A stretch of 64,000 nucleotides of DNA from Candidatus Eiseniibacteriota bacterium (GTDB lineage: Bacteria > Orphanbacterota > Orphanbacteria > Orphanbacterales > Orphanbacteraceae), in contig JAJCZU010000002.1 of NCBI GenBank assembly GCA_029262235.1, forward strand, positions 930,001-994,000, in the 5' to 3' direction. Made by a program: the position numbers and the translations under genes. This document shows, one piece after another, positions 1 to 64,000 of the stretch. The notes under the pieces are model-generated. The model worked only from the letters and a program-made list of their open reading frames with translations. It did not search any database and was not told where the DNA came from. The first letter of the stretch is position 1; each line of letters starts with the position of its first letter.

Positions 1-1
1 G

Positions 2-1117
2 ACGGGCGCCAACCTGCTTACCGATACTCTGATGCGCTCCGTCCGCGCAGCCGGTATCGGCTATCTCGTCGTGACGGCCGCCACTTTTCTGACACAGACG
101 CAGGTTTACTCGCGCGTCCTCGTCACGATCTTCATTCTGCTGCTCGCGCCGCTTCATACCGCGGGACGCTTTCTGCTGCACCGCATGTATCAGTCTCTGC
201 AGAAGGGGGCATACGATCTGCGACGCGCCATCGTGATCGGGTCGGGCGATCTCGCAGCGGGCATCGCCGATCAACTGCGCGCTCATCCTGACATCGGGTA
301 CGACGTCGTCGGCATCGTGCCGGAGACCCCCGATCCCGAAGAAGAGGCCGTGAGCCTCGGCGACGTCGAGGATCTGCCGCGTCTCGTGCGCGAGCATCGC
401 GTGAGCGACATCCTTTTCGTGGGAGCGGGTCACCCCGACCGTGTTCTCGGGACGCTTCTCGTCAAGCTTGCGGACGCGCCCGTCACGATCCGCGTACTCA
501 CCGATCTCGAATCGATCACGCTCTCGCAGGGCGTGGCCGAAGAATTTCTGAACCTGCCGATGCTACGCTTCGAGCGCCGGAATCTCGTTCATCTGCGTCC
601 CTGGCTGAAACGCGTCGCGGACTTTTTCGCCGCCGCGGCGCTTCTGATCCTCACGCTTCCCGTGCAGGCGGTGCTGATCCTCGCGGGACTTCTCGCGCGT
701 CCGGCCCTGGCGTGGGAGAACCGTCACGACTATCGCGGCTATCCGCACCGGATTCCTCTCTTCCACGACCCCGGCACGGGGTGGAGGGGTGCCCTTTTCC
801 GCTTCGTTCCGCCCCTTCGCTACCTCCCGAGTCTCTGGCCGATTCTGACGGGCTCCCTGTCGTTCGTCGGCCCTTACCCGGAAGAGCCCGATGAGAACCG
901 GGCCATGGACGACTGGAACCTCATCCTGACGCGCCTGAAACCCGGTGTGCTCGATGTAACCTCGATTGCGGATCACCCGTGGGTGCCATTTCGTGACCCT
1001 GCCGGCCTCAATATGTATTATCTTCAGCACTGGTCGATCGGGCTCGATCTGCAGATAGTCCTCAAAGAATTTCTCCGAGTCTGGGACAAAGGGGAAGGCG
1101 AAAGCCGCCATGGCTAA
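2..1117 (+). CDS. Polyprenyl-phosphate glycosylphosphotransferase-like protein, 5' truncated, catalytic dyad missing
   Basis: The reading frame is open at the left edge, so the N-terminal membrane part is missing; 371 residues are visible. The order is membrane segments, a CoA-binding/Rossmann-like domain (RRAIVIGSGDLAAGIADQL), a hydrophobic helix after LKRVADFF, and a C-terminal sugar-transferase domain ending MYYLQHWSIGLDLQIVLKEF, which matches the family's YY..NWS..LDL.I..KT. Family members move a sugar phosphate onto undecaprenyl phosphate to start EPS synthesis. Here the usual [23 protein letters not shown] block reads LRYLPSLWPILTGSLSFVGP followed by YPE: the catalytic Asp-Glu is Arg-Tyr and GPRP is GPYP. 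The RQxRxG and KFRTM motifs are also not recognisable. Fold assignment is firm; I infer loss of the usual activity. Its stop overlaps the next start by 8 nt. Confidence 0.8.
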   Translation, partial: TGANLLTDTLMRSVRAAGIGYLVVTAATFLTQTQVYSRVLVTIFILLLAPLHTAGRFLLHRMYQSLQKGAYDLRRAIVIGSGDLAAGIADQLRAHPDIGYDVVGIVPETPDPEEEAVSLGDVEDLPRLVREHRVSDILFVGAGHPDRVLGTLLVKLADAPVTIRVLTDLESITLSQGVAEEFLNLPMLRFERRNLVHLRPWLKRVADFFAAAALLILTLPVQAVLILAGLLARPALAWENRHDYRGYPHRIPLFHDPGTGWRGALFRFVPPLRYLPSLWPILTGSLSFVGPYPEEPDENRAMDDWNLILTRLKPGVLDVTSIADHPWVPFRDPAGLNMYYLQHWSIGLDLQIVLKEFLRVWDKGEGESRHG

Positions 1118-3476
1118 TCTCCGCACACTGCTGCTCCTTGCCGCGTTTCTGACGCCGACGGCGGGATATGCGCAGGATGTATGGGAGGCCTTCCTGACAC
1201 AGCGTGACTCGAAAGCGCTGGCGCGCGACGGACGGTTCGTGTGGATCGCGACGAGCGGAGGGGCGCTGCGATGGGATGCGGACGGCATCGGCAGCGACGA
1301 AAGCCGCTACACTCTTTTTCTCCCCCAGGATGGTCTGGCATCCGCGCTGGTCACGGATGTCGCCATCGATCGTCACGGGAACAAGTGGTTCACGCACGGC
1401 GACCCGGATGTAGGGGTTTCGATTCTTGCCCCTGACGGGAGCTGGAAGGTTCTCGGGTCGTTCGACGGCCTCGGCTTGAACCCCGGCAAGAGGTCGAACG
1501 TCGTGTATGCATCCGGCGATTCCGTCTGGATCGGCACCGAAAGCGGCGCCACGCTGTTCATCAATCAAAGGCGCGATGTTCTGCTGACGCAGGACGATGA
1601 CGGCCTGATCTCCGACAACATCCTGTCGATCGTGTCCAAAGACGGGGAGACCTGGCTCGGCACGGATCGCGGTATTTCACGTGTGAATCGCTTCGGCATC
1701 CGGAACTATCAGAGCAGCGTCGACTCGCTGCTGCGTGACAACCGGATCAACACGCTCGTGTTCGGCCCCGACGATCGCCTCTGGGTCGGGACCGACGATG
1801 GCCTCAACTTCGTCGAGGACGACGAGGTCACACTCGATTTCGCGTATCGCTTCCTGAACAACCTCACGGTCCGCTCGATCGACTTCGAAGACTCGTCCGG
1901 GACATTCGTGCCCTGGTTCGCAACCAACGACGGCCCGTATCGAAGGAACGTACGGGTCGCCACGCAGTCCGGTTCAGGCGATCCGATCGGGACCCCCGGG
2001 CTCAGCAACGAAGTCATGGTCGATTCGTCCGGCGATATCTGGCTCGCGAACGGAGACCGCTGGCTGTTCGACTATGTCCCCTCGCAGAGCGCCTGGCGCA
2101 ACCGCCGCGTGCCAGGCCTCGTCACGAACTACATCGCCGACATCGTCGTCGACAAGAGCGGTGTCGTCTGGACCGCCAACGCCGAGAACGTGGACCAGGC
2201 ACCGGCAGGCGCGGCCCGCGGCCTCCACATGCGACAGACGGACGGTACCTGGACGAACATCACGATCGGGCGTCTCAGCAACGAGTCGGAAACGATCACG
2301 TGCGTCGCGGTCGACTCGGCCGGCAACCGCTGGTTCGGATCCCGCCGCAGCGCGAATGTGACGATCGGAAATCTGATCAAGCTGCCGGCGGACGTCAACA
2401 CCGTGCCGATCGCGGAGGAGTTCGACTATTTCAACATCGAGAGCGGAGCGTTCTTCGACGCATCTCCCGTGTTCAATCTGGAGGTTGACGCGCAGAGCAA
2501 CAAGTGGATCGCCGTCACGAGACAGGGGGTCGCCACGCTCGGCTCGCAGGACATTCTATGGTCGTCCTTCACGCCGGGGGACTGTCTTCTCCCCGTAGAC
2601 GAATTCGGCGACCGCCCGATCGACATCGCGTTCACATCCGACGGACGTGCCTGGGTCGCGCTCGAAGAGGGGGGCCTGACCGTCATCGACCCCGGAGACC
2701 TCGCGAATCCGGCAGACGACATATGCGAGCAGATCATTCCCGAAACGGAAGGCGTTCCGCTGCCGCGCAACCAGCGCGTGATCCGGGCCGACCGCTTCGA
2801 TCGCGTATGGATCGGCACGACGGAAGGGGGACTCTATATGTACGATACGCGCGCCGACCTCTGGTACGCGTACACCGTGAACAACTCGAGCGGCTTCCTT
2901 CCCGACAACCGGATCCGCGCGATCGCGTTCGACAGCGCCGACAGAATCTGGGTCGGCACGTTCGGCGGCGGTCTCGCCGTGCTGCAACCCGATCTCGAAA
3001 CGTGGCTGGAGCCCTATCGCGTGGAAGACAACGTGCGAAGGGGATCGGGCCTTACCGACAACGAAATTCAGTCCATCCACATCAACAAGCTCGGATCCCC
3101 CGAAGGGAAGGACGAGATCTGGATCGCAACCTGGGGCGGGGGTGTCAACAAGCTGATCTTCGACGGGGAGCAGACCGTCAGCATCCCGACCGAGCGCGCG
3201 ATCGTTTCGCCCTACCCGAACCCGTTCCGATCCGCCGAACTCACGGTCTCCTCGATCGGCTTTCGCAACGCCCCCGTCGGCTGCAGGATCGAGATCTACA
3301 CCCTCGACGGGCAACCCGTCACAACGATTGACGGACCGCAGACGGAAGGCTCACCGGACCCTCGCTGGGCTTTCGAGAACGATTTCAACGTCCGCGTGGT
3401 CTCCGGCATCTATCTGTTCCTGATCCGCCTTGACGGCGCCATCTATCAGGAAGGGAAAATCGCCTACATCGACTGA
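1110..3476 (+). CDS. Secreted two-component-regulator-type propeller protein with FlgD-like C-terminal domain
   Basis: The protein has 788 residues. Residues 1-22 form a signal peptide ending GYAQD. Most of the chain is made of short propeller blades with the recurring pattern IW(V/I)GT..GG, for example LWVGTDDGLNF, IWVGTFGGGLAVL and IWIATWGGGVNKL. This is the Reg_prop family seen in sensor domains of hybrid kinases, but no kinase or transmembrane region follows. The last ~85 residues (PYPNPFRSAELTV to SGIYLFLIRLDG) match the FlgD-Ig/type IX sorting-like domain. It is therefore probably exported and surface-attached or secreted. It overlaps the phosphoglycosyltransferase-like gene by 8 nt, suggesting co-translation. 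The partner or ligand of the propeller is unknown. Confidence 0.8.
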   Translation: MANLRTLLLLAAFLTPTAGYAQDVWEAFLTQRDSKALARDGRFVWIATSGGALRWDADGIGSDESRYTLFLPQDGLASALVTDVAIDRHGNKWFTHGDPDVGVSILAPDGSWKVLGSFDGLGLNPGKRSNVVYASGDSVWIGTESGATLFINQRRDVLLTQDDDGLISDNILSIVSKDGETWLGTDRGISRVNRFGIRNYQSSVDSLLRDNRINTLVFGPDDRLWVGTDDGLNFVEDDEVTLDFAYRFLNNLTVRSIDFEDSSGTFVPWFATNDGPYRRNVRVATQSGSGDPIGTPGLSNEVMVDSSGDIWLANGDRWLFDYVPSQSAWRNRRVPGLVTNYIADIVVDKSGVVWTANAENVDQAPAGAARGLHMRQTDGTWTNITIGRLSNESETITCVAVDSAGNRWFGSRRSANVTIGNLIKLPADVNTVPIAEEFDYFNIESGAFFDASPVFNLEVDAQSNKWIAVTRQGVATLGSQDILWSSFTPGDCLLPVDEFGDRPIDIAFTSDGRAWVALEEGGLTVIDPGDLANPADDICEQIIPETEGVPLPRNQRVIRADRFDRVWIGTTEGGLYMYDTRADLWYAYTVNNSSGFLPDNRIRAIAFDSADRIWVGTFGGGLAVLQPDLETWLEPYRVEDNVRRGSGLTDNEIQSIHINKLGSPEGKDEIWIATWGGGVNKLIFDGEQTVSIPTERAIVSPYPNPFRSAELTVSSIGFRNAPVGCRIEIYTLDGQPVTTIDGPQTEGSPDPRWAFENDFNVRVVSGIYLFLIRLDGAIYQEGKIAYID

Positions 3477-3630
3477 TCCTCGCATTTCGCACGCCCCCGC
3501 GACGCAACCCGCATCCCTTTCCTGCACACACCCGTACGTTCCCTCTGTTCAGAGTGGAGAATGCTGTTCAATTTCTGCCGGATTGCCCTGTTTCTTTTTT
3601 GCGCAGCGGACGGAACGATCATTGCTCCAT

Positions 3631-3644
3631 TCCTCCGCGGAGGA
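3631..3644. promoter_or_regulatory. 14-bp perfect palindrome upstream of the response regulator
   Basis: TCCTCCGCGGAGGA is its own reverse complement and lies 65 bp before the regulator start. It could be an operator. As RNA, its CCTCC could also pair with the downstream Shine-Dalgarno GGGAGG at 3695-3700. I see no clear sigma-70 or sigma-54 promoter in 3477-3709, which otherwise looks featureless. Confidence 0.35.
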
Positions 3645-3709
3645 TCGGCCTCGATACGACATCTCCAGATCAAACAACATCCAGAGAGGCCGCCCGGGAG
3701 GATCCGAAC

Positions 3710-5158
3710 GTGAAACAGATCGCCATTATTGACAAGAATCAACGCTCGATTCAAAAGCTTGCGGATGAACTGAAAAGTCGCGGGTATTCCGTGCAGAACT
3801 ACCAGGATGAACAGGAAGCGCTGGGGCGACTCGGAGACGATCACCCCGACCTGATCATTTCGGAGCTGGCACTGCGCAATCATACGGGACCGGAAATTCT
3901 GCGGGAGCTGAAGAAACTCGACCCGGCCGTTCCCATTATCATCATATCGGAGCACTCGAACACGCAGGACGCGATCGATTCGATGCGGGAGGGGGCGTAC
4001 GACTATTTTGCGAAGCCGCTCGACACGCAGAAGACGCTCGCGGCGATCGAGAAGGCGCTCGCGCGCACCCCTTCTCTCGATGCTGCCGACCCCGCGACGA
4101 CGCCGGATCAGCCTTTCGTCGTAGGCGGGAACCGGCTTGTCGGGCGCAGCCCCGAGATGATGGAGATCTACAAACGGATCGGCCAGGTCGCGGCATCGGA
4201 CGCGGCGGTGCTGATCCAGGGTGAGAGCGGCACCGGGAAGGAACTGGTCGCGCAGGCGATTCACGAGAACTCGGGACGGCGCACCGGGCCGTTCCTGGCG
4301 GTCAACTGCGCCGCCATTCCCGAAACGCTGCTCGAGAGCGAACTCTTCGGCTACGAGAGGGGTGCATTTACGGGCGCCGTGGCGCGCAAGATCGGGAAGT
4401 TCGAGCAGGCGAACGGCGGAACGATCTTCCTCGATGAAATCGGGGACATGTCACTCGCAATCCAGGCCAAAGTACTCCGCGTGCTCCAGGAGCAGACGTT
4501 CGAACGGGTCGGCGGGCGCGAGACGATTACGGTCAATACCCGCGTGGTCGCGGCCACGAACAAGAGCCTCGTCGAATGTATGAAAACGGGTTCGTTCCGC
4601 GTAGACCTCTTTTACCGCCTGAAGGTCGTATCCATTTTTCTGCCGGGACTTCGCGAACGCGGTGATGACGTCATGCTTCTCGCGAACTACTTTCTGCAGA
4701 AGTACAACTACCAGCTCGTGAAAAACGTGCGCGGACTCTCGTCGGAAGCCGCGGAACTGGTCCAGCAGTACGACTGGCCCGGAAACGTACGGGAACTCGA
4801 GAACAACGTGCAGACGGCGGTGCTGCTGAACAAGTCCGGGATTCTCTCCTGCGAGGATTTCCCGATCTACCTCGAACGAAAAGAGCGGGGGCCGGAGAGC
4901 TCCCATGGACCGGCAGGGCATGGGCTCGCGGATTCGTTCCGGAAAGTCATGGAATCGCAGTTCGGAACCCTTGCTGTCGATTTCCGGGGAGCCCTCTACG
5001 ATCGCCTCGTCCAGGACTTCGAGCGGGCGCTGATCTCCCTGGCCCTCGAGAAGGTCGGCGGCAACCAGGTGCGCGCCAGCAAGCTGCTGGGAATCAGCCG
5101 CAACACGCTCCGCAATCGGATCGAGCGCTTCGGGCAGGGCGCTGAGAGAGCAAGGTGA
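3710..5158 (+). CDS. NtrC-type sigma-54 activator with a degenerate receiver domain
   Basis: The start is GTG at 3710, preceded by GGGAGG at 3695-3700; the frame is open further upstream but the protein is only family-like from here (482 residues). The receiver spans residues 1-120, the AAA+ sigma-54 interaction domain ~135-365 (Walker A GESGTGKE at ~170-177; intact GAFTGA loop ~218-223), and the Fis-type helix-turn-helix ~449-475 (VRASKLLGISRNTLRNRIER). In the receiver, Asp8, Ser80 and Lys102 are kept, but the phospho-acceptor is Glu52 (PDLIISELAL) and the second acidic residue is Lys9. Similar regulators (PrsR type) sit in exosortase-associated EPS loci, so it probably controls the operon that follows. 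I found no -24/-12 promoter there. Confidence 0.9.
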   Translation: MKQIAIIDKNQRSIQKLADELKSRGYSVQNYQDEQEALGRLGDDHPDLIISELALRNHTGPEILRELKKLDPAVPIIIISEHSNTQDAIDSMREGAYDYFAKPLDTQKTLAAIEKALARTPSLDAADPATTPDQPFVVGGNRLVGRSPEMMEIYKRIGQVAASDAAVLIQGESGTGKELVAQAIHENSGRRTGPFLAVNCAAIPETLLESELFGYERGAFTGAVARKIGKFEQANGGTIFLDEIGDMSLAIQAKVLRVLQEQTFERVGGRETITVNTRVVAATNKSLVECMKTGSFRVDLFYRLKVVSIFLPGLRERGDDVMLLANYFLQKYNYQLVKNVRGLSSEAAELVQQYDWPGNVRELENNVQTAVLLNKSGILSCEDFPIYLERKERGPESSHGPAGHGLADSFRKVMESQFGTLAVDFRGALYDRLVQDFERALISLALEKVGGNQVRASKLLGISRNTLRNRIERFGQGAERAR

Positions 5159-5191
5159 CGCAATACCAACAACATACGGCGTCATCATTCC

Positions 5192-5221
5192 TTGACACGC
5201 TGAAGAGCTGCCGTGTACTTT
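5192..5221 (+). promoter_or_regulatory. Sigma-70-type promoter for the EPS operon
   Basis: TTGACA at 5192-5197 and TACTTT at 5216-5221 are separated by 18 bp, about 50 bp before the GTG start of the export gene. The -35 box is perfect. The presence of a sigma-70-like rather than sigma-54-like promoter next to an NtrC-type activator is notable. Confidence 0.55.
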
Positions 5222-5259
5222 GGGACTGTCTAACTTGGGGAAGTATGTCTCGCAGTCCC
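5222..5259. promoter_or_regulatory. Inverted repeat between the EPS promoter and the ribosome-binding site
   Basis: GGGACTG at 5222-5228 is exactly complementary to CAGTCCC at 5253-5259. The left arm starts immediately after the -10 box and the right arm touches the Shine-Dalgarno GGAGG at 5260-5264. If transcription starts near 5228 the full RNA hairpin would not form, so an operator is the more likely reading. Confidence 0.4.
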
Positions 5260-5271
5260 GGAGGATTAAAC

Positions 5272-6246
5272 GTGTTACGTAAGCGATTTTTCGCATGCCT
5301 TTTCGTGATTGCCGCGTGGTACGCGCCCGACGCCGCCGCCCAGGATCAGCCGGTCCGTTCCTACACCATCGGGGTGGGCGACCGCCTGCGCGTTTCCGTG
5401 TGGCAGGAGCCGAGCCTCGACCGCACGGTGGAGGTCGGTGTCGACTCTTTGATCGTGCTCCCGCTCGTCGGCCCCATCAAAGCGGGAGGCTATGCGCCGG
5501 CGCAGCTCTCGCGGACGCTGACGGAGCGCTATTCGCTCTATAAGCGCGACATTTCGCAGGTGGAGGTCGTGGTTCTCGAATACAACAGCCGCGAAGTCTA
5601 CGTGATCGGACAGATCGCCCAGCGCGGCCGCTATACGTTCCAGGAGATACCCGACATCTGGACCGTGATCATGAACGCCGGCGGGCCCGGACAGAATGCG
5701 CATCTCGGGGAAGTGCGGATCATGCGCGGCAAGGGCGGGGAAGAGCGCGTGATCAAGGTCAACTTGAACGCGTTCCTGCTCGGCGGGGATTCGACGGATC
5801 TCCCGAAGCTGCAGCCGGGTGACACGATTTACATTCCCACGGCTTCGGCCCGCGGAGTGGATGCGTTCGCCACGAACGTGATTTACGTGTACGGAGGCGT
5901 CCGAAGCCCCGGGCTCTACCTCGTGAATGAGGAAGAGGATCTCGTCGGCGCGCTATTAATTGCCGGAGGAATCGACCCGGACGCCGATAACACGAAGGTG
6001 AAGATCATTCGCCGGAACGGAGAGCGGCGCGTCGTCCATGAAGTCAATCTGAGGGACTACATGGAGCGCGGCGAGATGCATGCGAATCCGGTCCTGAAAC
6101 CGGGCGATACGATCGAGATTACGGAGAGAAAATCGAGTACGGTAAGGCGCTTCTTCCAGGAGCTCATTCAGCCGTCGTTCCAGACGATTTCATCCGTACT
6201 TACGCTCACTCTGTTGGTCGATCGGATCAACAACAACAACCGGTAG
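5272..6246 (+). CDS. Polysaccharide export protein (Wza-like, SLBB domains)
   Basis: The start is GTG at 5272 with GGAGG seven bases upstream; the frame extends to 5155 but across the promoter. The protein has 324 residues. Residues 1-25 form a signal peptide ending DAAAQD with no lipobox, so it is probably cut by signal peptidase I. The poly-export domain follows (YTIGVGDRLRVSVWQEPSLD), then two SLBB modules (EVYVIGQIAQRGRYTF and IYVYGGVRSPGLYLV). A hydrophobic C-terminal stretch (SSVLTLTLLVD) precedes an Asn-rich tail. Family members form the outer-membrane/periplasmic channel for EPS and work with the chain-length protein and kinase encoded next. Confidence 0.92.
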   Translation: MLRKRFFACLFVIAAWYAPDAAAQDQPVRSYTIGVGDRLRVSVWQEPSLDRTVEVGVDSLIVLPLVGPIKAGGYAPAQLSRTLTERYSLYKRDISQVEVVVLEYNSREVYVIGQIAQRGRYTFQEIPDIWTVIMNAGGPGQNAHLGEVRIMRGKGGEERVIKVNLNAFLLGGDSTDLPKLQPGDTIYIPTASARGVDAFATNVIYVYGGVRSPGLYLVNEEEDLVGALLIAGGIDPDADNTKVKIIRRNGERRVVHEVNLRDYMERGEMHANPVLKPGDTIEITERKSSTVRRFFQELIQPSFQTISSVLTLTLLVDRINNNNR

Positions 6247-6291
6247 GCAGGCCCCGGGCAAACGCCGGGCGGGAGAGACAGGCCGCAACTG

Positions 6292-7902
6292 ATGGAAGAT
6301 CTGCGCACATCGATCGACCCGCGCGCGCTCGGCGACATATTCGCCCGGCGCAAGTGGTTCTTCGTGCTTCCGCTCGTCGTAACGATCGTGGCGGCGCACT
6401 TCGTCATCGACGCGATGCCGGAGGTCTTCCGCGTGCAGTCAACCGTGCTGTACGAGGGAAGAAATCCGCTCGCGACTCAGATCGAAGGAAAGCTTCTTCC
6501 GGGTTCGCGCGAATCCGGCAACAAGCGGATCGATGTCGAGAATGCGGCCGCGAATCTGCTGCGCCGCAAGATCATGTCCGATGAACTTCTCGCGAAAATC
6601 GGCGAACGCATGGGCCTCTACGACGAGCGCCTGCTTCAGGCGGCCGAATGGCGCAAGGCGGAGACGGGCGATCCCGAGTCCGTCGAGGATCTCGCCCGCA
6701 CGATTCTCGCTTCCCGCATGAGACGGCTCACGAGCATCAATATTTCGGGGAGCGGACTCTACGAGATCGTGACGGAAGGGGAGGACCCCCGGCTTCTTTA
6801 CGATCTGAACACACATATCAATTCGATGCTCGGCGAGATCATCCGCGAGGAGGAGCTGTCGCGCATTCGCGCCACATCGAAGTTCACGGACGAGCAGATC
6901 GCGCTCTATCGCGACCGCACCGAGGCGGCGAAACGCGAGCTTCGTGCATTCCTCGCCTCGCAGGCAGAGATGGAACAGCAGTCGCCCACGATCGACGTCA
7001 ATCCCGCGGCCGCGGCAAAACTGGCCGAGGAGACGGGTTTCGAAATCATCCAGATGAACGATCGCCTTGCGCTCAGCCGGTCGGAACTCGCTCAGGCGTA
7101 CTCGCTCGACGCCAGCCGGTATCGCGGAGGACTGCCGCGCACGGTCTCGCTGCTCGAGGACAAACTCAAGGGACTCGAAAAGCAGCTCGGGTATCTGCTG
7201 CTCGAACGGCGCTGGTCCGACCCGACCGTGATCGCCCAGAACCGCAAGATCGGTGATGCGCGAAACGATATTCTTCGCAACATCAAACAGCACCTTTCGA
7301 CCGTCATGTCCGATCGTTCGACCTACGCGCAGCAGCTCATGGCGGAAACGCTGCGCGACGAAATCGCACTCGACGCTCTCCGCATCCGCCAGCGAACGGC
7401 CACGGCCCAGTCGGTCGGCGTCTCCGGCGAGAGCGCCACGGTTTCGATGGCGCGTCAGGAGCGCCTCGACGTGCTGCAGGAGCAGGTGTCGCAGAACGAG
7501 GAGCTCCTCCGCAGCTTCATGAGCCACAAGGCCGCCACGAGCATCACGGAAGCGATCGAGCAGGATGACCAGATCCAGTCGATTCGCGTGCTCGAGCCCC
7601 CGAGATGGCCGTCGAATCCGATTCTGCCGAATCGACCGCAGAACTACGCGATCGCGGTCCTGCTCGGACTCACGCTCGGAGGCGTTCTGATGATCCTCCG
7701 CGAGTACCTCGATACTTCGATTCGGAACGTAAACGAGGCCGAGGATCTGATCGGCGCGCCGATTCTCGGGACCATTCCCAAAATCGAAATGAACTACCTG
7801 CCCGGATCGCCCGGGCGGATTCGCCGCAGCGTTGTCTTCGCCGTCCTCGGCGTGATCATCGCGGGCGTCGCAGTAGGCTACTACCTGACCTTCATGGGTT
7901 GA
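6292..7902 (+). CDS. EPS chain-length determinant (Wzz/GNVR family)
   Basis: The protein has 536 residues. An N-terminal transmembrane helix (~23-43, WFFVLPLVVTIVAAHFVI) and Wzz domain are followed by a long charged periplasmic region predicted to be coiled coil (~170-400). The family's Pro-rich segment and second membrane helix come next (NPILPNRPQNYAIAVLLGLTLG), then a cytoplasmic stretch and a third hydrophobic segment at the extreme C-terminus (RRSVVFAVLGVIIAGVAVGY). The extra C-terminal helix resembles the exosortase-locus chain-length subfamily. Such proteins set polymer length and activate the partner tyrosine kinase, here encoded 12 bp downstream. Confidence 0.9.
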   Translation: MEDLRTSIDPRALGDIFARRKWFFVLPLVVTIVAAHFVIDAMPEVFRVQSTVLYEGRNPLATQIEGKLLPGSRESGNKRIDVENAAANLLRRKIMSDELLAKIGERMGLYDERLLQAAEWRKAETGDPESVEDLARTILASRMRRLTSINISGSGLYEIVTEGEDPRLLYDLNTHINSMLGEIIREEELSRIRATSKFTDEQIALYRDRTEAAKRELRAFLASQAEMEQQSPTIDVNPAAAAKLAEETGFEIIQMNDRLALSRSELAQAYSLDASRYRGGLPRTVSLLEDKLKGLEKQLGYLLLERRWSDPTVIAQNRKIGDARNDILRNIKQHLSTVMSDRSTYAQQLMAETLRDEIALDALRIRQRTATAQSVGVSGESATVSMARQERLDVLQEQVSQNEELLRSFMSHKAATSITEAIEQDDQIQSIRVLEPPRWPSNPILPNRPQNYAIAVLLGLTLGGVLMILREYLDTSIRNVNEAEDLIGAPILGTIPKIEMNYLPGSPGRIRRSVVFAVLGVIIAGVAVGYYLTFMG

Positions 7903-7914
7903 TCGGGAAACGGA

Positions 7915-8601
7915 ATGAACCAGGAACTCACGAGCGTTGTCGACCACTTCAATCCGGAAACCCCGATGGCCGTTGAATTCCGGCGGCTCGTTTCACGGCT
8001 GCAGTACAAGCGCGCGGACCTGCCGATGAGCCCGATTCTCGTGACGAGCGCGCAGCACTCCGAAGGGAAGACGACAACGGTCTCGTTCCTCGCCGTGACG
8101 CTCGCGCACCAGACGGACAAACGCATTGCGATCGTGGATCTCGATCTCCATCGACCCCGTATTCACAACATGTTCGGCCTCCCGCTCAAAAACGGGTGCA
8201 CGGAACTCATTCAGGGCGCCGGCGACGTCGAGAGCGTCTCGAAGCCGACCAGCCTTCCCAATCTCTTCGTCGTAACGGCGGGAACGATGGTCCGGAGTCC
8301 CGCTTCCCTCTTCGAGCCGGAGCTGATCGATCAGCTCCTGAAGAAACTCACGGCGCATTTCGACGTCGTGCTTCTCGACTCGCCGCCGCTTCTCCCCGTA
8401 AGCGACACGATGGTCATCGCGCCCCTTGCCGCCTCGGTGCTCTACGTTGTCATGGCGGGGAAAACGCCGCGCGACGTCGTCATTCGCGGACGCGAACTTC
8501 TCGAGGACGTGAACGCCAAACTGACCGGCGTCGTGCTGAACAACTCGAAGGGCGTCCTTCCTTACTACTATAACTACAAGTATTACGGTTATTCGAATTG
8601 A
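7915..8601 (+). CDS. Bacterial tyrosine autokinase (BY-kinase, CpsD/CapB type)
   Basis: The protein has 228 residues with no membrane segment, so it is a cytoplasmic kinase working with the adjacent chain-length protein. Walker A is SAQHSEGKTTT (~42-52), Walker A' is IVDLDLHRPR and Walker B is VLLDSPPLLPVSD. The C-terminal tail PYYYNYKYYGYSN carries seven tyrosines, the usual autophosphorylation cluster. In this family, cycles of phosphorylation and dephosphorylation of the tail govern assembly with the membrane adaptor and EPS polymerisation. No cognate phosphatase is in the window. The stop overlaps the next gene's TTG start. Confidence 0.93.
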   Translation: MNQELTSVVDHFNPETPMAVEFRRLVSRLQYKRADLPMSPILVTSAQHSEGKTTTVSFLAVTLAHQTDKRIAIVDLDLHRPRIHNMFGLPLKNGCTELIQGAGDVESVSKPTSLPNLFVVTAGTMVRSPASLFEPELIDQLLKKLTAHFDVVLLDSPPLLPVSDTMVIAPLAASVLYVVMAGKTPRDVVIRGRELLEDVNAKLTGVVLNNSKGVLPYYYNYKYYGYSN

Positions 8602-9545
8602 GCACTGTGATTTCCGTCGTCATTCCCGTCTACAACGAAGAGGGGAATGTACGGCCTCTTTACGAGCGGATCGCGCCGGCGCTGGAGCGGATCGGACGCG
8701 AATGGGAGATCATTTACGTCGATGACGGCTCCTCCGATCGCACCTTTTCGATTCTCGAAGCGATTCACGCGGGGGACCCGCGCGTTCGCATCATTCGCAT
8801 GCGCCGCAACTTCGGACAGACCGCGGCCCTCGCTTCCGGCTTCGACTACTCGCGCGGCCAGTACGTCATCACGATGGACGGCGATCTGCAGAACGATCCG
8901 GATGACATACCGGCCATTGTCGAGAAGATGGATCAGGGGTACCAGGTCGTCAGCGGCTGGCGCAAGGATCGCAACGAGAACCTCGTAACACGACGCTTCC
9001 CCTCATGGGTCGCGAACCGCATGATCTCTTTTCTTTCGGGCGTTCATGTACACGACTACGGTTGCACGCTCAAGGGATACGACTCCCAGGTGGTGGCGAA
9101 TCTTCACCCGTACGGCGAGATGCACCGTTTTCTGCCGGCGCTGGCTTCGCTCTCCGGCGCGAGCTACACGGAGATTGCAGTACTCGACCACCCCCGGCTG
9201 TCCGGTGTCTCGAAGTACGGACTTTCCCGCGTCGGCAAAGTGTTTCTGGATCTCGTGACACTGATGATGATTCTTCACTTCTCTACGAAACCGCGTTACT
9301 GGTTCGGCTATCTGTCGTTTCCGTTCTTCGCCCTCGGCACGATTACGACGATCGTGGCGCTGCAATGGTACGCGGGCGCTCCCGACATCGAGACCTTCGT
9401 CGTGCTGCCGGGCAGCGCGTTTCTGTTGTTCTACGGCGGTTTCTTCCTGTTCTCGCTCGGCTGGATTTCGGAACTCATCACGAACGTCGGTACATTTCGA
9501 TACGGACACGGGCTCACCCAGGTCCTGGAAGAGACGGGATCATGA
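8598..9545 (+). CDS. GT2 glycosyltransferase, DPM1/ArnC-like, with two membrane helices
   Basis: The protein has 315 residues and probably starts at TTG 8598, which overlaps the kinase stop as TTGA; GTG 8607 is an alternative. It has the GT-A nucleotide-binding motif YVDDGSSDRTF and an intact metal-binding MDGDLQNDPDDI, followed by a catalytic region with SGWRKDRNE. Two C-terminal hydrophobic helices lie around residues 230-300 (YLSFPFFALGTITTIVAL and AFLLFYGGFFLFSLGWI). The architecture matches enzymes that transfer a sugar from a nucleotide donor to polyprenyl phosphate at the cytoplasmic face. It is paired with the overlapping degenerate paralogue. Confidence 0.88.
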   Translation: MSTVISVVIPVYNEEGNVRPLYERIAPALERIGREWEIIYVDDGSSDRTFSILEAIHAGDPRVRIIRMRRNFGQTAALASGFDYSRGQYVITMDGDLQNDPDDIPAIVEKMDQGYQVVSGWRKDRNENLVTRRFPSWVANRMISFLSGVHVHDYGCTLKGYDSQVVANLHPYGEMHRFLPALASLSGASYTEIAVLDHPRLSGVSKYGLSRVGKVFLDLVTLMMILHFSTKPRYWFGYLSFPFFALGTITTIVALQWYAGAPDIETFVVLPGSAFLLFYGGFFLFSLGWISELITNVGTFRYGHGLTQVLEETGS

Positions 9546-10540
9546 GCGTTTCACCGAATCAGGATCCGGTCGTTCTTCCCGAGAACGCAATCCGCCTTTC
9601 CATTCTGATCTATCTTGCGCGGCCGACCAGCAAGCTTGCGGGGCTTCTTGAAACGATCGAACGGGCGCTGCCGAACTTCTCGGACTACGAGATCGTCGTT
9701 CTCGATGACGGCACCGCGACCGGGCGACGCTATGCGCGCCCGAACGTCAGCGACAGGCCGCATCTCAAAATCGTGCAGTTCGGACGCCCGTTCGGAGAAT
9801 CCGTCGCCGTCGACGCGGCCATGAGAATGACGCGGGGGGACCACGTAATGACGCTCCCGGCGACGCGCCCCGTGACGGAGAGTGATATCCAGACGCTGTG
9901 GGGCGGAATCGCGGACGGCGTCGATCTTCTGATCGGTTACAGGACCGGCCGCATGCAGGGACTCCTGGACCGCCTGCAGGTCAAAACGTTCTACTGGATG
10001 ACGCAGCGCGCTTCGGGCGCCCGCTTCAGGGATCTTTCGAGCGGCATCCGCATCTTCCGTCGCGAGCTCGTGACCGAGATTCCGCTATACGGCGACATGA
10101 TCCGTTTTCTCCCCGTCTGGGCCATGGGGCGCGGCTATGAAGTGCGCGAGTTTCAGGTGCAGACACCGCATAGTCCCGAGCAGGACAAGGGGCCGAGTAT
10201 CGGAAAGCGGGTCGAGGAGTTCCGGCCGCTCGTCTATCTGAACCGCATGCTCGACGTGCTGACGCTGTTCTTTCTGATCCGCTTCACGAAGAAGCCCCTT
10301 CGGTTCTTCGGAGCCATGGGTGCGTTTCTTCTGGTACCCGGACTTCTGATCGATCTCTACATGCTTGTCATGCGCCTTTTTCTCGGCGGCGCCGTCGCCG
10401 GACGTCCGTTGCTCCTGCTCGGCATCCTTCTGACGGTACTCGGAGTGCAGGTCATTTCGATCGGCCTGATCGGCGAGATGATCATCTTCACGCACTCGCG
10501 GGAGTCACGCGACTACTCGATCCGGGAGATACTCGAATGA
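9542..10540 (+). CDS. Divergent GT2 glycosyltransferase lacking the DxD motif
   Basis: The start is ATG 9542, overlapping the previous stop as ATGA; an upstream frame extension lies inside the preceding gene and is ignored. The protein has 332 residues. The layout matches the preceding DPM1-like enzyme: GT-A domain (VLDDGTATGRR), the DLSSGIRIFRRELV region, then two C-terminal membrane helices (~255-320). Where the neighbour reads MDGDLQNDP, this protein reads LPATRPVTESD, so the metal-binding acidic pair is absent. It appears to be a tandem paralogue that has lost or altered catalysis. It could act as a non-catalytic partner of the upstream enzyme; its sugar and acceptor are unknown. Confidence 0.82.
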   Translation: MSVSPNQDPVVLPENAIRLSILIYLARPTSKLAGLLETIERALPNFSDYEIVVLDDGTATGRRYARPNVSDRPHLKIVQFGRPFGESVAVDAAMRMTRGDHVMTLPATRPVTESDIQTLWGGIADGVDLLIGYRTGRMQGLLDRLQVKTFYWMTQRASGARFRDLSSGIRIFRRELVTEIPLYGDMIRFLPVWAMGRGYEVREFQVQTPHSPEQDKGPSIGKRVEEFRPLVYLNRMLDVLTLFFLIRFTKKPLRFFGAMGAFLLVPGLLIDLYMLVMRLFLGGAVAGRPLLLLGILLTVLGVQVISIGLIGEMIIFTHSRESRDYSIREILE

Positions 10541-11568
10541 CGGTCGAGGAACTCGAGACGGGTGCGCAGAAAACGGAGTGGGACGGTTTCGTCGCTTCCC
10601 ACGACGAGTCGAGCCTCGGACACGACTCGCGCTGGCTTTCGATCCTCGAGGACTCATTCGGACATGAGCCGCATTTTCTGATGGCGCGCGACGACGCCGG
10701 GCATGTGCGGGGAATCCTGCCGCTCGTTCTCGTCGAAGGCCTCGTCGGCGGACGAGCACTCGTTTCGCTTCCGTGGCTCGACATCGCCGGGATGCTGACC
10801 GAAGGCAGCGAAGCCGACGACGCCCTGATCACACACGCGTCCCGGCTGGCGCGCGACCGCGACTGCCGCTACGTCGAACTTCGCGCTCTCGCCCCTTATA
10901 AAGCGCCGCACCCGATCGAAACGCACAAAGTGCTGATGCGACGCGCGGTCGATACTCCCGATGCGCTCTGGAAGGCGTTTTCGGCGAAGGTGCGCAACCA
11001 GATACGCAAGGCCGAGAAGGAGGGACTCCGGGCGCGCGTCGGGACAGCCGACGAACTCGATCGCTTCTACCTGGTATTCTCGCGCAACATGCGTGACCTC
11101 GGCGTACCTGTCTGGGGCATGGATTTCTTCGCGTCGATTCTCGCGCGTTTTCCCGATCAGGCGAAACTCGTGTTCGTGGAGAAGGACGGCGAGACGGTGG
11201 GCGCCGCGCTGCTGATCGCGCACAAGAACGTGGCCCTCGTACCGAGCGCCTCTTCGCTCCGCTCCTGGTTCCGGTCGTGCCCGAACCATCTCCTTTACTG
11301 GGAAGCGTTTCAGGAAGCGCACAGGATGGGGGCCGACACGTTCGACTTCGGTCGTTCCTCGCCCGATTCCGGAACGCATCGCTTCAAGAAGCAGTGGGGG
11401 AGCGAGGAAGTGCCTTGCTACTGGCACTACGATCTCGTGAAAATCGACGCCCCGCCGCAGCGCAATACGGCCAGTCCGAAACTGAAACTCGCGGTGGAAA
11501 CATGGAAGCGGCTGCCTCTGGCGATCACGAACCGGCTCGGGCCGATCCTCGTAAGGAGGATCCCATGA
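10537..11568 (+). CDS. FemAB/GNAT-like peptidyl- or acyltransferase of EPS loci
   Basis: The protein has 343 residues and overlaps both neighbours by 4 bp. The N-terminal half has the LGHDSRWLSILEDSFGHEPHF and GILPL pattern of FemAB-related proteins. The C-terminal half has the second acetyltransferase-like fold (FSRNMRDLGVPVWGMDFFASIL, VFVEKDGETVGAALLI, then FDFGRSSPDSGTHRFKKQWG). The FGRS...GT..FK.QWG signature is typical of the FemAB-like subfamily found in exosortase/PEP-CTERM EPS loci. Classical Fem enzymes use aminoacyl-tRNA to modify peptidoglycan; the substrate of this subfamily is not established. There is no signal peptide, so it should be cytoplasmic. Confidence 0.82.
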   Translation: MTVEELETGAQKTEWDGFVASHDESSLGHDSRWLSILEDSFGHEPHFLMARDDAGHVRGILPLVLVEGLVGGRALVSLPWLDIAGMLTEGSEADDALITHASRLARDRDCRYVELRALAPYKAPHPIETHKVLMRRAVDTPDALWKAFSAKVRNQIRKAEKEGLRARVGTADELDRFYLVFSRNMRDLGVPVWGMDFFASILARFPDQAKLVFVEKDGETVGAALLIAHKNVALVPSASSLRSWFRSCPNHLLYWEAFQEAHRMGADTFDFGRSSPDSGTHRFKKQWGSEEVPCYWHYDLVKIDAPPQRNTASPKLKLAVETWKRLPLAITNRLGPILVRRIP

Positions 11569-12974
11569 GCCTGCCCCGCATGGTATCGCCCTCGGGCACG
11601 CCCCGCATGATCTGGCCTGCGGTTCTTCTCATGGTGGGCCTGCTTCTCGCGGCCGTCGTCGGGTATTACTTCACGGAGATGCCCGGCGAAATGAGCATCG
11701 TGCTCGCGCTCGGCCTGATTCCGGGGCTGCTCGTAACGATCGCGGTTCTTCGCAACCCGTTCCTGTCGCTGCTGCTCGTATTCGTCTTCACGTACTTTCG
11801 CCCGCAGGACAATCTGGGCGCGTTGAAACCGCTGCATCTTCCGCTTGTGACATCGGCCGGCGCGTTCGCGCTGTTCATCGTTTCGGTCATCATCGATTCG
11901 AAGCGTCGCCTGCACTGGTCGACGGGAATGTCGCTCCTGACCGGCATCCTCGTTTTCATGTTCATCAGCATTTTTACATCGTCCAACAACTACTGGGCGT
12001 TCCAGTTCTTCCGCGGGACATTGACCACGGTCATGTTCTCGTTTCTGATCCTCAATCTGATCGATACGTTCGACCGCATGCGCTACGTGATCGGACTACT
12101 GGTCATCGCGCACTGCTATTTATGCTTCAAGGGCATCAAGAACTTCGTAACGGGAGGGGGCACGACCGGCTATGTGGGTTCGAGCTTCCTGGGCGACGAA
12201 AACGACTTCGCGCTCGCGCTGATCGTCATCTTTCCGTTCGTGTTCTTTTCGCTGCAGCGCACTCTTTCCCCGCGGGGGAAGACCCTCTGGGGGATCGCAA
12301 CCTGTCTCGTACTTACGACCATCATGCTTACGATGTCGCGCGGCGGATTCGTCGGCATCGCCGCCACGCTCGGATTCATGTGGCTCGTTTCGCCGAACAA
12401 GATGCGGAACGCGGCGATCCTGCTCTTCATGATCATTGTCGTCGCCGTCCTGGCGCCTCCCAAATACTACGAAGAAATCGGGTCGATCAAGAACACGGAC
12501 CAGGGAACGGCGCATCTCCGCCGGGAATACTGGAAGGCGGGATTCCGCATGTATGCGGAGCATCCCCTGATCGGCGTCGGACCGGCGAACTGCGGCTTCC
12601 TGCTGCCGATCTATATGGACGTACCAAACGCGAATCAGAAATGGGGCCGCGCGCTTCACGGCACGCTGCCGCAGCTCATGGCGGAGATGGGGACGATCGG
12701 GCTCTTCCTCTACGGGGCGCTCTTCTTCGTTTCGATGCGCTCCGTGCGCCTCATGAGATGGATCAAAGTTCCTCCCGAAGACAGGGAGTACGTCGACTAT
12801 CTGAGCCTCGCGCTGATGGCGAGCATGATCGGGTATGCCGTGACGGCAACATTTCTTTCGACGCTGTACTACCCGCACATCTACGTGCTCGCGGCGCTCG
12901 CTGCCGCCGCGTTCAAGCTGACGCTGCAGAGCCGGATCCGCGACCCTGAAAAACAGGGACACTTCGCGGCATGA
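11565..12974 (+). CDS. O-antigen ligase/polymerase-like membrane protein (Wzy_C)
   Basis: The start is ATG 11565 with AAGGAGG just upstream, overlapping the FemAB-like stop as ATGA. The protein has 469 residues and about ten hydrophobic helices. FVFTYFRPQDNLG near residue 75 resembles the putative O-glycosylation ligase subfamily of exosortase loci. The conserved LTMSRGGFVGIAATL and the long periplasmic loop with YWKAGFRMYAEHPLIGVGPANC match the Wzy_C/WaaL ligase domain. It probably polymerises the EPS repeat unit or ligates glycan to a carrier; the sequence alone does not separate these. No separate Wzx flippase was seen in the window. Confidence 0.85.
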   Translation: MSLPRMVSPSGTPRMIWPAVLLMVGLLLAAVVGYYFTEMPGEMSIVLALGLIPGLLVTIAVLRNPFLSLLLVFVFTYFRPQDNLGALKPLHLPLVTSAGAFALFIVSVIIDSKRRLHWSTGMSLLTGILVFMFISIFTSSNNYWAFQFFRGTLTTVMFSFLILNLIDTFDRMRYVIGLLVIAHCYLCFKGIKNFVTGGGTTGYVGSSFLGDENDFALALIVIFPFVFFSLQRTLSPRGKTLWGIATCLVLTTIMLTMSRGGFVGIAATLGFMWLVSPNKMRNAAILLFMIIVVAVLAPPKYYEEIGSIKNTDQGTAHLRREYWKAGFRMYAEHPLIGVGPANCGFLLPIYMDVPNANQKWGRALHGTLPQLMAEMGTIGLFLYGALFFVSMRSVRLMRWIKVPPEDREYVDYLSLALMASMIGYAVTATFLSTLYYPHIYVLAALAAAAFKLTLQSRIRDPEKQGHFAA

Positions 12975-14161
12975 CACGCCACCTTCCACCGGTCGGACTT
13001 CCTCTCGACGGGAAGGAAGTATGGGGGGCGCTGGCGGGCATCGGCCATCCGGAAGAAGCCGCGCTCCGCTTTGCCGCGGGACTCGCCGAGCGCCTGCCGG
13101 GGCACACCGTCGTACCCGTTTCATCGGGCCGGGCAGCGCTTCTCACGATTCTCGAAGCGGCCCGGACCGCACGCCCGGGGCGAACCGACGTTCTCGTGCC
13201 GGCGTACACATGCTGGAGCGTTCCCGCCGCCGTGATACGCGCCGGGCTGACGGTCCGGCTCTATGACGTCGACCCGGCCACCCTCGACGCGCGCCCCGAC
13301 ACGATCGAGACGGACGACCGCGTACTCGCGGTGCTGTCGAATCACCTCTTCGGCATTCCGAACGACATGCACGTACTGGAAGACGCGGCGAAGTCGTGCG
13401 GCGCCTTTCTGATCGACGACGCGGCGCAGGGGTTCGGAGCGAGATGGGACGGCGTGCCGATCGGCGCCTGGGGAGACGCGGGGCTGCTTTCGTTCGGGCG
13501 CGGGAAGGGACTGCCGGCGCTCGGCGGCGGCGCGATCGTCGTGCCTGACGGAGGAACACTGGCCGAGTCACTCGGGAACGCGAAGGGGCACGGGCGCGGG
13601 CGCAGTGCGAAACGATTCGCAATGGCCTGGTCCCACGGCTTCTTCTTCCGCGCGGAACGCTATCATTTTCCGGCCGAACTGCCGTTCCTGCATATCGGGG
13701 AGACGGCGTTCGAACCGGACTTCCGGTCAGCCGCCATCGACGGCTACACGGCAGCCCTCGGTCTCCGGCTGCTCCCTCGGCTTGACGCCGCGAACGCGGC
13801 GCGACGCGCGCGCGCGGAAAAGTACGCCTCGTTCGGTTCGACTGCTGCATACGCTCCGGTATCGGTCAGCGAGCGGGGGCGCCCCGTCTGGCTGCGGTAT
13901 CCGATCATGCTCCGCCGCAGTCTGACCCCCTCGGAGGAGGAGGCCACGGCGTTACTCGGTCTTTCCACACTCTATCCGGCACCCGTCCAGGCCATCCCCG
14001 GATTGCCGCCTGATGCGTTGCGGGCCACCGGACCGCTCGCGGGAAGCGTCGAGATTGCCCGCACGCTGCGTGCCCTCCCGACTCACCCGCTTGTCACTGA
14101 AAGTGATCAGACCGCTCTGCGGGACCTCCTGGACGGCGACAGCGGGGAGTGCGCCTCGTGA
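12971..14161 (+). CDS. DegT/DnrJ/EryC1-family PLP aminotransferase-like protein
   Basis: The protein has 396 residues and overlaps both neighbours by 4 bp. It shows the fold-type I features of sugar aminotransferases: VVPVSSGRAALL, then VLVPAYTCWSVPAAVIRAG, the PLP-contacting IDDAAQGFGA, and the Schiff-base lysine in SFGRGKGLPALGGGAIV. Family members convert keto-sugar nucleotides to amino sugars, which would fit a locus that also has WecB and deacetylases. The HxxKxxxxGEGG form typical of the best-known members is replaced here by RGKGLPALGGG, so substrate specificity is uncertain. Confidence 0.85.
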   Translation: MTRHLPPVGLPLDGKEVWGALAGIGHPEEAALRFAAGLAERLPGHTVVPVSSGRAALLTILEAARTARPGRTDVLVPAYTCWSVPAAVIRAGLTVRLYDVDPATLDARPDTIETDDRVLAVLSNHLFGIPNDMHVLEDAAKSCGAFLIDDAAQGFGARWDGVPIGAWGDAGLLSFGRGKGLPALGGGAIVVPDGGTLAESLGNAKGHGRGRSAKRFAMAWSHGFFFRAERYHFPAELPFLHIGETAFEPDFRSAAIDGYTAALGLRLLPRLDAANAARRARAEKYASFGSTAAYAPVSVSERGRPVWLRYPIMLRRSLTPSEEEATALLGLSTLYPAPVQAIPGLPPDALRATGPLAGSVEIARTLRALPTHPLVTESDQTALRDLLDGDSGECAS

Positions 14162-15273
14162 CCATCCTCTTCTGGGTCTCCGTCGCGATCGTCTTCTACG
14201 CCTACTTCGGGTATCCGCTCGTGCTCGTCGTGATCCGCGCCGTCCGCACCCGCCCGGTGGAACGCACGGACGACGAACCGGTCGTCACGATGGTCGTCCC
14301 CGTTCACAACCAGCCTGTCGACATCAGAAAGAAGATCGAGAACACACTGTCGCTCGACTATCCGCCCGACAAGCTCCGTCTCGTCGTGAGTTCCGACGGC
14401 TCCACGGACGCCACGAACGAAGTCGTGCGCTCGTTCGCCCATCGGGGGGTGGTTCTCGTGTCGGCGGAAGAACGGAGCGGCAAGGTCGCCGCCCAGATGC
14501 GCGCGCTTCCGTCGATCGAAGGAAGGATCGCGATCTTCAGCGACGCTTCCATTCTGTTGAACCGCGAAGCGCTCCGGGCCATCGTAAAGCCGTTCGCGGA
14601 TCCCGCTGTCGGCTGCGTCTCGAGCGAGGACCACGTCCCCGGCGGAGGCGAAGGGCTTTACGTTCGCTATGAGATGTGGTTACGTCGCATGGAAGGGGCG
14701 ATCCAGACGCTGATCGGGGTCAGCGGATCGTTCTACGCGATCCGCACGAACCTGATCGAGGAGACGCCGATCCGCTACACGCGTGATTTTCTCGTGCCGC
14801 TCACGGTCATCGAAAAAGGATATCGAGTGCTCAGCGAACCGGACGCGCAAGGTCATTTTCTTCCCGCGGTGAGCGCCGGTTCGGAGTTCCAGCGGAAAGT
14901 GCGGACCGTCATGAGAGGGATGGACGTTCTCGTGTATCGCCGGAGACTTCTGAATCCGTTCCGCTTTCCCTTCGTCTCGTTTGCGCTCATTTCGCACAAG
15001 ATCATCCGGTGGGCCGTACCGCTCGCGATGACGACCGCGTTCATCGCCAATCTCGCGCTGCTTGCATCCGGACCACTTTACGTGCTTACTTTTTTCGCCC
15101 AGATCGGTCTTTACGCTCTTGGTGCGGCCGCCTTCTTTCTGCCAGGCGTACAGAGTCTGCTTCCCGCGAAAGCCGCGCTCTTCTTTCTCATTACGAACGG
15201 CGCGATCCTGCTCGCCTGGTTCCGCTATCTCTCCGGGGAACGCGCGGTCGTGTGGAAGCCGACCGAACGGTGA
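14158..15273 (+). CDS. Membrane GT2 glycosyltransferase
   Basis: The start is taken as GTG 14158, which overlaps the preceding stop as GTGA and has GGGGAG eight bases upstream; GTG 14149 is an in-frame alternative. The protein has 371 residues. An N-terminal helix (ILFWVSVAIVFYAYFGYPLVL) precedes the GT-A domain with VVPVHNQ, SSDGSTDAT, SGKVAAQ and the metal-binding IFSDASI. Three C-terminal hydrophobic helices follow from about residue 280. This is the processive or membrane-bound GT2 arrangement common in EPS loci. The product is likely a bond in the EPS repeat unit; donor and acceptor are unknown. Confidence 0.87.
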   Translation: MTILFWVSVAIVFYAYFGYPLVLVVIRAVRTRPVERTDDEPVVTMVVPVHNQPVDIRKKIENTLSLDYPPDKLRLVVSSDGSTDATNEVVRSFAHRGVVLVSAEERSGKVAAQMRALPSIEGRIAIFSDASILLNREALRAIVKPFADPAVGCVSSEDHVPGGGEGLYVRYEMWLRRMEGAIQTLIGVSGSFYAIRTNLIEETPIRYTRDFLVPLTVIEKGYRVLSEPDAQGHFLPAVSAGSEFQRKVRTVMRGMDVLVYRRRLLNPFRFPFVSFALISHKIIRWAVPLAMTTAFIANLALLASGPLYVLTFFAQIGLYALGAAAFFLPGVQSLLPAKAALFFLITNGAILLAWFRYLSGERAVVWKPTER

Positions 15274-16271
15274 GGGCGCTCCGCTTACGATCCCTTGCGC
15301 TCTCGCTCGCGATTGCCGCGGGGCTTCACGAACGCGCTCTTCGCGCGATGCTCGCGCGCCGCGGGAATCGTCTCGTGCTTCTCTTTCATCGTGTACTTCC
15401 CGCGCGTTCCGGAAACGATTTCTCGCCGCCCGGCATGGTCGTTTCGGACGAATCGTTCTCGTCGCTGCTCTCCTGGCTTCCGGAGCGATTTCGCATCGTC
15501 GATGCAGACGGACTGTTCGCCGGCTACCCGGCGCCACTCGGCGAACCGTCGGTGCTGATCACGTTTGACGACGCGTGGAGCGACGTCGCCCTCCATGCGC
15601 TCCCCGTCATGAAGGCGAACGGAATCCCCGGCGTGCTTTTCGCGGCGCCGCACTTCGTCGATTCGGGCGATCTTTTCTGGCCCGAACGGATGCTGCGCGC
15701 GGGATCGTCGCTTACGAACGAGGCGTATCACGCGATCACGGGAAGCGCGCGGCCTGACCCCGGGAATGCGGACGAAATCGAGGAAGCCATGCGGGAATGG
15801 AAGGCTCGATCGGAAGAAGAGCGACTCGCGCTGGTTGACGCACTGGAACGCGCCGCGGTCGACGCCACGCCGGGTTCCCCGCCGCCCCGGCGAAACGATC
15901 GCACGGACGCGAACGACCGCCGGATCAGCGACTGGCGCGAGCTGCGCGTGCTCGCGGAAAGCGGCATCGAGATCGGCAGCCACGGCTATTCCCACTCGCT
16001 TCTGCCTGACTGCTCCGATGAATTGATCCGCTTCGAACTCCGCGCTTCGAAAGCGCGCATCGAAGAGGCGCTCGGCAGACCCGTCCGCTTCATCGCGTAC
16101 CCGAACGGCGATCGGAACGATCGTGTACGACGCATCGCCCGCGAAGAGGGGTACCGTTTCGGCTTTTCGCTCCGCGGTGATCCGAGCGACCCCTTCGACT
16201 TCCCGCGCGCAAACCTTCACGAATCCATCATTCGCGATCCTGCGCGGTTTCTCTGGAGCGTTTCCCGTTGA
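15270..16271 (+). CDS. Polysaccharide deacetylase (NodB domain)
   Basis: The start is GTG 15270, overlapping the previous stop as GTGA; a longer upstream frame lies within the previous gene and was rejected. The protein has 333 residues. Motif 1 is LITFDDAWSD and motif 2 is SHGYSHSLL (the metal-binding H-x3-H), with VRFIAYPNGD later. These are carbohydrate esterase 4 signatures, so it should N- or O-deacetylate a sugar polymer or lipid-linked intermediate. The N-terminus is only mildly hydrophobic, so export is unclear. A second, different deacetylase lies at 46069-46992. Confidence 0.9.
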   Translation: MRALRLRSLALSLAIAAGLHERALRAMLARRGNRLVLLFHRVLPARSGNDFSPPGMVVSDESFSSLLSWLPERFRIVDADGLFAGYPAPLGEPSVLITFDDAWSDVALHALPVMKANGIPGVLFAAPHFVDSGDLFWPERMLRAGSSLTNEAYHAITGSARPDPGNADEIEEAMREWKARSEEERLALVDALERAAVDATPGSPPPRRNDRTDANDRRISDWRELRVLAESGIEIGSHGYSHSLLPDCSDELIRFELRASKARIEEALGRPVRFIAYPNGDRNDRVRRIAREEGYRFGFSLRGDPSDPFDFPRANLHESIIRDPARFLWSVSR

Positions 16272-17377
16272 AGCGCGTCTGCCACATTCTGTCCGGCGAT
16301 CTCTGGGCGGGTGCCGAAGCGCAGGCTCTCTTTCTGACGCGCGAGTTGAAGCGGGGAGGGAAGTACGACCCCTTCGTTCTGCTCTTCAACGAGCGCGAGA
16401 GTGCGGTGCGATTCCGCGAGGCGGGCGTGCCCGTTCGGATCGCGGATGAGGCCGTGCTGAGCGTGCGCGGTCTCGCCAGGGAAGCGCGCGCATGGATCGA
16501 GGAGACGAACCCCGTGCACGTGCATGCGCACGGCTACAAAGAAGACCTGGTTGCGGCCTGGGCGACGCGGGGGATTTCAGTCGGACGCGTCCGCACGCAG
16601 CACGGCTCTCCCTATGCGCGTACGACGCTCAAAATCATGCTGAACCACTGGATCGACCGGCTCGTCGTCAAGTCGCGGTTCGACAGGACGATCGCGGTTT
16701 CGGAAGCCGTGCGGAGGGAGCTCCTTCGATTTCTGCCCGCGGACCGTGTCATTACGATCCCGAACGGGATCCCGTGCGGGGACGAGGCGGGAGCCGTCTC
16801 CACGAAGCTCTCTTCTCCGTTCCCCGCCGGAAGCTTCGTGGTAGGTTCAGCCGGAAGGCTGGCGCCCGAGAAACGCTTCGACATCCTGATTCAGGTCGTC
16901 AGAGAACTCCGGTCGCGCGGTCTGCCCGCAGCCGGGCTCATTCTCGGCGAAGGGCCGGAAGAGTCGATGCTGCGGACGATGCTTGGAGAGGATGCCCGAC
17001 ACGTTCACTTCGCGGGTTTTCAGCCAAACGTGGGGCAATGGCTGGGGATCATGAATGTATTCCTGATCACGTCGGACCGGGAGGGGCTCCCCACGGTACT
17101 TCTCGAGGCGTGGGAAGCCGGTTGTCCGGTCGTCTCCCGTGCCGTGGGCGGAATCCCCGACGTCATCACGGACGGCGTGAACGGGGCACTCGTCCCGACC
17201 GCAGATCCGGCCGCGCTGGCCGACGCGTGCGAGACGCTCTATCGGGATTCGGCGCTCCGCGACCGATACGCGGACGAGGGACGGGCCGCAGTGCGGGCAC
17301 GCTATTCGTCAGCGAAGAACGCCCGCGCGATGGAACGGCTCTACGGAACGATACTGGAGGAGAAGCGGATTGGCTGA
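16268..17377 (+). CDS. GT4 glycosyltransferase (GT-B fold)
   Basis: The protein has 369 residues and probably starts at TTG 16268 (TTGA overlap with the deacetylase stop). The N-terminal domain begins CHILSGDLWAGAEAQALFLT. The C-terminal nucleotide-sugar domain shows VGSAGRLAPEKRFDILI, LILGEGPEE, VHFAGFQPNV and the E-x7-E motif SDREGLPTVLLEAWEAG followed by VGGIPDVITDG. It is a retaining transferase adding a sugar to the EPS unit. It overlaps wecB by 8 bp. Confidence 0.92.
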   Translation: MKRVCHILSGDLWAGAEAQALFLTRELKRGGKYDPFVLLFNERESAVRFREAGVPVRIADEAVLSVRGLAREARAWIEETNPVHVHAHGYKEDLVAAWATRGISVGRVRTQHGSPYARTTLKIMLNHWIDRLVVKSRFDRTIAVSEAVRRELLRFLPADRVITIPNGIPCGDEAGAVSTKLSSPFPAGSFVVGSAGRLAPEKRFDILIQVVRELRSRGLPAAGLILGEGPEESMLRTMLGEDARHVHFAGFQPNVGQWLGIMNVFLITSDREGLPTVLLEAWEAGCPVVSRAVGGIPDVITDGVNGALVPTADPAALADACETLYRDSALRDRYADEGRAAVRARYSSAKNARAMERLYGTILEEKRIG

Positions 17378-18470
17378 CAAACGTATCATGCTCGTCTCGG
17401 GGGCACGTCCGAATTTCATGAAGATCGCGCCGCTGCTCCGGGCGCTGGACGCGCGCCCGGGATTCACGACGCGCCTCGTTCACACGGGACAGCACTACGA
17501 CGAAGATATGGCCCGGAGCTTCTTTCGTGATCTCGGCATGCGTCCGCCGGACGTCGATCTCGAAGTCGGGTCCGCGAGCCACGGCGTGCAGACCGGGCGC
17601 ATCATGATTCTGTTCGACGAACTGCTCGACAGGGAGGAGGCGGACCTCGTTCTCGTCGTCGGCGACGTCAACTCCACGATCGCATGTGCGCTCGTTGCCG
17701 TGAAGCGCGGCATTCCGGTCGCCCATGTGGAAGCCGGCCTTCGAAGCCGTGACCGCGCCATGCCCGAGGAAATCAACCGCATCCTGACCGACTCGATCTC
17801 GGATCTGTTGTTCACGACCGAAGAGACCGCCGCCCCGAACCTCCATGCGGAGGGTATCCCCGACTCGAAGATTCACTTCGCAGGCAACGTCATGGTCGAC
17901 ACGCTGTTTCATCATCGAGCGGAGGCCGCGAAAATCGCGCTCCCGGACGTTCCCGAACGGTTTGCACTCGTAACGCTTCACCGGCCTTCCAATGTCGACG
18001 ACCCCGTGAATCTGAAGCGCGTGGTGTCGATTCTCGTTCAGTCGGCGCGTACGATTCCTCTCGTCTTCCCCGTGCATCCGCGGACCGCGGCGAAACTGCG
18101 CGAAACCGGGCTGCGCGAGACTCTCGAGAGTACTCCCGGCGTTCATCTGCTGCCGCCCTCGAACTACCTGACGTTCGTGCGGCTCCTGCTCGCCGCGCAG
18201 GTCGTGCTGACCGACTCGGGCGGAATCCAGGAAGAGTCGACGGCACTCGGTGTTCCCTGCATCACGCTGCGCGAGAATACCGAGCGGCCGATCACGGTCA
18301 GCGAAGGGACGAACGAAGTCTGCGGGCTCGACGAGGAAAAGATCGCGCACGTTCTCGCGGAAGCCGTGCAGGGGAGAGGAAAGAGCGGGCGGGTCCCGAA
18401 GCTCTGGGACGGCAAAGCCGCGGAGCGGATCGTCGACGAATTGACGATTTACTTCGAGGAGCGCTCCTGA
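17370..18470 (+). CDS. wecB: UDP-N-acetylglucosamine 2-epimerase (non-hydrolysing)
   Basis: The protein has 366 residues, the standard family length. The start is TTG 17370 preceded by GGAGGAGAAG. Signatures include SGARPNFMKIAPLLRAL, HTGQHYDEDMA, HVEAGLRSRDRAMPEEINR, HRPSNVD, FPVHPRT and DSGGIQEESTALGVPCITLRENTERP. It interconverts UDP-GlcNAc and UDP-ManNAc in the cytoplasm, supplying ManNAc-type sugars to the EPS. It is the last gene of the + strand operon; its 3' end overlaps the 3' end of the opposite-strand GT4 by 22 bp and no terminator lies between. Confidence 0.96.
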   Translation: MADKRIMLVSGARPNFMKIAPLLRALDARPGFTTRLVHTGQHYDEDMARSFFRDLGMRPPDVDLEVGSASHGVQTGRIMILFDELLDREEADLVLVVGDVNSTIACALVAVKRGIPVAHVEAGLRSRDRAMPEEINRILTDSISDLLFTTEETAAPNLHAEGIPDSKIHFAGNVMVDTLFHHRAEAAKIALPDVPERFALVTLHRPSNVDDPVNLKRVVSILVQSARTIPLVFPVHPRTAAKLRETGLRETLESTPGVHLLPPSNYLTFVRLLLAAQVVLTDSGGIQEESTALGVPCITLRENTERPITVSEGTNEVCGLDEEKIAHVLAEAVQGRGKSGRVPKLWDGKAAERIVDELTIYFEERS

Positions 18471-19642
18471 TCCACCGCACCCGGAAGCGATGAGTAGAGG
18501 GCCCTCACCTTCGCCTCGTACCCCTCGATCGAATACAGTCGCTCCACTTTCGCTTTTGCATCACGCGCCTTCCCGGCCGCTTCCTCCTTCTCAGTCAGCG
18601 CGCGCACAATCGCCGCACCGAACGAAGCCGGGTCCGGCGGAGAAAGATACGCGATCCCGGCGTCCAGAACCGGGCGGTGCATGGGCAGATCCGTTGCCAC
18701 GATCGGTCGCTCCGCCGCCATGTATTCATAGACCTTGAACGGCGTGTTCTCCCCCGTGAGTCGAGGCGAGACCAGGACATCGGCGTCTGCCAGTTCCCCG
18801 GCAATCACCTCGAGCGGAAGGGGCCCCGTAACGATAACCGCGTGTTCCACACCATGCGCGCGTGCCAGCTTTCGTATCTCTTCGACGTCTTGCTCCCCGC
18901 CACCGATGATCGCGAAGCGCGCTTTCGGAACTGCGGACAGCACGGTCGGGATCGACGCAACGAGAAGGGAGAGCCCCTGATACGACGCCAGGTTTCCCGT
19001 GTACACAACGACGGGATTGTCGCGCAGCGACTCGCGAGCCCGGAGCGTACGACGCGAAGAGCGCGCGTCGCCCCATTCCTGGGCGATGGGAATGTCTTCG
19101 ATCAGAAAGACCCGCTCATCGCCGCGGACTGCGGTCACGAGTTCGCGAAATCCGGGGGTGATCACTGCCACGGCCGCGGCTTTGCGAAAGACGAGCCGTT
19201 CCCAGCGCGTGAGAATCGCGAGCAATGCGCGGTTTTTCACGAAGCCGGATTCGCGCAACTGATCCGTAAGATGCGAGTCCATGTCGTAGAGAAACGGCAC
19301 ACGGAACAGCGGACAGATCAGGGCGGCGATGAACGCGGCCTCTTCTCCCGCATGTACGACATCGTACCGCCGGCGAACGAGTGATGCGAACAGCGAGCAG
19401 CCGAGCGAGAGATCGAGAACCGCCTTCCCGAAGGACGGACCGATCGCCACGCGCCGGATCCCGAACGGATTCGGTACGGACCTCGATCGCACGCGGTCGA
19501 CGCGGCGCTCCGCCCCGCCCGGAAACGTCAAGAGGTCGATCGTGTGCCCCATGCGGGACAAAGTTTCGAGAATACGCAGCGTAGCGAGGCAGGTTCCGCG
19601 GACCTGGAAAAACGGCTGCGGGGCGAGGAACAGGATCTTCAC
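18449..19642 (-). CDS. GT4 glycosyltransferase
   Basis: The protein has 397 residues and starts with MKILFLAPQPFFQVRGTCLA, the usual N-terminal donor-side GT-B opening. It continues with YDVVHAGEEAAFIAA, VVVYTGNLASYQGLSLLVASI, FAIIGGGEQDVEEI and the acidic loop TGENTPFKVYEYMAAERPIVATDLP. It is the last gene of a three-gene minus-strand set with 4-bp overlaps (ATGA at 19639-19642). Its C-terminal coding end is antisense to the last 22 bp of wecB. The substrate is unknown; probably EPS or surface-glycan side-chain assembly. Confidence 0.88.
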   Translation of the reverse strand: MKILFLAPQPFFQVRGTCLATLRILETLSRMGHTIDLLTFPGGAERRVDRVRSRSVPNPFGIRRVAIGPSFGKAVLDLSLGCSLFASLVRRRYDVVHAGEEAAFIAALICPLFRVPFLYDMDSHLTDQLRESGFVKNRALLAILTRWERLVFRKAAAVAVITPGFRELVTAVRGDERVFLIEDIPIAQEWGDARSSRRTLRARESLRDNPVVVYTGNLASYQGLSLLVASIPTVLSAVPKARFAIIGGGEQDVEEIRKLARAHGVEHAVIVTGPLPLEVIAGELADADVLVSPRLTGENTPFKVYEYMAAERPIVATDLPMHRPVLDAGIAYLSPPDPASFGAAIVRALTEKEEAAGKARDAKAKVERLYSIEGYEAKVRALYSSLPGAVDQERSSK

Positions 19643-20880
19643 CGGTTATCGGCTCCGGGCGCGCTCATGGCTTGTCCGAGCAGAGATTCGAGCTTCATGA
19701 CGACCCGGTTCCAGTCGTGGCGCCGCGCCACTCGCCTGCGCTCATCGATCGAGCCGGAGTCCGGCGCCTGCAGGTTCGCGCGAATCGCCCTCGCCCATTC
19801 CGCCGCCGTGGTGGCCTGGGTCACGAGGTTCGCGAACTCCTGCACGCACGCAAGCGGGGCGGACACGACCGGCTTGCCGGCCGCCAAGTACTCGTGCAGC
19901 TTGAGGGGGTATCGCTGTTTCGTATCTTCCGTAATCAGATACGGCAGAAGGGCGACGTCCGACTCCTGCAGGTAGTAGGGAAGGGCCGAAGCCGGTTTCT
20001 GGCCGAGCAGATACACGTTCGGGCTGTTCGCCCACTCTTCGAACACCGGGCGAAGCGCACGATCGACCAGCCGCGAGGCCCCGACGAACACGAATGAAAC
20101 ATCGGGAAGCAGCCGTGCGACATCTCGGAGAAGGGCGAAGTCGAGCACGCGCGTGATGCTTCCCATGTAGATCGCACGGGGGCTCGGAATTTCCGCGAGG
20201 TCGTTCGGGTCGTCATCGGAGAGCCGGCTGTGATGCGAGAAGTGACGATAGTCCACGCCGTTCGGAAGGAACGCCGCCGACCCGCGCGCGCCCGTCCTTT
20301 CCGCGGCAAGCACAGGAGACGAGCATACCGTGAGGAGCGCATCGTTCAGCAGCTCCTTCTCCTCGGCGCGCAGTTTCTCGATGTTCGCGCCCCGGTAAGC
20401 CGTGTATTCGTCAAACACATGGTAGAGCACCATCTTCTCGTCGAAGTGCCCCACGTAGTTTCGAAACTTCGGATGAAGCAGATAGAGAATCGGCGGACTC
20501 GCATCGATCCCGCGGAGGGCTTTTCGAAGGGCGCGAATCCTCATACGCTCCATCCAGTCGGCAAGTGCCTTCGGCTTGTAAAACCGGGGAAGGAAACGCG
20601 GGAAATGATACACATATAAATGATCGGCTTCGTTGCGAAGACCGTCGGACCGGACCTTGCCCGAAAACCGCATCCCGAAGACTTCCGTTCGCTCGAGCGG
20701 CGGCGGCACGTAGATCACCTGGTTCCGATGGGCGAGTCGCCGCAGGATCTGGTTCCACGCCTGCTGCGTTCGATCCCACTCGTCCCACCCGAAACAGAGG
20801 ATCGTCTGCCCGACAAGACGGCTGTACGACGGATCGAACTCCTCCGGAATTCCCGCGTCCCACTGTCCGTTCGACTTCAA
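19639..20880 (-). CDS. GT-B glycosyltransferase (TuaH-like)
   Basis: The protein has 413 residues. The N-terminal half (ILCFGWDEWDRTQQAWNQI, VIYVPPPLER, LYVYHFPRFLP, YHVFDEYTAYRG) resembles the TuaH/putative teichuronic-acid glycosyltransferase group rather than classical GT4. The C-terminal half shows IYMGSITRVLDFALL, SFVFVGASRL, VYLLGQKPASALPYYL and the family's RYPLKLHEYLAAGKPVVS motif. It overlaps both neighbours by 4 bp and probably acts on the same glycan. Confidence 0.85.
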   Translation of the reverse strand: MKSNGQWDAGIPEEFDPSYSRLVGQTILCFGWDEWDRTQQAWNQILRRLAHRNQVIYVPPPLERTEVFGMRFSGKVRSDGLRNEADHLYVYHFPRFLPRFYKPKALADWMERMRIRALRKALRGIDASPPILYLLHPKFRNYVGHFDEKMVLYHVFDEYTAYRGANIEKLRAEEKELLNDALLTVCSSPVLAAERTGARGSAAFLPNGVDYRHFSHHSRLSDDDPNDLAEIPSPRAIYMGSITRVLDFALLRDVARLLPDVSFVFVGASRLVDRALRPVFEEWANSPNVYLLGQKPASALPYYLQESDVALLPYLITEDTKQRYPLKLHEYLAAGKPVVSAPLACVQEFANLVTQATTAAEWARAIRANLQAPDSGSIDERRRVARRHDWNRVVMKLESLLGQAMSAPGADNR

Positions 20881-22238
20881 CGGATCATCCCCTCCAGTTC
20901 CTCCACCAGTTGCTCCGTCAACACACGAAAATCGAAGCGCGCCGGCCTCGCCGAAGCGGGACTCCGCCCGCGCATGGCGTTCAAGAGGGCGCTTTCGATC
21001 CCCGCACCATCGTCGGGATGAACGGCACGGCCCAGTTCTTCCCTGCGGATGAGATTCTCGGTGGCGCCTTCCGTAACGAGGGCCAGCATCGGTTTCCCGA
21101 TCGCGAGGTACTCGAAGAGTTTGCGCGGCACCTGGAGCGTGGTCCCCACCTGAATCAGGAGCAGCAGATCGGAGTCGGCAAGCCGTTGCAGGGCTTCGAG
21201 CCGCGCCACCTGCGGTTCGACCCGGATCCGGTCCGCAAGCGGGGAGCGGAGCAGCGACGTGACAGTATCAGAGCGTCCCTCGGCAGAGCCGAGCAGTACG
21301 AGTTCGAATTCCCCGGGGCGAAGATCACCCCGGTCGCACATCCGTTCGAGCGCGCGCACGACCGGTGTCGGGTCTCTTTGTCCATATAATGTTCCCGCAT
21401 GAATGATTCGGAACGGTTCCTTCGAAGTGCGGCGCGACCGGGGCATGATCTCCTCCCCGTCGAAACCATTGGAAATCGTGACGAAGCGAGAGGCAAGCGA
21501 AGGATACCGTTCCTCGAATCGCAGCCGCAGCTCTTCGGTGTTCGCGATCACGCGCGTCGCGCTCCGTACCACTCTCTTCTCCATCCACGCGTCCGCCGGG
21601 TCGAGAAAGCCGCTGCTCCGCACCTTGTGATACGGATTGCCGATCCAGGGATCGCGAAAATCGGCGATCCACGGCAGGCCGGTCCTGCGTGCAAGCAGCA
21701 GCGCGGCGAGGTGCCCGCTGGGCGGGGGGGAGGTCGATACGATCGCATGCACGGTCTCATCACGGATCAGACGCATGGCGGCGCGATAAGCAGGCCAGAT
21801 CCAACCGCTCTGCCGATCCGGGAGCGAGATCCAGTCGGTGAGCCAGTCCTTCCAGGATGCGCCATTACTCTTCCCGCCGCCATCGGCCCCCGCTGTTCCG
21901 CCGGGGGCGACGCTCCCTCCGGGGAAGGCCTGCGATTTGCCGGCACCGGGCAGGCGCGCCCGCCATCGCGCCAGGGACGCCATCGGTTCGAATGCGCGCG
22001 CCTGACTGACAACGATTTCGCCGTTCATCGCGGCCAGAGGGCCCTCGTCGAGCGGCCCCGTGTGCTGCAGGGAAGCGGGATCGACCGAAACCACGAGCGG
22101 TCGCCATCCATGGCGGGGCAGGTACTTCGCGAACTGGTACGCGCGATACATGCCGCTCGTGGTCAGGGGGGGAAAGTTGTACGCGATCAGCAGAAGTTGT
22201 TTCATATCGGCCCGGATCGAATCCGCTTGCTCCTTCAT
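20877..22238 (-). CDS. GT4 glycosyltransferase
   Basis: The protein has up to 453 residues. The family sequence starts at the internal Met at 22205 (MKQLLLIAYNFPPLTTSGMYR), which would give 442 residues; neither start has a strong Shine-Dalgarno sequence (AGG four bases before 22238). It shows WIADFRDPWIGNP, NTEELRLRFEERYP, a GT-B linker ISNGFDGEEI, IHAGTLYGQRDPTPVVRALE and PRKLFEYLAIGKPMLALV. It heads the three-gene - strand set and would be transcribed from the 22239-22571 intergenic region, divergently from the repeat protein. Confidence 0.88.
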   Translation of the reverse strand: MKEQADSIRADMKQLLLIAYNFPPLTTSGMYRAYQFAKYLPRHGWRPLVVSVDPASLQHTGPLDEGPLAAMNGEIVVSQARAFEPMASLARWRARLPGAGKSQAFPGGSVAPGGTAGADGGGKSNGASWKDWLTDWISLPDRQSGWIWPAYRAAMRLIRDETVHAIVSTSPPPSGHLAALLLARRTGLPWIADFRDPWIGNPYHKVRSSGFLDPADAWMEKRVVRSATRVIANTEELRLRFEERYPSLASRFVTISNGFDGEEIMPRSRRTSKEPFRIIHAGTLYGQRDPTPVVRALERMCDRGDLRPGEFELVLLGSAEGRSDTVTSLLRSPLADRIRVEPQVARLEALQRLADSDLLLLIQVGTTLQVPRKLFEYLAIGKPMLALVTEGATENLIRREELGRAVHPDDGAGIESALLNAMRGRSPASARPARFDFRVLTEQLVEELEGMIR

Positions 22239-22308
22239 TCTACCTATCGGCCCGTATCAGCGAAATATGACGCGATGCGGTCCAATTCCCGCAGGATCCT
22301 AGCAGACC

Positions 22309-22322
22309 GGACAGAACTGTCC
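22309..22322. promoter_or_regulatory. Dyad GGACAG-AA-CTGTCC, candidate operator
   Basis: Two 6-bp arms are exactly complementary around a 2-bp centre. The site lies 71 bp upstream of the minus-strand glycosyltransferase start and about 250 bp before the + strand repeat protein. The size suits a dimeric repressor. No regulator gene is adjacent. Confidence 0.35.
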
Positions 22323-22366
22323 TACTTGCGCCTGCGGGGAATTTTTGCGAAATGTGCAATGTGCAC

Positions 22367-22395
22367 TTTTCAAACAGAAGGGCATTTGCTATCAT
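22367..22395 (+). promoter_or_regulatory. Candidate promoter for the large repeat protein
   Basis: TTTTCA at 22367-22372 and TATCAT at 22390-22395 are 17 bp apart, and TGC directly precedes the -10 box as in extended -10 promoters. The implied leader is about 170 nt. Confidence 0.35.
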
Positions 22396-22571
22396 GCAGC
22401 CCAGTGAACCGTGCGACCAGGCTGCAGGGACCATCCCGCCTGCACCGAACTCGCTTGATATCAACAATTTCTGCAAATCACTTTCTGTACGTCCTCCGGT
22501 GCTTGTTTGAAGTTACCACTGCGGGTTTGCTCTATTGGGAGAGCATTCCGCACTAAACAAGACCGCAGAGT

Positions 22572-25500
22572 ATGACGAAAAGGCTGTTAAGGCAGTCCTT
22601 TGTGTGGTGGTTCTTGGGTGGTGTGCGTGCGTCAGACGGGAAGTGGCAATTGACCCTGTTTCGATCAGCCTGGATAACAGCAACCGCGGTTGGATCTCTT
22701 CTTCTTTGTCTCCCGTCTTTGACGCGAGCCGACGATATCCAGCTCGAGTGGACGGCGCCCGGCGAAAACGCCTCGGGCGGCCGCGTAATCAGCTATGACA
22801 TCCGCTACAGCTCGACCCCCATCGGCGGGGACACGCTGACCTGGTGGAGCAGCGCCAGTCAGGCGATCGGCGAACCTTCGCCCGCCGACCCCGGAACCAC
22901 CGAGAACTTCCTGCTCGCGAATCTGTTCGGGAACGTCACTTACCAGATTCTCCTGCGATCTTCCGACGAAGTCGGCAATCAGTCTCCATTTTCGAACGTG
23001 GCCGTCGTCGGCGTGACCGACACGACGGGCGGCGGGTCCGATCCCGTGATCATCAGCGGCGCCGCCGTCGATTCGATTCAGGGAACGGGCGCCCGGGTAC
23101 GCTGGAGCACGAATATTCCCGCCGTCGGGTTCGTCCGCTACGGCGCAACCGCCGGATACGGCCAGACAACCTCGCCGAGCGGGCCCGCCACATCGCATAC
23201 ATCGATCCTGACGGGTCTGACAGCCGGCCAGAGCGTGCACTACCAGATCGTCTCCTACGACGGCGCCGAGCGGGACTCGACGCCTGACGCCGTCTTCGCG
23301 CCCGGAGATCTGCCTCCGGACAGACCCACGGGCGTGGGCGCGGCAGCCGGGCCTGGTCTCCTGGCAGTCGATTGGGATCCTGTCGGCGATTCCGACCTCG
23401 CAAAGTACCTGGTCTACTACGATGCCAGGTCCCCCGCGGACACGGGATGGGTCCTCGAAGACCAGTTTCACCCTTATACATCAGGAAGCGATCCGACCGA
23501 CTGGGAGGACGCCGACGCTCGTTTCGCCGTCGCACGCCCCCCCGGAGACCGGACCGTCTACTATGGCAGCCCCGGCGCGGGCACCGGCGTGGCGACCTAT
23601 AAGCCGGGCGGCAACGATCCCGCGTGGGACGACCTCGAGGTCAAGGGAGCCTTTCGGCTCGAATCCGGCGGCGATGCCGGCATCGTACTCCGGCGAACCG
23701 GCCAGTCGCATTACTTCGTCCGGTTTCGCGCCGGAGAGGCGATTTCGATAGGCGGCGTGGGCGCGTCGGTCGGTGCACTCTCCGAGGCGACACCGTTCGC
23801 CCCCGCTGCCAATCAATGGTATGCCTTCCGCGCCACGGCGTGGAACGATGGAGGGCAGGTACGGATCGGTTGCGCCATCTGGCCCGAGGGCGGCACGGAA
23901 CCGCTGCAGAATCAAGTATGGGCGCTCGGAAACGGCGCATCGCCCCTCCTGACGGGCGGCATCGGATTCATGGTCACCGGCTCGGCGGGTACGGAGTTCG
24001 ACGACCTGATCGTGAACGAACTTCCCGCCGCGACCTCCGCGCGCGATCTCGGCCAGTACACGACATGGCTGCACAGCGGCCTTTCGACTGACTCCGTCTA
24101 CTCCTATCGCGTGGTCAGCGTGGATCAGAGTGGTGCGCGCAGCATGGTGAGCCATCGCGCGAGCGCATCGCCGCTTCCGATCGATGTCGGCGACACGTCA
24201 CCGCCCGCGCGGATCAACGACTTCACCGCCACGAAAGGCGGGGGCCTCGGTCTCGTGAACGTCGCCTGGTCCGCCGTGGGTGACGACGGTTTGACCGGCA
24301 CCGCGTCCGCCTACGATCTTCGCTACTCGCTTTCACCCGTCACCGACGCGAACTGGACGAGCGCCACACGCGCGAATACCGGCGTTCCGAAATCCTCGGG
24401 CGCGGCGGAATCCCTGGTTCTGAGCCTCAGCGCCGGACATACGTACTACCTGGCCATCCGCGCTCTCGACGACGCGGGGAACGCTTCGCAGACATCCAAT
24501 CTGGGAACCGTGAACCTTCCCGCAGACGTGCAGGGGCCCGGCATTACCGGCGTCCGCACCGAATCGGTCGGCGTGCTCTCGGCTCTCGTGCGATGGGAGA
24601 CGAACGAACCGGCCACGAGTGAAGTTCGCTTCGGCTTGACGCCCGCCTACGAAATCGGCTCGGTCAGCAGTCAGGTTCTCACGACGACCCACACGATGGG
24701 CCTCTACAATCTGGCGCCTGAGACAGCCTACTACTATGAAGTCCACGCGTATGATTCGTTCGGAAACGAATCGAGTTCCGGCGGCCACTTCTTCCTGACG
24801 GGGGGAGAGGACGACAGCACGGGGCTCGCCATCCTGAACACGCAGGTGCTCGTGATCCGCGACACTTCGGCGTCCGTTTCGTTCGGTACGAATCTCGTCG
24901 CGCTCGGCGCCATCGAATATGGAACGACCTCCTCGTACGGCAGTGAAGTCGGCGGAGTCGCGTTCTCGAATCAGCACAGTTTCTCTCTCGCTCCTCTTCT
25001 TCCGCAGACCACGTACCACTTCCGCGGCCGCGCCGTTGCCAGCGGAGACACGACGTACAGCAATGACTTCGTCATCGTCACGGCTCCGCCGGGCGGTTTC
25101 GACAGCGATCCCCCCGTACTTTCCGCCATTGCGTCCGACAGCGTAACGACGAGCGGGGCGCGCATCGGCTGGTCGACGGACGAGCCTGCGCGCGTCTTCC
25201 TGGAGTACGGACTCTCCGAGTCCTACGGCCAGGCCACGACGCTCACTTCTCTCTACGCGACGCAGCACACCGTCCGCCTGGAAGGACTTGCGACCGGGCG
25301 CGAATTTCACTATCGCATTCACGCGGAGGATGCTTCGCAGAATCACACGATCTCCGAGGACTTCACATTCGTGACCCTTCCGGAGTCACTCGATACGTTC
25401 GGCCCTGTACTGAGCGACATCGGCGCAGTCTCCATCACGCCGGAAAGCGTCCATATCGTCTGGTCAACGGACGAAACCGCAGACGGACAGATCGAATACG

Positions 25501-27737
25501 GGACGTCGCTGCCGTACGCCAACGCGACCCCGCTTGCGGATTCGCTCAGTCTCGCGCACGACATCACGCTGTCCGAACTCACGCCGAACACGCAGTATCA
25601 CTTCCGCATTCTCTCGCGCGACGGCAAGGGGAACCTGACCCGCTCGAGCGACTTCACGTTTACGACCGAAAACGACGGCGACATCGATTCGATTCCGCCG
25701 GTCATTTCATCCATCGTGCTTTCCGATGCCACGTCGTCTTCGATCACTGTGACGTGGCTCACGAGCGAACCGGCCGCCGGCCAGATCGAGTACGGACTCG
25801 ACACGACCTACGGCTCGCAGACGACTCTCGAACCGGACTACGATACGGATCACGCGGTACAGATCGCGGGGCTCACGGCCGACGTCGTCTTTCATTACCG
25901 GATTCTTTCGCGCGACCCGTCGGGAAACCAGTCGCGATCCGGCGACAGAACATTCGTGCTGAATCCGAGCAGCGACACGACGCCTCCCGAGATCGAACAG
26001 GTGACGGTGATCGACGTGACGAGTCAGTCCGCACGCATCGCATGGAGCACGAACGAGAACGCCGAAGGTCAGATCGAATACGGGCTGACGGAATCGTACT
26101 CGTCAGCGACTCCGGTCGACACGGCGCACGTGACGGAACACGAGGTGCTCCTCGAGGGTCTCGAACGCGCGGCCACGTACCATTTCCGCGTCGTGAGCCG
26201 TGACCCAGCCGGGAACGTGAGCTTCAGCGACGACCTCGTGCTCACGACCTCGGGCGATGTCGACTCGATCGGCCCCGCAATGGAGAACGTCGACCTGATG
26301 GAAGTGGAAGAGGGAGTCGTGCAGATATCCTGGGACACGGACGAAGAGGCGATCGGCCGCGTCGAGTACGGCCTCGATTCGACTTCCCTTGCATTTTCCA
26401 CGTCGCTCGGAACGTCCTTTCTGACGGAGCACTTCTACGAAGTGGACGGCCTCGCGATCGGGCGCCAGTTCTTTTTCCGCGCGCTCGCGCGCGATCTGGC
26501 AGGAAACGAATCCCAGTCCGAAATCTACTCGGTCTGGATCGGCGATGCGCCCGATTCGCTTCCGCCGACATTCTCGGGTGACGTGATTACGGTCCCCGGA
26601 ATCAGCGAGACGGAGATCACGTGGATCACGGACGAACCGGCCGACAGCCGCGTCCTGTACGGACTCGATTCCACGGTTTCCAGCAGCACGTCGCTCGACG
26701 TGATCCGCGTCACGCTTCACCGCGTCACGCTCACCAATCTCCGGCCTGACGCGGACCATTTCTTCCGCCTCGAAAGTCGTGACGCCGCCGGCAACCTTTC
26801 GCAGAGCGAACTGCTGCAGTTCTCGACACTTCCCGATACCGTCAACAAGGCGCCGGCGCTCGAGTCGGTTGAAACGGCATTTCCCGTCGAAACCGTCGCG
26901 GTGCTCGCGTGGACAACGGATCTTTCGAGCACCGGCCAGATCCTGTACGGCGTGAGTACGGAAACATCGATCGCGAACGGACTCTCGGGAGTCTTCGGGT
27001 TCGAGCATGTCGATACGCTGGCCAGGCTCGAGCCCGAAACGCGCTACTACTATCGCATTCAGGGCGCCGGTGAGAACGGCATCTTCTTCCAGACCGCGCT
27101 CGATTCATTCTGGACGCCGGCGGATCGCACGCCGCCTCCGCCTCCGCCGTCATTCGGCGGCACGGAATCGTCGGCGGGGATTCAGATCGCATGGGCGGTG
27201 CCGGCGGAGGAGTCGCCGGCCACTTACGCCGTATTCCGGACGCTCGATGAAGGCGACGATGCCGTGTGGGAAAAGATAGCGGACGGCGAGGGAGCCGTTA
27301 CCGAAGTCATGGACAAGCTCGACGGCCTCGACCTTCGCGGCGTCGCAGCCGTTCGTTACGAAATCGCGCTCTACGACGCCTACGGGAACGAGTCGCGCTC
27401 CGAGACCATCGTGGTCTCGCTCGACAAGCTCGCCGTTCCGATCGTCCAGACGTTCCTGCTCCATCCGAATCGTCCGAACCCGTTCAATCCGACGACGGTG
27501 ATTCCGTTCTCGATTCCGGAGAGTGCGGGGGAGTCGCGCGTCAGAATTGCGATCTACAACATGGTCGGCCGTGAAGTCAGAACGCTCCTGAACGAAACGC
27601 GCGCGCCGGGAACGTATACGGACGTGGTGTGGAACGGCGTCGACCGGGTCGGCAAGAACGTACCGAGCGGTCGCTACTTCTATCGCCTCCAGGCGGGCGG
27701 GAAGACCACCGTGCGTTCGATGATCCTCGTTCGCTGA
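22572..27737 (+). CDS. Giant secreted Fn3/PAP-N-like repeat protein with FlgD-like C-terminal domain
   Basis: The protein has 1721 residues. A signal peptide ends around residue 52 (LLLCLPSLTRADD). The annotated ATG gives an unusually long pre-signal stretch; TTG 22650 would give a normal 27-residue signal. In order: an Fn3 domain (~55-145), one PAP-N-like repeat (~155-245), an Fn3 domain interrupted by a LamG/jelly-roll-like segment (~290-480), an Fn3 (~545-650), nine tandem ~92-95-residue repeats (~655-1515), a last Fn3, and a C-terminal FlgD-like domain with HPNRPNPFNPTTVIPFSIPE and SGRYFYRLQAGGKTTVRS. Likely a surface adhesin or matrix protein exported to the cell surface. The neighbouring EPS genes suggest a matrix role, which is inference. 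Confidence 0.85.
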   Translation: MTKRLLRQSFVWWFLGGVRASDGKWQLTLFRSAWITATAVGSLLLCLPSLTRADDIQLEWTAPGENASGGRVISYDIRYSSTPIGGDTLTWWSSASQAIGEPSPADPGTTENFLLANLFGNVTYQILLRSSDEVGNQSPFSNVAVVGVTDTTGGGSDPVIISGAAVDSIQGTGARVRWSTNIPAVGFVRYGATAGYGQTTSPSGPATSHTSILTGLTAGQSVHYQIVSYDGAERDSTPDAVFAPGDLPPDRPTGVGAAAGPGLLAVDWDPVGDSDLAKYLVYYDARSPADTGWVLEDQFHPYTSGSDPTDWEDADARFAVARPPGDRTVYYGSPGAGTGVATYKPGGNDPAWDDLEVKGAFRLESGGDAGIVLRRTGQSHYFVRFRAGEAISIGGVGASVGALSEATPFAPAANQWYAFRATAWNDGGQVRIGCAIWPEGGTEPLQNQVWALGNGASPLLTGGIGFMVTGSAGTEFDDLIVNELPAATSARDLGQYTTWLHSGLSTDSVYSYRVVSVDQSGARSMVSHRASASPLPIDVGDTSPPARINDFTATKGGGLGLVNVAWSAVGDDGLTGTASAYDLRYSLSPVTDANWTSATRANTGVPKSSGAAESLVLSLSAGHTYYLAIRALDDAGNASQTSNLGTVNLPADVQGPGITGVRTESVGVLSALVRWETNEPATSEVRFGLTPAYEIGSVSSQVLTTTHTMGLYNLAPETAYYYEVHAYDSFGNESSSGGHFFLTGGEDDSTGLAILNTQVLVIRDTSASVSFGTNLVALGAIEYGTTSSYGSEVGGVAFSNQHSFSLAPLLPQTTYHFRGRAVASGDTTYSNDFVIVTAPPGGFDSDPPVLSAIASDSVTTSGARIGWSTDEPARVFLEYGLSESYGQATTLTSLYATQHTVRLEGLATGREFHYRIHAEDASQNHTISEDFTFVTLPESLDTFGPVLSDIGAVSITPESVHIVWSTDETADGQIEYGTSLPYANATPLADSLSLAHDITLSELTPNTQYHFRILSRDGKGNLTRSSDFTFTTENDGDIDSIPPVISSIVLSDATSSSITVTWLTSEPAAGQIEYGLDTTYGSQTTLEPDYDTDHAVQIAGLTADVVFHYRILSRDPSGNQSRSGDRTFVLNPSSDTTPPEIEQVTVIDVTSQSARIAWSTNENAEGQIEYGLTESYSSATPVDTAHVTEHEVLLEGLERAATYHFRVVSRDPAGNVSFSDDLVLTTSGDVDSIGPAMENVDLMEVEEGVVQISWDTDEEAIGRVEYGLDSTSLAFSTSLGTSFLTEHFYEVDGLAIGRQFFFRALARDLAGNESQSEIYSVWIGDAPDSLPPTFSGDVITVPGISETEITWITDEPADSRVLYGLDSTVSSSTSLDVIRVTLHRVTLTNLRPDADHFFRLESRDAAGNLSQSELLQFSTLPDTVNKAPALESVETAFPVETVAVLAWTTDLSSTGQILYGVSTETSIANGLSGVFGFEHVDTLARLEPETRYYYRIQGAGENGIFFQTALDSFWTPADRTPPPPPPSFGGTESSAGIQIAWAVPAEESPATYAVFRTLDEGDDAVWEKIADGEGAVTEVMDKLDGLDLRGVAAVRYEIALYDAYGNESRSETIVVSLDKLAVPIVQTFLLHPNRPNPFNPTTVIPFSIPESAGESRVRIAIYNMVGREVRTLLNETRAPGTYTDVVWNGVDRVGKNVPSGRYFYRLQAGGKTTVRSMILVR
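24535..27120 (+). repeat. Nine tandem ~92-95-residue Fn3/PAP-N-like protein repeats
   Basis: Each unit follows the pattern: PPxI..I, then V.W.T.EPA.GQIEYGL...Y (positions 15-40 of the unit), then H.V.L.GL...T.YHFR, and finally S.D..GN.S.S. Units begin near 24535 and run to about 27120. Repetition is clear at protein level but the DNA is diverged, so these are old duplications. A related single unit closes the lipoprotein at 42590-44758. Confidence 0.8.
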
Positions 27738-27905
27738 CCCGCCGGGGGATGCCGCGTACGCCCCCCCTGCGCTGCACTCGCCCGGCACCGGAATCATCCG
27801 TCCACGCCCCCGCTTTCTTTCTATGCTAAAATGATGTCACACGCCTGCCCTGAGACCGTATCCTCCCTGTACCAGTTACCAGTTCCCCCGGGGGAGAGGA
27901 CGACC

Positions 27906-28967
27906 ATGAACACGCGCCGATCGATTACAGGCTTTGTCACCCTCGCTCTGACTCTTCTGGCAGCTCCCGCTCACGCGGCCGATCGCATGGTGTTGATCGA
28001 GCACTGGACGAACGATCAGTGAGGCATCTGCGGTTCGGTGGATCCGAACCTCAAAAATTTTATTTTCTCGAAGCCCGACATCGTGGCCATCGAGTACCAC
28101 ACGAATTTTCCGTATCTCGGGGACGTTTTCTACACGCCCAATCCGTCCGAGAACAACGCCCGCATTCAGTACTATCCCATCAACTTCGTTCCCAGCGTCC
28201 GATTCGACGGCCCTGCGAACGGGGGAACCAACCCCGCCAACTGGGAGGTTATCTACGATGCACGAAAAGCCGTGCCGTCCCGCATACGAATCGAGCTCAG
28301 CGGCTCGTGGGATCCTGACGCGGCCAAGACCAACGGGGCGCTCCAGGTTCGCCTGATCGCCGAGACGACGCTGGGCGGGGGCGACTGGAAACTTCGCGCC
28401 GCTGTCACCGAAAGCAACATCGATTACATGGCGGGGAACGGGATCAACGAACATCACCATGTCATGCGCAAGATGCTGCCTGACGCGACCGGCACTGCGC
28501 TGTCGTTCTCAGGACCGTACCCGGATACGATCGACGTACCGCTCACTTTCACGGTCGATCCTGCATGGGATCCCGCACACCTTGCCTTTGCCGTGTTCCT
28601 GCAGGATGACGAAACACAGGAGTCGGAGCAGAGCGCACTCCTGCGGCTGAACGACATTACGGTCGATGTTCCCGCCGGGGATACGCCGCCGACGACTTTC
28701 GCCATCGACGCCATCCGGCCGAACCCTTTCAATCCGAACGCCGTGATTTCCTGGCGCCGGGAAAGCGCGGGACCGATCGGCCTCACCGTGTACGACGTGT
28801 CCGGACGACTCGTGCGGACGTTATTGCGCGGTGAGACTTCGCAGGGCGGATCGATCGAGTGGAACGGGCGGACGGACACCGGAAGTGAAGCGGCGTCCGG
28901 GATCTACTGGTTCGTGCTGCAAGACGGGGAGTCCCGCATCGTGCGATCGGGCGTGCTCGTAAGGTAA
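27906..28967 (+). CDS. Predicted secreted selenoprotein, thioredoxin fold (Omp28-like), in-frame TGA at 28020-28022
   Basis: The start is ATG 27906 with GGGGGAGAGG upstream. Reading through the single TGA gives 353 residues in one frame. Residues 1-25 form a signal peptide (LALTLLAAPAHAAD). Then VLIEHWTNDQ-U39-GIC42: relatives of the Omp28/thioredoxin group have E.FTN..CGPC here, so Sec39 replaces the first redox cysteine of CxxC. About 50 residues later, INFVPSVRFDG fits the cis-proline loop of the thioredoxin fold. A beta-rich middle region follows, then a FlgD-like C-terminal domain (IRPNPFNPNAVISW to SGIYWFVLQDG). A stem-loop suitable as SECIS begins just after the TGA. A nonsense mutation is the alternative, but the frame, signal peptide and both motifs are intact on both sides. 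It is a probable periplasmic or surface thiol/selenol oxidoreductase. Confidence 0.72.
28020..28053 (+). promoter_or_regulatory. Candidate bacterial SECIS element following the in-frame TGA
   Basis: GGTTCGG at 28032-28038 pairs perfectly with CCGAACC at 28044-28050 around the 5-nt loop TGGAT (28039-28043). Sixteen nucleotides separate the TGA from the loop, and a G is in the second loop position. UGAGG at 28020-28024 can also pair with CCUCA at 28049-28053, which would put the UGA at the base of the stem. As I recall the bacterial SECIS rules (loop 3-14 nt, stem 4-16 bp, 16-37 nt spacing, G in the first two loop bases), it fits. Confidence 0.6.
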
Positions 28968-28973
28968 GGGAAG

Positions 28974-29049
28974 TGGTGAGCCGTGCAGGGGTCGAACCTG
29001 CGACCTACTGATTAAAAGTCAGTTGCTCTACCAACTGAGCTAACGGCCC
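28974..29049 (-). tRNA. tRNA-Lys (anticodon TTT)
   Basis: On the minus strand the gene starts GGGCCGTTAGCTCAGTTGG and has the anticodon arm CTGAC-TTTTAAT-CAG with anticodon TTT. The T arm contains GGTTCGACC. The acceptor stem GGGCCGT pairs with ACGGCTC (one G-U), the discriminator is A at 28977, and CCA is encoded at 28974-28976. It lies seven bases beyond the 3' end of the selenoprotein gene, on the opposite strand. Confidence 0.96.
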
Positions 29050-29139
29050 CCAAACCGACTGACATTCTAGGCGATAACGGGGGGGAACCGCAAGCAGCCG
29101 AAGTACGGCCCTCCGTGTTTTCCGCCGGTCCGGCACTGC

Positions 29140-30423
29140 TTACAATACTTCCCGCAGAAACAGCGCGAGATTCACGGCGACAACGGCGATCAGAAGCCAT
29201 CGGCGCCCCCGTCCGCCGTCCCATGCGGCCACGACACCCGCGGCCGCGAGCGGCCACAGAAAAGGCTCCAGAGGGTACCGGTAGCGCTCCCACGGCTGCG
29301 AGAGCATCGTGAGCGTGACCTGCGAGAAGGGCACGAGCAGAAACACGGAATAGAGCCGTCCGCTGAGCGGCCGCGCGAGCACGAGTCCGAGAACGGCCAG
29401 CGGCCAGAGAAAGCGATACGGCCAGACGGGCAGGCGCGTGGTAAACGGCGTGATGTAATTCCGGATCTTGAATACCGCCAGTTCGGGCAGACGGGCCAGG
29501 ATTTCGCCACGGCGCTGCTTCAGGTCCTCGTAAAACCATTCATCCATCGCAATCTCGCCCATCGCGGGCAGATCGCGCGCCATGATGCCCCACGCCTCCG
29601 TATTCGACATCCCCTCGACGTTCCCGAGCCAGAAATTGTGCCCGCCGCTCGTCAGAAGCACAGGCTTCCCGAGTACGCGTACATTGCGCGCCATCGCCGG
29701 TGCGACAACGGCGATCATGCCGATCGCGAGCAGAGCGACGGCAGGCGCGCTGGCGACAACGCGTCTCCAGCGCCTGTCCCATGGATCCCGCGTGAGAAAC
29801 AGTGCGCAGCCCCACCATGCGGCCACAACCGCAGGACCGGTCAGAATGGCGGCGGGTTTCGTGATGGTCGCAAGGCCGAACAGCAGGCCGGCCGCGAACA
29901 GCGCCGGGAATGCGCGCCGTTCCGGCGATTTCTCCTCGCGCGGCATCGAACGGATTACGATGGCGAGGCCCGCGATCAGCAGGCCGGAGAACAGCACTTC
30001 CGTCAGGATGCGCCGCTCGAACCAGATGGACGTCCAGTAGAAGACCCCGAACCAGAGCGAGAGTACGGCAACCTTGTCACCGAACACGCGGCGCGCCATC
30101 CACCCCGTAAGCGCAATCAGACCGATTCCGATCAGTCCCTGCAGCGCCAGGGCGCCGGCGTCGCCGCCCGCGAGCCGCCCGCCCGCGAGAAAGACTGGGT
30201 AGAACAGGCTCCGGAACGCGCGCAGTTCGTAACCGGGGATTCCCCTGTCGACATAGGCGAGCCGCCCCTCTTCCCGCAGCGTCTGCGCGAGCGAGTCGAA
30301 TGCCAGGGCGTCCGGGTTGCCGTAAGGATCGATGGAGACGAAGAGCGCGAGCAGGCGAAGCGCGAGAGCCGCGACCAGAGCGAGCTGGAAATGTCTGGAG
30401 AACGGAATACGGGCTGTGGTCAT
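29140..30423 (-). CDS. GT39/ArnT-like membrane glycosyltransferase
   Basis: The start is ATG 30423, which has GGGAG seven bases upstream; an upstream TTG extension (30444) is less likely. The protein has 427 residues with about ten hydrophobic helices. The first periplasmic loop contains PYGNPDALAFDSLAQTLREEG, where family members hold their acidic residues, and YELRAFRSLFYPVFLA follows, the usual R..PLYP region. Other landmarks are RRVFGDKVAVLSLWFGVFYW and a late HNFWLGNVEG. It probably transfers a sugar from a polyprenyl-phosphate donor to lipid or protein outside the cytoplasm. No donor-synthesis gene is adjacent. Confidence 0.85.
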   Translation of the reverse strand: MTTARIPFSRHFQLALVAALALRLLALFVSIDPYGNPDALAFDSLAQTLREEGRLAYVDRGIPGYELRAFRSLFYPVFLAGGRLAGGDAGALALQGLIGIGLIALTGWMARRVFGDKVAVLSLWFGVFYWTSIWFERRILTEVLFSGLLIAGLAIVIRSMPREEKSPERRAFPALFAAGLLFGLATITKPAAILTGPAVVAAWWGCALFLTRDPWDRRWRRVVASAPAVALLAIGMIAVVAPAMARNVRVLGKPVLLTSGGHNFWLGNVEGMSNTEAWGIMARDLPAMGEIAMDEWFYEDLKQRRGEILARLPELAVFKIRNYITPFTTRLPVWPYRFLWPLAVLGLVLARPLSGRLYSVFLLVPFSQVTLTMLSQPWERYRYPLEPFLWPLAAAGVVAAWDGGRGRRWLLIAVVAVNLALFLREVL

Positions 30424-30655
30424 CGATGAATCTCCCGGCACCAATCGATCCGGCCGTCATGAAAATACAGGAACGGCCGGCGGCGGATGCCGAACAGTAG
30501 CATGAACGCCGCGCAGGCATCCAGCCGTGTCACGAGGTGGAAAAGGGGCGATTCGAGCCGGATCCCGGCCGACACATGCGGTACAATTCCGCTGTCCCCG
30601 GGCGCAGGATCCGCCGGGATGCCATTTCGACAGATGAGGGGAGATCGTACGGCTC

Positions 30656-32647
30656 ATGATCAGGAGAAACAGTATCGGAGGGGCTTTCACGGGTGTCGTG
30701 GTCCTGCTCGTTTTCTGGGGCCTTGAGTGGGGCCACTACGGGAGCCGGCACTTTTCGTGGGCGCTCGAACCCGGGTTCCGCAGAATCCACCTGGGACTCA
30801 CCGCCTACGGCTTCGCACTCTATGCGATTGCGGGAGCGCTGCTCGGCGCGGCCTCCGGACTCCTGCTCCACGCTCTCCAGTCCGCCGTCCCTTTCCTGCG
30901 CGGCCGCCTCGCGAGCTTTCTTCTGCCGGCGGCGTTTCTCGCACCCGTCTGCCTGCATCTCCTTCGCTTTATCAATAAAAAGTATCTTCCTAAACTTTTA
31001 TCGCTTACATCGATCGCGGGCAATGCCGCCTTCGCGATCGGGTCAGTCGCGCTGCTGCTCTTTCTGTTCTTTACGCTCGACAGCTGGCGGCGCGGTGACT
31101 CGCGCCTTGCGGGCCGTTTACTGACCGGCATTCTGGGCTTCGCCGCCGCTTTCTCGATTGCATCGGCGGTTTTCTGGCAGATCACGAAACCGGCCTTCGG
31201 CGACGCATGGAAGGGGCAGGGGAGTCCGCCCAACGTCGTTCTCTTTCTGATCGAGACCACGCGCGCGGACCACCTTTCGTGCTACGGCTACGAGCGCAAT
31301 ACGAGCCCGCGGATCGACGGCATCGCTGCTGAGGGCGTGCTCTTCGAAACGTACTACGTGGCCGCGCCGTTTTCCGGCCCGTCGAAAGCAACCCTGCACA
31401 CGGGACTCTGGCCTCACAACAACGGCGTGCGCGGCATGCCCCAGCGCATTCTTTCCGAAGCGACAACGATGGCCGAATTCTTCCGCTCGCAGGGCTACGA
31501 GACGGCGGGGTACGCGTCCGGGTTCTTCATGGGCCCCGAATACAATTATCACAAGGGATTTCGCACTTACGAGGCGCTCGGACGGCCGTACGATTCGTTT
31601 CGATTCGCCACGGCGCTTCGTGGACTCGAACTGCGCCTGCACAAGCTGACACCGTGGTACCTGGCCGAGCAGAAACGATACGAACTCGTGAACGCGACGC
31701 ACGGCGTGCCGCGCGCGCTCGAGTGGATCGACGCAACAGGCGACGCGCCGTTCTTCTGTCTGTTCGAGCTCAACGAACCCCACACGATCTACGAGCCGAT
31801 CCCGCCGTTTGATACGATGTTTGCTCCGAAGAAAGCGGACTACACACTGATGGAAGATTCGCGCGCGAACCTGGCGCCGCGTTACGAAGTGGTCTACAAC
31901 TTTCCCGAAACGGGCTATACGGAAGAAGATCTCGCGTACAGCATCGCGCTTTACGACGGGGAGATCGCCTGGATCGACGACGCGATCGGCCGTTTCTGCG
32001 ATGCGCTGCAGGAGCGCGGCATACTCGACAATACGATCATCGTCGTTACGGCGGATCACGGCGAAAACTTCGGCGAGCACGGCACGTGGTTCGAGCACAC
32101 ACAGCTCTACGAACAGTCGCTCCGCGTCCCGATGGTGCTTCGCTATCCGGCGAAACTGCCTGCCGGGCTCCGCGTGCAGTCGCCGGTTCAGGAGGTCGAC
32201 GTTTTCCCCACCATCGTCGAACTCGCGGGATACGGGTACGACGGACCGCTCGACGGCACCAGCATGGTTCGCAAAGTGGAGAACGACGTTCCCGACTATC
32301 CCGTGTTCGCGGAAGACAACATCCTGCGCGATCCCGCGCTGCTCGATTACGCGAACTATCGTGTCTACCTGCCGGGTGTGGCGGGAAAGTGGCGTATGGT
32401 GCGGGACGGGGATTACAAGCTGATCTACATTCCGAATCCGGCGGGCGACGAGTATGAGCTCTATAACGTGGCGCTGGATCCGATGGAATCGAACAATCTG
32501 CTGCGCGAAGAGCCGGAAGTGTTCGCGCGGCTCAAAGAAACGCTGCACGCGTGGATCGCGACAGACGAGCGCGGCGATCAGGATGTCGACGCGGGAATGA
32601 TCGAAGGGATGAGAGACCAGTTGCGCGCTCTGGGCTATCTGCAGTAG
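30656..32647 (+). CDS. Membrane-anchored sulfatase/alkaline-phosphatase superfamily protein
   Basis: The protein has 663 residues. The first ~175 carry about five hydrophobic helices. The rest is a sulfatase-type domain: VVLFLIETTRADHLSCYGYERNTSP, the active-site region APFSGPSKATLHTG, and VTADHGENFGEHGTWFEHTQLYE. The Ser in F-S-G-P-S-K sits at the nucleophile position; the classical C/S-x-P-S-R signature has Lys instead of Arg, and the first metal-ligand region has Glu (IETTRAD) where Asp is usual. It could be a Ser-type sulfatase or a phospho-group transferase of the same superfamily. TACAAT at 30582-30587 may be its -10 box; I found no matching -35. It ends 3 bp from the convergent purA. 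Confidence 0.82.
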   Translation: MIRRNSIGGAFTGVVVLLVFWGLEWGHYGSRHFSWALEPGFRRIHLGLTAYGFALYAIAGALLGAASGLLLHALQSAVPFLRGRLASFLLPAAFLAPVCLHLLRFINKKYLPKLLSLTSIAGNAAFAIGSVALLLFLFFTLDSWRRGDSRLAGRLLTGILGFAAAFSIASAVFWQITKPAFGDAWKGQGSPPNVVLFLIETTRADHLSCYGYERNTSPRIDGIAAEGVLFETYYVAAPFSGPSKATLHTGLWPHNNGVRGMPQRILSEATTMAEFFRSQGYETAGYASGFFMGPEYNYHKGFRTYEALGRPYDSFRFATALRGLELRLHKLTPWYLAEQKRYELVNATHGVPRALEWIDATGDAPFFCLFELNEPHTIYEPIPPFDTMFAPKKADYTLMEDSRANLAPRYEVVYNFPETGYTEEDLAYSIALYDGEIAWIDDAIGRFCDALQERGILDNTIIVVTADHGENFGEHGTWFEHTQLYEQSLRVPMVLRYPAKLPAGLRVQSPVQEVDVFPTIVELAGYGYDGPLDGTSMVRKVENDVPDYPVFAEDNILRDPALLDYANYRVYLPGVAGKWRMVRDGDYKLIYIPNPAGDEYELYNVALDPMESNNLLREEPEVFARLKETLHAWIATDERGDQDVDAGMIEGMRDQLRALGYLQ

Positions 32648-32650
32648 CGC

Positions 32651-33937
32651 CTACGGTTCGATCCGGCAACGGATACTGGCCGAACGCTCGGGTCCGATCG
32701 ACACGGTCGTGATCGGCACAGCAACAGCCGTGGCCAGTCTCTGGAGATACTCGCGCATCCCCTTCGGCAGATCCTCGAGCTTCTTAAAGGGGCCTTCACC
32801 CGGCTCCCAGCCCGGCCAGTCTTCGTAGACCGGTTCGACGTTCTGCAGCGCGTCCGGTGAGTGGGGGGGGAACGTGTCTTCTTCGCCGTTCACGCGATAC
32901 GAAACGGCAACAGGAATCGTGGGCCGGCCTCCCAGTACGTCGAGTTTCGTGACGGCCAGTTCGCTGACGCCGCTCCAGAGACAGCTCGCGCGCAAAAGAG
33001 GGATGTCGAGCCAGCCGCATCGACGGGGCCGTCCCGTCGTCGTCCCGAACTCTTTGCCGCTCGCGCGCAGCCATTCGCCCGCTTCTCCGAGATCTTCCGT
33101 CGGGAACGGACCGTTCCCCACCCGTGTCGTATACGCTTTCACGACGCCGACCACGCGGTTGATGCGGCTCGGTCCGAGTCCGACGCCGGTGCACGCCGCC
33201 CCTGCGATCGTGCTGGATGACGTGACGAACGGATACGTTCCGGCGTAAACGTCGAGGTGCGTACCCTGCGCTCCTTCGAGCAGCACGTTCTCGCCTTCCC
33301 GCAGCGCGGCGTCGAGTTCGCGCGAAACATCACAGAGCAGCGGGCTCAGAAACTCGGCCCACCGCTGCCAGTCTTTCGGTGTCACGTACCATTCCATCGC
33401 ACGGTCGCCGCCGGTCCCCTGCGTGATCCGACGGATTCCCGCATCCTGCGCCTGCTTGAGGCGCTCTTCGCCGTTCGGATCGAGCAGCGCCGCCATCAGA
33501 AGGCTGCGACGCCCGACACGGTCCTCGTAGGCGGGTCCGATCCCGCGGCCCGTCGTTCCGATGGCCGCGTTCGGCCTGCGCGACTCTTCCATGCTGTCGC
33601 GTGCGACGTGATGGGGGAGGACGAGCGAGGCGCGTGTGCTGATCTTGAGCCGCGAACGGATCGAGATGCCGCGGCTCTCGAGCGCCACCACTTCTTTCAT
33701 GAGCTGTTCCGGATCGATCACCATGCCCCAGGCAAGGCCGCACGTGACGTTCTGCCGCACCGCGCCCGAGGGGAGAAGATGCAGGGAGAACGACTCGTCA
33801 CCGCGCTTCACGGTGTGGCCGGCGTTGGCGCCCCCCTGATAGCGGACGGTCCAGGTCGCTTCGCGCGCGAGAAGATCGATGATCTTCCCCTTGCCCTCGT
33901 CTCCCCACTGCGTTCCTACTATGATCGTTGCCGGCAT
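32651..33937 (-). CDS. purA: Adenylosuccinate synthetase
   Basis: The protein has 428 residues, normal for the family. The N-terminus VGTQWGDEGKGKIIDLLA holds the GTP-binding/catalytic loop, followed by RYQGGANAGHTV and the IMP-site GTTGRGIGPAYEDR. It joins IMP and aspartate using GTP in AMP synthesis. It is the last gene of the - strand unit that begins near 41460, one base after the aminotransferase stop, and converges with the sulfatase-like gene. Confidence 0.97.
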   Translation of the reverse strand: MPATIIVGTQWGDEGKGKIIDLLAREATWTVRYQGGANAGHTVKRGDESFSLHLLPSGAVRQNVTCGLAWGMVIDPEQLMKEVVALESRGISIRSRLKISTRASLVLPHHVARDSMEESRRPNAAIGTTGRGIGPAYEDRVGRRSLLMAALLDPNGEERLKQAQDAGIRRITQGTGGDRAMEWYVTPKDWQRWAEFLSPLLCDVSRELDAALREGENVLLEGAQGTHLDVYAGTYPFVTSSSTIAGAACTGVGLGPSRINRVVGVVKAYTTRVGNGPFPTEDLGEAGEWLRASGKEFGTTTGRPRRCGWLDIPLLRASCLWSGVSELAVTKLDVLGGRPTIPVAVSYRVNGEEDTFPPHSPDALQNVEPVYEDWPGWEPGEGPFKKLEDLPKGMREYLQRLATAVAVPITTVSIGPERSASIRCRIEP

Positions 33938-33938
33938 A

Positions 33939-35063
33939 TCACTTCCATTCCGCTTCCGCGGCCTTCACAGCGCTTCCGTCCGCGTCGCTCCAGCCTCTTT
34001 TCGAGAGAACCGATTCGAGCGCGCGAAGAACGTCCGCGATGTCCGCGGTTTCGTAAAATCCAAGATGGCCGATCCGGAAGATCTTGTCCTTCAGATGCGA
34101 CTGGCCGCCGGCAAGCCGGAAACCGTGCGCGTCGAGCAGATCCGCCCGGATCGCGTCGCCCCCGATATCCGGGGGCGCGAGAACCGCCGTCACGCCGTTG
34201 GCGGGCGCCTCGCTGAAGAGCGAGAGACCGAGCGCCCGCACTCCTGCCCGCGCTCCGCGGCCGAGGGCGTCGTGACGCTTCCAGATGGCGTCCATCCCCT
34301 CGTCCCGCATACGCGCCAGAGACTGGCGGAGGGCGAGGAAGAGGGGGACGGCCGGGGTATAGGGAGTCAGATACTTCGAGAGGGACTCCTTCGCTTTTGT
34401 AAGCGAGAAATAATACTTTGGCAAGGTCGAAGTAGCGGTCCGCTCCCAGGCCCTCTCAGAGAGCCAGGCGAAGCCGAGGCCGGGCGGGCACATGAAAGCC
34501 TTCTGGCTCCCCGCGACGACCGCGTCGAGCCCCCAGTCGTCCGGCAGAAGCTCGTGGACGCCGAGCGCCGTCACGGCGTCGACGATCAGGAGGGTATCGC
34601 TTCCCTCGAAGAGCGCCGCGATCGCGGCCACGTCCTGGAGCGTGCCGGTCGACGTTTCGCTCTGCGTCAGGAAAAGCGCCGCAAAAGGGCCGTTCTCCTT
34701 CGCGAACGACCGCAGTTCCCCGGGATCCGGGGAAGTGCCCCACTTCACGGCATATTCCGTGACGTCGAGCCCGTAGGCGCGTGAGATATCGCGCCACCGT
34801 TCGCCGAACTTCCCGGCCACGACCGCGAGCACTTTTTCGCCGGGCGAGAAGAGGCCCGCGACGACGGCTTCCATCGCCCCGCTCCCCGATGACGTGAAAG
34901 TGACCGGCTCTGTTTTCGTGCGGAACGTGTAGGCGAGACCCTCGGAGATCTCCTGCATCACGTCGCGGAATTCGTCCGTGCGATGGTGCATCGTTTCCGT
35001 GGAAAGCGCCGCCAGAACATCGGACGGGACTTCCGTGGGCCCCGGGGTAAACAGCTTCTTCAT
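33939..35063 (-). CDS. Class V PLP aminotransferase (alanine-glyoxylate/serine-pyruvate type)
   Basis: The start is set at ATG 35063 (MKKLFTPGPTEVPSDVL), which overlaps the engB stop; the frame extends nine codons upstream. The protein has 374 residues. The N-terminal TPGPTEV with MHHRTDEFRDVM, the SSGSGAMEA phosphate-binding turn, LLIVDAVTALGVHELL and the PLP lysine in VVAGSQKAFMCPPGLGF identify the AGXT/soluble hydrogenase 42-kDa group. Family members move amino groups between alanine or serine and glyoxylate or pyruvate. The exact pair cannot be read from the sequence. Confidence 0.9.
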   Translation of the reverse strand: MKKLFTPGPTEVPSDVLAALSTETMHHRTDEFRDVMQEISEGLAYTFRTKTEPVTFTSSGSGAMEAVVAGLFSPGEKVLAVVAGKFGERWRDISRAYGLDVTEYAVKWGTSPDPGELRSFAKENGPFAALFLTQSETSTGTLQDVAAIAALFEGSDTLLIVDAVTALGVHELLPDDWGLDAVVAGSQKAFMCPPGLGFAWLSERAWERTATSTLPKYYFSLTKAKESLSKYLTPYTPAVPLFLALRQSLARMRDEGMDAIWKRHDALGRGARAGVRALGLSLFSEAPANGVTAVLAPPDIGGDAIRADLLDAHGFRLAGGQSHLKDKIFRIGHLGFYETADIADVLRALESVLSKRGWSDADGSAVKAAEAEWK

Positions 35064-35647
35064 GTTGTCTTCTTCTGCTCCTCGATCCACACGCTGACGT
35101 GTTCGCGACCGTCTCCCGTTTTGGCGGAGAACCCGATCAGGCCGTCGGGCGTGAGGTTGAATTCTTTTCGAATGGTGGACATCGAACGCGCCGCCTGCGA
35201 GCGCGACAGCTTGTCCATCTTCGTCGCCACGACCAGAAAAGGCAGCTTGCGTGTGACGAGCCAGTTGTGCATGACGCGATCGAGATCCGTAGGATCACGC
35301 CGTATGTCCAGGATCAGAATGCCGCCGACCAGACTCTCGCGCGTTTCGAGATATTTCTCGATGAGCTTGCGCCACTCCTGGCGCACGCGCTCGGGTACCT
35401 TCGCATAGCCGTAGCCCGGAAGATCGACGAGGTACAGGTTTTCGCCGCTCTTGTAGAAGTTGAGCGACTGCGTACGGCCCGGCGTGTTGCTCGTCCGCGC
35501 GAGCCCCTTCTGCCGCGCCACGCTGTTCAGCAGCGACGATTTCCCGACGTTCGACCGCCCGAGCAGGGCGATTTCAGGCAGGAACGGCTTCGGGAGGCGC
35601 GCAGTCGTCAGCACTGCCCGATCGAATGTCAGGGGAATTCGTTTCAC
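35060..35647 (-). CDS. engB: Ribosome biogenesis GTP-binding protein EngB/YsxC
   Basis: The protein has 195 residues, typical size. G motifs are all present: G1 GRSNVGKSSLL, G2 region TPGRTQSLNF, G3 DLPGYGYAKV, G4 ATKMDK and G5 GFSAKTGDG. It is a small TRAFAC GTPase needed for large-subunit assembly. It starts 18 bp after lon and overlaps the aminotransferase by 4 bp, so it should share the upstream transcript. Confidence 0.96.
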   Translation of the reverse strand: MKRIPLTFDRAVLTTARLPKPFLPEIALLGRSNVGKSSLLNSVARQKGLARTSNTPGRTQSLNFYKSGENLYLVDLPGYGYAKVPERVRQEWRKLIEKYLETRESLVGGILILDIRRDPTDLDRVMHNWLVTRKLPFLVVATKMDKLSRSQAARSMSTIRKEFNLTPDGLIGFSAKTGDGREHVSVWIEEQKKTT

Positions 35648-35665
35648 TCGTTATCTCTCGATGGA

Positions 35666-38083
<2,418 letters not shown>

Positions 38084-38085
38084 TC

Positions 38086-39360
<1,275 letters not shown>

Positions 39361-39396
39361 GACTTCTCTACCTCCGCGCGGCTTCCCGAAAACCCG

Positions 39397-39981
39397 CTAA
39401 TCTCTATGAGCGATCACTTCGTCGACCAGACCGTACTTGAGCGCGTCTTCCGCCGAAAGAAAATTGTCGCGGTCCGTGTCCTTGGCGATCTTCGCGACCG
39501 ACTGACCCGTGTGATCCGCAAGAATGGTGTTAAGCGTTTCGCGCACCTTCAGCAGTTCGCGCGTATAAATTTCGACTTCCGACGCCTGCCCCTGGCTTCC
39601 ACCGAGCGGCTGGTGAATCATGACCCGCGCGTTCGGCAGGATGGAGCGTTTGCCCTTCGTGCCGGCCGCGAGAAGAACGGCGCCCATGCTGGCAGCCTGT
39701 CCCATGCAGATGGTCATGACGTCCGGCTTGATGTACTGCATCGTGTCGTAAATCGCAAGGCCTGCCGTCACGACGCCGCCGGGCGAATTGATATAAAGGT
39801 AAATGTCCCGCTCGGGATCGTCCGCCTCGCAGAACAGAAGCTGCGCGATGGCCAGGTTCGCGACGTTGTCGTCGATCCCCGTCCCGATGAAAATAATACG
39901 ATCTTTCAATAAGCGCGAGTAAATGTCGTATGCGCGTTCGCCCCGACCACTCTGCTCTACGACCATAGGAACCAGGCCCAT
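39397..39981 (-). CDS. clpP: ATP-dependent Clp protease proteolytic subunit ClpP
   Basis: The start is ATG 39981 ([20 protein letters not shown]), with GAGGAG in the tig stop region as Shine-Dalgarno; ATG 39996 overlaps tig and is less likely. The protein has 194 residues. The catalytic Ser is in [11 protein letters not shown] and the His in [10 protein letters not shown], with the family's YINSPGG oxyanion loop. It forms the tetradecameric protease chamber used by ClpX. Confidence 0.98.
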
Positions 39982-39985
39982 TTGG

Positions 39986-41287
39986 CTACTCCTCATTCAC
40001 TTTCGAGTGTTCCAAGACCCATTTGTAGACCTTCTCCTCGCGAATCATGCGCCGCGCCTCGTTCCATGCCGTTTCCTCCTCCTGACGCCGTTCTGACGGG
40101 TCGGCGGAGCGTTCACGGGGCAGGAAGGCCCGCGCGGCGGACTGGATCTCGCGTTCCGAAGGCTCGAGTTTCTCTCTTTTACTAATTTCGGAAACTATGG
40201 CCAGTTTCTGAATAACACGGAGCGATCTTTCTCGCTGTTCTTTCGTTATTCGCTCCCGCTGCTCCTGTGCCTCGGTCCGGTGCTCCTCCGGAATCTCCTC
40301 CACAGGGATGAAATCCGGGAGGGAGGACTTCGTGACACGGTCCAGGATGCGCTCCGAGATCTCGATCTTGTTCTCTCCGATGAGTTTCTCGAAGACCTGG
40401 GCCCGCAGCGCCTGTCCGACCTCGCTCTCGGCACGGCGTTTCAGCTCGTCCCGCACGAGTTCCGTGAGCGCCTCGGCCGTCGTCTCTTTTCCGACGACCC
40501 GCGTCGCGAACGCGTCATCGTAGACCGGCAGCACCCTTTCTCCAATCTCGTGAACTTCGATCCGAAATTCCACCTTTTTCCCGGCCAGCGACTGAATCGC
40601 GTGGCCTTCCGGGAAGTCGATCGTGACATTGCGGGTGTCGCCGGGCTCGGCCCCGATCAGTTCCTTTGTCATCGTGAGCGGCACGATGTCGGAGCCGGGG
40701 GGGGCGTCGAGCAGCATTTCGACATCGTCGACACGCTTTCCGAACGCGTCTCCGTTCTCGAAGAAGCGCTGGTACGACATCTTGACGCGATCGCCCTTGA
40801 TCGCGGCGCGCTGCACCGGCGTGTACTCCACGTGATGATGCTTGAGCGCATCGATCTCGCGTTCCACTTCCTCTTCGGGAATCGCCGGCAGTTTGCGCAC
40901 GAACTCGAAGTCCTGATACTTGTTCATTTCGACGCCGGGCCAGAGATCGACCTTCACTTCGAACTTGATCGGCTCACCCTCGGGCGCGGAAAACGAATCG
41001 ATCTCGGGGTCGAAGAAGGGCACGACCTTCTGCTCTTCGAGAGACTCCCACGTTGCCTTCGACACGACTTTCTCGAGGGCTTCGGAGCGGACGGCGTCTT
41101 TGTACTTCGCTTCCAGAATGTGGCGCGGAGTCTTACCCTTGCGAAATCCCGGGACCGAGATCTTTTTCCCGAGGCGTCCGTACTCCCGCTCCATCTCCTT
41201 GTTCAGTTCCTCGAGTGCGACCTCGATGGAAAAGACTTTGTAGCCCGGTTCGGGCTCGGTCATCTCGATCTTCTTGAATTCAGTCAC
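39986..41287 (-). CDS. tig: Trigger factor, ribosome-associated chaperone
   Basis: The start is taken as GTG 41287 (preceded by AGGAA); ATG 41263 is possible. The longer frame up to 41395 would translate the tRNA-Leu gene and was rejected. The protein has 433 residues. The N-terminal ribosome-binding domain holds the [20 protein letters not shown] signature. The FKBP-like PPIase domain lies around 150-235 ([36 protein letters not shown]), followed by the helical C-terminal chaperone arms. It binds nascent chains at the ribosome exit. Confidence 0.95.
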
Positions 41288-41307
41288 TTTCCTGTGGCTC
41301 CTGTTCG

Positions 41308-41389
41308 TGCGAGAGGGGGGATTCGAACCCCCACGAGTCTCCTCACTGGATCCTAAATCCAGCGCGTCTGCCAGTTCCGCCACTCTCGC
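41308..41389 (-). tRNA. tRNA-Leu (anticodon TAG)
   Basis: The minus-strand gene starts GCGAGAGTGGCGGAACTGG. The acceptor GCGAGAG pairs perfectly with CTCTCGC. The anticodon arm CTGGA-TTTAGGA-TCCAG gives anticodon TAG. There is a long variable arm as expected for a class II tRNA, and a T arm with GGTTCGAATCC. CCA is not encoded. It lies between a strong promoter and tig, so it probably heads the tig-clpP-clpX-lon transcript. Confidence 0.96.
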
Positions 41390-41404
41390 TCCCATACATA
41401 GTAG

Positions 41405-41426
41405 AACGGGGATGTGGTATCCCGTT
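41405..41426 (-). promoter_or_regulatory. Inverted repeat at the start of the tRNA-Leu/tig transcript
   Basis: AACGGG at 41405-41410 is complementary to CCCGTT at 41421-41426 with a 10-nt spacer. It lies directly after the -10 box of the promoter at 41427-41456 and before the tRNA. It could be an operator at the start site or part of the 5' leader removed during tRNA processing. Confidence 0.4.
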
Positions 41427-41456
41427 CTTATACCAAGGAGGTCGCGGTACCGTCAA
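41427..41456 (-). promoter_or_regulatory. Sigma-70 promoter for tRNA-Leu and the protease operon
   Basis: Read on the minus strand, TTGACG (41456-41451) and TATAAG (41432-41427) are separated by 18 bp, about 38 bp upstream of the tRNA 5' end. It is one of the best promoter matches in the window. It would serve tRNA-Leu and the genes down to purA. Confidence 0.65.
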
Positions 41457-41557
41457 GGAGAGACGCGGTCTAATCGATTGAATCGCAATGTCTTGACTAG
41501 CCGTGAGAAAAAGTAACTGCGGGAGGGAGGTCTGTCAAGGCGCGGCGCCTGCAGAGG

Positions 41558-42358
41558 TTACTGGGCGCCTTTGCCCGTCAGCACGACCCAGACCGTCTTC
41601 AGCAGAATCAGCGCCTTGGTGACGAATCCGCGGGTTTCCAGATAGCGAAGGTCGTGGTCGAGCTTCGTGCGGACGTCGTCGAGGGACGTGTCGTACTTAT
41701 GGTCCACCTGCGCCAGCCCCGTGATCCCCGGCTTGACCCGCAGGCGAAGCGCGTAGTCCGGGATCTTCTCGACCAGGTCGCGCACGAACGTGGGACGCTC
41801 GGGACGCGGGCCGACCAGACTCATGTCGCCCTTGAGTACATTGTAGAACTGAGGGGTTTCGTCGATGCGGAGCTTCCGCAGTACTTTGCCGAGCGTCGTG
41901 ATGCGGGAATCGTTCTTCTTCGCCCACATCGGACCGGCGTGATCTTCCGCGCCGTCGACCATCGTGCGGAACTTGTAGATAATGAACGGGCGCCCCGGAA
42001 GGTCGAGCGTGCGCCGATCGTAGACGTCATAGAACTCGTTCGGACGATTCGCCGCGGGAAGGTGGCGCCGGTTCATGCCGATGCGCACCTGGCGATAGAT
42101 GATCGGTCCGGGCGAGGAGATGCGCACGAGAAGTGCCGTAACGGCATAGAGGGGTAGAAGCGCGATCAGGGCGACCGCGGCGACAGTGCGATCGAAGACG
42201 ACCTCGAGCAACGACTCGTGCTGAGGGCCGTGATCACGTGGGGCAAGAAGGCCCCGCTGTTCACGAGCTTCTCGCAGATTGATTACGCGGAACGCCGAGC
42301 GACTCAAATGCTGCTCTCCCTGGTTACGACGATTCGATTGAGAATCCGGCCTTCTCAT
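41558..42358 (-). CDS. Sugar-phosphate transferase (small phosphoglycosyltransferase), intact active site
   Basis: The start is taken as ATG 42358 (MRRPDSQSNRRN), which has AAAGG eight bases upstream; the frame continues to GTG 42445. The protein has 266 residues. One hydrophobic helix (~75-100, FDRTVAAVALIALLPLYAV) precedes the catalytic domain with SPGPIIYRQVRIGMN, FIIYKFRTMVDGAEDH, LRKLRIDETPQFYNVLKGD and MSLVGPRPERP. The Asp-Glu dyad (IDETPQ) and KFRTM are intact, unlike in the gene at 2-1117. It should load the first sugar phosphate onto undecaprenyl phosphate, and may be the initiating enzyme for the EPS locus although encoded about 23 kb from it. It has no CoA-binding-like domain. Confidence 0.92.
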   Translation of the reverse strand: MRRPDSQSNRRNQGEQHLSRSAFRVINLREAREQRGLLAPRDHGPQHESLLEVVFDRTVAAVALIALLPLYAVTALLVRISSPGPIIYRQVRIGMNRRHLPAANRPNEFYDVYDRRTLDLPGRPFIIYKFRTMVDGAEDHAGPMWAKKNDSRITTLGKVLRKLRIDETPQFYNVLKGDMSLVGPRPERPTFVRDLVEKIPDYALRLRVKPGITGLAQVDHKYDTSLDDVRTKLDHDLRYLETRGFVTKALILLKTVWVVLTGKGAQ

Positions 42359-42509
42359 CCGACAGACCTTTCGACCCGAGTATCGTCCGATCATGCGCGC
42401 GAGTTGCGCACGTTCTTTCGACACAAGTACATAGGACAAGGTCACACCCGTAAATCCAGGGCAGTGAACGACAGGAGAATGCTAGTCTTCTGAACTCGAC
42501 CTGTCTATA

Positions 42510-42524
42510 GGGTATCAAATACCC
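42510..42524. promoter_or_regulatory. Hairpin GGGTAT-CAA-ATACCC between two minus-strand genes
   Basis: A perfect 6-bp dyad with a 3-nt loop lies between the stop of the Fn3 lipoprotein (42590) and the sugar-transferase start. There is no T-run, so it is not a convincing intrinsic terminator; it may be an operator. TTGACC lies about 16 bp upstream on the minus strand, but the matching -10 is poor. Confidence 0.35.
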
Positions 42525-42589
42525 ACCAGGCTGGTCAATGCGTTCTTGGGGAGTTAATCAGACTTCTGGCAACGGGTTAGGGCTATTAC

Positions 42590-44758
42590 CTACGGTCCGA
42601 TCGCAGTTGTGGTAAATGCCTGCACGGCCGAGAAGCCGGTAGCGCCACTCTCGTTGGTCGCCTCGATCTGATAGAAGTAGTTCGTCGCCTCGGTGAGGCC
42701 CGTAATGCTGATCGAGTGCGAAACGGCCAGCTGGTTGTCGGAAGCCGTCTGATCCAGGAGCGGCTGGTCCGCGCTGTATTTGATGTCGATCGTCGTCGGC
42801 ACGTCCGTCGTGAACGTGATGACGGCCACATTGCTGCCGACGGAAACCGCGAGGTTCTGAATATTCGGCAGAGCGGCGTCTCCGAAGACGGCCTGCACGA
42901 TATTGCTCCGCGTGGAGCGACCCGCGCGATCCGTGACTTCCATGAAGTACTGCACGAAATACGGCGTCGTGGTCAGCTGCGGATAGTGAGTGAAGCTGTT
43001 GGCCTGCACGTTGTTGATGATCTGGACCAGCCCGAAGTTATTCGGATTCGGGTTGGTCTGACTCGTCGATCCGAAGAAATAGAGCGCGTATGACGCGAAA
43101 TCCGGATCCGGGCTCTGCGCCCAGGAGAGACTCACGTTCTGATTCGCCTGATCCACGGACGGGCGGGAAAGGGCAAGGAACGACGGGTCGAGGTCGGTCG
43201 CCGTTGCGCTGGCGATCAGCGAGCCCGTCGCGAGTCCGCCTTCGTCCACCACGTAAACTCGATAGTAGTAGATGGTGGCCTGGAGCGCGGTTTCATCGAG
43301 GAAACTCCGCGTATCGATCTCGCCGGCGATCACTGCCAGGAGTTCGTCCGTACGGCTCACCGCTTCCGAGGTCGCGCGATACACTTCGTAAGCCGCAAAG
43401 TCGTGCACGGTGGCCGGGCTCACGGCGGACCATGTCAGTCGCACCGAAGTGGAGGGGGAGTCGACGGCCGTAACGGCGAAGCTCTCGACGCCGATCGGCG
43501 CCAGATTCGCCGTGGTGGCGCTCACTTCGTTCGAGCGGGCGGTCAGCCCTTCCGCGTCCTCGACGAAGACACGATAATAGTAGGTCGTGGCATCCAGCAG
43601 ATTGAGCGAGTCGACGAACGACGTCACAGACGCGTTGTTCAGGATCGCGATGACCTGATCGTCCGCGTCACCCTCGACGCTCGGCACGTTCCCGCGATAA
43701 AGGATGTAGCGGGAGAAATCGAGATCCTCGTTCTGCGACCATTCCAGGGCCACCCAGTTCGTGCCGAGCTCTGTCGGCCCCGAGAGAACGACGGGAGTCG
43801 GATCGCCCGAAGGGTTCCCGATGATGGTCAGGCTCGTGGTCGAACGCGCCTCGGCAGCAACGTTCCCCGCGCGATCCGTGAAGTTTCCGCGCACGACGGC
43901 TTCGTCCACGACGAGATCGGGCGAAACGACGAACCAGGTTCTGTAGTCGAGGGTCGACGGTGACCAGGGGAGAGGTACGTTCGCGGCGATGCCGTCGATC
44001 GTGAAGCTCGCGGTGCCTCCACTTTCTCCGGTCCGCAGAACGACGAGGATCGAATCGCCGGCCGTCAGAACCGCGCCGCCCGAATTTTCCGTAACGGATA
44101 GAATGCGCGCCACGCGATCGAGCGTAATGTCGTCCGAGATAACCGGCGATTCCGCGCCGGACACCGTGCGGAACTGCGCGAACACCGAGCGGAGTCCTTC
44201 GCTGTCTTCCAGTTCCCAGAGCTCGTCTCCGGCGAATGGGGCGTAGGAAGCTCCGGACAGATCCGCGGAGTGGCCGATTCGCAGGGAAATCACGTCTTCA
44301 GGAGTGCTGAAGGAAAGATTTACGATTTGACTGTTCGTATACGAAGCACCGGCATTGATCCGCAGCGTGAAAATACCGGGCGTCACGACAAGCGAACCTG
44401 ACGGGTTCGAAAGAAGCCCGCCCGCCCCGCGTGAAGTTACGAAATATGTATAGGTTCGGTTCGGAACGAGATTGAGGTCGATGTAGCTCGCCGTGACGGG
44501 CTCGCCCACGACGATCGTATCGGGGTTCGCATTATCGAAGCGAAAAACACGATAGCCCGCGATGTCGTCGACCGAGGAAACTTCCCACGTCAGTTCGACG
44601 GAGCTTTCGCCGAGCGCGACGACCAGCAGGTCGCTGGGGGTCGGGGGGACGAGAAGGGCGCCGGGGAGTGAGGTCGGTGTCTCGTCGCTGCCGCAGCCGG
44701 CGCCGAAAGCGCACGCGAGCGCGACCAGGAAACCCGTCATGATATGAAGTCGAGACAT
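42590..44758 (-). CDS. Fn3-repeat lipoprotein
   Basis: The start is ATG 44758 with GGGAGGA five bases upstream. The protein has 722 residues. The signal is of lipoprotein type with lipobox GAGC, Cys22. An Fn3 domain spans ~45-125 (LTWEVSSVDDIAGYRVFRFD), a beta-sandwich region ~130-320, then three to four further Fn3 domains with the pattern DFSRYILYRG/FAAYEVYR and TYYYRVFVED. The last unit (FTTDVPTTIDIKYSADQP, HSISITGLTEATNYFYQIE) resembles the repeats of the 1721-residue protein. Probably a surface lipoprotein. It is 10 bp downstream of the DUF5683-like gene and shares its promoter. Ligand unknown. Confidence 0.85.
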   Translation of the reverse strand: MSRLHIMTGFLVALACAFGAGCGSDETPTSLPGALLVPPTPSDLLVVALGESSVELTWEVSSVDDIAGYRVFRFDNANPDTIVVGEPVTASYIDLNLVPNRTYTYFVTSRGAGGLLSNPSGSLVVTPGIFTLRINAGASYTNSQIVNLSFSTPEDVISLRIGHSADLSGASYAPFAGDELWELEDSEGLRSVFAQFRTVSGAESPVISDDITLDRVARILSVTENSGGAVLTAGDSILVVLRTGESGGTASFTIDGIAANVPLPWSPSTLDYRTWFVVSPDLVVDEAVVRGNFTDRAGNVAAEARSTTSLTIIGNPSGDPTPVVLSGPTELGTNWVALEWSQNEDLDFSRYILYRGNVPSVEGDADDQVIAILNNASVTSFVDSLNLLDATTYYYRVFVEDAEGLTARSNEVSATTANLAPIGVESFAVTAVDSPSTSVRLTWSAVSPATVHDFAAYEVYRATSEAVSRTDELLAVIAGEIDTRSFLDETALQATIYYYRVYVVDEGGLATGSLIASATATDLDPSFLALSRPSVDQANQNVSLSWAQSPDPDFASYALYFFGSTSQTNPNPNNFGLVQIINNVQANSFTHYPQLTTTPYFVQYFMEVTDRAGRSTRSNIVQAVFGDAALPNIQNLAVSVGSNVAVITFTTDVPTTIDIKYSADQPLLDQTASDNQLAVSHSISITGLTEATNYFYQIEATNESGATGFSAVQAFTTTAIGP

Positions 44759-44768
44759 CGGTTCCTCC

Positions 44769-45944
44769 CTAAAATGCCAGTCGGACCCCGACACCGTTCG
44801 TGCCGGTAGGGGTCGTCAGAAAACCGAGTTCCGGGCCCGGATCGCCGGGCGCGGTAGCCGATGGCTCACTCAGAAACACCGCATCCAGAATCGAAGCGGC
44901 CCAGATTGCGCCTGTCGCGATCGCCCAGGTGTTACGCCGGTCGTACACTTCGCTCCGTCGATCCGCGGACCGCGACTCTCTGCGGTCGAGATCCGCTGCA
45001 AGCTCGGGCGTCAGCAGCGAGGCGTTCTGCAGTTCGTTTCGCTCGCGCTTCAGAATATCGGCCCGATCGCCCTCTTCCTGAAAATCGGCGTGAGAATGCA
45101 GTGCCGCCGACCCTGACGCAAGGGCAGCCCCCGCGTACAGAACGGCTCGCAGGTTGCGCCCTGTATACGCCTGCCCCATTCCGGGGAAGAGGGCGGAACG
45201 GAGCGCACGCCGAAGAGGCGTCTTTCGATTCATGCCGATCAGAATGACATTGTCGTTTCCGCGGTTCAGATCGAGGCCGCTGTGAAAGAACACGGCGTCG
45301 ATCAGATTCGCGGCCCAGAGTCCGCCCGTTACATAGAGAGCAAGGTTGCGATCGCGGCGCGCGGCGTTCGATTCGATCTCGAGCGAGAACACCGTGTCGA
45401 CGAGAAGGGCGAGATCCTCGTTCGACACTTCGCCCGAAACCGCGGCTTCTTCCAGAACGCCCCGTGCTTCCTGATAGATGTCGTGCTGATCCTGATAGCG
45501 CCGGTCGAGAACGAGGCTCGTCACCCCGTATCCGATGCTCGCGCCGCCCCAGATCAGGCCGGCCGTCTTGCGGTGCCCGGAGACCTGTCCGGATCCCGGC
45601 ACGAGAAGCGACTTGAAGAAACGCTCGACACGAAGCGCGGAAATATCGGGGAGCAGCGTGAGCCGATTGTCCCGTGAGCGGAGTTCGATGGAGCCGACGC
45701 GGTCTTCGTATCCGGGGAGTGTGACATGAACCCGATAGCGGCCGTTCAGCCTGCCCGGAAGCGGGACAGGAGTGACGCCGCGCAGGCTCGTGGGACCTTC
45801 CAGATCGACGAAGCCGCCCGAAGGATAAGTCCAGACGGAGAGCTCCTGCGCACCGGAAGGAGCGGGAGTCATCATCGAGATCACAAGGATCAGGAACACG
45901 AGGCCGAGAGCCCGCGCGTTCGTTCGAATCGAGATAAGACGCAT
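44769..45944 (-). CDS. DUF5683-like membrane protein with PEGA-like N-terminus and internal duplication
   Basis: The start is ATG 45944, downstream of the promoter at 45987-46015. The protein has 391 residues. A signal peptide ends PSGAQE (~34). A PEGA-like segment follows (YPSGGFVDLEGPTSLRGVTP, YRVHVTLPGYED). Two homologous modules come next, each with a VPGSGQ/FPGMGQ turn and a closing W(A)AxxLDAVF helix: FKSLLVPGSGQVSGHRKTAG to GGLWAANLIDAVFFHSG, and LRSALFPGMGQAYTGRNLRA to GAIWAASILDAVFLSE. The family is usually annotated DUF5683 and its function is unknown. Co-transcribed with the Fn3 lipoprotein. Confidence 0.75.
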   Translation of the reverse strand: MRLISIRTNARALGLVFLILVISMMTPAPSGAQELSVWTYPSGGFVDLEGPTSLRGVTPVPLPGRLNGRYRVHVTLPGYEDRVGSIELRSRDNRLTLLPDISALRVERFFKSLLVPGSGQVSGHRKTAGLIWGGASIGYGVTSLVLDRRYQDQHDIYQEARGVLEEAAVSGEVSNEDLALLVDTVFSLEIESNAARRDRNLALYVTGGLWAANLIDAVFFHSGLDLNRGNDNVILIGMNRKTPLRRALRSALFPGMGQAYTGRNLRAVLYAGAALASGSAALHSHADFQEEGDRADILKRERNELQNASLLTPELAADLDRRESRSADRRSEVYDRRNTWAIATGAIWAASILDAVFLSEPSATAPGDPGPELGFLTTPTGTNGVGVRLAF

Positions 45945-45986
45945 CAGTCCCGCGGTTCCTCCCTGGTGAACTCGAAAGCAGGCCGG

Positions 45987-46015
45987 AGTATAGGTTCGGG
46001 CGAAATCCATGTCAA
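45987..46015 (-). promoter_or_regulatory. Strong sigma-70 promoter for the DUF5683-like/Fn3 lipoprotein pair
   Basis: On the minus strand TTGACA (46015-46010) and TATACT (45992-45987) are 17 bp apart. Both boxes are nearly consensus, and the start codon follows about 40 bp downstream. It fixes the start of the downstream gene, since the longer frame runs through it. Confidence 0.75.
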
Positions 46016-46068
46016 GGAAACGCCTTCTCTTCATTACATTTCGGCCTTTTCGAGGCGTGCCTTGACCA

Positions 46069-46992
46069 TCAGTCCTTCCGGAGCGACCAGACATCGTCGC
46101 GGACCACGACCCTCGGGGCATTGTCGAGGGGGAGCTGTTCGCCGAGCGGTTGAAAGGAACGTCCGCGAACCGTCGCCGCCAGCCGCGATTCCACGTGATC
46201 GAGGCCGGAATAATGCCGCCACGCCGAGAGCGGGGGGAGGGGAACCCGCGGCTGCCCGGGATCGATCTCCCAGGGATGAGTATAGAGGTTCAGGAAGCGG
46301 TTGGCGCGCCGCAGTCTGGCAAGCCCCCATCGGAACAGTGACCAGGGAAGCAGACGGATATAGCCGCCTCCCGCAATCGGAAACTCGCTTCCCGCGACGC
46401 GGACCGTGCTCGCGGGAAACTCCGCCAGCGTCAGATCGCCGAGTTCGAGCACGACCGGTTCCGGCGGAAAGCCCGGAATTCCGTACCGGTCGTGGCGAAT
46501 GGGGAAGATGCTGGAGTCGTACTCGTAACCGAGCTCCGCCAGAATGCGAAGGGCCCAGAGCGAGCGGGCCGTGATCGAGAATGTCGGTGCGCGATAGCCC
46601 CGTACCGCCGCCCCGGATGCATCTTCGACGGCGTGCTTCGATCGCCTGGCGTCCTCTCGAAACTCGTCGGGCGCAAGATCGTAAACGAGACGGTGCATCT
46701 GGCTGTGACTGCCCAGCTCGTGCCCGCGCGCCGCGATCCTGCGGAGCAGGGGCCCGTTCCGCTCGGCGAACCACCCGAGCGTGAAGAAAGTAGCCCGCAC
46801 GCCCCACTCGTCGAAGAGATCGAGCATTCTCTCGACGCACGGTGCCGCCCGCCCCGCCCGCGCGTCCCATTCCGAGACATCGATTCGTCTTTCGAAGATC
46901 GTCGCATGAAAGTACTCTTCCACATCCACGGAAAGGGACTCGCGTCCTCGTGTTTCGCCCAAGAAGCACTCCTGATCGCGGGAACGTTTCAT
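46069..46992 (-). CDS. Polysaccharide deacetylase of the exosortase-locus (DUF3473) subfamily
   Basis: The start is ATG 46992 with AAGGA four bases upstream; the frame stays open far beyond, antisense to the transporter gene, and that part was rejected. The protein has 307 residues. The N-terminal LSVDVEEYFHATIF is the typical opening of the PEP-CTERM-locus deacetylases. Other landmarks are RATFFTLGWFAERN, the metal-binding HELGSHSQMHRLVYD, RGYRAPTFSITARS and the C-terminal DUF3473-type region (FLNLYTHPWEIDPGQPRV). It probably deacetylates EPS sugars. It lies 60 bp from a divergent transporter gene. Confidence 0.9.
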   Translation of the reverse strand: MKRSRDQECFLGETRGRESLSVDVEEYFHATIFERRIDVSEWDARAGRAAPCVERMLDLFDEWGVRATFFTLGWFAERNGPLLRRIAARGHELGSHSQMHRLVYDLAPDEFREDARRSKHAVEDASGAAVRGYRAPTFSITARSLWALRILAELGYEYDSSIFPIRHDRYGIPGFPPEPVVLELGDLTLAEFPASTVRVAGSEFPIAGGGYIRLLPWSLFRWGLARLRRANRFLNLYTHPWEIDPGQPRVPLPPLSAWRHYSGLDHVESRLAATVRGRSFQPLGEQLPLDNAPRVVVRDDVWSLRKD

Positions 46993-47052
46993 CCGGTCCT
47001 TGCGGGCCGGCGCGGTCGTGGGTATTCTAGCAACAATTTCCGGGAGGTCTCT

Positions 47053-48681
47053 TTGTTCCTTCATTCTCTCCGCCGACAGCTTCCGCTCGCGCTGGGCGCA
47101 TCGCTCATTCTGTTCGCGGGATGCGGCGGCGAGAAGTCCGGAACAGAATCCCCGCCCGCCGGACACGGAGCAGCGGGCGGAACGATGATCATCGGCATGG
47201 ACGCCGACGCCGACGCCCTTTCCCCTCTCATGAGTTCCTCGTCCTTCGCGAACGACATTTCCGGCCAGATCTTTGCGGGCCTCGCGAAAACGAACCCGGA
47301 CATGGCAGGCTATTCTCCCTGGCTCGCCGAGTCGTGGGAGTTCTCGAACGATCGAAAAGAACTGACGTTTTTCCTGCGCAAGGACGTCTACTGGCATGAC
47401 GGCGTGCCGTTCACGGCGGAAGATGTCGCGTTCAGCGTTCCCCTCTACCAGAGTCCCGAAATCGCGTACGGATCGATGCGGTGGCTGCAACACATTACGG
47501 AAGTGACTGCCGTCGACTCCTATACGGTCCGCTTCCGCTTCGATGCGGTGTATCCGTATCAGCTCACCGACGCCAACGTGGCCACGCCGCTTCCGAAACA
47601 CATTCTCGGCGACGTTCCGATCGCCGAGATTCCGACGCACCCGTTTCACCGGAATCCCGTCGGGACGGGCCCGTTCAAGTTCGTGAATTGGGAGCCGCAG
47701 CAGTCGATCGAGCTCGAAGCGAACGAGGAGTTCTTTCTCGGTCGCCCGCCGCTCGACCGCGTCGTATTCAAGATCGTGCCGAGCCAGACCAATCTCGTCA
47801 CGCAGCTCAGGACCGGCGACATCGACTTCTACCCGAAACTGCGGCCGGAAGCATACGAAGAACTGCAGGATGTCGACCGCCTGCGCAAGCTCCAGATTCC
47901 GAGTCGCGTTTACTATTATCTGGGCTGGCAGAATGCGAGCCCGTTCTTCAACGATCGCAACGTCCGGCGTGCACTCACGATGGCGATCGACCGCGAGTCG
48001 ATCGTGAAGAACCTCGTGAAGGGGAGGGGCGAGATCCTGGACACGCCGATCCTTCCGTTCCTGTGGGCTCACGACCCCGACGTACCGGCCATTCCGTACG
48101 ATCCGGAGCGCGCGAAGAAGCTGCTCTCCGAGGCGGGCTGGGCGGACCATGACGGAGACGGCTGGCTCGACAGGAACGGAACGCCGTTCGAGTTCACGAT
48201 GAAGACGAACGAGAACAACGATCTTCGCAAGGACATCGTAGTCGTGGTGCAGGAGATGCTGGCGAAGATCGGCATCCGGATGCATCCGGAAACGATGGAG
48301 TTCACGGTCTTCATCGCCCAGACGACAGGGAAAGATTTCGAGGCGATGTGCCACGGCTGGAAGCAGGGATCGAAAGTGGACCTCACGAGTATCTGGCATA
48401 CGCAGTCGATCAACGACCGCTTCAATATGGTGAGCTACTCGAATTCCAGAGTCGACGAACTCATGGACCGGGCCGTAACCGAAATCGACCGCGACAAGGC
48501 CACGAAACTGTGGTCGGAAGTGCAGCGGCTGATCGCGGCCGACGCGGCCTACACGTTTCTGTTTACGCTCGACGATCTCTACGCGATCGACGACCGCTTC
48601 CAGAACGTCGAACTCACGACCTATTCGTGGACATATAACATGCACGAATGGTCGGTCGATCCCAAGCGGCGCAAGTACTGA
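47053..48681 (+). CDS. ABC transporter substrate-binding lipoprotein, family 5 (peptide type)
   Basis: The start is TTG 47053 with GGGAGG five bases upstream. The protein has 542 residues. The N-terminal lipoprotein signal has lipobox FAGC with Cys24, then a Gly/Ala linker. The SBP_bac_5 fold follows with LAESWEFSNDRKELTFFLRKDVYWHDGVPFTAEDV, NPVGTGPFKF, NVRRALTMAIDRESIV and VPAIPYDPERAKKLLSEAGW. It would capture oligopeptides or similar solutes outside the inner membrane and deliver them to the two permeases encoded next. The ligand cannot be read from the sequence. Confidence 0.92.
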   Translation: MFLHSLRRQLPLALGASLILFAGCGGEKSGTESPPAGHGAAGGTMIIGMDADADALSPLMSSSSFANDISGQIFAGLAKTNPDMAGYSPWLAESWEFSNDRKELTFFLRKDVYWHDGVPFTAEDVAFSVPLYQSPEIAYGSMRWLQHITEVTAVDSYTVRFRFDAVYPYQLTDANVATPLPKHILGDVPIAEIPTHPFHRNPVGTGPFKFVNWEPQQSIELEANEEFFLGRPPLDRVVFKIVPSQTNLVTQLRTGDIDFYPKLRPEAYEELQDVDRLRKLQIPSRVYYYLGWQNASPFFNDRNVRRALTMAIDRESIVKNLVKGRGEILDTPILPFLWAHDPDVPAIPYDPERAKKLLSEAGWADHDGDGWLDRNGTPFEFTMKTNENNDLRKDIVVVVQEMLAKIGIRMHPETMEFTVFIAQTTGKDFEAMCHGWKQGSKVDLTSIWHTQSINDRFNMVSYSNSRVDELMDRAVTEIDRDKATKLWSEVQRLIAADAAYTFLFTLDDLYAIDDRFQNVELTTYSWTYNMHEWSVDPKRRKY

Positions 48682-48686
48682 TCCGC

Positions 48687-49697
48687 ATGCGGGGCGTCCT
48701 CCTACGACGACTTCTCGGCACCATTCCACTCCTGTTCGGTATCTCGACGCTCGTCTTCTTCCTTGCGCACGCCGCGCCGGGCGACCCCGCTCTTCTGTTC
48801 CTGTCCGACGACAGCGACCCGGTTGTGGCCGCGCATCTTCGCCACAATTTCGGTCTCGACCGTCCGCTGCACGAGCAGTACTTCCGCTGGCTCGCGCGCC
48901 TGGCTCACGGCGACTTCGGACACTCGTTCGCACAGAAGAGGCCGGTCTCCGACATCCTGATGGAAGCCGTTCCGAACACGCTCCTGCTGTCCGGCGTATC
49001 GCTCGTTCTCCTTTTCGCGGGCGGGATCGGAGTCGGCGTGCTGTCAGCCATTCGCAAGGGGACGTGGCTCGACCGCATCACGACACTGCTCAGCTTCTTT
49101 TTCTATTCGATGCCGAGCTTCTGGCTCGCACTCATGCTGCTGCTTCTGTTCTCCTATCATTTCGACTGGCTTCCCGCTTCGCAGATGCACTCTCTTTCCT
49201 TTCAATATGAATCATTGAGCTGGTGGGGGAAACTGGGGGACCGCATCGCGCACATCACGCTTCCCGCGCTCGCCCTCTCTCTGGGCACTCTTGCGGGCGT
49301 GGCCCGCTACGCGCGTGCCGGCATGCTGGAAGCCATGCAGCAGGACTTCGTGCGCACCGCGCGTGCGAAGGGACTTCCGGAGCGAACGGTGATCTGGAAG
49401 CACGCTTTCCGGAACGCGCTGCTCCCGATGATCACCCTGCTCGGCCTCTACATTCCGTTTCTGATCAGCGGCGCCGTGATCGTGGAAACGATCTTCGCCT
49501 GGCCCGGCATGGGGCGCGTGGCGATCGCGGCGATCTTCCAGCGTGATTACCCCGTCGTGATGGCGACCACGATTCTCTCGGCGTGTCTCGTGGTTCTAGG
49601 GAGCCTCGTTGCCGACGTGCTCTATTCGTGGGCGGATCCCCGCATTCGGGTGCCGTCCGACAGCCGCGTGGCCGGCACTGGGGGGACGCCACGATGA
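48687..49697 (+). CDS. ABC transporter permease, DppB type
   Basis: The start is ATG 48687, 5 bp after the lipoprotein stop; the frame is open to 48648 inside that gene. The protein has 336 residues. The N-terminal RRLLGTIPLLFGISTLVFFLA and AAPGDPA are typical of DppB. There are six hydrophobic helices and the EAA-loop DFVRTARAKGLPERTVIWKHAFRNALLPMIT, which contacts the ATPase. It forms the inner-membrane channel with the DppC-type subunit. Confidence 0.93.
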   Translation: MRGVLLRRLLGTIPLLFGISTLVFFLAHAAPGDPALLFLSDDSDPVVAAHLRHNFGLDRPLHEQYFRWLARLAHGDFGHSFAQKRPVSDILMEAVPNTLLLSGVSLVLLFAGGIGVGVLSAIRKGTWLDRITTLLSFFFYSMPSFWLALMLLLLFSYHFDWLPASQMHSLSFQYESLSWWGKLGDRIAHITLPALALSLGTLAGVARYARAGMLEAMQQDFVRTARAKGLPERTVIWKHAFRNALLPMITLLGLYIPFLISGAVIVETIFAWPGMGRVAIAAIFQRDYPVVMATTILSACLVVLGSLVADVLYSWADPRIRVPSDSRVAGTGGTPR

Positions 49698-50764
49698 CGA
49701 CACGCCCGCCTGCCATGACCGGAGCCGGTCGTGCCGTGCGATTCGCGATCATGCTGGTTGCCATCGCGATCCTCGCGTCCGGCCGGAGCCGGCTCGCCCC
49801 GTGGGCTGGGACTTCGCCTGACCGCTGGATCGCGACGATCTTCGCCTGTCTGCTGCCGCTTCTCGTGGCGATCGAGATGCGCGTGCAGCCGTTCTCACGT
49901 TTTTCGTTTCTTCGCGAAACGGCAAGAACCCCGATGGCAAGGGGCGGGATCGGGGCGCTGCTGGGGCTCTACGCCATCGCGATTCTGGCCCCCGTGCTTG
50001 CGCCGTATGCTCCGGAGGCGCAGGACCTCGCGAACAAATCGTTTCTCGCCCCCGGACCGGATCACTGGTTCGGCACGGACAAATTCGGGCGCGATCTCTG
50101 GAGCCGGGTACTTTACGGTTCGCGCATTTCGCTCTCGATCGGGTTCGTTTCGGTGGCCCTTTCCGTTTCGATCGGAACATTCGTCGGGCTCCTCGCGGGA
50201 TACTATCGCGGGGCCGTCGACATCGCGTTGATGCGCTTTGCGGATCTCCTTCTCGCGTTCCCGCGTCTCATATTGCTGCTGGCGCTCATCGCGCTTTTCC
50301 AGCCGAGCATTTACATGCTCGTTGCGGTGCTCGGCCTGACGGGGTGGATGGGAACGGCGCGCATCATCCGGAGCGAAACGCTTTCGCTGCGCGAACGTGA
50401 GTTCGTGCTTGCCGCGCAGGGATTCGGTTTCGGTACCCGCCGGATCCTGGCGCGACACATTCTGCCGAACGTCATGGCCCCGATCGTCGTGGCGGCCACG
50501 CTCGGAGTCGGCAATACCATTCTCTTGGAGGCCGCGCTGTCATTTCTGGGGCTCGGCGTGCAGCCCCCGGCGCCCAGCTGGGGCAATCTCGTGCGTGACG
50601 GGCAGGATGTACTGATTCAGGCGTGGTGGGTGGCCACGCTCCCGGGACTTGCCATCGTGCTCACGGTGCTCGCATTCAACCTGGTGGGAGACGGGCTCCG
50701 GGACGCCATGGACCCGCGCTCGCGTCAGGATCCTCGATCACGCCCCGGATCTCCGATTCGGTAA
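49694..50764 (+). CDS. ABC transporter permease, DppC type
   Basis: The start is ATG 49694, overlapping the DppB-type stop as ATGA. The protein has 356 residues, longer than the usual ~300: two extra N-terminal hydrophobic helices (AVRFAIMLVAIAILAS and WIATIFACLLPLLVAIEM) precede the standard part. Then come DHWFGTDKFGRDLWSRVLYGSRISL, the EAA loop REREFVLAAQGFGFGTRRILARHILPN, and LGLGVQPPAPSWGN. No ATPase genes (DppD/F) follow; the next gene is an unrelated lipoprotein. Confidence 0.93.
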   Translation: MTTRPPAMTGAGRAVRFAIMLVAIAILASGRSRLAPWAGTSPDRWIATIFACLLPLLVAIEMRVQPFSRFSFLRETARTPMARGGIGALLGLYAIAILAPVLAPYAPEAQDLANKSFLAPGPDHWFGTDKFGRDLWSRVLYGSRISLSIGFVSVALSVSIGTFVGLLAGYYRGAVDIALMRFADLLLAFPRLILLLALIALFQPSIYMLVAVLGLTGWMGTARIIRSETLSLREREFVLAAQGFGFGTRRILARHILPNVMAPIVVAATLGVGNTILLEAALSFLGLGVQPPAPSWGNLVRDGQDVLIQAWWVATLPGLAIVLTVLAFNLVGDGLRDAMDPRSRQDPRSRPGSPIR

Positions 50765-50777
50765 GTCGGTCGTCACA

Positions 50778-50806
50778 TTGACGTTCCGGCACGTTGCAGG
50801 TATGGT
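50778..50806 (+). promoter_or_regulatory. Sigma-70 promoter for the repeat lipoprotein
   Basis: TTGACG at 50778-50783 and TATGGT at 50801-50806 are 17 bp apart, 69 bp before the ATG at 50875. The Shine-Dalgarno AGGAGG follows in the leader. It shows that this gene is transcribed separately from the transporter. Confidence 0.6.
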
Positions 50807-50874
50807 ACTCATCACCGAATTAGACTGATTCCCGGCCGCTACGGCGGTTCTCATTCATCAGGAGGCGTTTACTC

Positions 50875-52593
50875 ATGATTCGTTTCGCTCGATCGGCGCT
50901 TCTGGCGCTCGCGGGCTTCGGATTTCTTTCCGGCTGCGGTGACGACACCAAGACCACGATCCTGAGCGCGCCTGACGGTGACGATCAGCTGGTCCTTACG
51001 CTCGCGCGGTTTCCCGATCCCTCTCCCGCGCATTACGCGCTGACCGCGGACGGAACGGAACTCCTTCGCTTTACGGTCGTGAACGGCGCGGCCACGGCGC
51101 TCGACGGGACGCCCGTCACGAATATCGAACAGAATGGCGACCTCGGGGGCACTGCCAGCTTCCGCATTTCGGTCGAAACGGATACGGCCGGCTCACCGAA
51201 CGGACCTGTGATCGCAGCGGGCGGTGCGAGCGGAAACACGGCCATCCTGACGACCGCGAACGCCTCCGCGCTCGGAGTCGATCTCAGCGGCGCGGCAGGA
51301 ACGGCGCTTCTCGACGCGCCGACGACGGCCGACCCGCACGACTGCCAGCACGGCGTCTGGTTTACCGACGGAGTCGGCAGCAGCTCGCTGACCATGCCTT
51401 CGCTTCCGTCAGGCTGGCGTTATGAAGGCTGGGTCATCGACCGCACGACGGGCGCCGCGTACTCGACCGGACGATTCGCCTCGCCCGGCGCGGCCGACGA
51501 CGATGGCGCAGGCTCCACGGCCGGCGGCGAGGGCACTCCCTACCCGTTCCCGGGACAGGACTTCGCCGTTACGGACGGAGCGATTCCCGTGCTCGACCTC
51601 GACAACGGAAACTACGCGAGCGCCCTCACGGTCGAACCGAACCCCGACACGGACCCGGCGCCGTTCCCGTTCAAGATTCTCGAAAAGAACGTCGTCTCCG
51701 GTACGGCTCTGTTCACGTTCTCGAAGCTTCCCACGCTCACGACGCTCGGATCGTACGAAGCGTGGGCTTCTTACGATGACGACTCGCTGCTCTCGATCGG
51801 GAAGTTCCGGTGGAACGGCACGATCATGACGAATCCGGAAACGGGCCGGACGATTCGCGGCCTGAGCGCGAAATGCAACCTGACTGACGCCGCGCGTATC
51901 CTGATTTCCGTCGAGCCTTATCCCGACGGAGATCCCGCTCCGAGCGGATCGTTCCTGCTCGGAGGGGACGTGGCAAACGGAGCCGCCTCTCTCAGCACAT
52001 CGCATTCGTTCGCGTGGGGAACCACGGTTGTCAAGGACACCGTCTTCTACCGTTTCGACTCGCCGAGCACGAGCATCGACACCGACTACTTCCGCGGGCT
52101 CTGGTTCTACAGCGTCCCGACACCGGGCGACACCGTTTCGACCCTCGGGCTTCCCGAAGCCCCCGCGGGCTGGACGTATCAGGCGTGGGTGCAGCGCAGC
52201 ACCGACGCGACGCCGACATCGATGGGCCGTTTCACCGATCCGCTTGCCGCCGACTCGGACGGCGCCGGTCCCGCTGCGGGCACGGACACGACGGCCGTTC
52301 TGCCTCGATTCCCGGGACAGGATTTCCTGAACCCGGTGAAGAACATCTCGGACGGTTTCCATCGCATCTACCTGACGCTCGAACCGCTGAACGATTTCAA
52401 TCTGGCGGGTGCGTTCTTTCGTATCTATGAAGACGCGAAAATCATTACGGCGACGCAGACCGAACTCCAGGCCATGCCGCATCTGAGGGCGAACTTCCCG
52501 ACGAGTGCGGCCACGTACGACGCGTCGGCCACGTTCGACTTCGAGGGACTCGGCGGCGCACTCCCGACCGCAACGATCACGTTTGCGGACTGA
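50875..52593 (+). CDS. Lipoprotein with duplicated anti-sigma-K-like modules
   Basis: The protein has 572 residues. The lipoprotein signal has lipobox LSGC, Cys21. Two long homologous halves are visible: WRYEGWVIDRTTGAAYSTGR...ADDDGAGSTAGG...FPGQDF and WTYQAWVQRSTDATPTSMGR...ADSDGAGPAAGT...FPGQDF. Between and after them are four shorter units of the form LTLE/VEP.PD.DPAP. The G.YE.WV...G....GRF motif resembles the extracytoplasmic anti-sigma-K-type fold, but there is no transmembrane or sigma-binding part, so the function is unknown. It has its own promoter and a strong terminator. Confidence 0.78.
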   Translation: MIRFARSALLALAGFGFLSGCGDDTKTTILSAPDGDDQLVLTLARFPDPSPAHYALTADGTELLRFTVVNGAATALDGTPVTNIEQNGDLGGTASFRISVETDTAGSPNGPVIAAGGASGNTAILTTANASALGVDLSGAAGTALLDAPTTADPHDCQHGVWFTDGVGSSSLTMPSLPSGWRYEGWVIDRTTGAAYSTGRFASPGAADDDGAGSTAGGEGTPYPFPGQDFAVTDGAIPVLDLDNGNYASALTVEPNPDTDPAPFPFKILEKNVVSGTALFTFSKLPTLTTLGSYEAWASYDDDSLLSIGKFRWNGTIMTNPETGRTIRGLSAKCNLTDAARILISVEPYPDGDPAPSGSFLLGGDVANGAASLSTSHSFAWGTTVVKDTVFYRFDSPSTSIDTDYFRGLWFYSVPTPGDTVSTLGLPEAPAGWTYQAWVQRSTDATPTSMGRFTDPLAADSDGAGPAAGTDTTAVLPRFPGQDFLNPVKNISDGFHRIYLTLEPLNDFNLAGAFFRIYEDAKIITATQTELQAMPHLRANFPTSAATYDASATFDFEGLGGALPTATITFAD

Positions 52594-52629
52594 CCCCGGC
52601 GCCACGCAGCAATCAATCGCTTCACGACG

Positions 52630-52668
52630 ACGGCGTGCGTTCCTCAACTGAGCGCACGCCGTTTCTTT
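52630..52668 (+). terminator. Intrinsic terminator of the repeat lipoprotein gene
   Basis: ACGGCGTGCG at 52630-52639 pairs perfectly with CGCACGCCGT at 52653-52662 (10 bp, 13-nt loop), followed by TTCTTT. It lies 37 bp after the stop codon and isolates the gene from the minus-strand genes beyond. Confidence 0.82.
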
Positions 52669-52718
52669 CGGCCCGTCCGGACCAAGCGCATTACAATTAT
52701 GAGTGGAAGATAGAGAGG

Positions 52719-53075
52719 CTAGCGTCGACGACGCGTATGCATGCCCGGCGGATTCACATTGGCGGGCAGGGCGTACTTGAATTCAACTTCGTACGGCTTG
52801 AAGGGCACTTTCACTTCATGCTTGTAGTCGATGTAGATCTTGATCCCGTTCTGATTCCAGACACGGATCTCGTCGCTTTCGACCTGCATGTTCTTGTCGG
52901 ACGCGTATTTCACGATCTCGTTCCGAATGTAGACGTCGGAGCGGCCGCGGTTGTCCTTCAGGATCTCGCGGATCTTCATCGTGAACATCTTGTGGGAGAT
53001 GTGCGGGGCGACGGAGATGATGCCGACGTGCACGACGGCGGAGATCGCCACAATTTTAAAAGCCGACTTGAGCAT
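52719..53075 (-). CDS. Small membrane-anchored protein of unknown function
   Basis: The start is ATG 53075 with GGAAGGA upstream. The protein has 118 residues. One N-terminal hydrophobic helix (MLKSAFKIVAISAVVHVGII) is followed by a compact domain, KIREILKDNRGRSDVYIRNEI through YIDYKHEVKVPFKPYEVEFKY. The layout (single helix plus a small extracytoplasmic domain of beta strands) resembles DUF4845-like proteins, but I do not recognise the family. It lies 77 bp after another small secreted protein on the same strand. Confidence 0.7.
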   Translation of the reverse strand: MLKSAFKIVAISAVVHVGIISVAPHISHKMFTMKIREILKDNRGRSDVYIRNEIVKYASDKNMQVESDEIRVWNQNGIKIYIDYKHEVKVPFKPYEVEFKYALPANVNPPGMHTRRRR

Positions 53076-53152
53076 ATCGATATCCTTCCAACCCAAGGTA
53101 TCGACAGGCCCAAGCCGGCGCTTGAATGCCGTATCTGATCAATCGCGCTCGA

Positions 53153-53800
53153 TCAGTACTCTACGATCTCCACACGATCCTGGAACTGACCGGCGTTCAA
53201 CTTGCCCGCGTTATAGTCCGAGATGTCCTGCATCTTCGCGCGAACGACCAGTCGGTGGAAGTCGTTGTCTCCCCACGAAGTACTGCGCGGAGAAGCAAAG
53301 ATCGTGAAGTACTCGTTCGGTTTCGCCCGGGCGATCGTGTCGCCGTAGTCGCGAATCACCTCAACGAGCTCTTCCTTCACTTTCTTGTATTTCGCGTTAT
53401 CGTCGAGAACTTTGCGCGATTCTTCCTCGGTTTTCTTTCCTTTCCCACGGCGGATCGTAATGACCTTGTCGCCGTCCTCGTCTTCGTCGGTCATCACGGA
53501 GATGTCCCCTTTGAAGATCGAGTGGTTGTCCCACCACCACTCCGAGTCGACGAGGCCGATTTCGATCGAGAAGACCGGTCCGTACCCCTCCAGATAGATG
53601 CCGTGGGTCGGATGAGTCGACTGGACGAGCGCGTACTTGCTCTCCACCATCGCTTCATCGATGATCTTCTCCATAATGGAGATCTGCTTCGCGATCTTGC
53701 GATCGACGTTCTGCGCTTCTGCAACGGTCACCTGGTTTGCAAGGGCCAGGGCGACACCGATTGCTCCGAAAGTCAGGAACCGGGTCATTTGCTTGGTCAT
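53153..53800 (-). CDS. Small secreted protein of unknown function
   Basis: The start is ATG 53800 with GAGGAGG eight bases upstream; the frame upstream to 53890 was rejected. The protein has 215 residues. A signal peptide ends VAEAQN (~28). The mature part has a helical segment (KIAKQISIMEKIIDEAMVES), a W-rich stretch (GLVDSEWWWDNHS) and an acidic then basic stretch (TDEDEDGDKVITIRRGKGKK). I do not recognise the family. It is divergent from the beta-barrel gene with about 100 bp between. Confidence 0.75.
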   Translation of the reverse strand: MTKQMTRFLTFGAIGVALALANQVTVAEAQNVDRKIAKQISIMEKIIDEAMVESKYALVQSTHPTHGIYLEGYGPVFSIEIGLVDSEWWWDNHSIFKGDISVMTDEDEDGDKVITIRRGKGKKTEEESRKVLDDNAKYKKVKEELVEVIRDYGDTIARAKPNEYFTIFASPRSTSWGDNDFHRLVVRAKMQDISDYNAGKLNAGQFQDRVEIVEY

Positions 53801-53902
53801 GTGTGCCACCTCCTCGTGGGCGTAGGGCCGTTTCGGCCGTTCAAAGAAGGAGACGAGTCGAAATCGGCCTCTGCTTAAGAAAAATACCACGGAAAGAGAG
53901 TC

Positions 53903-55681
53903 TTGACGCCCCGCTCCATATTAGGATGCTCTACCAGAGACGTGACACCCGACCCGACCGAGAGGACCGGAGCCCTGTTTTTCACCCGCACGATCCGTAT
54001 CGCCGCCATCGCCTCCTGCCTCGTCTGGGGGGGCGCCGAAGCGGCACCAGAAGCCGCCGGGGCCGGGGAGGAGGCGCAGACCCCGCCGCCGCGCATCGTG
54101 TTCGAGACGCCGCAGTCGCCCGCGCACGGCCCCGCCCGCCGCGTGGGCAGGGTCCTCGTCTTCAGAAAAGAAGTATTCAACCCGTCCGTCCCCGGCTTCC
54201 GCCGTTTTCCGTTTCCCCTTCTGAATCGTTTTCATGTCGTGACCAGGGAACGAGTGGTGCGGGAGCAGATCCTCGTCAAGCCGGGGAGTACCTACGACCC
54301 GGAACTGATCGACGAGACCGAGCGCCTGCTCAGAAACCTGTCGTTCATCGGCGCGGCGAAAGCGGTCGCGGTGCAGGACACGAGCGGCGACATGCTCGTG
54401 GTGATCGAGACGCAGGACCTCTGGACCACGTCGCTGGAAGTGGAGCTCGAACGGTTCAAGGGATCGACCGAAGAGGACACGCAGGACGAGAACGCGTTCG
54501 AGGTCAGTTTGAGCGAGGCGAACTTTCTGGGCTACGGCAAGCGGATCCGCGCGCGTCTCAAACATGAGGACGGCCGCGATCTCTGGGGAGGGCTGTACTC
54601 GGACCCGAGCCTCTTCGACACGCGCTGGACCGCGGAGCTCAGCTACCAGAACCGGAGCCTCGGGGAGGAGTGGCGGGCGGCGGCGGTGCGCCCCTTCTAT
54701 TCGCTCGACACGCGATGGAGCATGGGGTTGGATTCGAGGTTTCGCTCGGACGATAATATTCAATATGGGAACGGGCGTGAGATCGGATCGTTCTTCGAAT
54801 CGAATGAAATGCACGCGGCGTTCCTGGGGCGGATGTTCGGAAGGCGATCGAATCAGTTCCTGCTGATGGGGGACGTCACTCACATCCGGCTCGAAGCAAC
54901 ACGAAACGAGGGTTCGGAACCGTTCGAACTGCCGCCCGGTGAGAACGGGCCGCTGTTCCGGCTCGGCGCCCGCTGGGGGAGCTTCCGGTTTCGCGAAGAA
55001 ACGCATCTCGAGCGATTCGTGCGGATCGAGGATATCGAAGTCGGCCGCTCCATCGCGATCGAGGCCGGACGATACGCAACCAACGATCCGCGCTGGCGCT
55101 GGGGGGGCACGACCGCCTGGAGCAAACGGATCGACGCGCGCCGGTTTTTTCTGAGCGCGGTGTCCCTCGCGGGAGAGCGCCAGAACGATCGGTGGCGCGA
55201 CGGTGAACTCGTGGCGCACATCCAGTACTATGATCGTTTGACGGCGTCGCACACACTGGCGGGGCGTCTGCTCTTCGAACGAGGCTGGAACCGTAAGCCC
55301 GGTTTCGAACGGTTCATCGGCGACGGTTCCGGACTGCGGGGCATCGACTCGCGGGAAGTGGCCGGTCAGTCGGTGCTGCTGTTCAATCTCGAGGAGCGCT
55401 GGTTCTCGGACCTGCAGCTCTGGACAGTGGCCTTCGGCGGCGCGATATTCTGGGACACCGGATGGGCGTGGGACGAAGATCAGGCGATCCGGTTCGCGGA
55501 TCTCGAAAGCAGCGTCGGAGCCGGGATCCGGCTCGGCATGACGAAATCGCGCTCGTCACCTGTCATTCGCATCGACGGGGCATGGAACATGGCCCGCGGC
55601 GAGTTTCGATTCAGCGTCGGCTCGGGGCATGTATTCTCCGTGCTGAAACCGTACCGCGAGTTCATTTCGCGATTCCCGTAG
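53903..55681 (+). CDS. Outer-membrane beta-barrel protein with POTRA-like domain (BamA/TamA-related)
   Basis: The protein has 592 residues if started at TTG 53903 (GGAAAGAGAG upstream); GTG 53942 is an alternative. A signal-like hydrophobic stretch (IRIAAIASCLVWGGAEAAPE) ends near 50. Residues ~80-165 look POTRA-like (FHVVTRERVVREQILVKPGS, LIDETERLLRNLSFIGAAKA, VVIETQDLW). The rest is alternating beta strands typical of a 16-strand barrel: FLGYGKRIRARLKHEDGRD, WTAELSYQNRSLGEEW, LLFERGWNRKPGFERF. It probably inserts or exports other outer-membrane proteins or lipids. Only one POTRA unit is evident, fewer than in BamA. Confidence 0.78.
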   Translation: MTPRSILGCSTRDVTPDPTERTGALFFTRTIRIAAIASCLVWGGAEAAPEAAGAGEEAQTPPPRIVFETPQSPAHGPARRVGRVLVFRKEVFNPSVPGFRRFPFPLLNRFHVVTRERVVREQILVKPGSTYDPELIDETERLLRNLSFIGAAKAVAVQDTSGDMLVVIETQDLWTTSLEVELERFKGSTEEDTQDENAFEVSLSEANFLGYGKRIRARLKHEDGRDLWGGLYSDPSLFDTRWTAELSYQNRSLGEEWRAAAVRPFYSLDTRWSMGLDSRFRSDDNIQYGNGREIGSFFESNEMHAAFLGRMFGRRSNQFLLMGDVTHIRLEATRNEGSEPFELPPGENGPLFRLGARWGSFRFREETHLERFVRIEDIEVGRSIAIEAGRYATNDPRWRWGGTTAWSKRIDARRFFLSAVSLAGERQNDRWRDGELVAHIQYYDRLTASHTLAGRLLFERGWNRKPGFERFIGDGSGLRGIDSREVAGQSVLLFNLEERWFSDLQLWTVAFGGAIFWDTGWAWDEDQAIRFADLESSVGAGIRLGMTKSRSSPVIRIDGAWNMARGEFRFSVGSGHVFSVLKPYREFISRFP

Positions 55682-55709
55682 CACGCGGGAAAAACAAGGA
55701 CCGATCGTC

Positions 55710-56534
55710 ATGGACTTTCTGATTCCTGTCATGAACATGCTTCTCCCCGGGCTCTACGGGGTCGTGGCGCTCGGCTACGCGACGCTCTTCTTTACGAAAG
55801 GGGAGAGCCGGTTCCGCGTCGTGACGGAACTTCTGATGCCCGTGGCGCTGCTCCACTTCGCGTACCTCGTGCTGCGCACGTATCATCTGCAGCATATTCC
55901 TCTGCTCTCACGGCCCGAGGCGATGACTTCGATCGCTTTCGCGCTCGTGGCGGTCTACCTCGCCCAGGAGCGGCCGGTGGGTTCGCGCGCGGTGGGCGTT
56001 TTCGTCATCGCTCCCGCATTCCTCTTTCAGCTCATCAGCAGCCTCACGATCACGCACGTGAGTCAGGCGGACCGCGTACTCTTCCAGGGCGCGCTCTTCC
56101 GATTCCATGTATTTTCGTCCGTTCTCGCCTATGTCGGTTTCGCGCTCGCGGCGTTCTACGCCATTCTGTTCCTGTTTCTGTTTCGCGAGATTCATTCGCG
56201 TGACTTCCGGTTCTTCTTTTCACGGCTGCCCGCACTCGAAACTCTTTCGCGCATGAATTACCGGACCGTGGTACTCGCCTTCATTCTATTTACGCTGGGG
56301 ATCGTGACCGGATCGGTTTGGGCCGCGCGATCCTTTGCGGTCGAAGCGCTGTTCGACCCCCATAATATCGGCTCCGTCCTCGTGTGGCTGCTTTACGCAT
56401 TCATGATCTTCAGGCTCTGGGGCAAATGGCCGGGGCGGCAGGGGGCGGTGCTTTCGCTCGTGGGCTTCGGAGCGATCGTGCTTCTCTTCACGATCCTGAG
56501 TCTTGTCTTTCCGACGTATCACGACTATCAGTAG
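55710..56534 (+). CDS. hemX: CcsA/HemX-type inner-membrane protein
   Basis: The protein has 274 residues with about eight hydrophobic helices. The region GIVTGSVWAARSF...FDPHNIGSVLVWLLYAFMIF matches the cytochrome c assembly (CcsA/HemX/YpjD) pattern G..WA...W..DP.....W..Y. It ends 6 bp before hemA, as in Bacillus-type hem operons where HemX modulates glutamyl-tRNA reductase levels. That role is by analogy; a c-type cytochrome assembly role is also possible. Confidence 0.8.
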   Translation: MDFLIPVMNMLLPGLYGVVALGYATLFFTKGESRFRVVTELLMPVALLHFAYLVLRTYHLQHIPLLSRPEAMTSIAFALVAVYLAQERPVGSRAVGVFVIAPAFLFQLISSLTITHVSQADRVLFQGALFRFHVFSSVLAYVGFALAAFYAILFLFLFREIHSRDFRFFFSRLPALETLSRMNYRTVVLAFILFTLGIVTGSVWAARSFAVEALFDPHNIGSVLVWLLYAFMIFRLWGKWPGRQGAVLSLVGFGAIVLLFTILSLVFPTYHDYQ

Positions 56535-56540
56535 GTCCCG

Positions 56541-57848
56541 ATGACGAACGAATCGACAACACGAACGCTTCTGATGATCGGCCAGAGTCATCGCACGACA
56601 CCGATCGCGCTCCGCGAAGAAATCGGGATCCCCGAAGTCGAGGCGGAAAACGCGATCGCGGCGCTCGCGGAAACGACGGGAATCATGGAAGTCGCGGTTC
56701 TGTCCACGTGCAATCGCACCGAGATCTATGCGGTCACGAGCACGGACTACGAGGGCGGCGTTGCGATGCTCGAAGAGTATCTCGCCGGGCACTCGGCGCG
56801 CGCGCTTCCCGAAATCGCGCCGCATCTGTATCGCTTCGAAGGGGCCGACGCCGCACGCCAGCTCTTTCTCGTCGTGGCCGGCATGGACAGCATGATGGTG
56901 GGCGAGTCGCAGATCGTCGGGCAGGTGAAGGACGCGTTTCAACTGGCGGGCGATCGCGGAACGACCGGAACGATATTGAAACGGCTGTTTCATCACGCGC
57001 TCGAAGCGGGCAAACGGGTCCGTACCGAAACGACAATTGCGGAGGGCGCGGTATCCGTGGCGTCCGCGGCCGTTTCGGTCGTGCGCCGCGTGTTCGATCG
57101 ATTCGAGTCGCGCGCCGCGCTCATTATCGGCGCGGGCGAAACGGCCGAGCTTGCCGCGAAGAGCCTCGCGCAGTTCGGATTCGGGTCGATCTGGATCACG
57201 AACCGAACGCCGGAACGCGCCCGGGAACTCGCGACGCGTGTCGGTGGCCAGGCCATCCTCTGGGAGGAACTGTCCGCCAGGCTCAGCAAGGCCGACGCGG
57301 TGTTCGCCTGCACGGCCGCCACGACACCGCTGATCGACGTCGCCATGATTCGCACCGTGAGGTCCGAGCGCTCCCCCCGCCGGGGCCCGCTGTTTCTCGT
57401 CGACCTTGCGGTGCCGCGCAACATCGACCCCGCCGTTCGCGATTCAGACGGCGTCTTCCTGTACGACCTCGACGATCTGCAGTCCATGATCGAGCAGAAT
57501 CAGGAGCGGCGTTCGCTTGCCGCGCGGCAGGGCGAGACGATTATCGACGAGGAGGCACTGCGCTTCGATCGCTGGCTGCTTTCGCTCGGGGCAGGCGAGT
57601 CGATCCGGCTCCTTCGGCACAAGTGGGAGAGAATCCATCACGCCGAACTCGACCGGATCGCTAAAAACCTGAAGCCGGAGGAGAGGGAACGGATGGCGCG
57701 CTTCTCACACAACGTGCTGAAAAAGATTCTGCATGGTCCCACCGTGCGCCTTCGCGACGTCGCCGGCATGAAACGAAACGGCGACCCTGATCACGAAAAA
57801 TCTTTGCGCGAACTGTTCGACCTCGCTTCCGACGAGGATGACTCGTGA
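56541..57848 (+). CDS. hemA: Glutamyl-tRNA reductase
   Basis: The protein has 435 residues, the standard length. QSHRTTPIALREEIGIPE, the nucleophile Cys in LSTCNRTEIYAV, GESQIVGQVKDAF, the NADPH-binding IIGAGETAELAAKSLAQFG and the C-terminal dimerisation helix region (FSHNVLKKILHGPTVRLRD) are all present. It reduces glutamyl-tRNA to glutamate-1-semialdehyde, the first committed step. It overlaps hemC by 4 bp. hemL, needed next, is not in the window. Confidence 0.97.
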   Translation: MTNESTTRTLLMIGQSHRTTPIALREEIGIPEVEAENAIAALAETTGIMEVAVLSTCNRTEIYAVTSTDYEGGVAMLEEYLAGHSARALPEIAPHLYRFEGADAARQLFLVVAGMDSMMVGESQIVGQVKDAFQLAGDRGTTGTILKRLFHHALEAGKRVRTETTIAEGAVSVASAAVSVVRRVFDRFESRAALIIGAGETAELAAKSLAQFGFGSIWITNRTPERARELATRVGGQAILWEELSARLSKADAVFACTAATTPLIDVAMIRTVRSERSPRRGPLFLVDLAVPRNIDPAVRDSDGVFLYDLDDLQSMIEQNQERRSLAARQGETIIDEEALRFDRWLLSLGAGESIRLLRHKWERIHHAELDRIAKNLKPEERERMARFSHNVLKKILHGPTVRLRDVAGMKRNGDPDHEKSLRELFDLASDEDDS

Positions 57849-58774
57849 GCGCCCTGAAACTCGGCACCCGCGGGAGTCCGCTCGCGCTCTTTCAGGCCAG
57901 GCTCGTGCGGGACCGAATCCGCCGGGCGTCCGGTACGGCCCCCGAGATCGTCGTCATTAAAACCGCGGGCGATTCGGATCGAACCACACCGCTCGAGGAA
58001 CTCGGCGAGGTCGGCATCTTCACGGCCGCGATCGATCGCGCGCTGCTGGCCGGCGACGTCGACATCGCCGTTCACAGCCTGAAGGACGCCCCCTCGTCGT
58101 TCGAACGCGGGATCGCGCTCGGCGCGGTTCTCGAGCGCGAGGATCCGCGCGACTCGTTTCTCCCCGCCCGCGAAGGCGAAACATTGCAGACGCTACCGCC
58201 GGGCGCCGTAATTGCCACGGGCAGCCTGCGCCGGCGTGCGCTTCTTCTCGAGCGCAGGCCCGACCTCGAAACGGTCGAACTGCGCGGCAACATGGATCGG
58301 CGCATCGAGAAACGGAACGATGCCGGGATCGACGGTGTCATCCTGGCCGAAGCCGCCATGGTACGACTCGAACAGACGATTCCGCGCGAAGTCATCGCGA
58401 TCGACCGCATGCTTCCGGCGTGCTGCCAGGGGATCATCGGGATCACCGTGCGCGAAGGGGAAGAGGCGATTGTGAGCGCCGTCTCCCATGAGCAGACGAT
58501 GCGACGGGCGCGTGCCGAGCGTGCCTTTCTACGCATGCTTGACGGCGGGTGCCGGGTTCCGCTGGCGGCCCACTCGTATGTCGACGATGCGACCGGCGCC
58601 CTGGTCCTCGAAGGACTCGTGGCCGACCGCGACGGGCGAAGCGTGGTACGCCGCTCGGGTCGCACGACCGGAATGCAGAGCGTCGATTCTGACGAAGCGG
58701 TGGGGGAGGATGTCGCGCGCACGATTCTGGATGACGAGGAGGGGGCCGCGCTCCTCCGGGCCATGCGCTCGTGA
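57845..58774 (+). CDS. hemC: Porphobilinogen deaminase (hydroxymethylbilane synthase)
   Basis: The protein has 309 residues, starting at GTG 57845 inside the hemA end. LGTRGSPLALFQARLV, SLKDAPSSFERG, GSLRRRALLLERRPDLE, and the dipyrromethane-cofactor Cys in MLDGGCRVPLAAHSY are present. It polymerises four porphobilinogens into hydroxymethylbilane. It overlaps hemA and hemD by 4 bp each. Confidence 0.97.
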   Translation: MSALKLGTRGSPLALFQARLVRDRIRRASGTAPEIVVIKTAGDSDRTTPLEELGEVGIFTAAIDRALLAGDVDIAVHSLKDAPSSFERGIALGAVLEREDPRDSFLPAREGETLQTLPPGAVIATGSLRRRALLLERRPDLETVELRGNMDRRIEKRNDAGIDGVILAEAAMVRLEQTIPREVIAIDRMLPACCQGIIGITVREGEEAIVSAVSHEQTMRRARAERAFLRMLDGGCRVPLAAHSYVDDATGALVLEGLVADRDGRSVVRRSGRTTGMQSVDSDEAVGEDVARTILDDEEGAALLRAMRS

Positions 58775-59541
58775 CGCGTGACACCGTCATCGTCATCACG
58801 CGTCCCGAACACGACGCCGTTCGAACCGCAGCGATTCTCGAAGAGCACGGCTTCCGCTGTCTCGTTCATCCTTTGATTGAAACCCGCACGATCGCGCCGT
58901 CCGAGAGTGATCGGCTCGCGCTGCTCGCATGCGACTGGGTGCTCGTAACGAGCCGGAACGCGGCCGCCGCCCTCTCCGCTCTGCTCGCGGCCGGCGCGGA
59001 CGACGGAGCGTCAGCACCTCCGTTTTCGATCGCGGCGATTCACGAGGGGAGCGCGGCGGCGCTGACCGAAGCCGGGATTCCGCCGGACCTCGTTCTGCAC
59101 GCGCCGAACGCCGAAGCCGCCGCCCGCGGGCTCGTCCGTGATCTCGGGGGACACGCGCGGCGCGTCGGGTATCCATGCAGCCTGCAGGCGGACGATACGT
59201 GGACGAAGAAGGGGACGGGAAACGCCATGGAAATCGTGCGCGTACCGCTCTACAGCACCGAGCCCGTGCGCGCGGCAGACGCGCCCGCTACGCTCGCTTT
59301 CTGGCAGGACGAAGCGTTCGATTGCGTCCTCGTGGCGAGCCCGACCGCCGCACGCGCGCTTCATGCGATCCGGCCGCTTCCCGCGTTCGGCAGCCGGATC
59401 GCATTCGCCGCAATCGGACGAACGACCGCCGGTTGCCTCCGTGAACTCGGCCGTCCCCCTGCCATCATGCCTTCGGAACCGACGATGCCCGCGCTGGCCG
59501 ATGCTCTGATACACTGGCGCGACGCAAGGAGAGAATCATGA
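58771..59541 (+). CDS. hemD: Uroporphyrinogen-III synthase
   Basis: The protein has 256 residues and starts at GTG 58771 overlapping the hemC stop. This family is poorly conserved, but the two-domain layout is visible: [39 protein letters not shown], and [19 protein letters not shown] then [16 protein letters not shown]. It cyclises hydroxymethylbilane with D-ring inversion. The assignment rests partly on its place between hemC and hemB. Confidence 0.9.
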
Positions 59542-60509
59542 CATTTCCAGTCACGCGAATGAGGCGGCTCCGCGCGACGCCGGGCCTCCGGAAGCTCGTG
59601 CGCGAAACCGCACTCAGCCCCGCGAGTTTCATCGAACCTTTCTTCGTAGTGCCGGGCGAAAACCGCACGGAACCCGTAAGCTCGATGCCCGGGGTCGCCC
59701 AGCTCTCGATCGATCGCCTGGTCGAAGAGTGCGGCGTATCGTTCGGGATGGGAATCCCGGCGGTGCTGCTGTTCGGTATCCCGGCAACGAAAGACCCGCT
59801 CGGCTCCGAGTCGTTCGATGAAAACGGCATCATCGCGCGCGCCGTGGCTGCCGTGAAAAACGCCCATCCGGAGCTCGTCGTGATTACGGACGTCTGCATG
59901 TGCGAGTACACGGATCACGGTCACTGCGGTGTCATCCGGGACGGCCGCGTGGACAACGACGCCACACTCGAACTCCTCGCGAGACAGGCGGTCGCACACG
60001 CGGGGGCCGGGGCCGATATCGTCGCCCCGTCCGACATGATGGACGGACGCATCGCGGCGATCCGCGCGGCGCTCGACGAAGCGCACCACACGGACATTCC
60101 CGTTCTTTCTTACGCCGCCAAGTTCGCCTCGGCGTTTTACGGGCCGTTTCGCGAGGCCGCCGAATCGGCGCCGCAGTTCGGCGACCGGCTGTCGTACCAG
60201 ATGGATCCCGCGAACGCGCGTGAGGCGCTTCGTGAAGTCGCACTCGACATCGAAGAAGGCGCGGACCTGGTGATGGTGAAACCGGCGCTCTCGTATCTCG
60301 ACGTCATCAGCGCGGTGCGCGATCGTTTTGACGTGCCCGTCTGGGCGTACAACGTGAGCGGCGAGTTCTCGATGGTTCACGCCGCGGCCGAACGGGGCTG
60401 GATCGACGGAGATCGCGTCGCGGCAGAGATGCTGCTTTCGATCCGAAGGGCAGGCGCCGACCGGATCATCACGTATTTCGCGCGCGCCGCATGCGGCTGG
60501 TTTTCCTGA
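59538..60509 (+). CDS. hemB: Delta-aminolevulinic acid dehydratase (porphobilinogen synthase)
   Basis: The protein has 323 residues. The zinc-binding cysteines are in [14 protein letters not shown], and the Schiff-base lysines are in [16 protein letters not shown] and [11 protein letters not shown]. This marks the Zn-dependent rather than Mg-only class. It condenses two aminolevulinic acid molecules to porphobilinogen. It is the last hem gene of the operon and overlaps hemD by 4 bp. Confidence 0.97.
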
Positions 60510-60594
60510 TCCCCGAACGAGCGTTTTCCTTAAAGAACCGCAGGCATATTCCGATCCTTGGAATGGGCCCTGCAGTCTCTGAAAAGGAAATCTC

Positions 60595-61125
60595 GTGCCT
60601 CACAGTCGCTACCACAGCCGGGGATTCTCGCTCTCCGAAGCGCTCATTCTCGTAGGCATTCTCGGGATCGCCGGTACACTGGTGGCCGTCAATTCGGCCA
60701 AGAGCGAAGCGGAAGCCCGGGAACAGGATCTCCACGAACGCAGGGGGCTCATCAGCGAAGCCATCGACTCTTACCGCGCCGACCACGGCTGGTATCCGTG
60801 CGATCCAGCCCGCGACTGGAACCGCTCCGCGAATCCTGCCAATCTCGTCCGGCAACTGACGGAGTATACCGACGCGACCGGCCGTCCTTCGGTCGAACGC
60901 AATGGATCGGCAAAATTCGGGCCCTATCTCTCTTCACTGCCCGCAGAGCCGGTCTCGGGCCTCGCCAAAGTCACAGTGGACACGAACCGGGAGCGAACCC
61001 TGGGGGATCTGGGCGCCGCCACAGCGGGAGGCGAGGGACGCGGCGGATGGCGCTATGAGGTCCGCTCCGGCCATGTCGTGGCCGATCTCGGCCGGTCGTT
61101 CCCCGCGAATTACCCCCGCTTCTAG
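60595..61125 (+). CDS. Pseudopilin-like protein (type IV pilin/GspG N-terminus)
   Basis: The protein has 176 residues and starts at GTG 60595 with AAAGGA upstream. The N-terminal RGFSLSEALILVGILGIAGT matches the prepilin-peptidase site and hydrophobic stalk (G^F then Glu at +5). After the helix, a GspG-like segment follows (RGLISEAIDSYRADHGWYPCDP), where the family has AI..Y..D.G.YP, then GPYLSSLPAEP. No other pilus or secretion gene is nearby. Function is inferred from the N-terminus only. Confidence 0.82.
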   Translation: MPHSRYHSRGFSLSEALILVGILGIAGTLVAVNSAKSEAEAREQDLHERRGLISEAIDSYRADHGWYPCDPARDWNRSANPANLVRQLTEYTDATGRPSVERNGSAKFGPYLSSLPAEPVSGLAKVTVDTNRERTLGDLGAATAGGEGRGGWRYEVRSGHVVADLGRSFPANYPRF

Positions 61126-61147
61126 ACGCAGTCTGCCGCCTCACCGC

Positions 61148-61177
61148 TTGACACCGCTACTCTTAAGTCATTATCTT
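61148..61177 (+). promoter_or_regulatory. Sigma-70 promoter for the pterin gene cluster
   Basis: TTGACA at 61148-61153 and TATCTT at 61172-61177 are 18 bp apart, about 50 bp before the start at 61229. The -35 box is perfect. It would drive the PTPS-like gene, the unknown gene, folE and the synthase downstream. Confidence 0.6.
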
Positions 61178-61228
61178 GTCAGGAAGTACCCGTCCCCATT
61201 CGTGCACTGTCGAGGTCGAACGGCTTCT

Positions 61229-61570
61229 ATGAAAGTCTCGCGCGATTTTCGCTTTGAAGCGGCGCACAATCTTCCTTCGTACCGGGGGAAACCCGAGCCG
61301 CTTCACGGACACAGCTGGAAGCTGCGGGTCACGGTGGAAGCTCCCGTGGGAAAAGAAGGCATGGCGTTCGACTTCGTGGAACTCGGAAACGAGGTCGAAT
61401 CGAAGGTCGTGTCACGCCTCGACCATGCGTATGTCAACGATGTGGTCGATCCCCCCACAGCGGAAGGGATCGCGATGTGGGCATGGGAGCTCCTTTCGCA
61501 TCTGCCCCTTGCCGAGATCACGGTCTGGGAGACCGAGAACGCGCGGGTCACGTATGACGGAAACCAATAA
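61229..61570 (+). CDS. 6-pyruvoyltetrahydropterin synthase paralogue, PTPS-III-like (probable folate-pathway enzyme)
   Basis: The protein has 113 residues; the longer upstream frame crosses the promoter and was rejected. The T-fold landmarks are DFRFEAAHNLP, HGHSWKLRVTVEAP, MAFDFVELG, LDHAYVND and PTAEGIAMWAWE. The QueD/PTPS catalytic Cys is absent: the region reads RGKPEPLHGH, giving E-x-x-H-G-H. PTPS-III proteins are described with this Glu replacement, and in folB-lacking bacteria they convert dihydroneopterin triphosphate to 6-hydroxymethyl-dihydropterin. folE lies 560 bp downstream, which fits. A generic label would be queD; I prefer PTPS-III but without structural proof. Confidence 0.8.
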   Translation: MKVSRDFRFEAAHNLPSYRGKPEPLHGHSWKLRVTVEAPVGKEGMAFDFVELGNEVESKVVSRLDHAYVNDVVDPPTAEGIAMWAWELLSHLPLAEITVWETENARVTYDGNQ

Positions 61571-62147
61571 GCCTGACCCCGCCGAGGAGAGAAGGGCAAT
61601 CGTGCGCAAAGAAGTTGTGGCGACGCACCAGCGTATTTACCGGGAGCGCGAGCAGCACCTCTGGGGACATGAACCGCTGACGGCTTCGGGTCGTCGTATT
61701 CTCATTCTTCACGACGACGCGTACCTCGGCCGGCCGATCCAGCAGCTGGAAGACATGTTCCGGTCCCGCGGCGACTCCGTCACGGTTCGCTGGGGGCTCG
61801 AGGGGCGGGAGAACCCCGATCCGATGATGTACGAGGTCATTGTTCTCGCGCTGAGCGAACCGCCTCCTTCTACCGTGCGGATGGAGCTGCACGCGCTGCT
61901 CGATGAAGCCCGCGACTGGCACTGCTCGCTGGCGGGGATCGGGGAAGGCGCGGAACTTTTCCGGGCGATCGGATTTGCGCGAAAAGACAGCGGGGAGGAG
62001 GACGTTTCCCAGGTCGGGCTGGATCTCTTTCTCTGTTCGACACAGGACCACGCCGCCGACTGGGTGCGCATGATCCTCGATCGCGTGGATGAACGCCGCA
62101 TGGATACAATAGAAAAGGAATCAGAAGAATCGCATGAGTCAGGATAA
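61554..62147 (+). CDS. Unknown protein coupled to the pterin genes
   Basis: The start is ATG 61554, inside the end of the PTPS-like gene (17-bp overlap); its 3' end overlaps folE by 14 bp. The protein has 197 residues. No family is recognised. After a charged N-terminus ([21 protein letters not shown]) there is an alpha/beta domain with hydrophobic strands [18 protein letters not shown] and GLDLFLCST, reminiscent of a flavodoxin-like or receiver-like fold but without visible motifs. Tight coupling on both sides suggests a role with the pterin or folate enzymes. Confidence 0.7.
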
Positions 62148-62715
62148 AGTCGCCGCGGGCAACCGCGTGGAAGAACTGGTGCACGAACTTCTCGTCGAAC
62201 TCGGAGAAGATCCGGAGCGCGACGGACTGAAACGAACGCCCGTGCGGGTCGATCGCTCGCTCCGTTTTCTGACGGAAGGGTACGATCGCAATCCCCGCCA
62301 GGTCGTCGGTGACGCCCTCTTCGAAGAGGACTGCGACGAGATGGTCATGGTGCAGGGAATCGACGTCTACAGTCTCTGCGAGCATCACATGCTGCCGTTC
62401 TACGGGCAGTGCCATGTAGCGTATATCCCGAACGGCAGGGTTGTCGGCCTTTCGAAGATCCCGCGCGTCGTGAACGTGTTTTCACGGCGTCTGCAGGTAC
62501 AGGAGCGTCTGACCCGACAGATTGCCGAGTCCCTCGACGAAATCCTGCAGCCCCGGGGCGTCGCGGTCGTGATCGACGCGTATCATCTGTGCATGGCGAT
62601 GCGCGGCGTCGAAAAGCAAAACGCATTCACTAAAACGAGCGCGCTGCTCGGAGCATTCCGCGAGGATGCCAACACGCGCGCCGAGTTCTTTTCTCTGCTT
62701 CGAAAGAACGGATGA
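62134..62715 (+). CDS. folE: GTP cyclohydrolase I
   Basis: The protein has 193 residues, standard size. The zinc-site [21 protein letters not shown] and the later [15 protein letters not shown] identify the FolE type I enzyme; also [18 protein letters not shown] and [22 protein letters not shown]. It forms 7,8-dihydroneopterin triphosphate from GTP. It overlaps the unknown gene and the next synthase gene. Confidence 0.97.
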
Positions 62716-63686
62716 CATTCATGAAGAAGCCTCTGTCGACAAGCGATGAACGCCGCGACTCTCCGGATATCGCGCGCGCTCTCGACTACTGCGATCACGT
62801 TTCCTCACAGCGAAACAACTATCTGAAACGGGTCTCCCAGTTTCTGCCCGATCGCGCGAAGTACCGCCTGTTCTGCACGACGTACGCGGCGATGCGTGTG
62901 ATCGACGACGCGGTCGACGAGGAGTTTCTGGCCCGCCCCGAGAACGAGCGGGTGGGGAGCCGCGACTCGATGAACGGCCTGATCGACAAATGGCTTCGTC
63001 AGGCCGAAGCCGCCGCCGGCGGGGCGTATCGCACCATCAGTTCGTCGTTCGAGCCGTTCGTGTTTGAGGCGCTCAACGTCGTTCTGAAAGGGAGCCAGAT
63101 CGGTCTCGGCCCGTGGCGCGAACTCGCTACGAGCATGAAACGCGACGTCGCGGAAGAAGCGCTCGACACCTGGAACGACTTTCTCCGCTATTGCGAAGGC
63201 GCCTGTGTCGCGCCGGCCGCGATCTTCCTCTATATACTCGGGTGCCGCATGGACGATCAGGAGCGATCGCATCTGGACTGGCCGGAACCGCCCGATTCCT
63301 ACGCGCGCGACATGGCGATCTTCTGTTATCTGGTGCATATTCTGCGTGACCTGCCCGAGGACGTGCAGAAGAACAGCCAGATCCTGACGATCCCGCTCGA
63401 ATTCTTCACGCGAACGAGCCTGCGCGCCCATGATTTCGTGGCCGCGATTCGCAAAGGGGAGTGGAAGGCAACGGCACCGCTGCTGCAGATTCTGGTCGGC
63501 CGCGCGGAAGAGTACGAGCAGCGGGCCGAGGAGCAGCTCGCGCGTCTCTCGCATATCATGCCGAAGCGCGAGTACAGAATTGTCTGGCTGCTCCACAAAC
63601 TCTATGTTCGTACGTTCCGTCGCCTGCGGCGGAAATATGAAAAGACGCTCGGGGGTTTTCCACCGGCGGACCTCGAAACTGCATAA
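62712..63686 (+). CDS. Squalene/phytoene synthase family protein
   Basis: The protein has 324 residues and starts at ATG 62712 on the folE stop (ATGA). The first Asp-rich motif reads [14 protein letters not shown]. The second reads [31 protein letters not shown] fits the middle region of the fold. It condenses two prenyl diphosphates head-to-head. It could be a hopanoid-pathway enzyme (HpnC/D) or a phytoene synthase; no other hopanoid or carotenoid gene is visible. Confidence 0.88.
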
Positions 63687-63704
63687 GAAAAGACAGGTAA
63701 AACC

Positions 63705-64000
63705 ATGGAATCAGGCGCGATACTCGACGACGACTTGAATGAAGAGCCGCAATGTTCAGTCCTTGTCCCGACCGATCGGGACGAGACCTATTCGATTGTT
63801 GCCGATCCGGGCAACCTGGCCGGCTGGTGGTCTCGCCCGGGCCGCTCCGTAAGCGGGACAGGAGTGAACAAGGTCCACTTCGACGCGGACCCCGCACTCC
63901 ATCGCGTGGATCTGCGATGGGGGGAAGATGGTGACTGGCGCCATGTGCGGGTCGCGGTCGACGACGAGGGAACCGGATCACGCGTCACCATGACGGTTCT
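63705..64000 (+). CDS. SRPBCC-like protein, truncated by the window end
   Basis: The start is ATG 63705 with AGG upstream, 18 bp after the synthase. The frame is open to the window edge with 98 complete codons. VLVPTDRDETYSIVADPGNLAGWW and HRVDLRWGEDGDWRHVRVAV look like the start of a START/SRPBCC lipid-binding or coenzyme Q-type fold. Being partial, it cannot be assigned further. Confidence 0.6.
   Translation, partial: MESGAILDDDLNEEPQCSVLVPTDRDETYSIVADPGNLAGWWSRPGRSVSGTGVNKVHFDADPALHRVDLRWGEDGDWRHVRVAVDDEGTGSRVTMTV

Follow-up and report, generated by a model that had tools for sequence, protein, structure and literature searches.

The gene at positions 27906 to 28967 (forward strand) of the window, which is the whole stretch of 64,000 nucleotides that was analyzed, very probably codes for an Omp28/HBP35-like oxidoreductase with a thioredoxin fold, which is exported to the cell surface or out of the cell and in which UGA codon 39 is decoded as selenocysteine (Sec). 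The gene starts with an ATG at 27906, which is preceded by a Shine-Dalgarno-like sequence, GGGGGAGAGG (27890 to 27899, forward strand), and its frame stays open until the TAA stop codon at 28965 to 28967. The TGA at 28020 to 28022 is the sole in-frame interruption. When this codon is read as Sec, the gene is complete and gives a protein of 353 residues, which begins with MNTRR, has a predicted cleavage site after AHA and continues as ADRMVLIEHWTNDQ-U-GIC. The residues EHWTN-DQ precede the TGA, Sec39 is the first residue of the motif U39-G-I-C42, and Cys42 (28029 to 28031) would be the resolving cysteine of this UxxC pair. The sole ordinary gene that can be called 3' of the TGA is a 309-codon fragment starting with GTG at 28038, and this fragment has neither the signal peptide nor the active site. 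A tRNA-Lys gene lies 3' of the gene on the opposite strand (28974 to 29049).

The split frame with its single TGA is real, and the Shine-Dalgarno sequence, signal peptide, EHWTN and GIC of the original prediction were all found as described there. The split frame is more than a chance arrangement, because relatives carry TGA in the same column and because the dN/dS ratio is low before as well as after the codon. In the comparison with G001, which represents another species of the same genus, dN/dS is 0.18 overall, 0.15 before the TGA and 0.19 after it. The assignment of UGA39 as selenocysteine can be regarded as established as far as a sequence is able to establish it, because four lines of evidence agree: the decoding machinery of the genome, the homologues, an RNA hairpin and the selection acting on the frame.

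The source genome (4.47 Mb in 11 contigs, 95.5% complete) contains all four genes for which the original prediction had suggested a search: selA (538 bits), selB (370 bits), the tRNA-Sec gene selC (70.7 bits, anticodon TCA/UCA) and selD (349 bits), the last with an in-frame TGA of its own, read as ...CGUAAK. Of the two selD genes, it is this one (L048, G000:C3:455857-456780, ...TCGUAAK) that encodes a selenoprotein; the other, L049, is free of in-frame stops and sits inside a frame of 1018 amino acids. The selA gene is present in 27 of the 30 other genomes with TGA forms versus 19 of the 40 Cys-only genomes (Fisher p 1.7e-4), where the latter class is defined among the matches listed and some of its genomes may hide a further TGA form. 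The three TGA-form genomes in which selA was not found are all fragmented assemblies of 340-830 contigs.

Seven genomes, all belonging to one GTDB family, were examined for this small phylum. The same in-frame TGA occurs in seven further genes from five other genomes of the family, as UGIC in G001, USVC in G004, USGC in G002, USGC and UAQC in G005, and UPGC and UPSC in G006, and paralogues such as L021 (CPSC) and L029 (CPPC) have Cys in the same column. The genome itself has two Cys-type Omp28/thioredoxin paralogues beside the Sec form, L132 on contig C1 and L133 on contig C8 (CPPC and CTPC, respectively). Of 386 genomes, 62 yielded relatives in a search with a domain profile, and Sec forms are spread over about 31 genomes. 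The column of codon 39 was expected in the original prediction to contain Cys in relatives, and this is the case: in 146 distinct aligned homologues it is occupied by TGA in 42, by Cys in 102 and by another residue in 2. The second cysteine, Cys42 here, is invariant across all Sec homologues found (42 of 42). These data, together with the presence of the machinery, support the earlier proposal that Sec39 is the active-site residue.

On a quick tree (LG+G4, SH-aLRT support only, founding GOS_C sequences left out), which does not give the direction of the changes, parsimony places 24 exchanges between Sec and Cys, at least 13 of which are forced by well-supported branches. Apart from L113, no gene in a set of 125 has a TGA at any other place within the homologous domain. 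In L113 (G140:C176:178767-179417) the TGA is found two residues past the first Cys, giving CGUAAC rather than UxxC, which may represent a shift of the Sec position. Several Omp28-type genes, TGA forms as well as Cys forms, are clustered at L121/L148 (G110:C186) and at L115 (G064), and distant Cys-type relatives (CTYC; L173 and L174) are present on two archaeal MAG contigs. A scan of the collection with a 3-row alignment matched G001, G004 and, beyond these, just two distant loci from archaeal MAGs; the 10-row alignment A2 is too divergent for such a scan.

A bSECIS-like hairpin, GGUUCGG-UGGAU-CCGAACC (28032 to 28050, forward strand), directly follows the UxxC codons. It has a stem of 7 bp and a loop of 5 nt, which begins 16 nt past the UGA. 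The published constraints for a bSECIS element are a loop of 3-9 nt, a stem of 4-16 bp, a spacing of 16-37 nt, a G in the first two loop positions and a minimum free energy of -7.5 kcal/mol or lower (PMC13188914). The hairpin agrees with all of them, with a G at loop position 2, -10.4 kcal/mol and the spacing of 16 nt. Its z-score against synonymous shuffles is -2.9, and the constrained hairpin ranks in the top 2.5% of the gene; the gene is rich in GC, and the plain minimum free energy of the 45 nt 3' of the UGA does not stand out in it (rank 95 of 338). Across the whole set of homologues, strict hairpins follow 18 of the 42 TGA codons versus 7 of the 102 Cys codons (p 6e-11) and versus 4% of other codons in the same genes (p 8e-15).

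One pair of the stem is U-A, A-U and C-G in G000, G001 and G004, respectively. On the 5' side the paired base sits at the silent third position of a Gly codon, and on the 3' side it occupies the second position of a codon for Asn (AAC), Val (GTC) or Ser (AGC), so that silent substitutions accompany the amino-acid changes. This covariation is not significant alone (87 of 500 shuffles reach it), as three sequences lack power. In 8 of 39 Sec homologues, some of them from the same GTDB family, no predicted hairpin reaches -7.5 kcal/mol within the published constraints, and an Rfam search of the region returned no SECIS family match. In a second Sec subgroup of the GTDB family (L022, L023 and L025 from G005, G006 and G002, respectively), the predicted hairpin is longer, about 14 bp, with a shifted loop and a GG at a later loop position, which places it outside the standard bSECIS constraints.

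The interruption could in principle have a more trivial origin. Many homologues have the Cys form, and TGC differs from TGA by one base, so the TGA might have arisen through a sequencing mistake, or through a nonsense mutation that recently hit a gene of the Cys type. The sharing of the codon by the seven further genes of the family and by dozens elsewhere, the low dN/dS after it and the hairpin next to it already contradict this explanation, and its probability is negligible. It is also very improbable that the UGA terminates translation, so that the product is a short peptide, or that a shorter protein starts at GTG 28038 and stays in the cytoplasm. An open reading frame of 309 amino acids does start there, and shorter cytoplasmic products have been reported from the 3' part of the HBP35 gene (PMC2907840). 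Nevertheless, such a product would contain neither the signal peptide nor the active site, and the 38 codons before the TGA, which are aligned in all relatives, are under purifying selection.

The frame would be equally open if the UGA encoded another amino acid, by means of genome-wide recoding or a suppressor tRNA, but this hardly merits consideration. Elsewhere in the window TGA acts as a normal stop codon, as in the neighboring gene ending at 27737, and 42 of the 70 frames of at least 300 amino acids end in TGA, many of the 70 being spurious. The genome possesses tRNA-Sec, selA and selB, and the non-TGA rows of the alignment have Cys in 102 of 104 cases.

The architecture of the protein is that of an exported enzyme, as the original prediction had it. 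A probable Sec-pathway signal peptide, MNTRRSITGFVTLALTLLAAPAHA, with an AxA-type cleavage site occupies 27906 to 27977 (forward strand), and hydrophobic N-termini are aligned in all relatives. It is followed by a thioredoxin-fold/Omp28-type domain (residues 27-250; 27984 to 28655), which matches PF11551 with 27.8 bits, below the cut-off of 34.9; a match to DUF1223 was also below cut-off. PF11551 is matched at an E value of 0.001 or better by 27 of 41 Sec homologues. Pro96 (28191 to 28193), in the sequence VPSVRFDG, is invariant in relatives, resembles the cis-proline of thioredoxins and faces the active site. The AlphaFold model is of moderate confidence (pLDDT 75, falling to 67 in the segment that surrounds the active site). 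Its best PDB match in Foldseek is HBP35 of P. gingivalis, over nearly the whole length (E 6.9e-14, TM 0.54/0.60, probability 1.00), which favors the predicted thioredoxin fold; Omp28 (2r2c, TMt 0.67) and PorU (6za2) are also returned.

The C-terminal domain (residues 270-353; 28713 to 28964, forward strand) is similar to the FlgD Ig-like fold and to type A sorting domains of the type IX secretion system (T9SS). Its FlgD-like character, predicted earlier, is borne out by PF13860 (FlgD_ig), with 29.1 bits over a cut-off of 27. The T9SS sorting models score just below their curated cut-offs (PF18962, Por_Secre_tail, 22.9 versus 27; TIGR04183, 21.4 versus 23). The genome encodes a homolog of the T9SS translocon protein SprA (419 bits, or 556 with a neighboring match, versus a cut-off of 200), and related C-terminal tails occur in more than 100 places of the genome. 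FlgD_ig was detected in 16 of the 41 Sec homologues and the T9SS tail TIGR04183 in 18, so that the combination of Sec, secretion and a type IX-like tail is less unusual than originally thought. The 5' neighbor (22572 to 27737) encodes a secreted protein of 1721 amino acids with many Fn3-like domains and the same FlgD/T9SS-like C-terminus; its counterpart in G001 is 91% identical and adjacent to the Sec gene, and in G004 the two are not adjacent.

By combining these observations, it is possible to describe how the protein might be made and might act. The SelA, SelB and tRNA-Sec of the genome would decode UGA39 under the guidance of the hairpin directly 3' of it. The protein would then cross the inner membrane by means of its signal peptide, and its C-terminal domain would probably send it, via the type IX system, either onto the cell surface or out of the cell. 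There, Sec39 would attack or release disulfides, or other oxidized substrates, and Cys42 would resolve the intermediate, as in thioredoxin. The protein is likely to be an exported, probably surface-exposed thiol-disulfide oxidoreductase, because of the fold match to HBP35, the SprA homolog and the genome-wide reuse of this type of C-terminal domain. We infer the thiol-disulfide chemistry, and likewise the T9SS export, the latter from domain scores that are borderline.

There is a smaller, though appreciable, chance that the selenoprotein has a different role: it might be a peroxidase, might bind metal, hemin or selenium, or might be retained in the periplasm. We know of no settled function of Omp28 proteins, and the scores of the T9SS tail are borderline. 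HBP35 also binds hemin (PMC2907840). On the other hand, UxxC combined with an invariant cis-Pro is the active-site plan of thioredoxin, and the thioredoxin activity of HBP35, which reduces insulin, depends on its two cysteines, C48 and C51 (PMC2907840). A surface thiol-disulfide oxidoreductase remains the preferred function.

We lean slightly towards the broader view that T9SS-exported, surface-displayed thioredoxin-like Sec enzymes form a large and mostly uncatalogued group in environmental bacteria, with repeated Sec/Cys exchange and an extracellular redox role. If so, Sec outside the cell might resist over-oxidation. Automatic annotation would break off such genes at the UGA or give them a wrong start there, and the only curated model misses the present branch by 160 bits, so that the number of these selenoproteins in environmental genomes is probably underestimated. 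The repeated Sec/Cys switches, and the Sec and Cys paralogues within one genome, offer a natural comparison for asking why selenium is used in an exported redox enzyme.

The original prediction considered the protein likely undescribed, which does not hold at the family level. GOS_C ('hypothetical protein GOS_C'), a thioredoxin-fold UxxC protein whose function is not known, was predicted in 2008 from marine metagenomes (Zhang and Gladyshev, PMC2398784), and Table 1 of a 2026 catalogue equates it with NF045500 (PMC13188914). The NF045500 model, 'Omp28-related selenoprotein' (Omp28_seleno), matches 10 of 10 members of the close alignment. The present protein and this family share the thioredoxin-like fold and a UxxC motif with Cys homologues, and residues 21-255 of the protein are homologous to profile positions 33-275 (E 3e-10). 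However, the protein scores 40 bits, far below the curated cut-off of 200, and is therefore best described as a divergent relative of the NF045500/GOS_C family, as judged by profile comparison. The C-termini also differ, being FlgD/T9SS-like here, whereas positions 266-313 of the model match tandem repeats of about 37 residues that may be dockerin-like. No member above the cut-off was found in the genomes searched, though many carry TGA forms; this and the sub-threshold score place the present Sec branch and most Sec homologues outside the curated family. In the literature search, no paper was found on an Omp28 selenoprotein or on a type IX-secreted selenoprotein, and the deep-Sep paper does not mention Omp28. 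The divergence of this lineage, the broad distribution of Sec forms and the number of Sec/Cys switches appear to be new.

Among the other known systems, Omp28 (PF11551, NF033782; 2r2c) resembles the middle of the protein, at a score below the gathering threshold. It is named a lipoprotein, whereas the signal peptide here has no lipobox cysteine, and the active site here contains Sec. The Sec-containing thioredoxins and DsbA/DsbG-like proteins have the UxxC active site and the thioredoxin fold in common with the present protein (PMC13188914), but they belong to other sequence families and the catalogue gives them no T9SS-like tail. Similar in overall plan is HBP35 of Porphyromonas gingivalis (5y1a), which has a signal peptide, a thioredoxin-like domain with a redox pair spaced by two residues, and a T9SS C-terminal domain that is needed for its transport to the surface (PMC2907840). 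The two proteins are about 14% identical, and Cys48 and Cys51 of HBP35 stand where Sec and Cys are found here.
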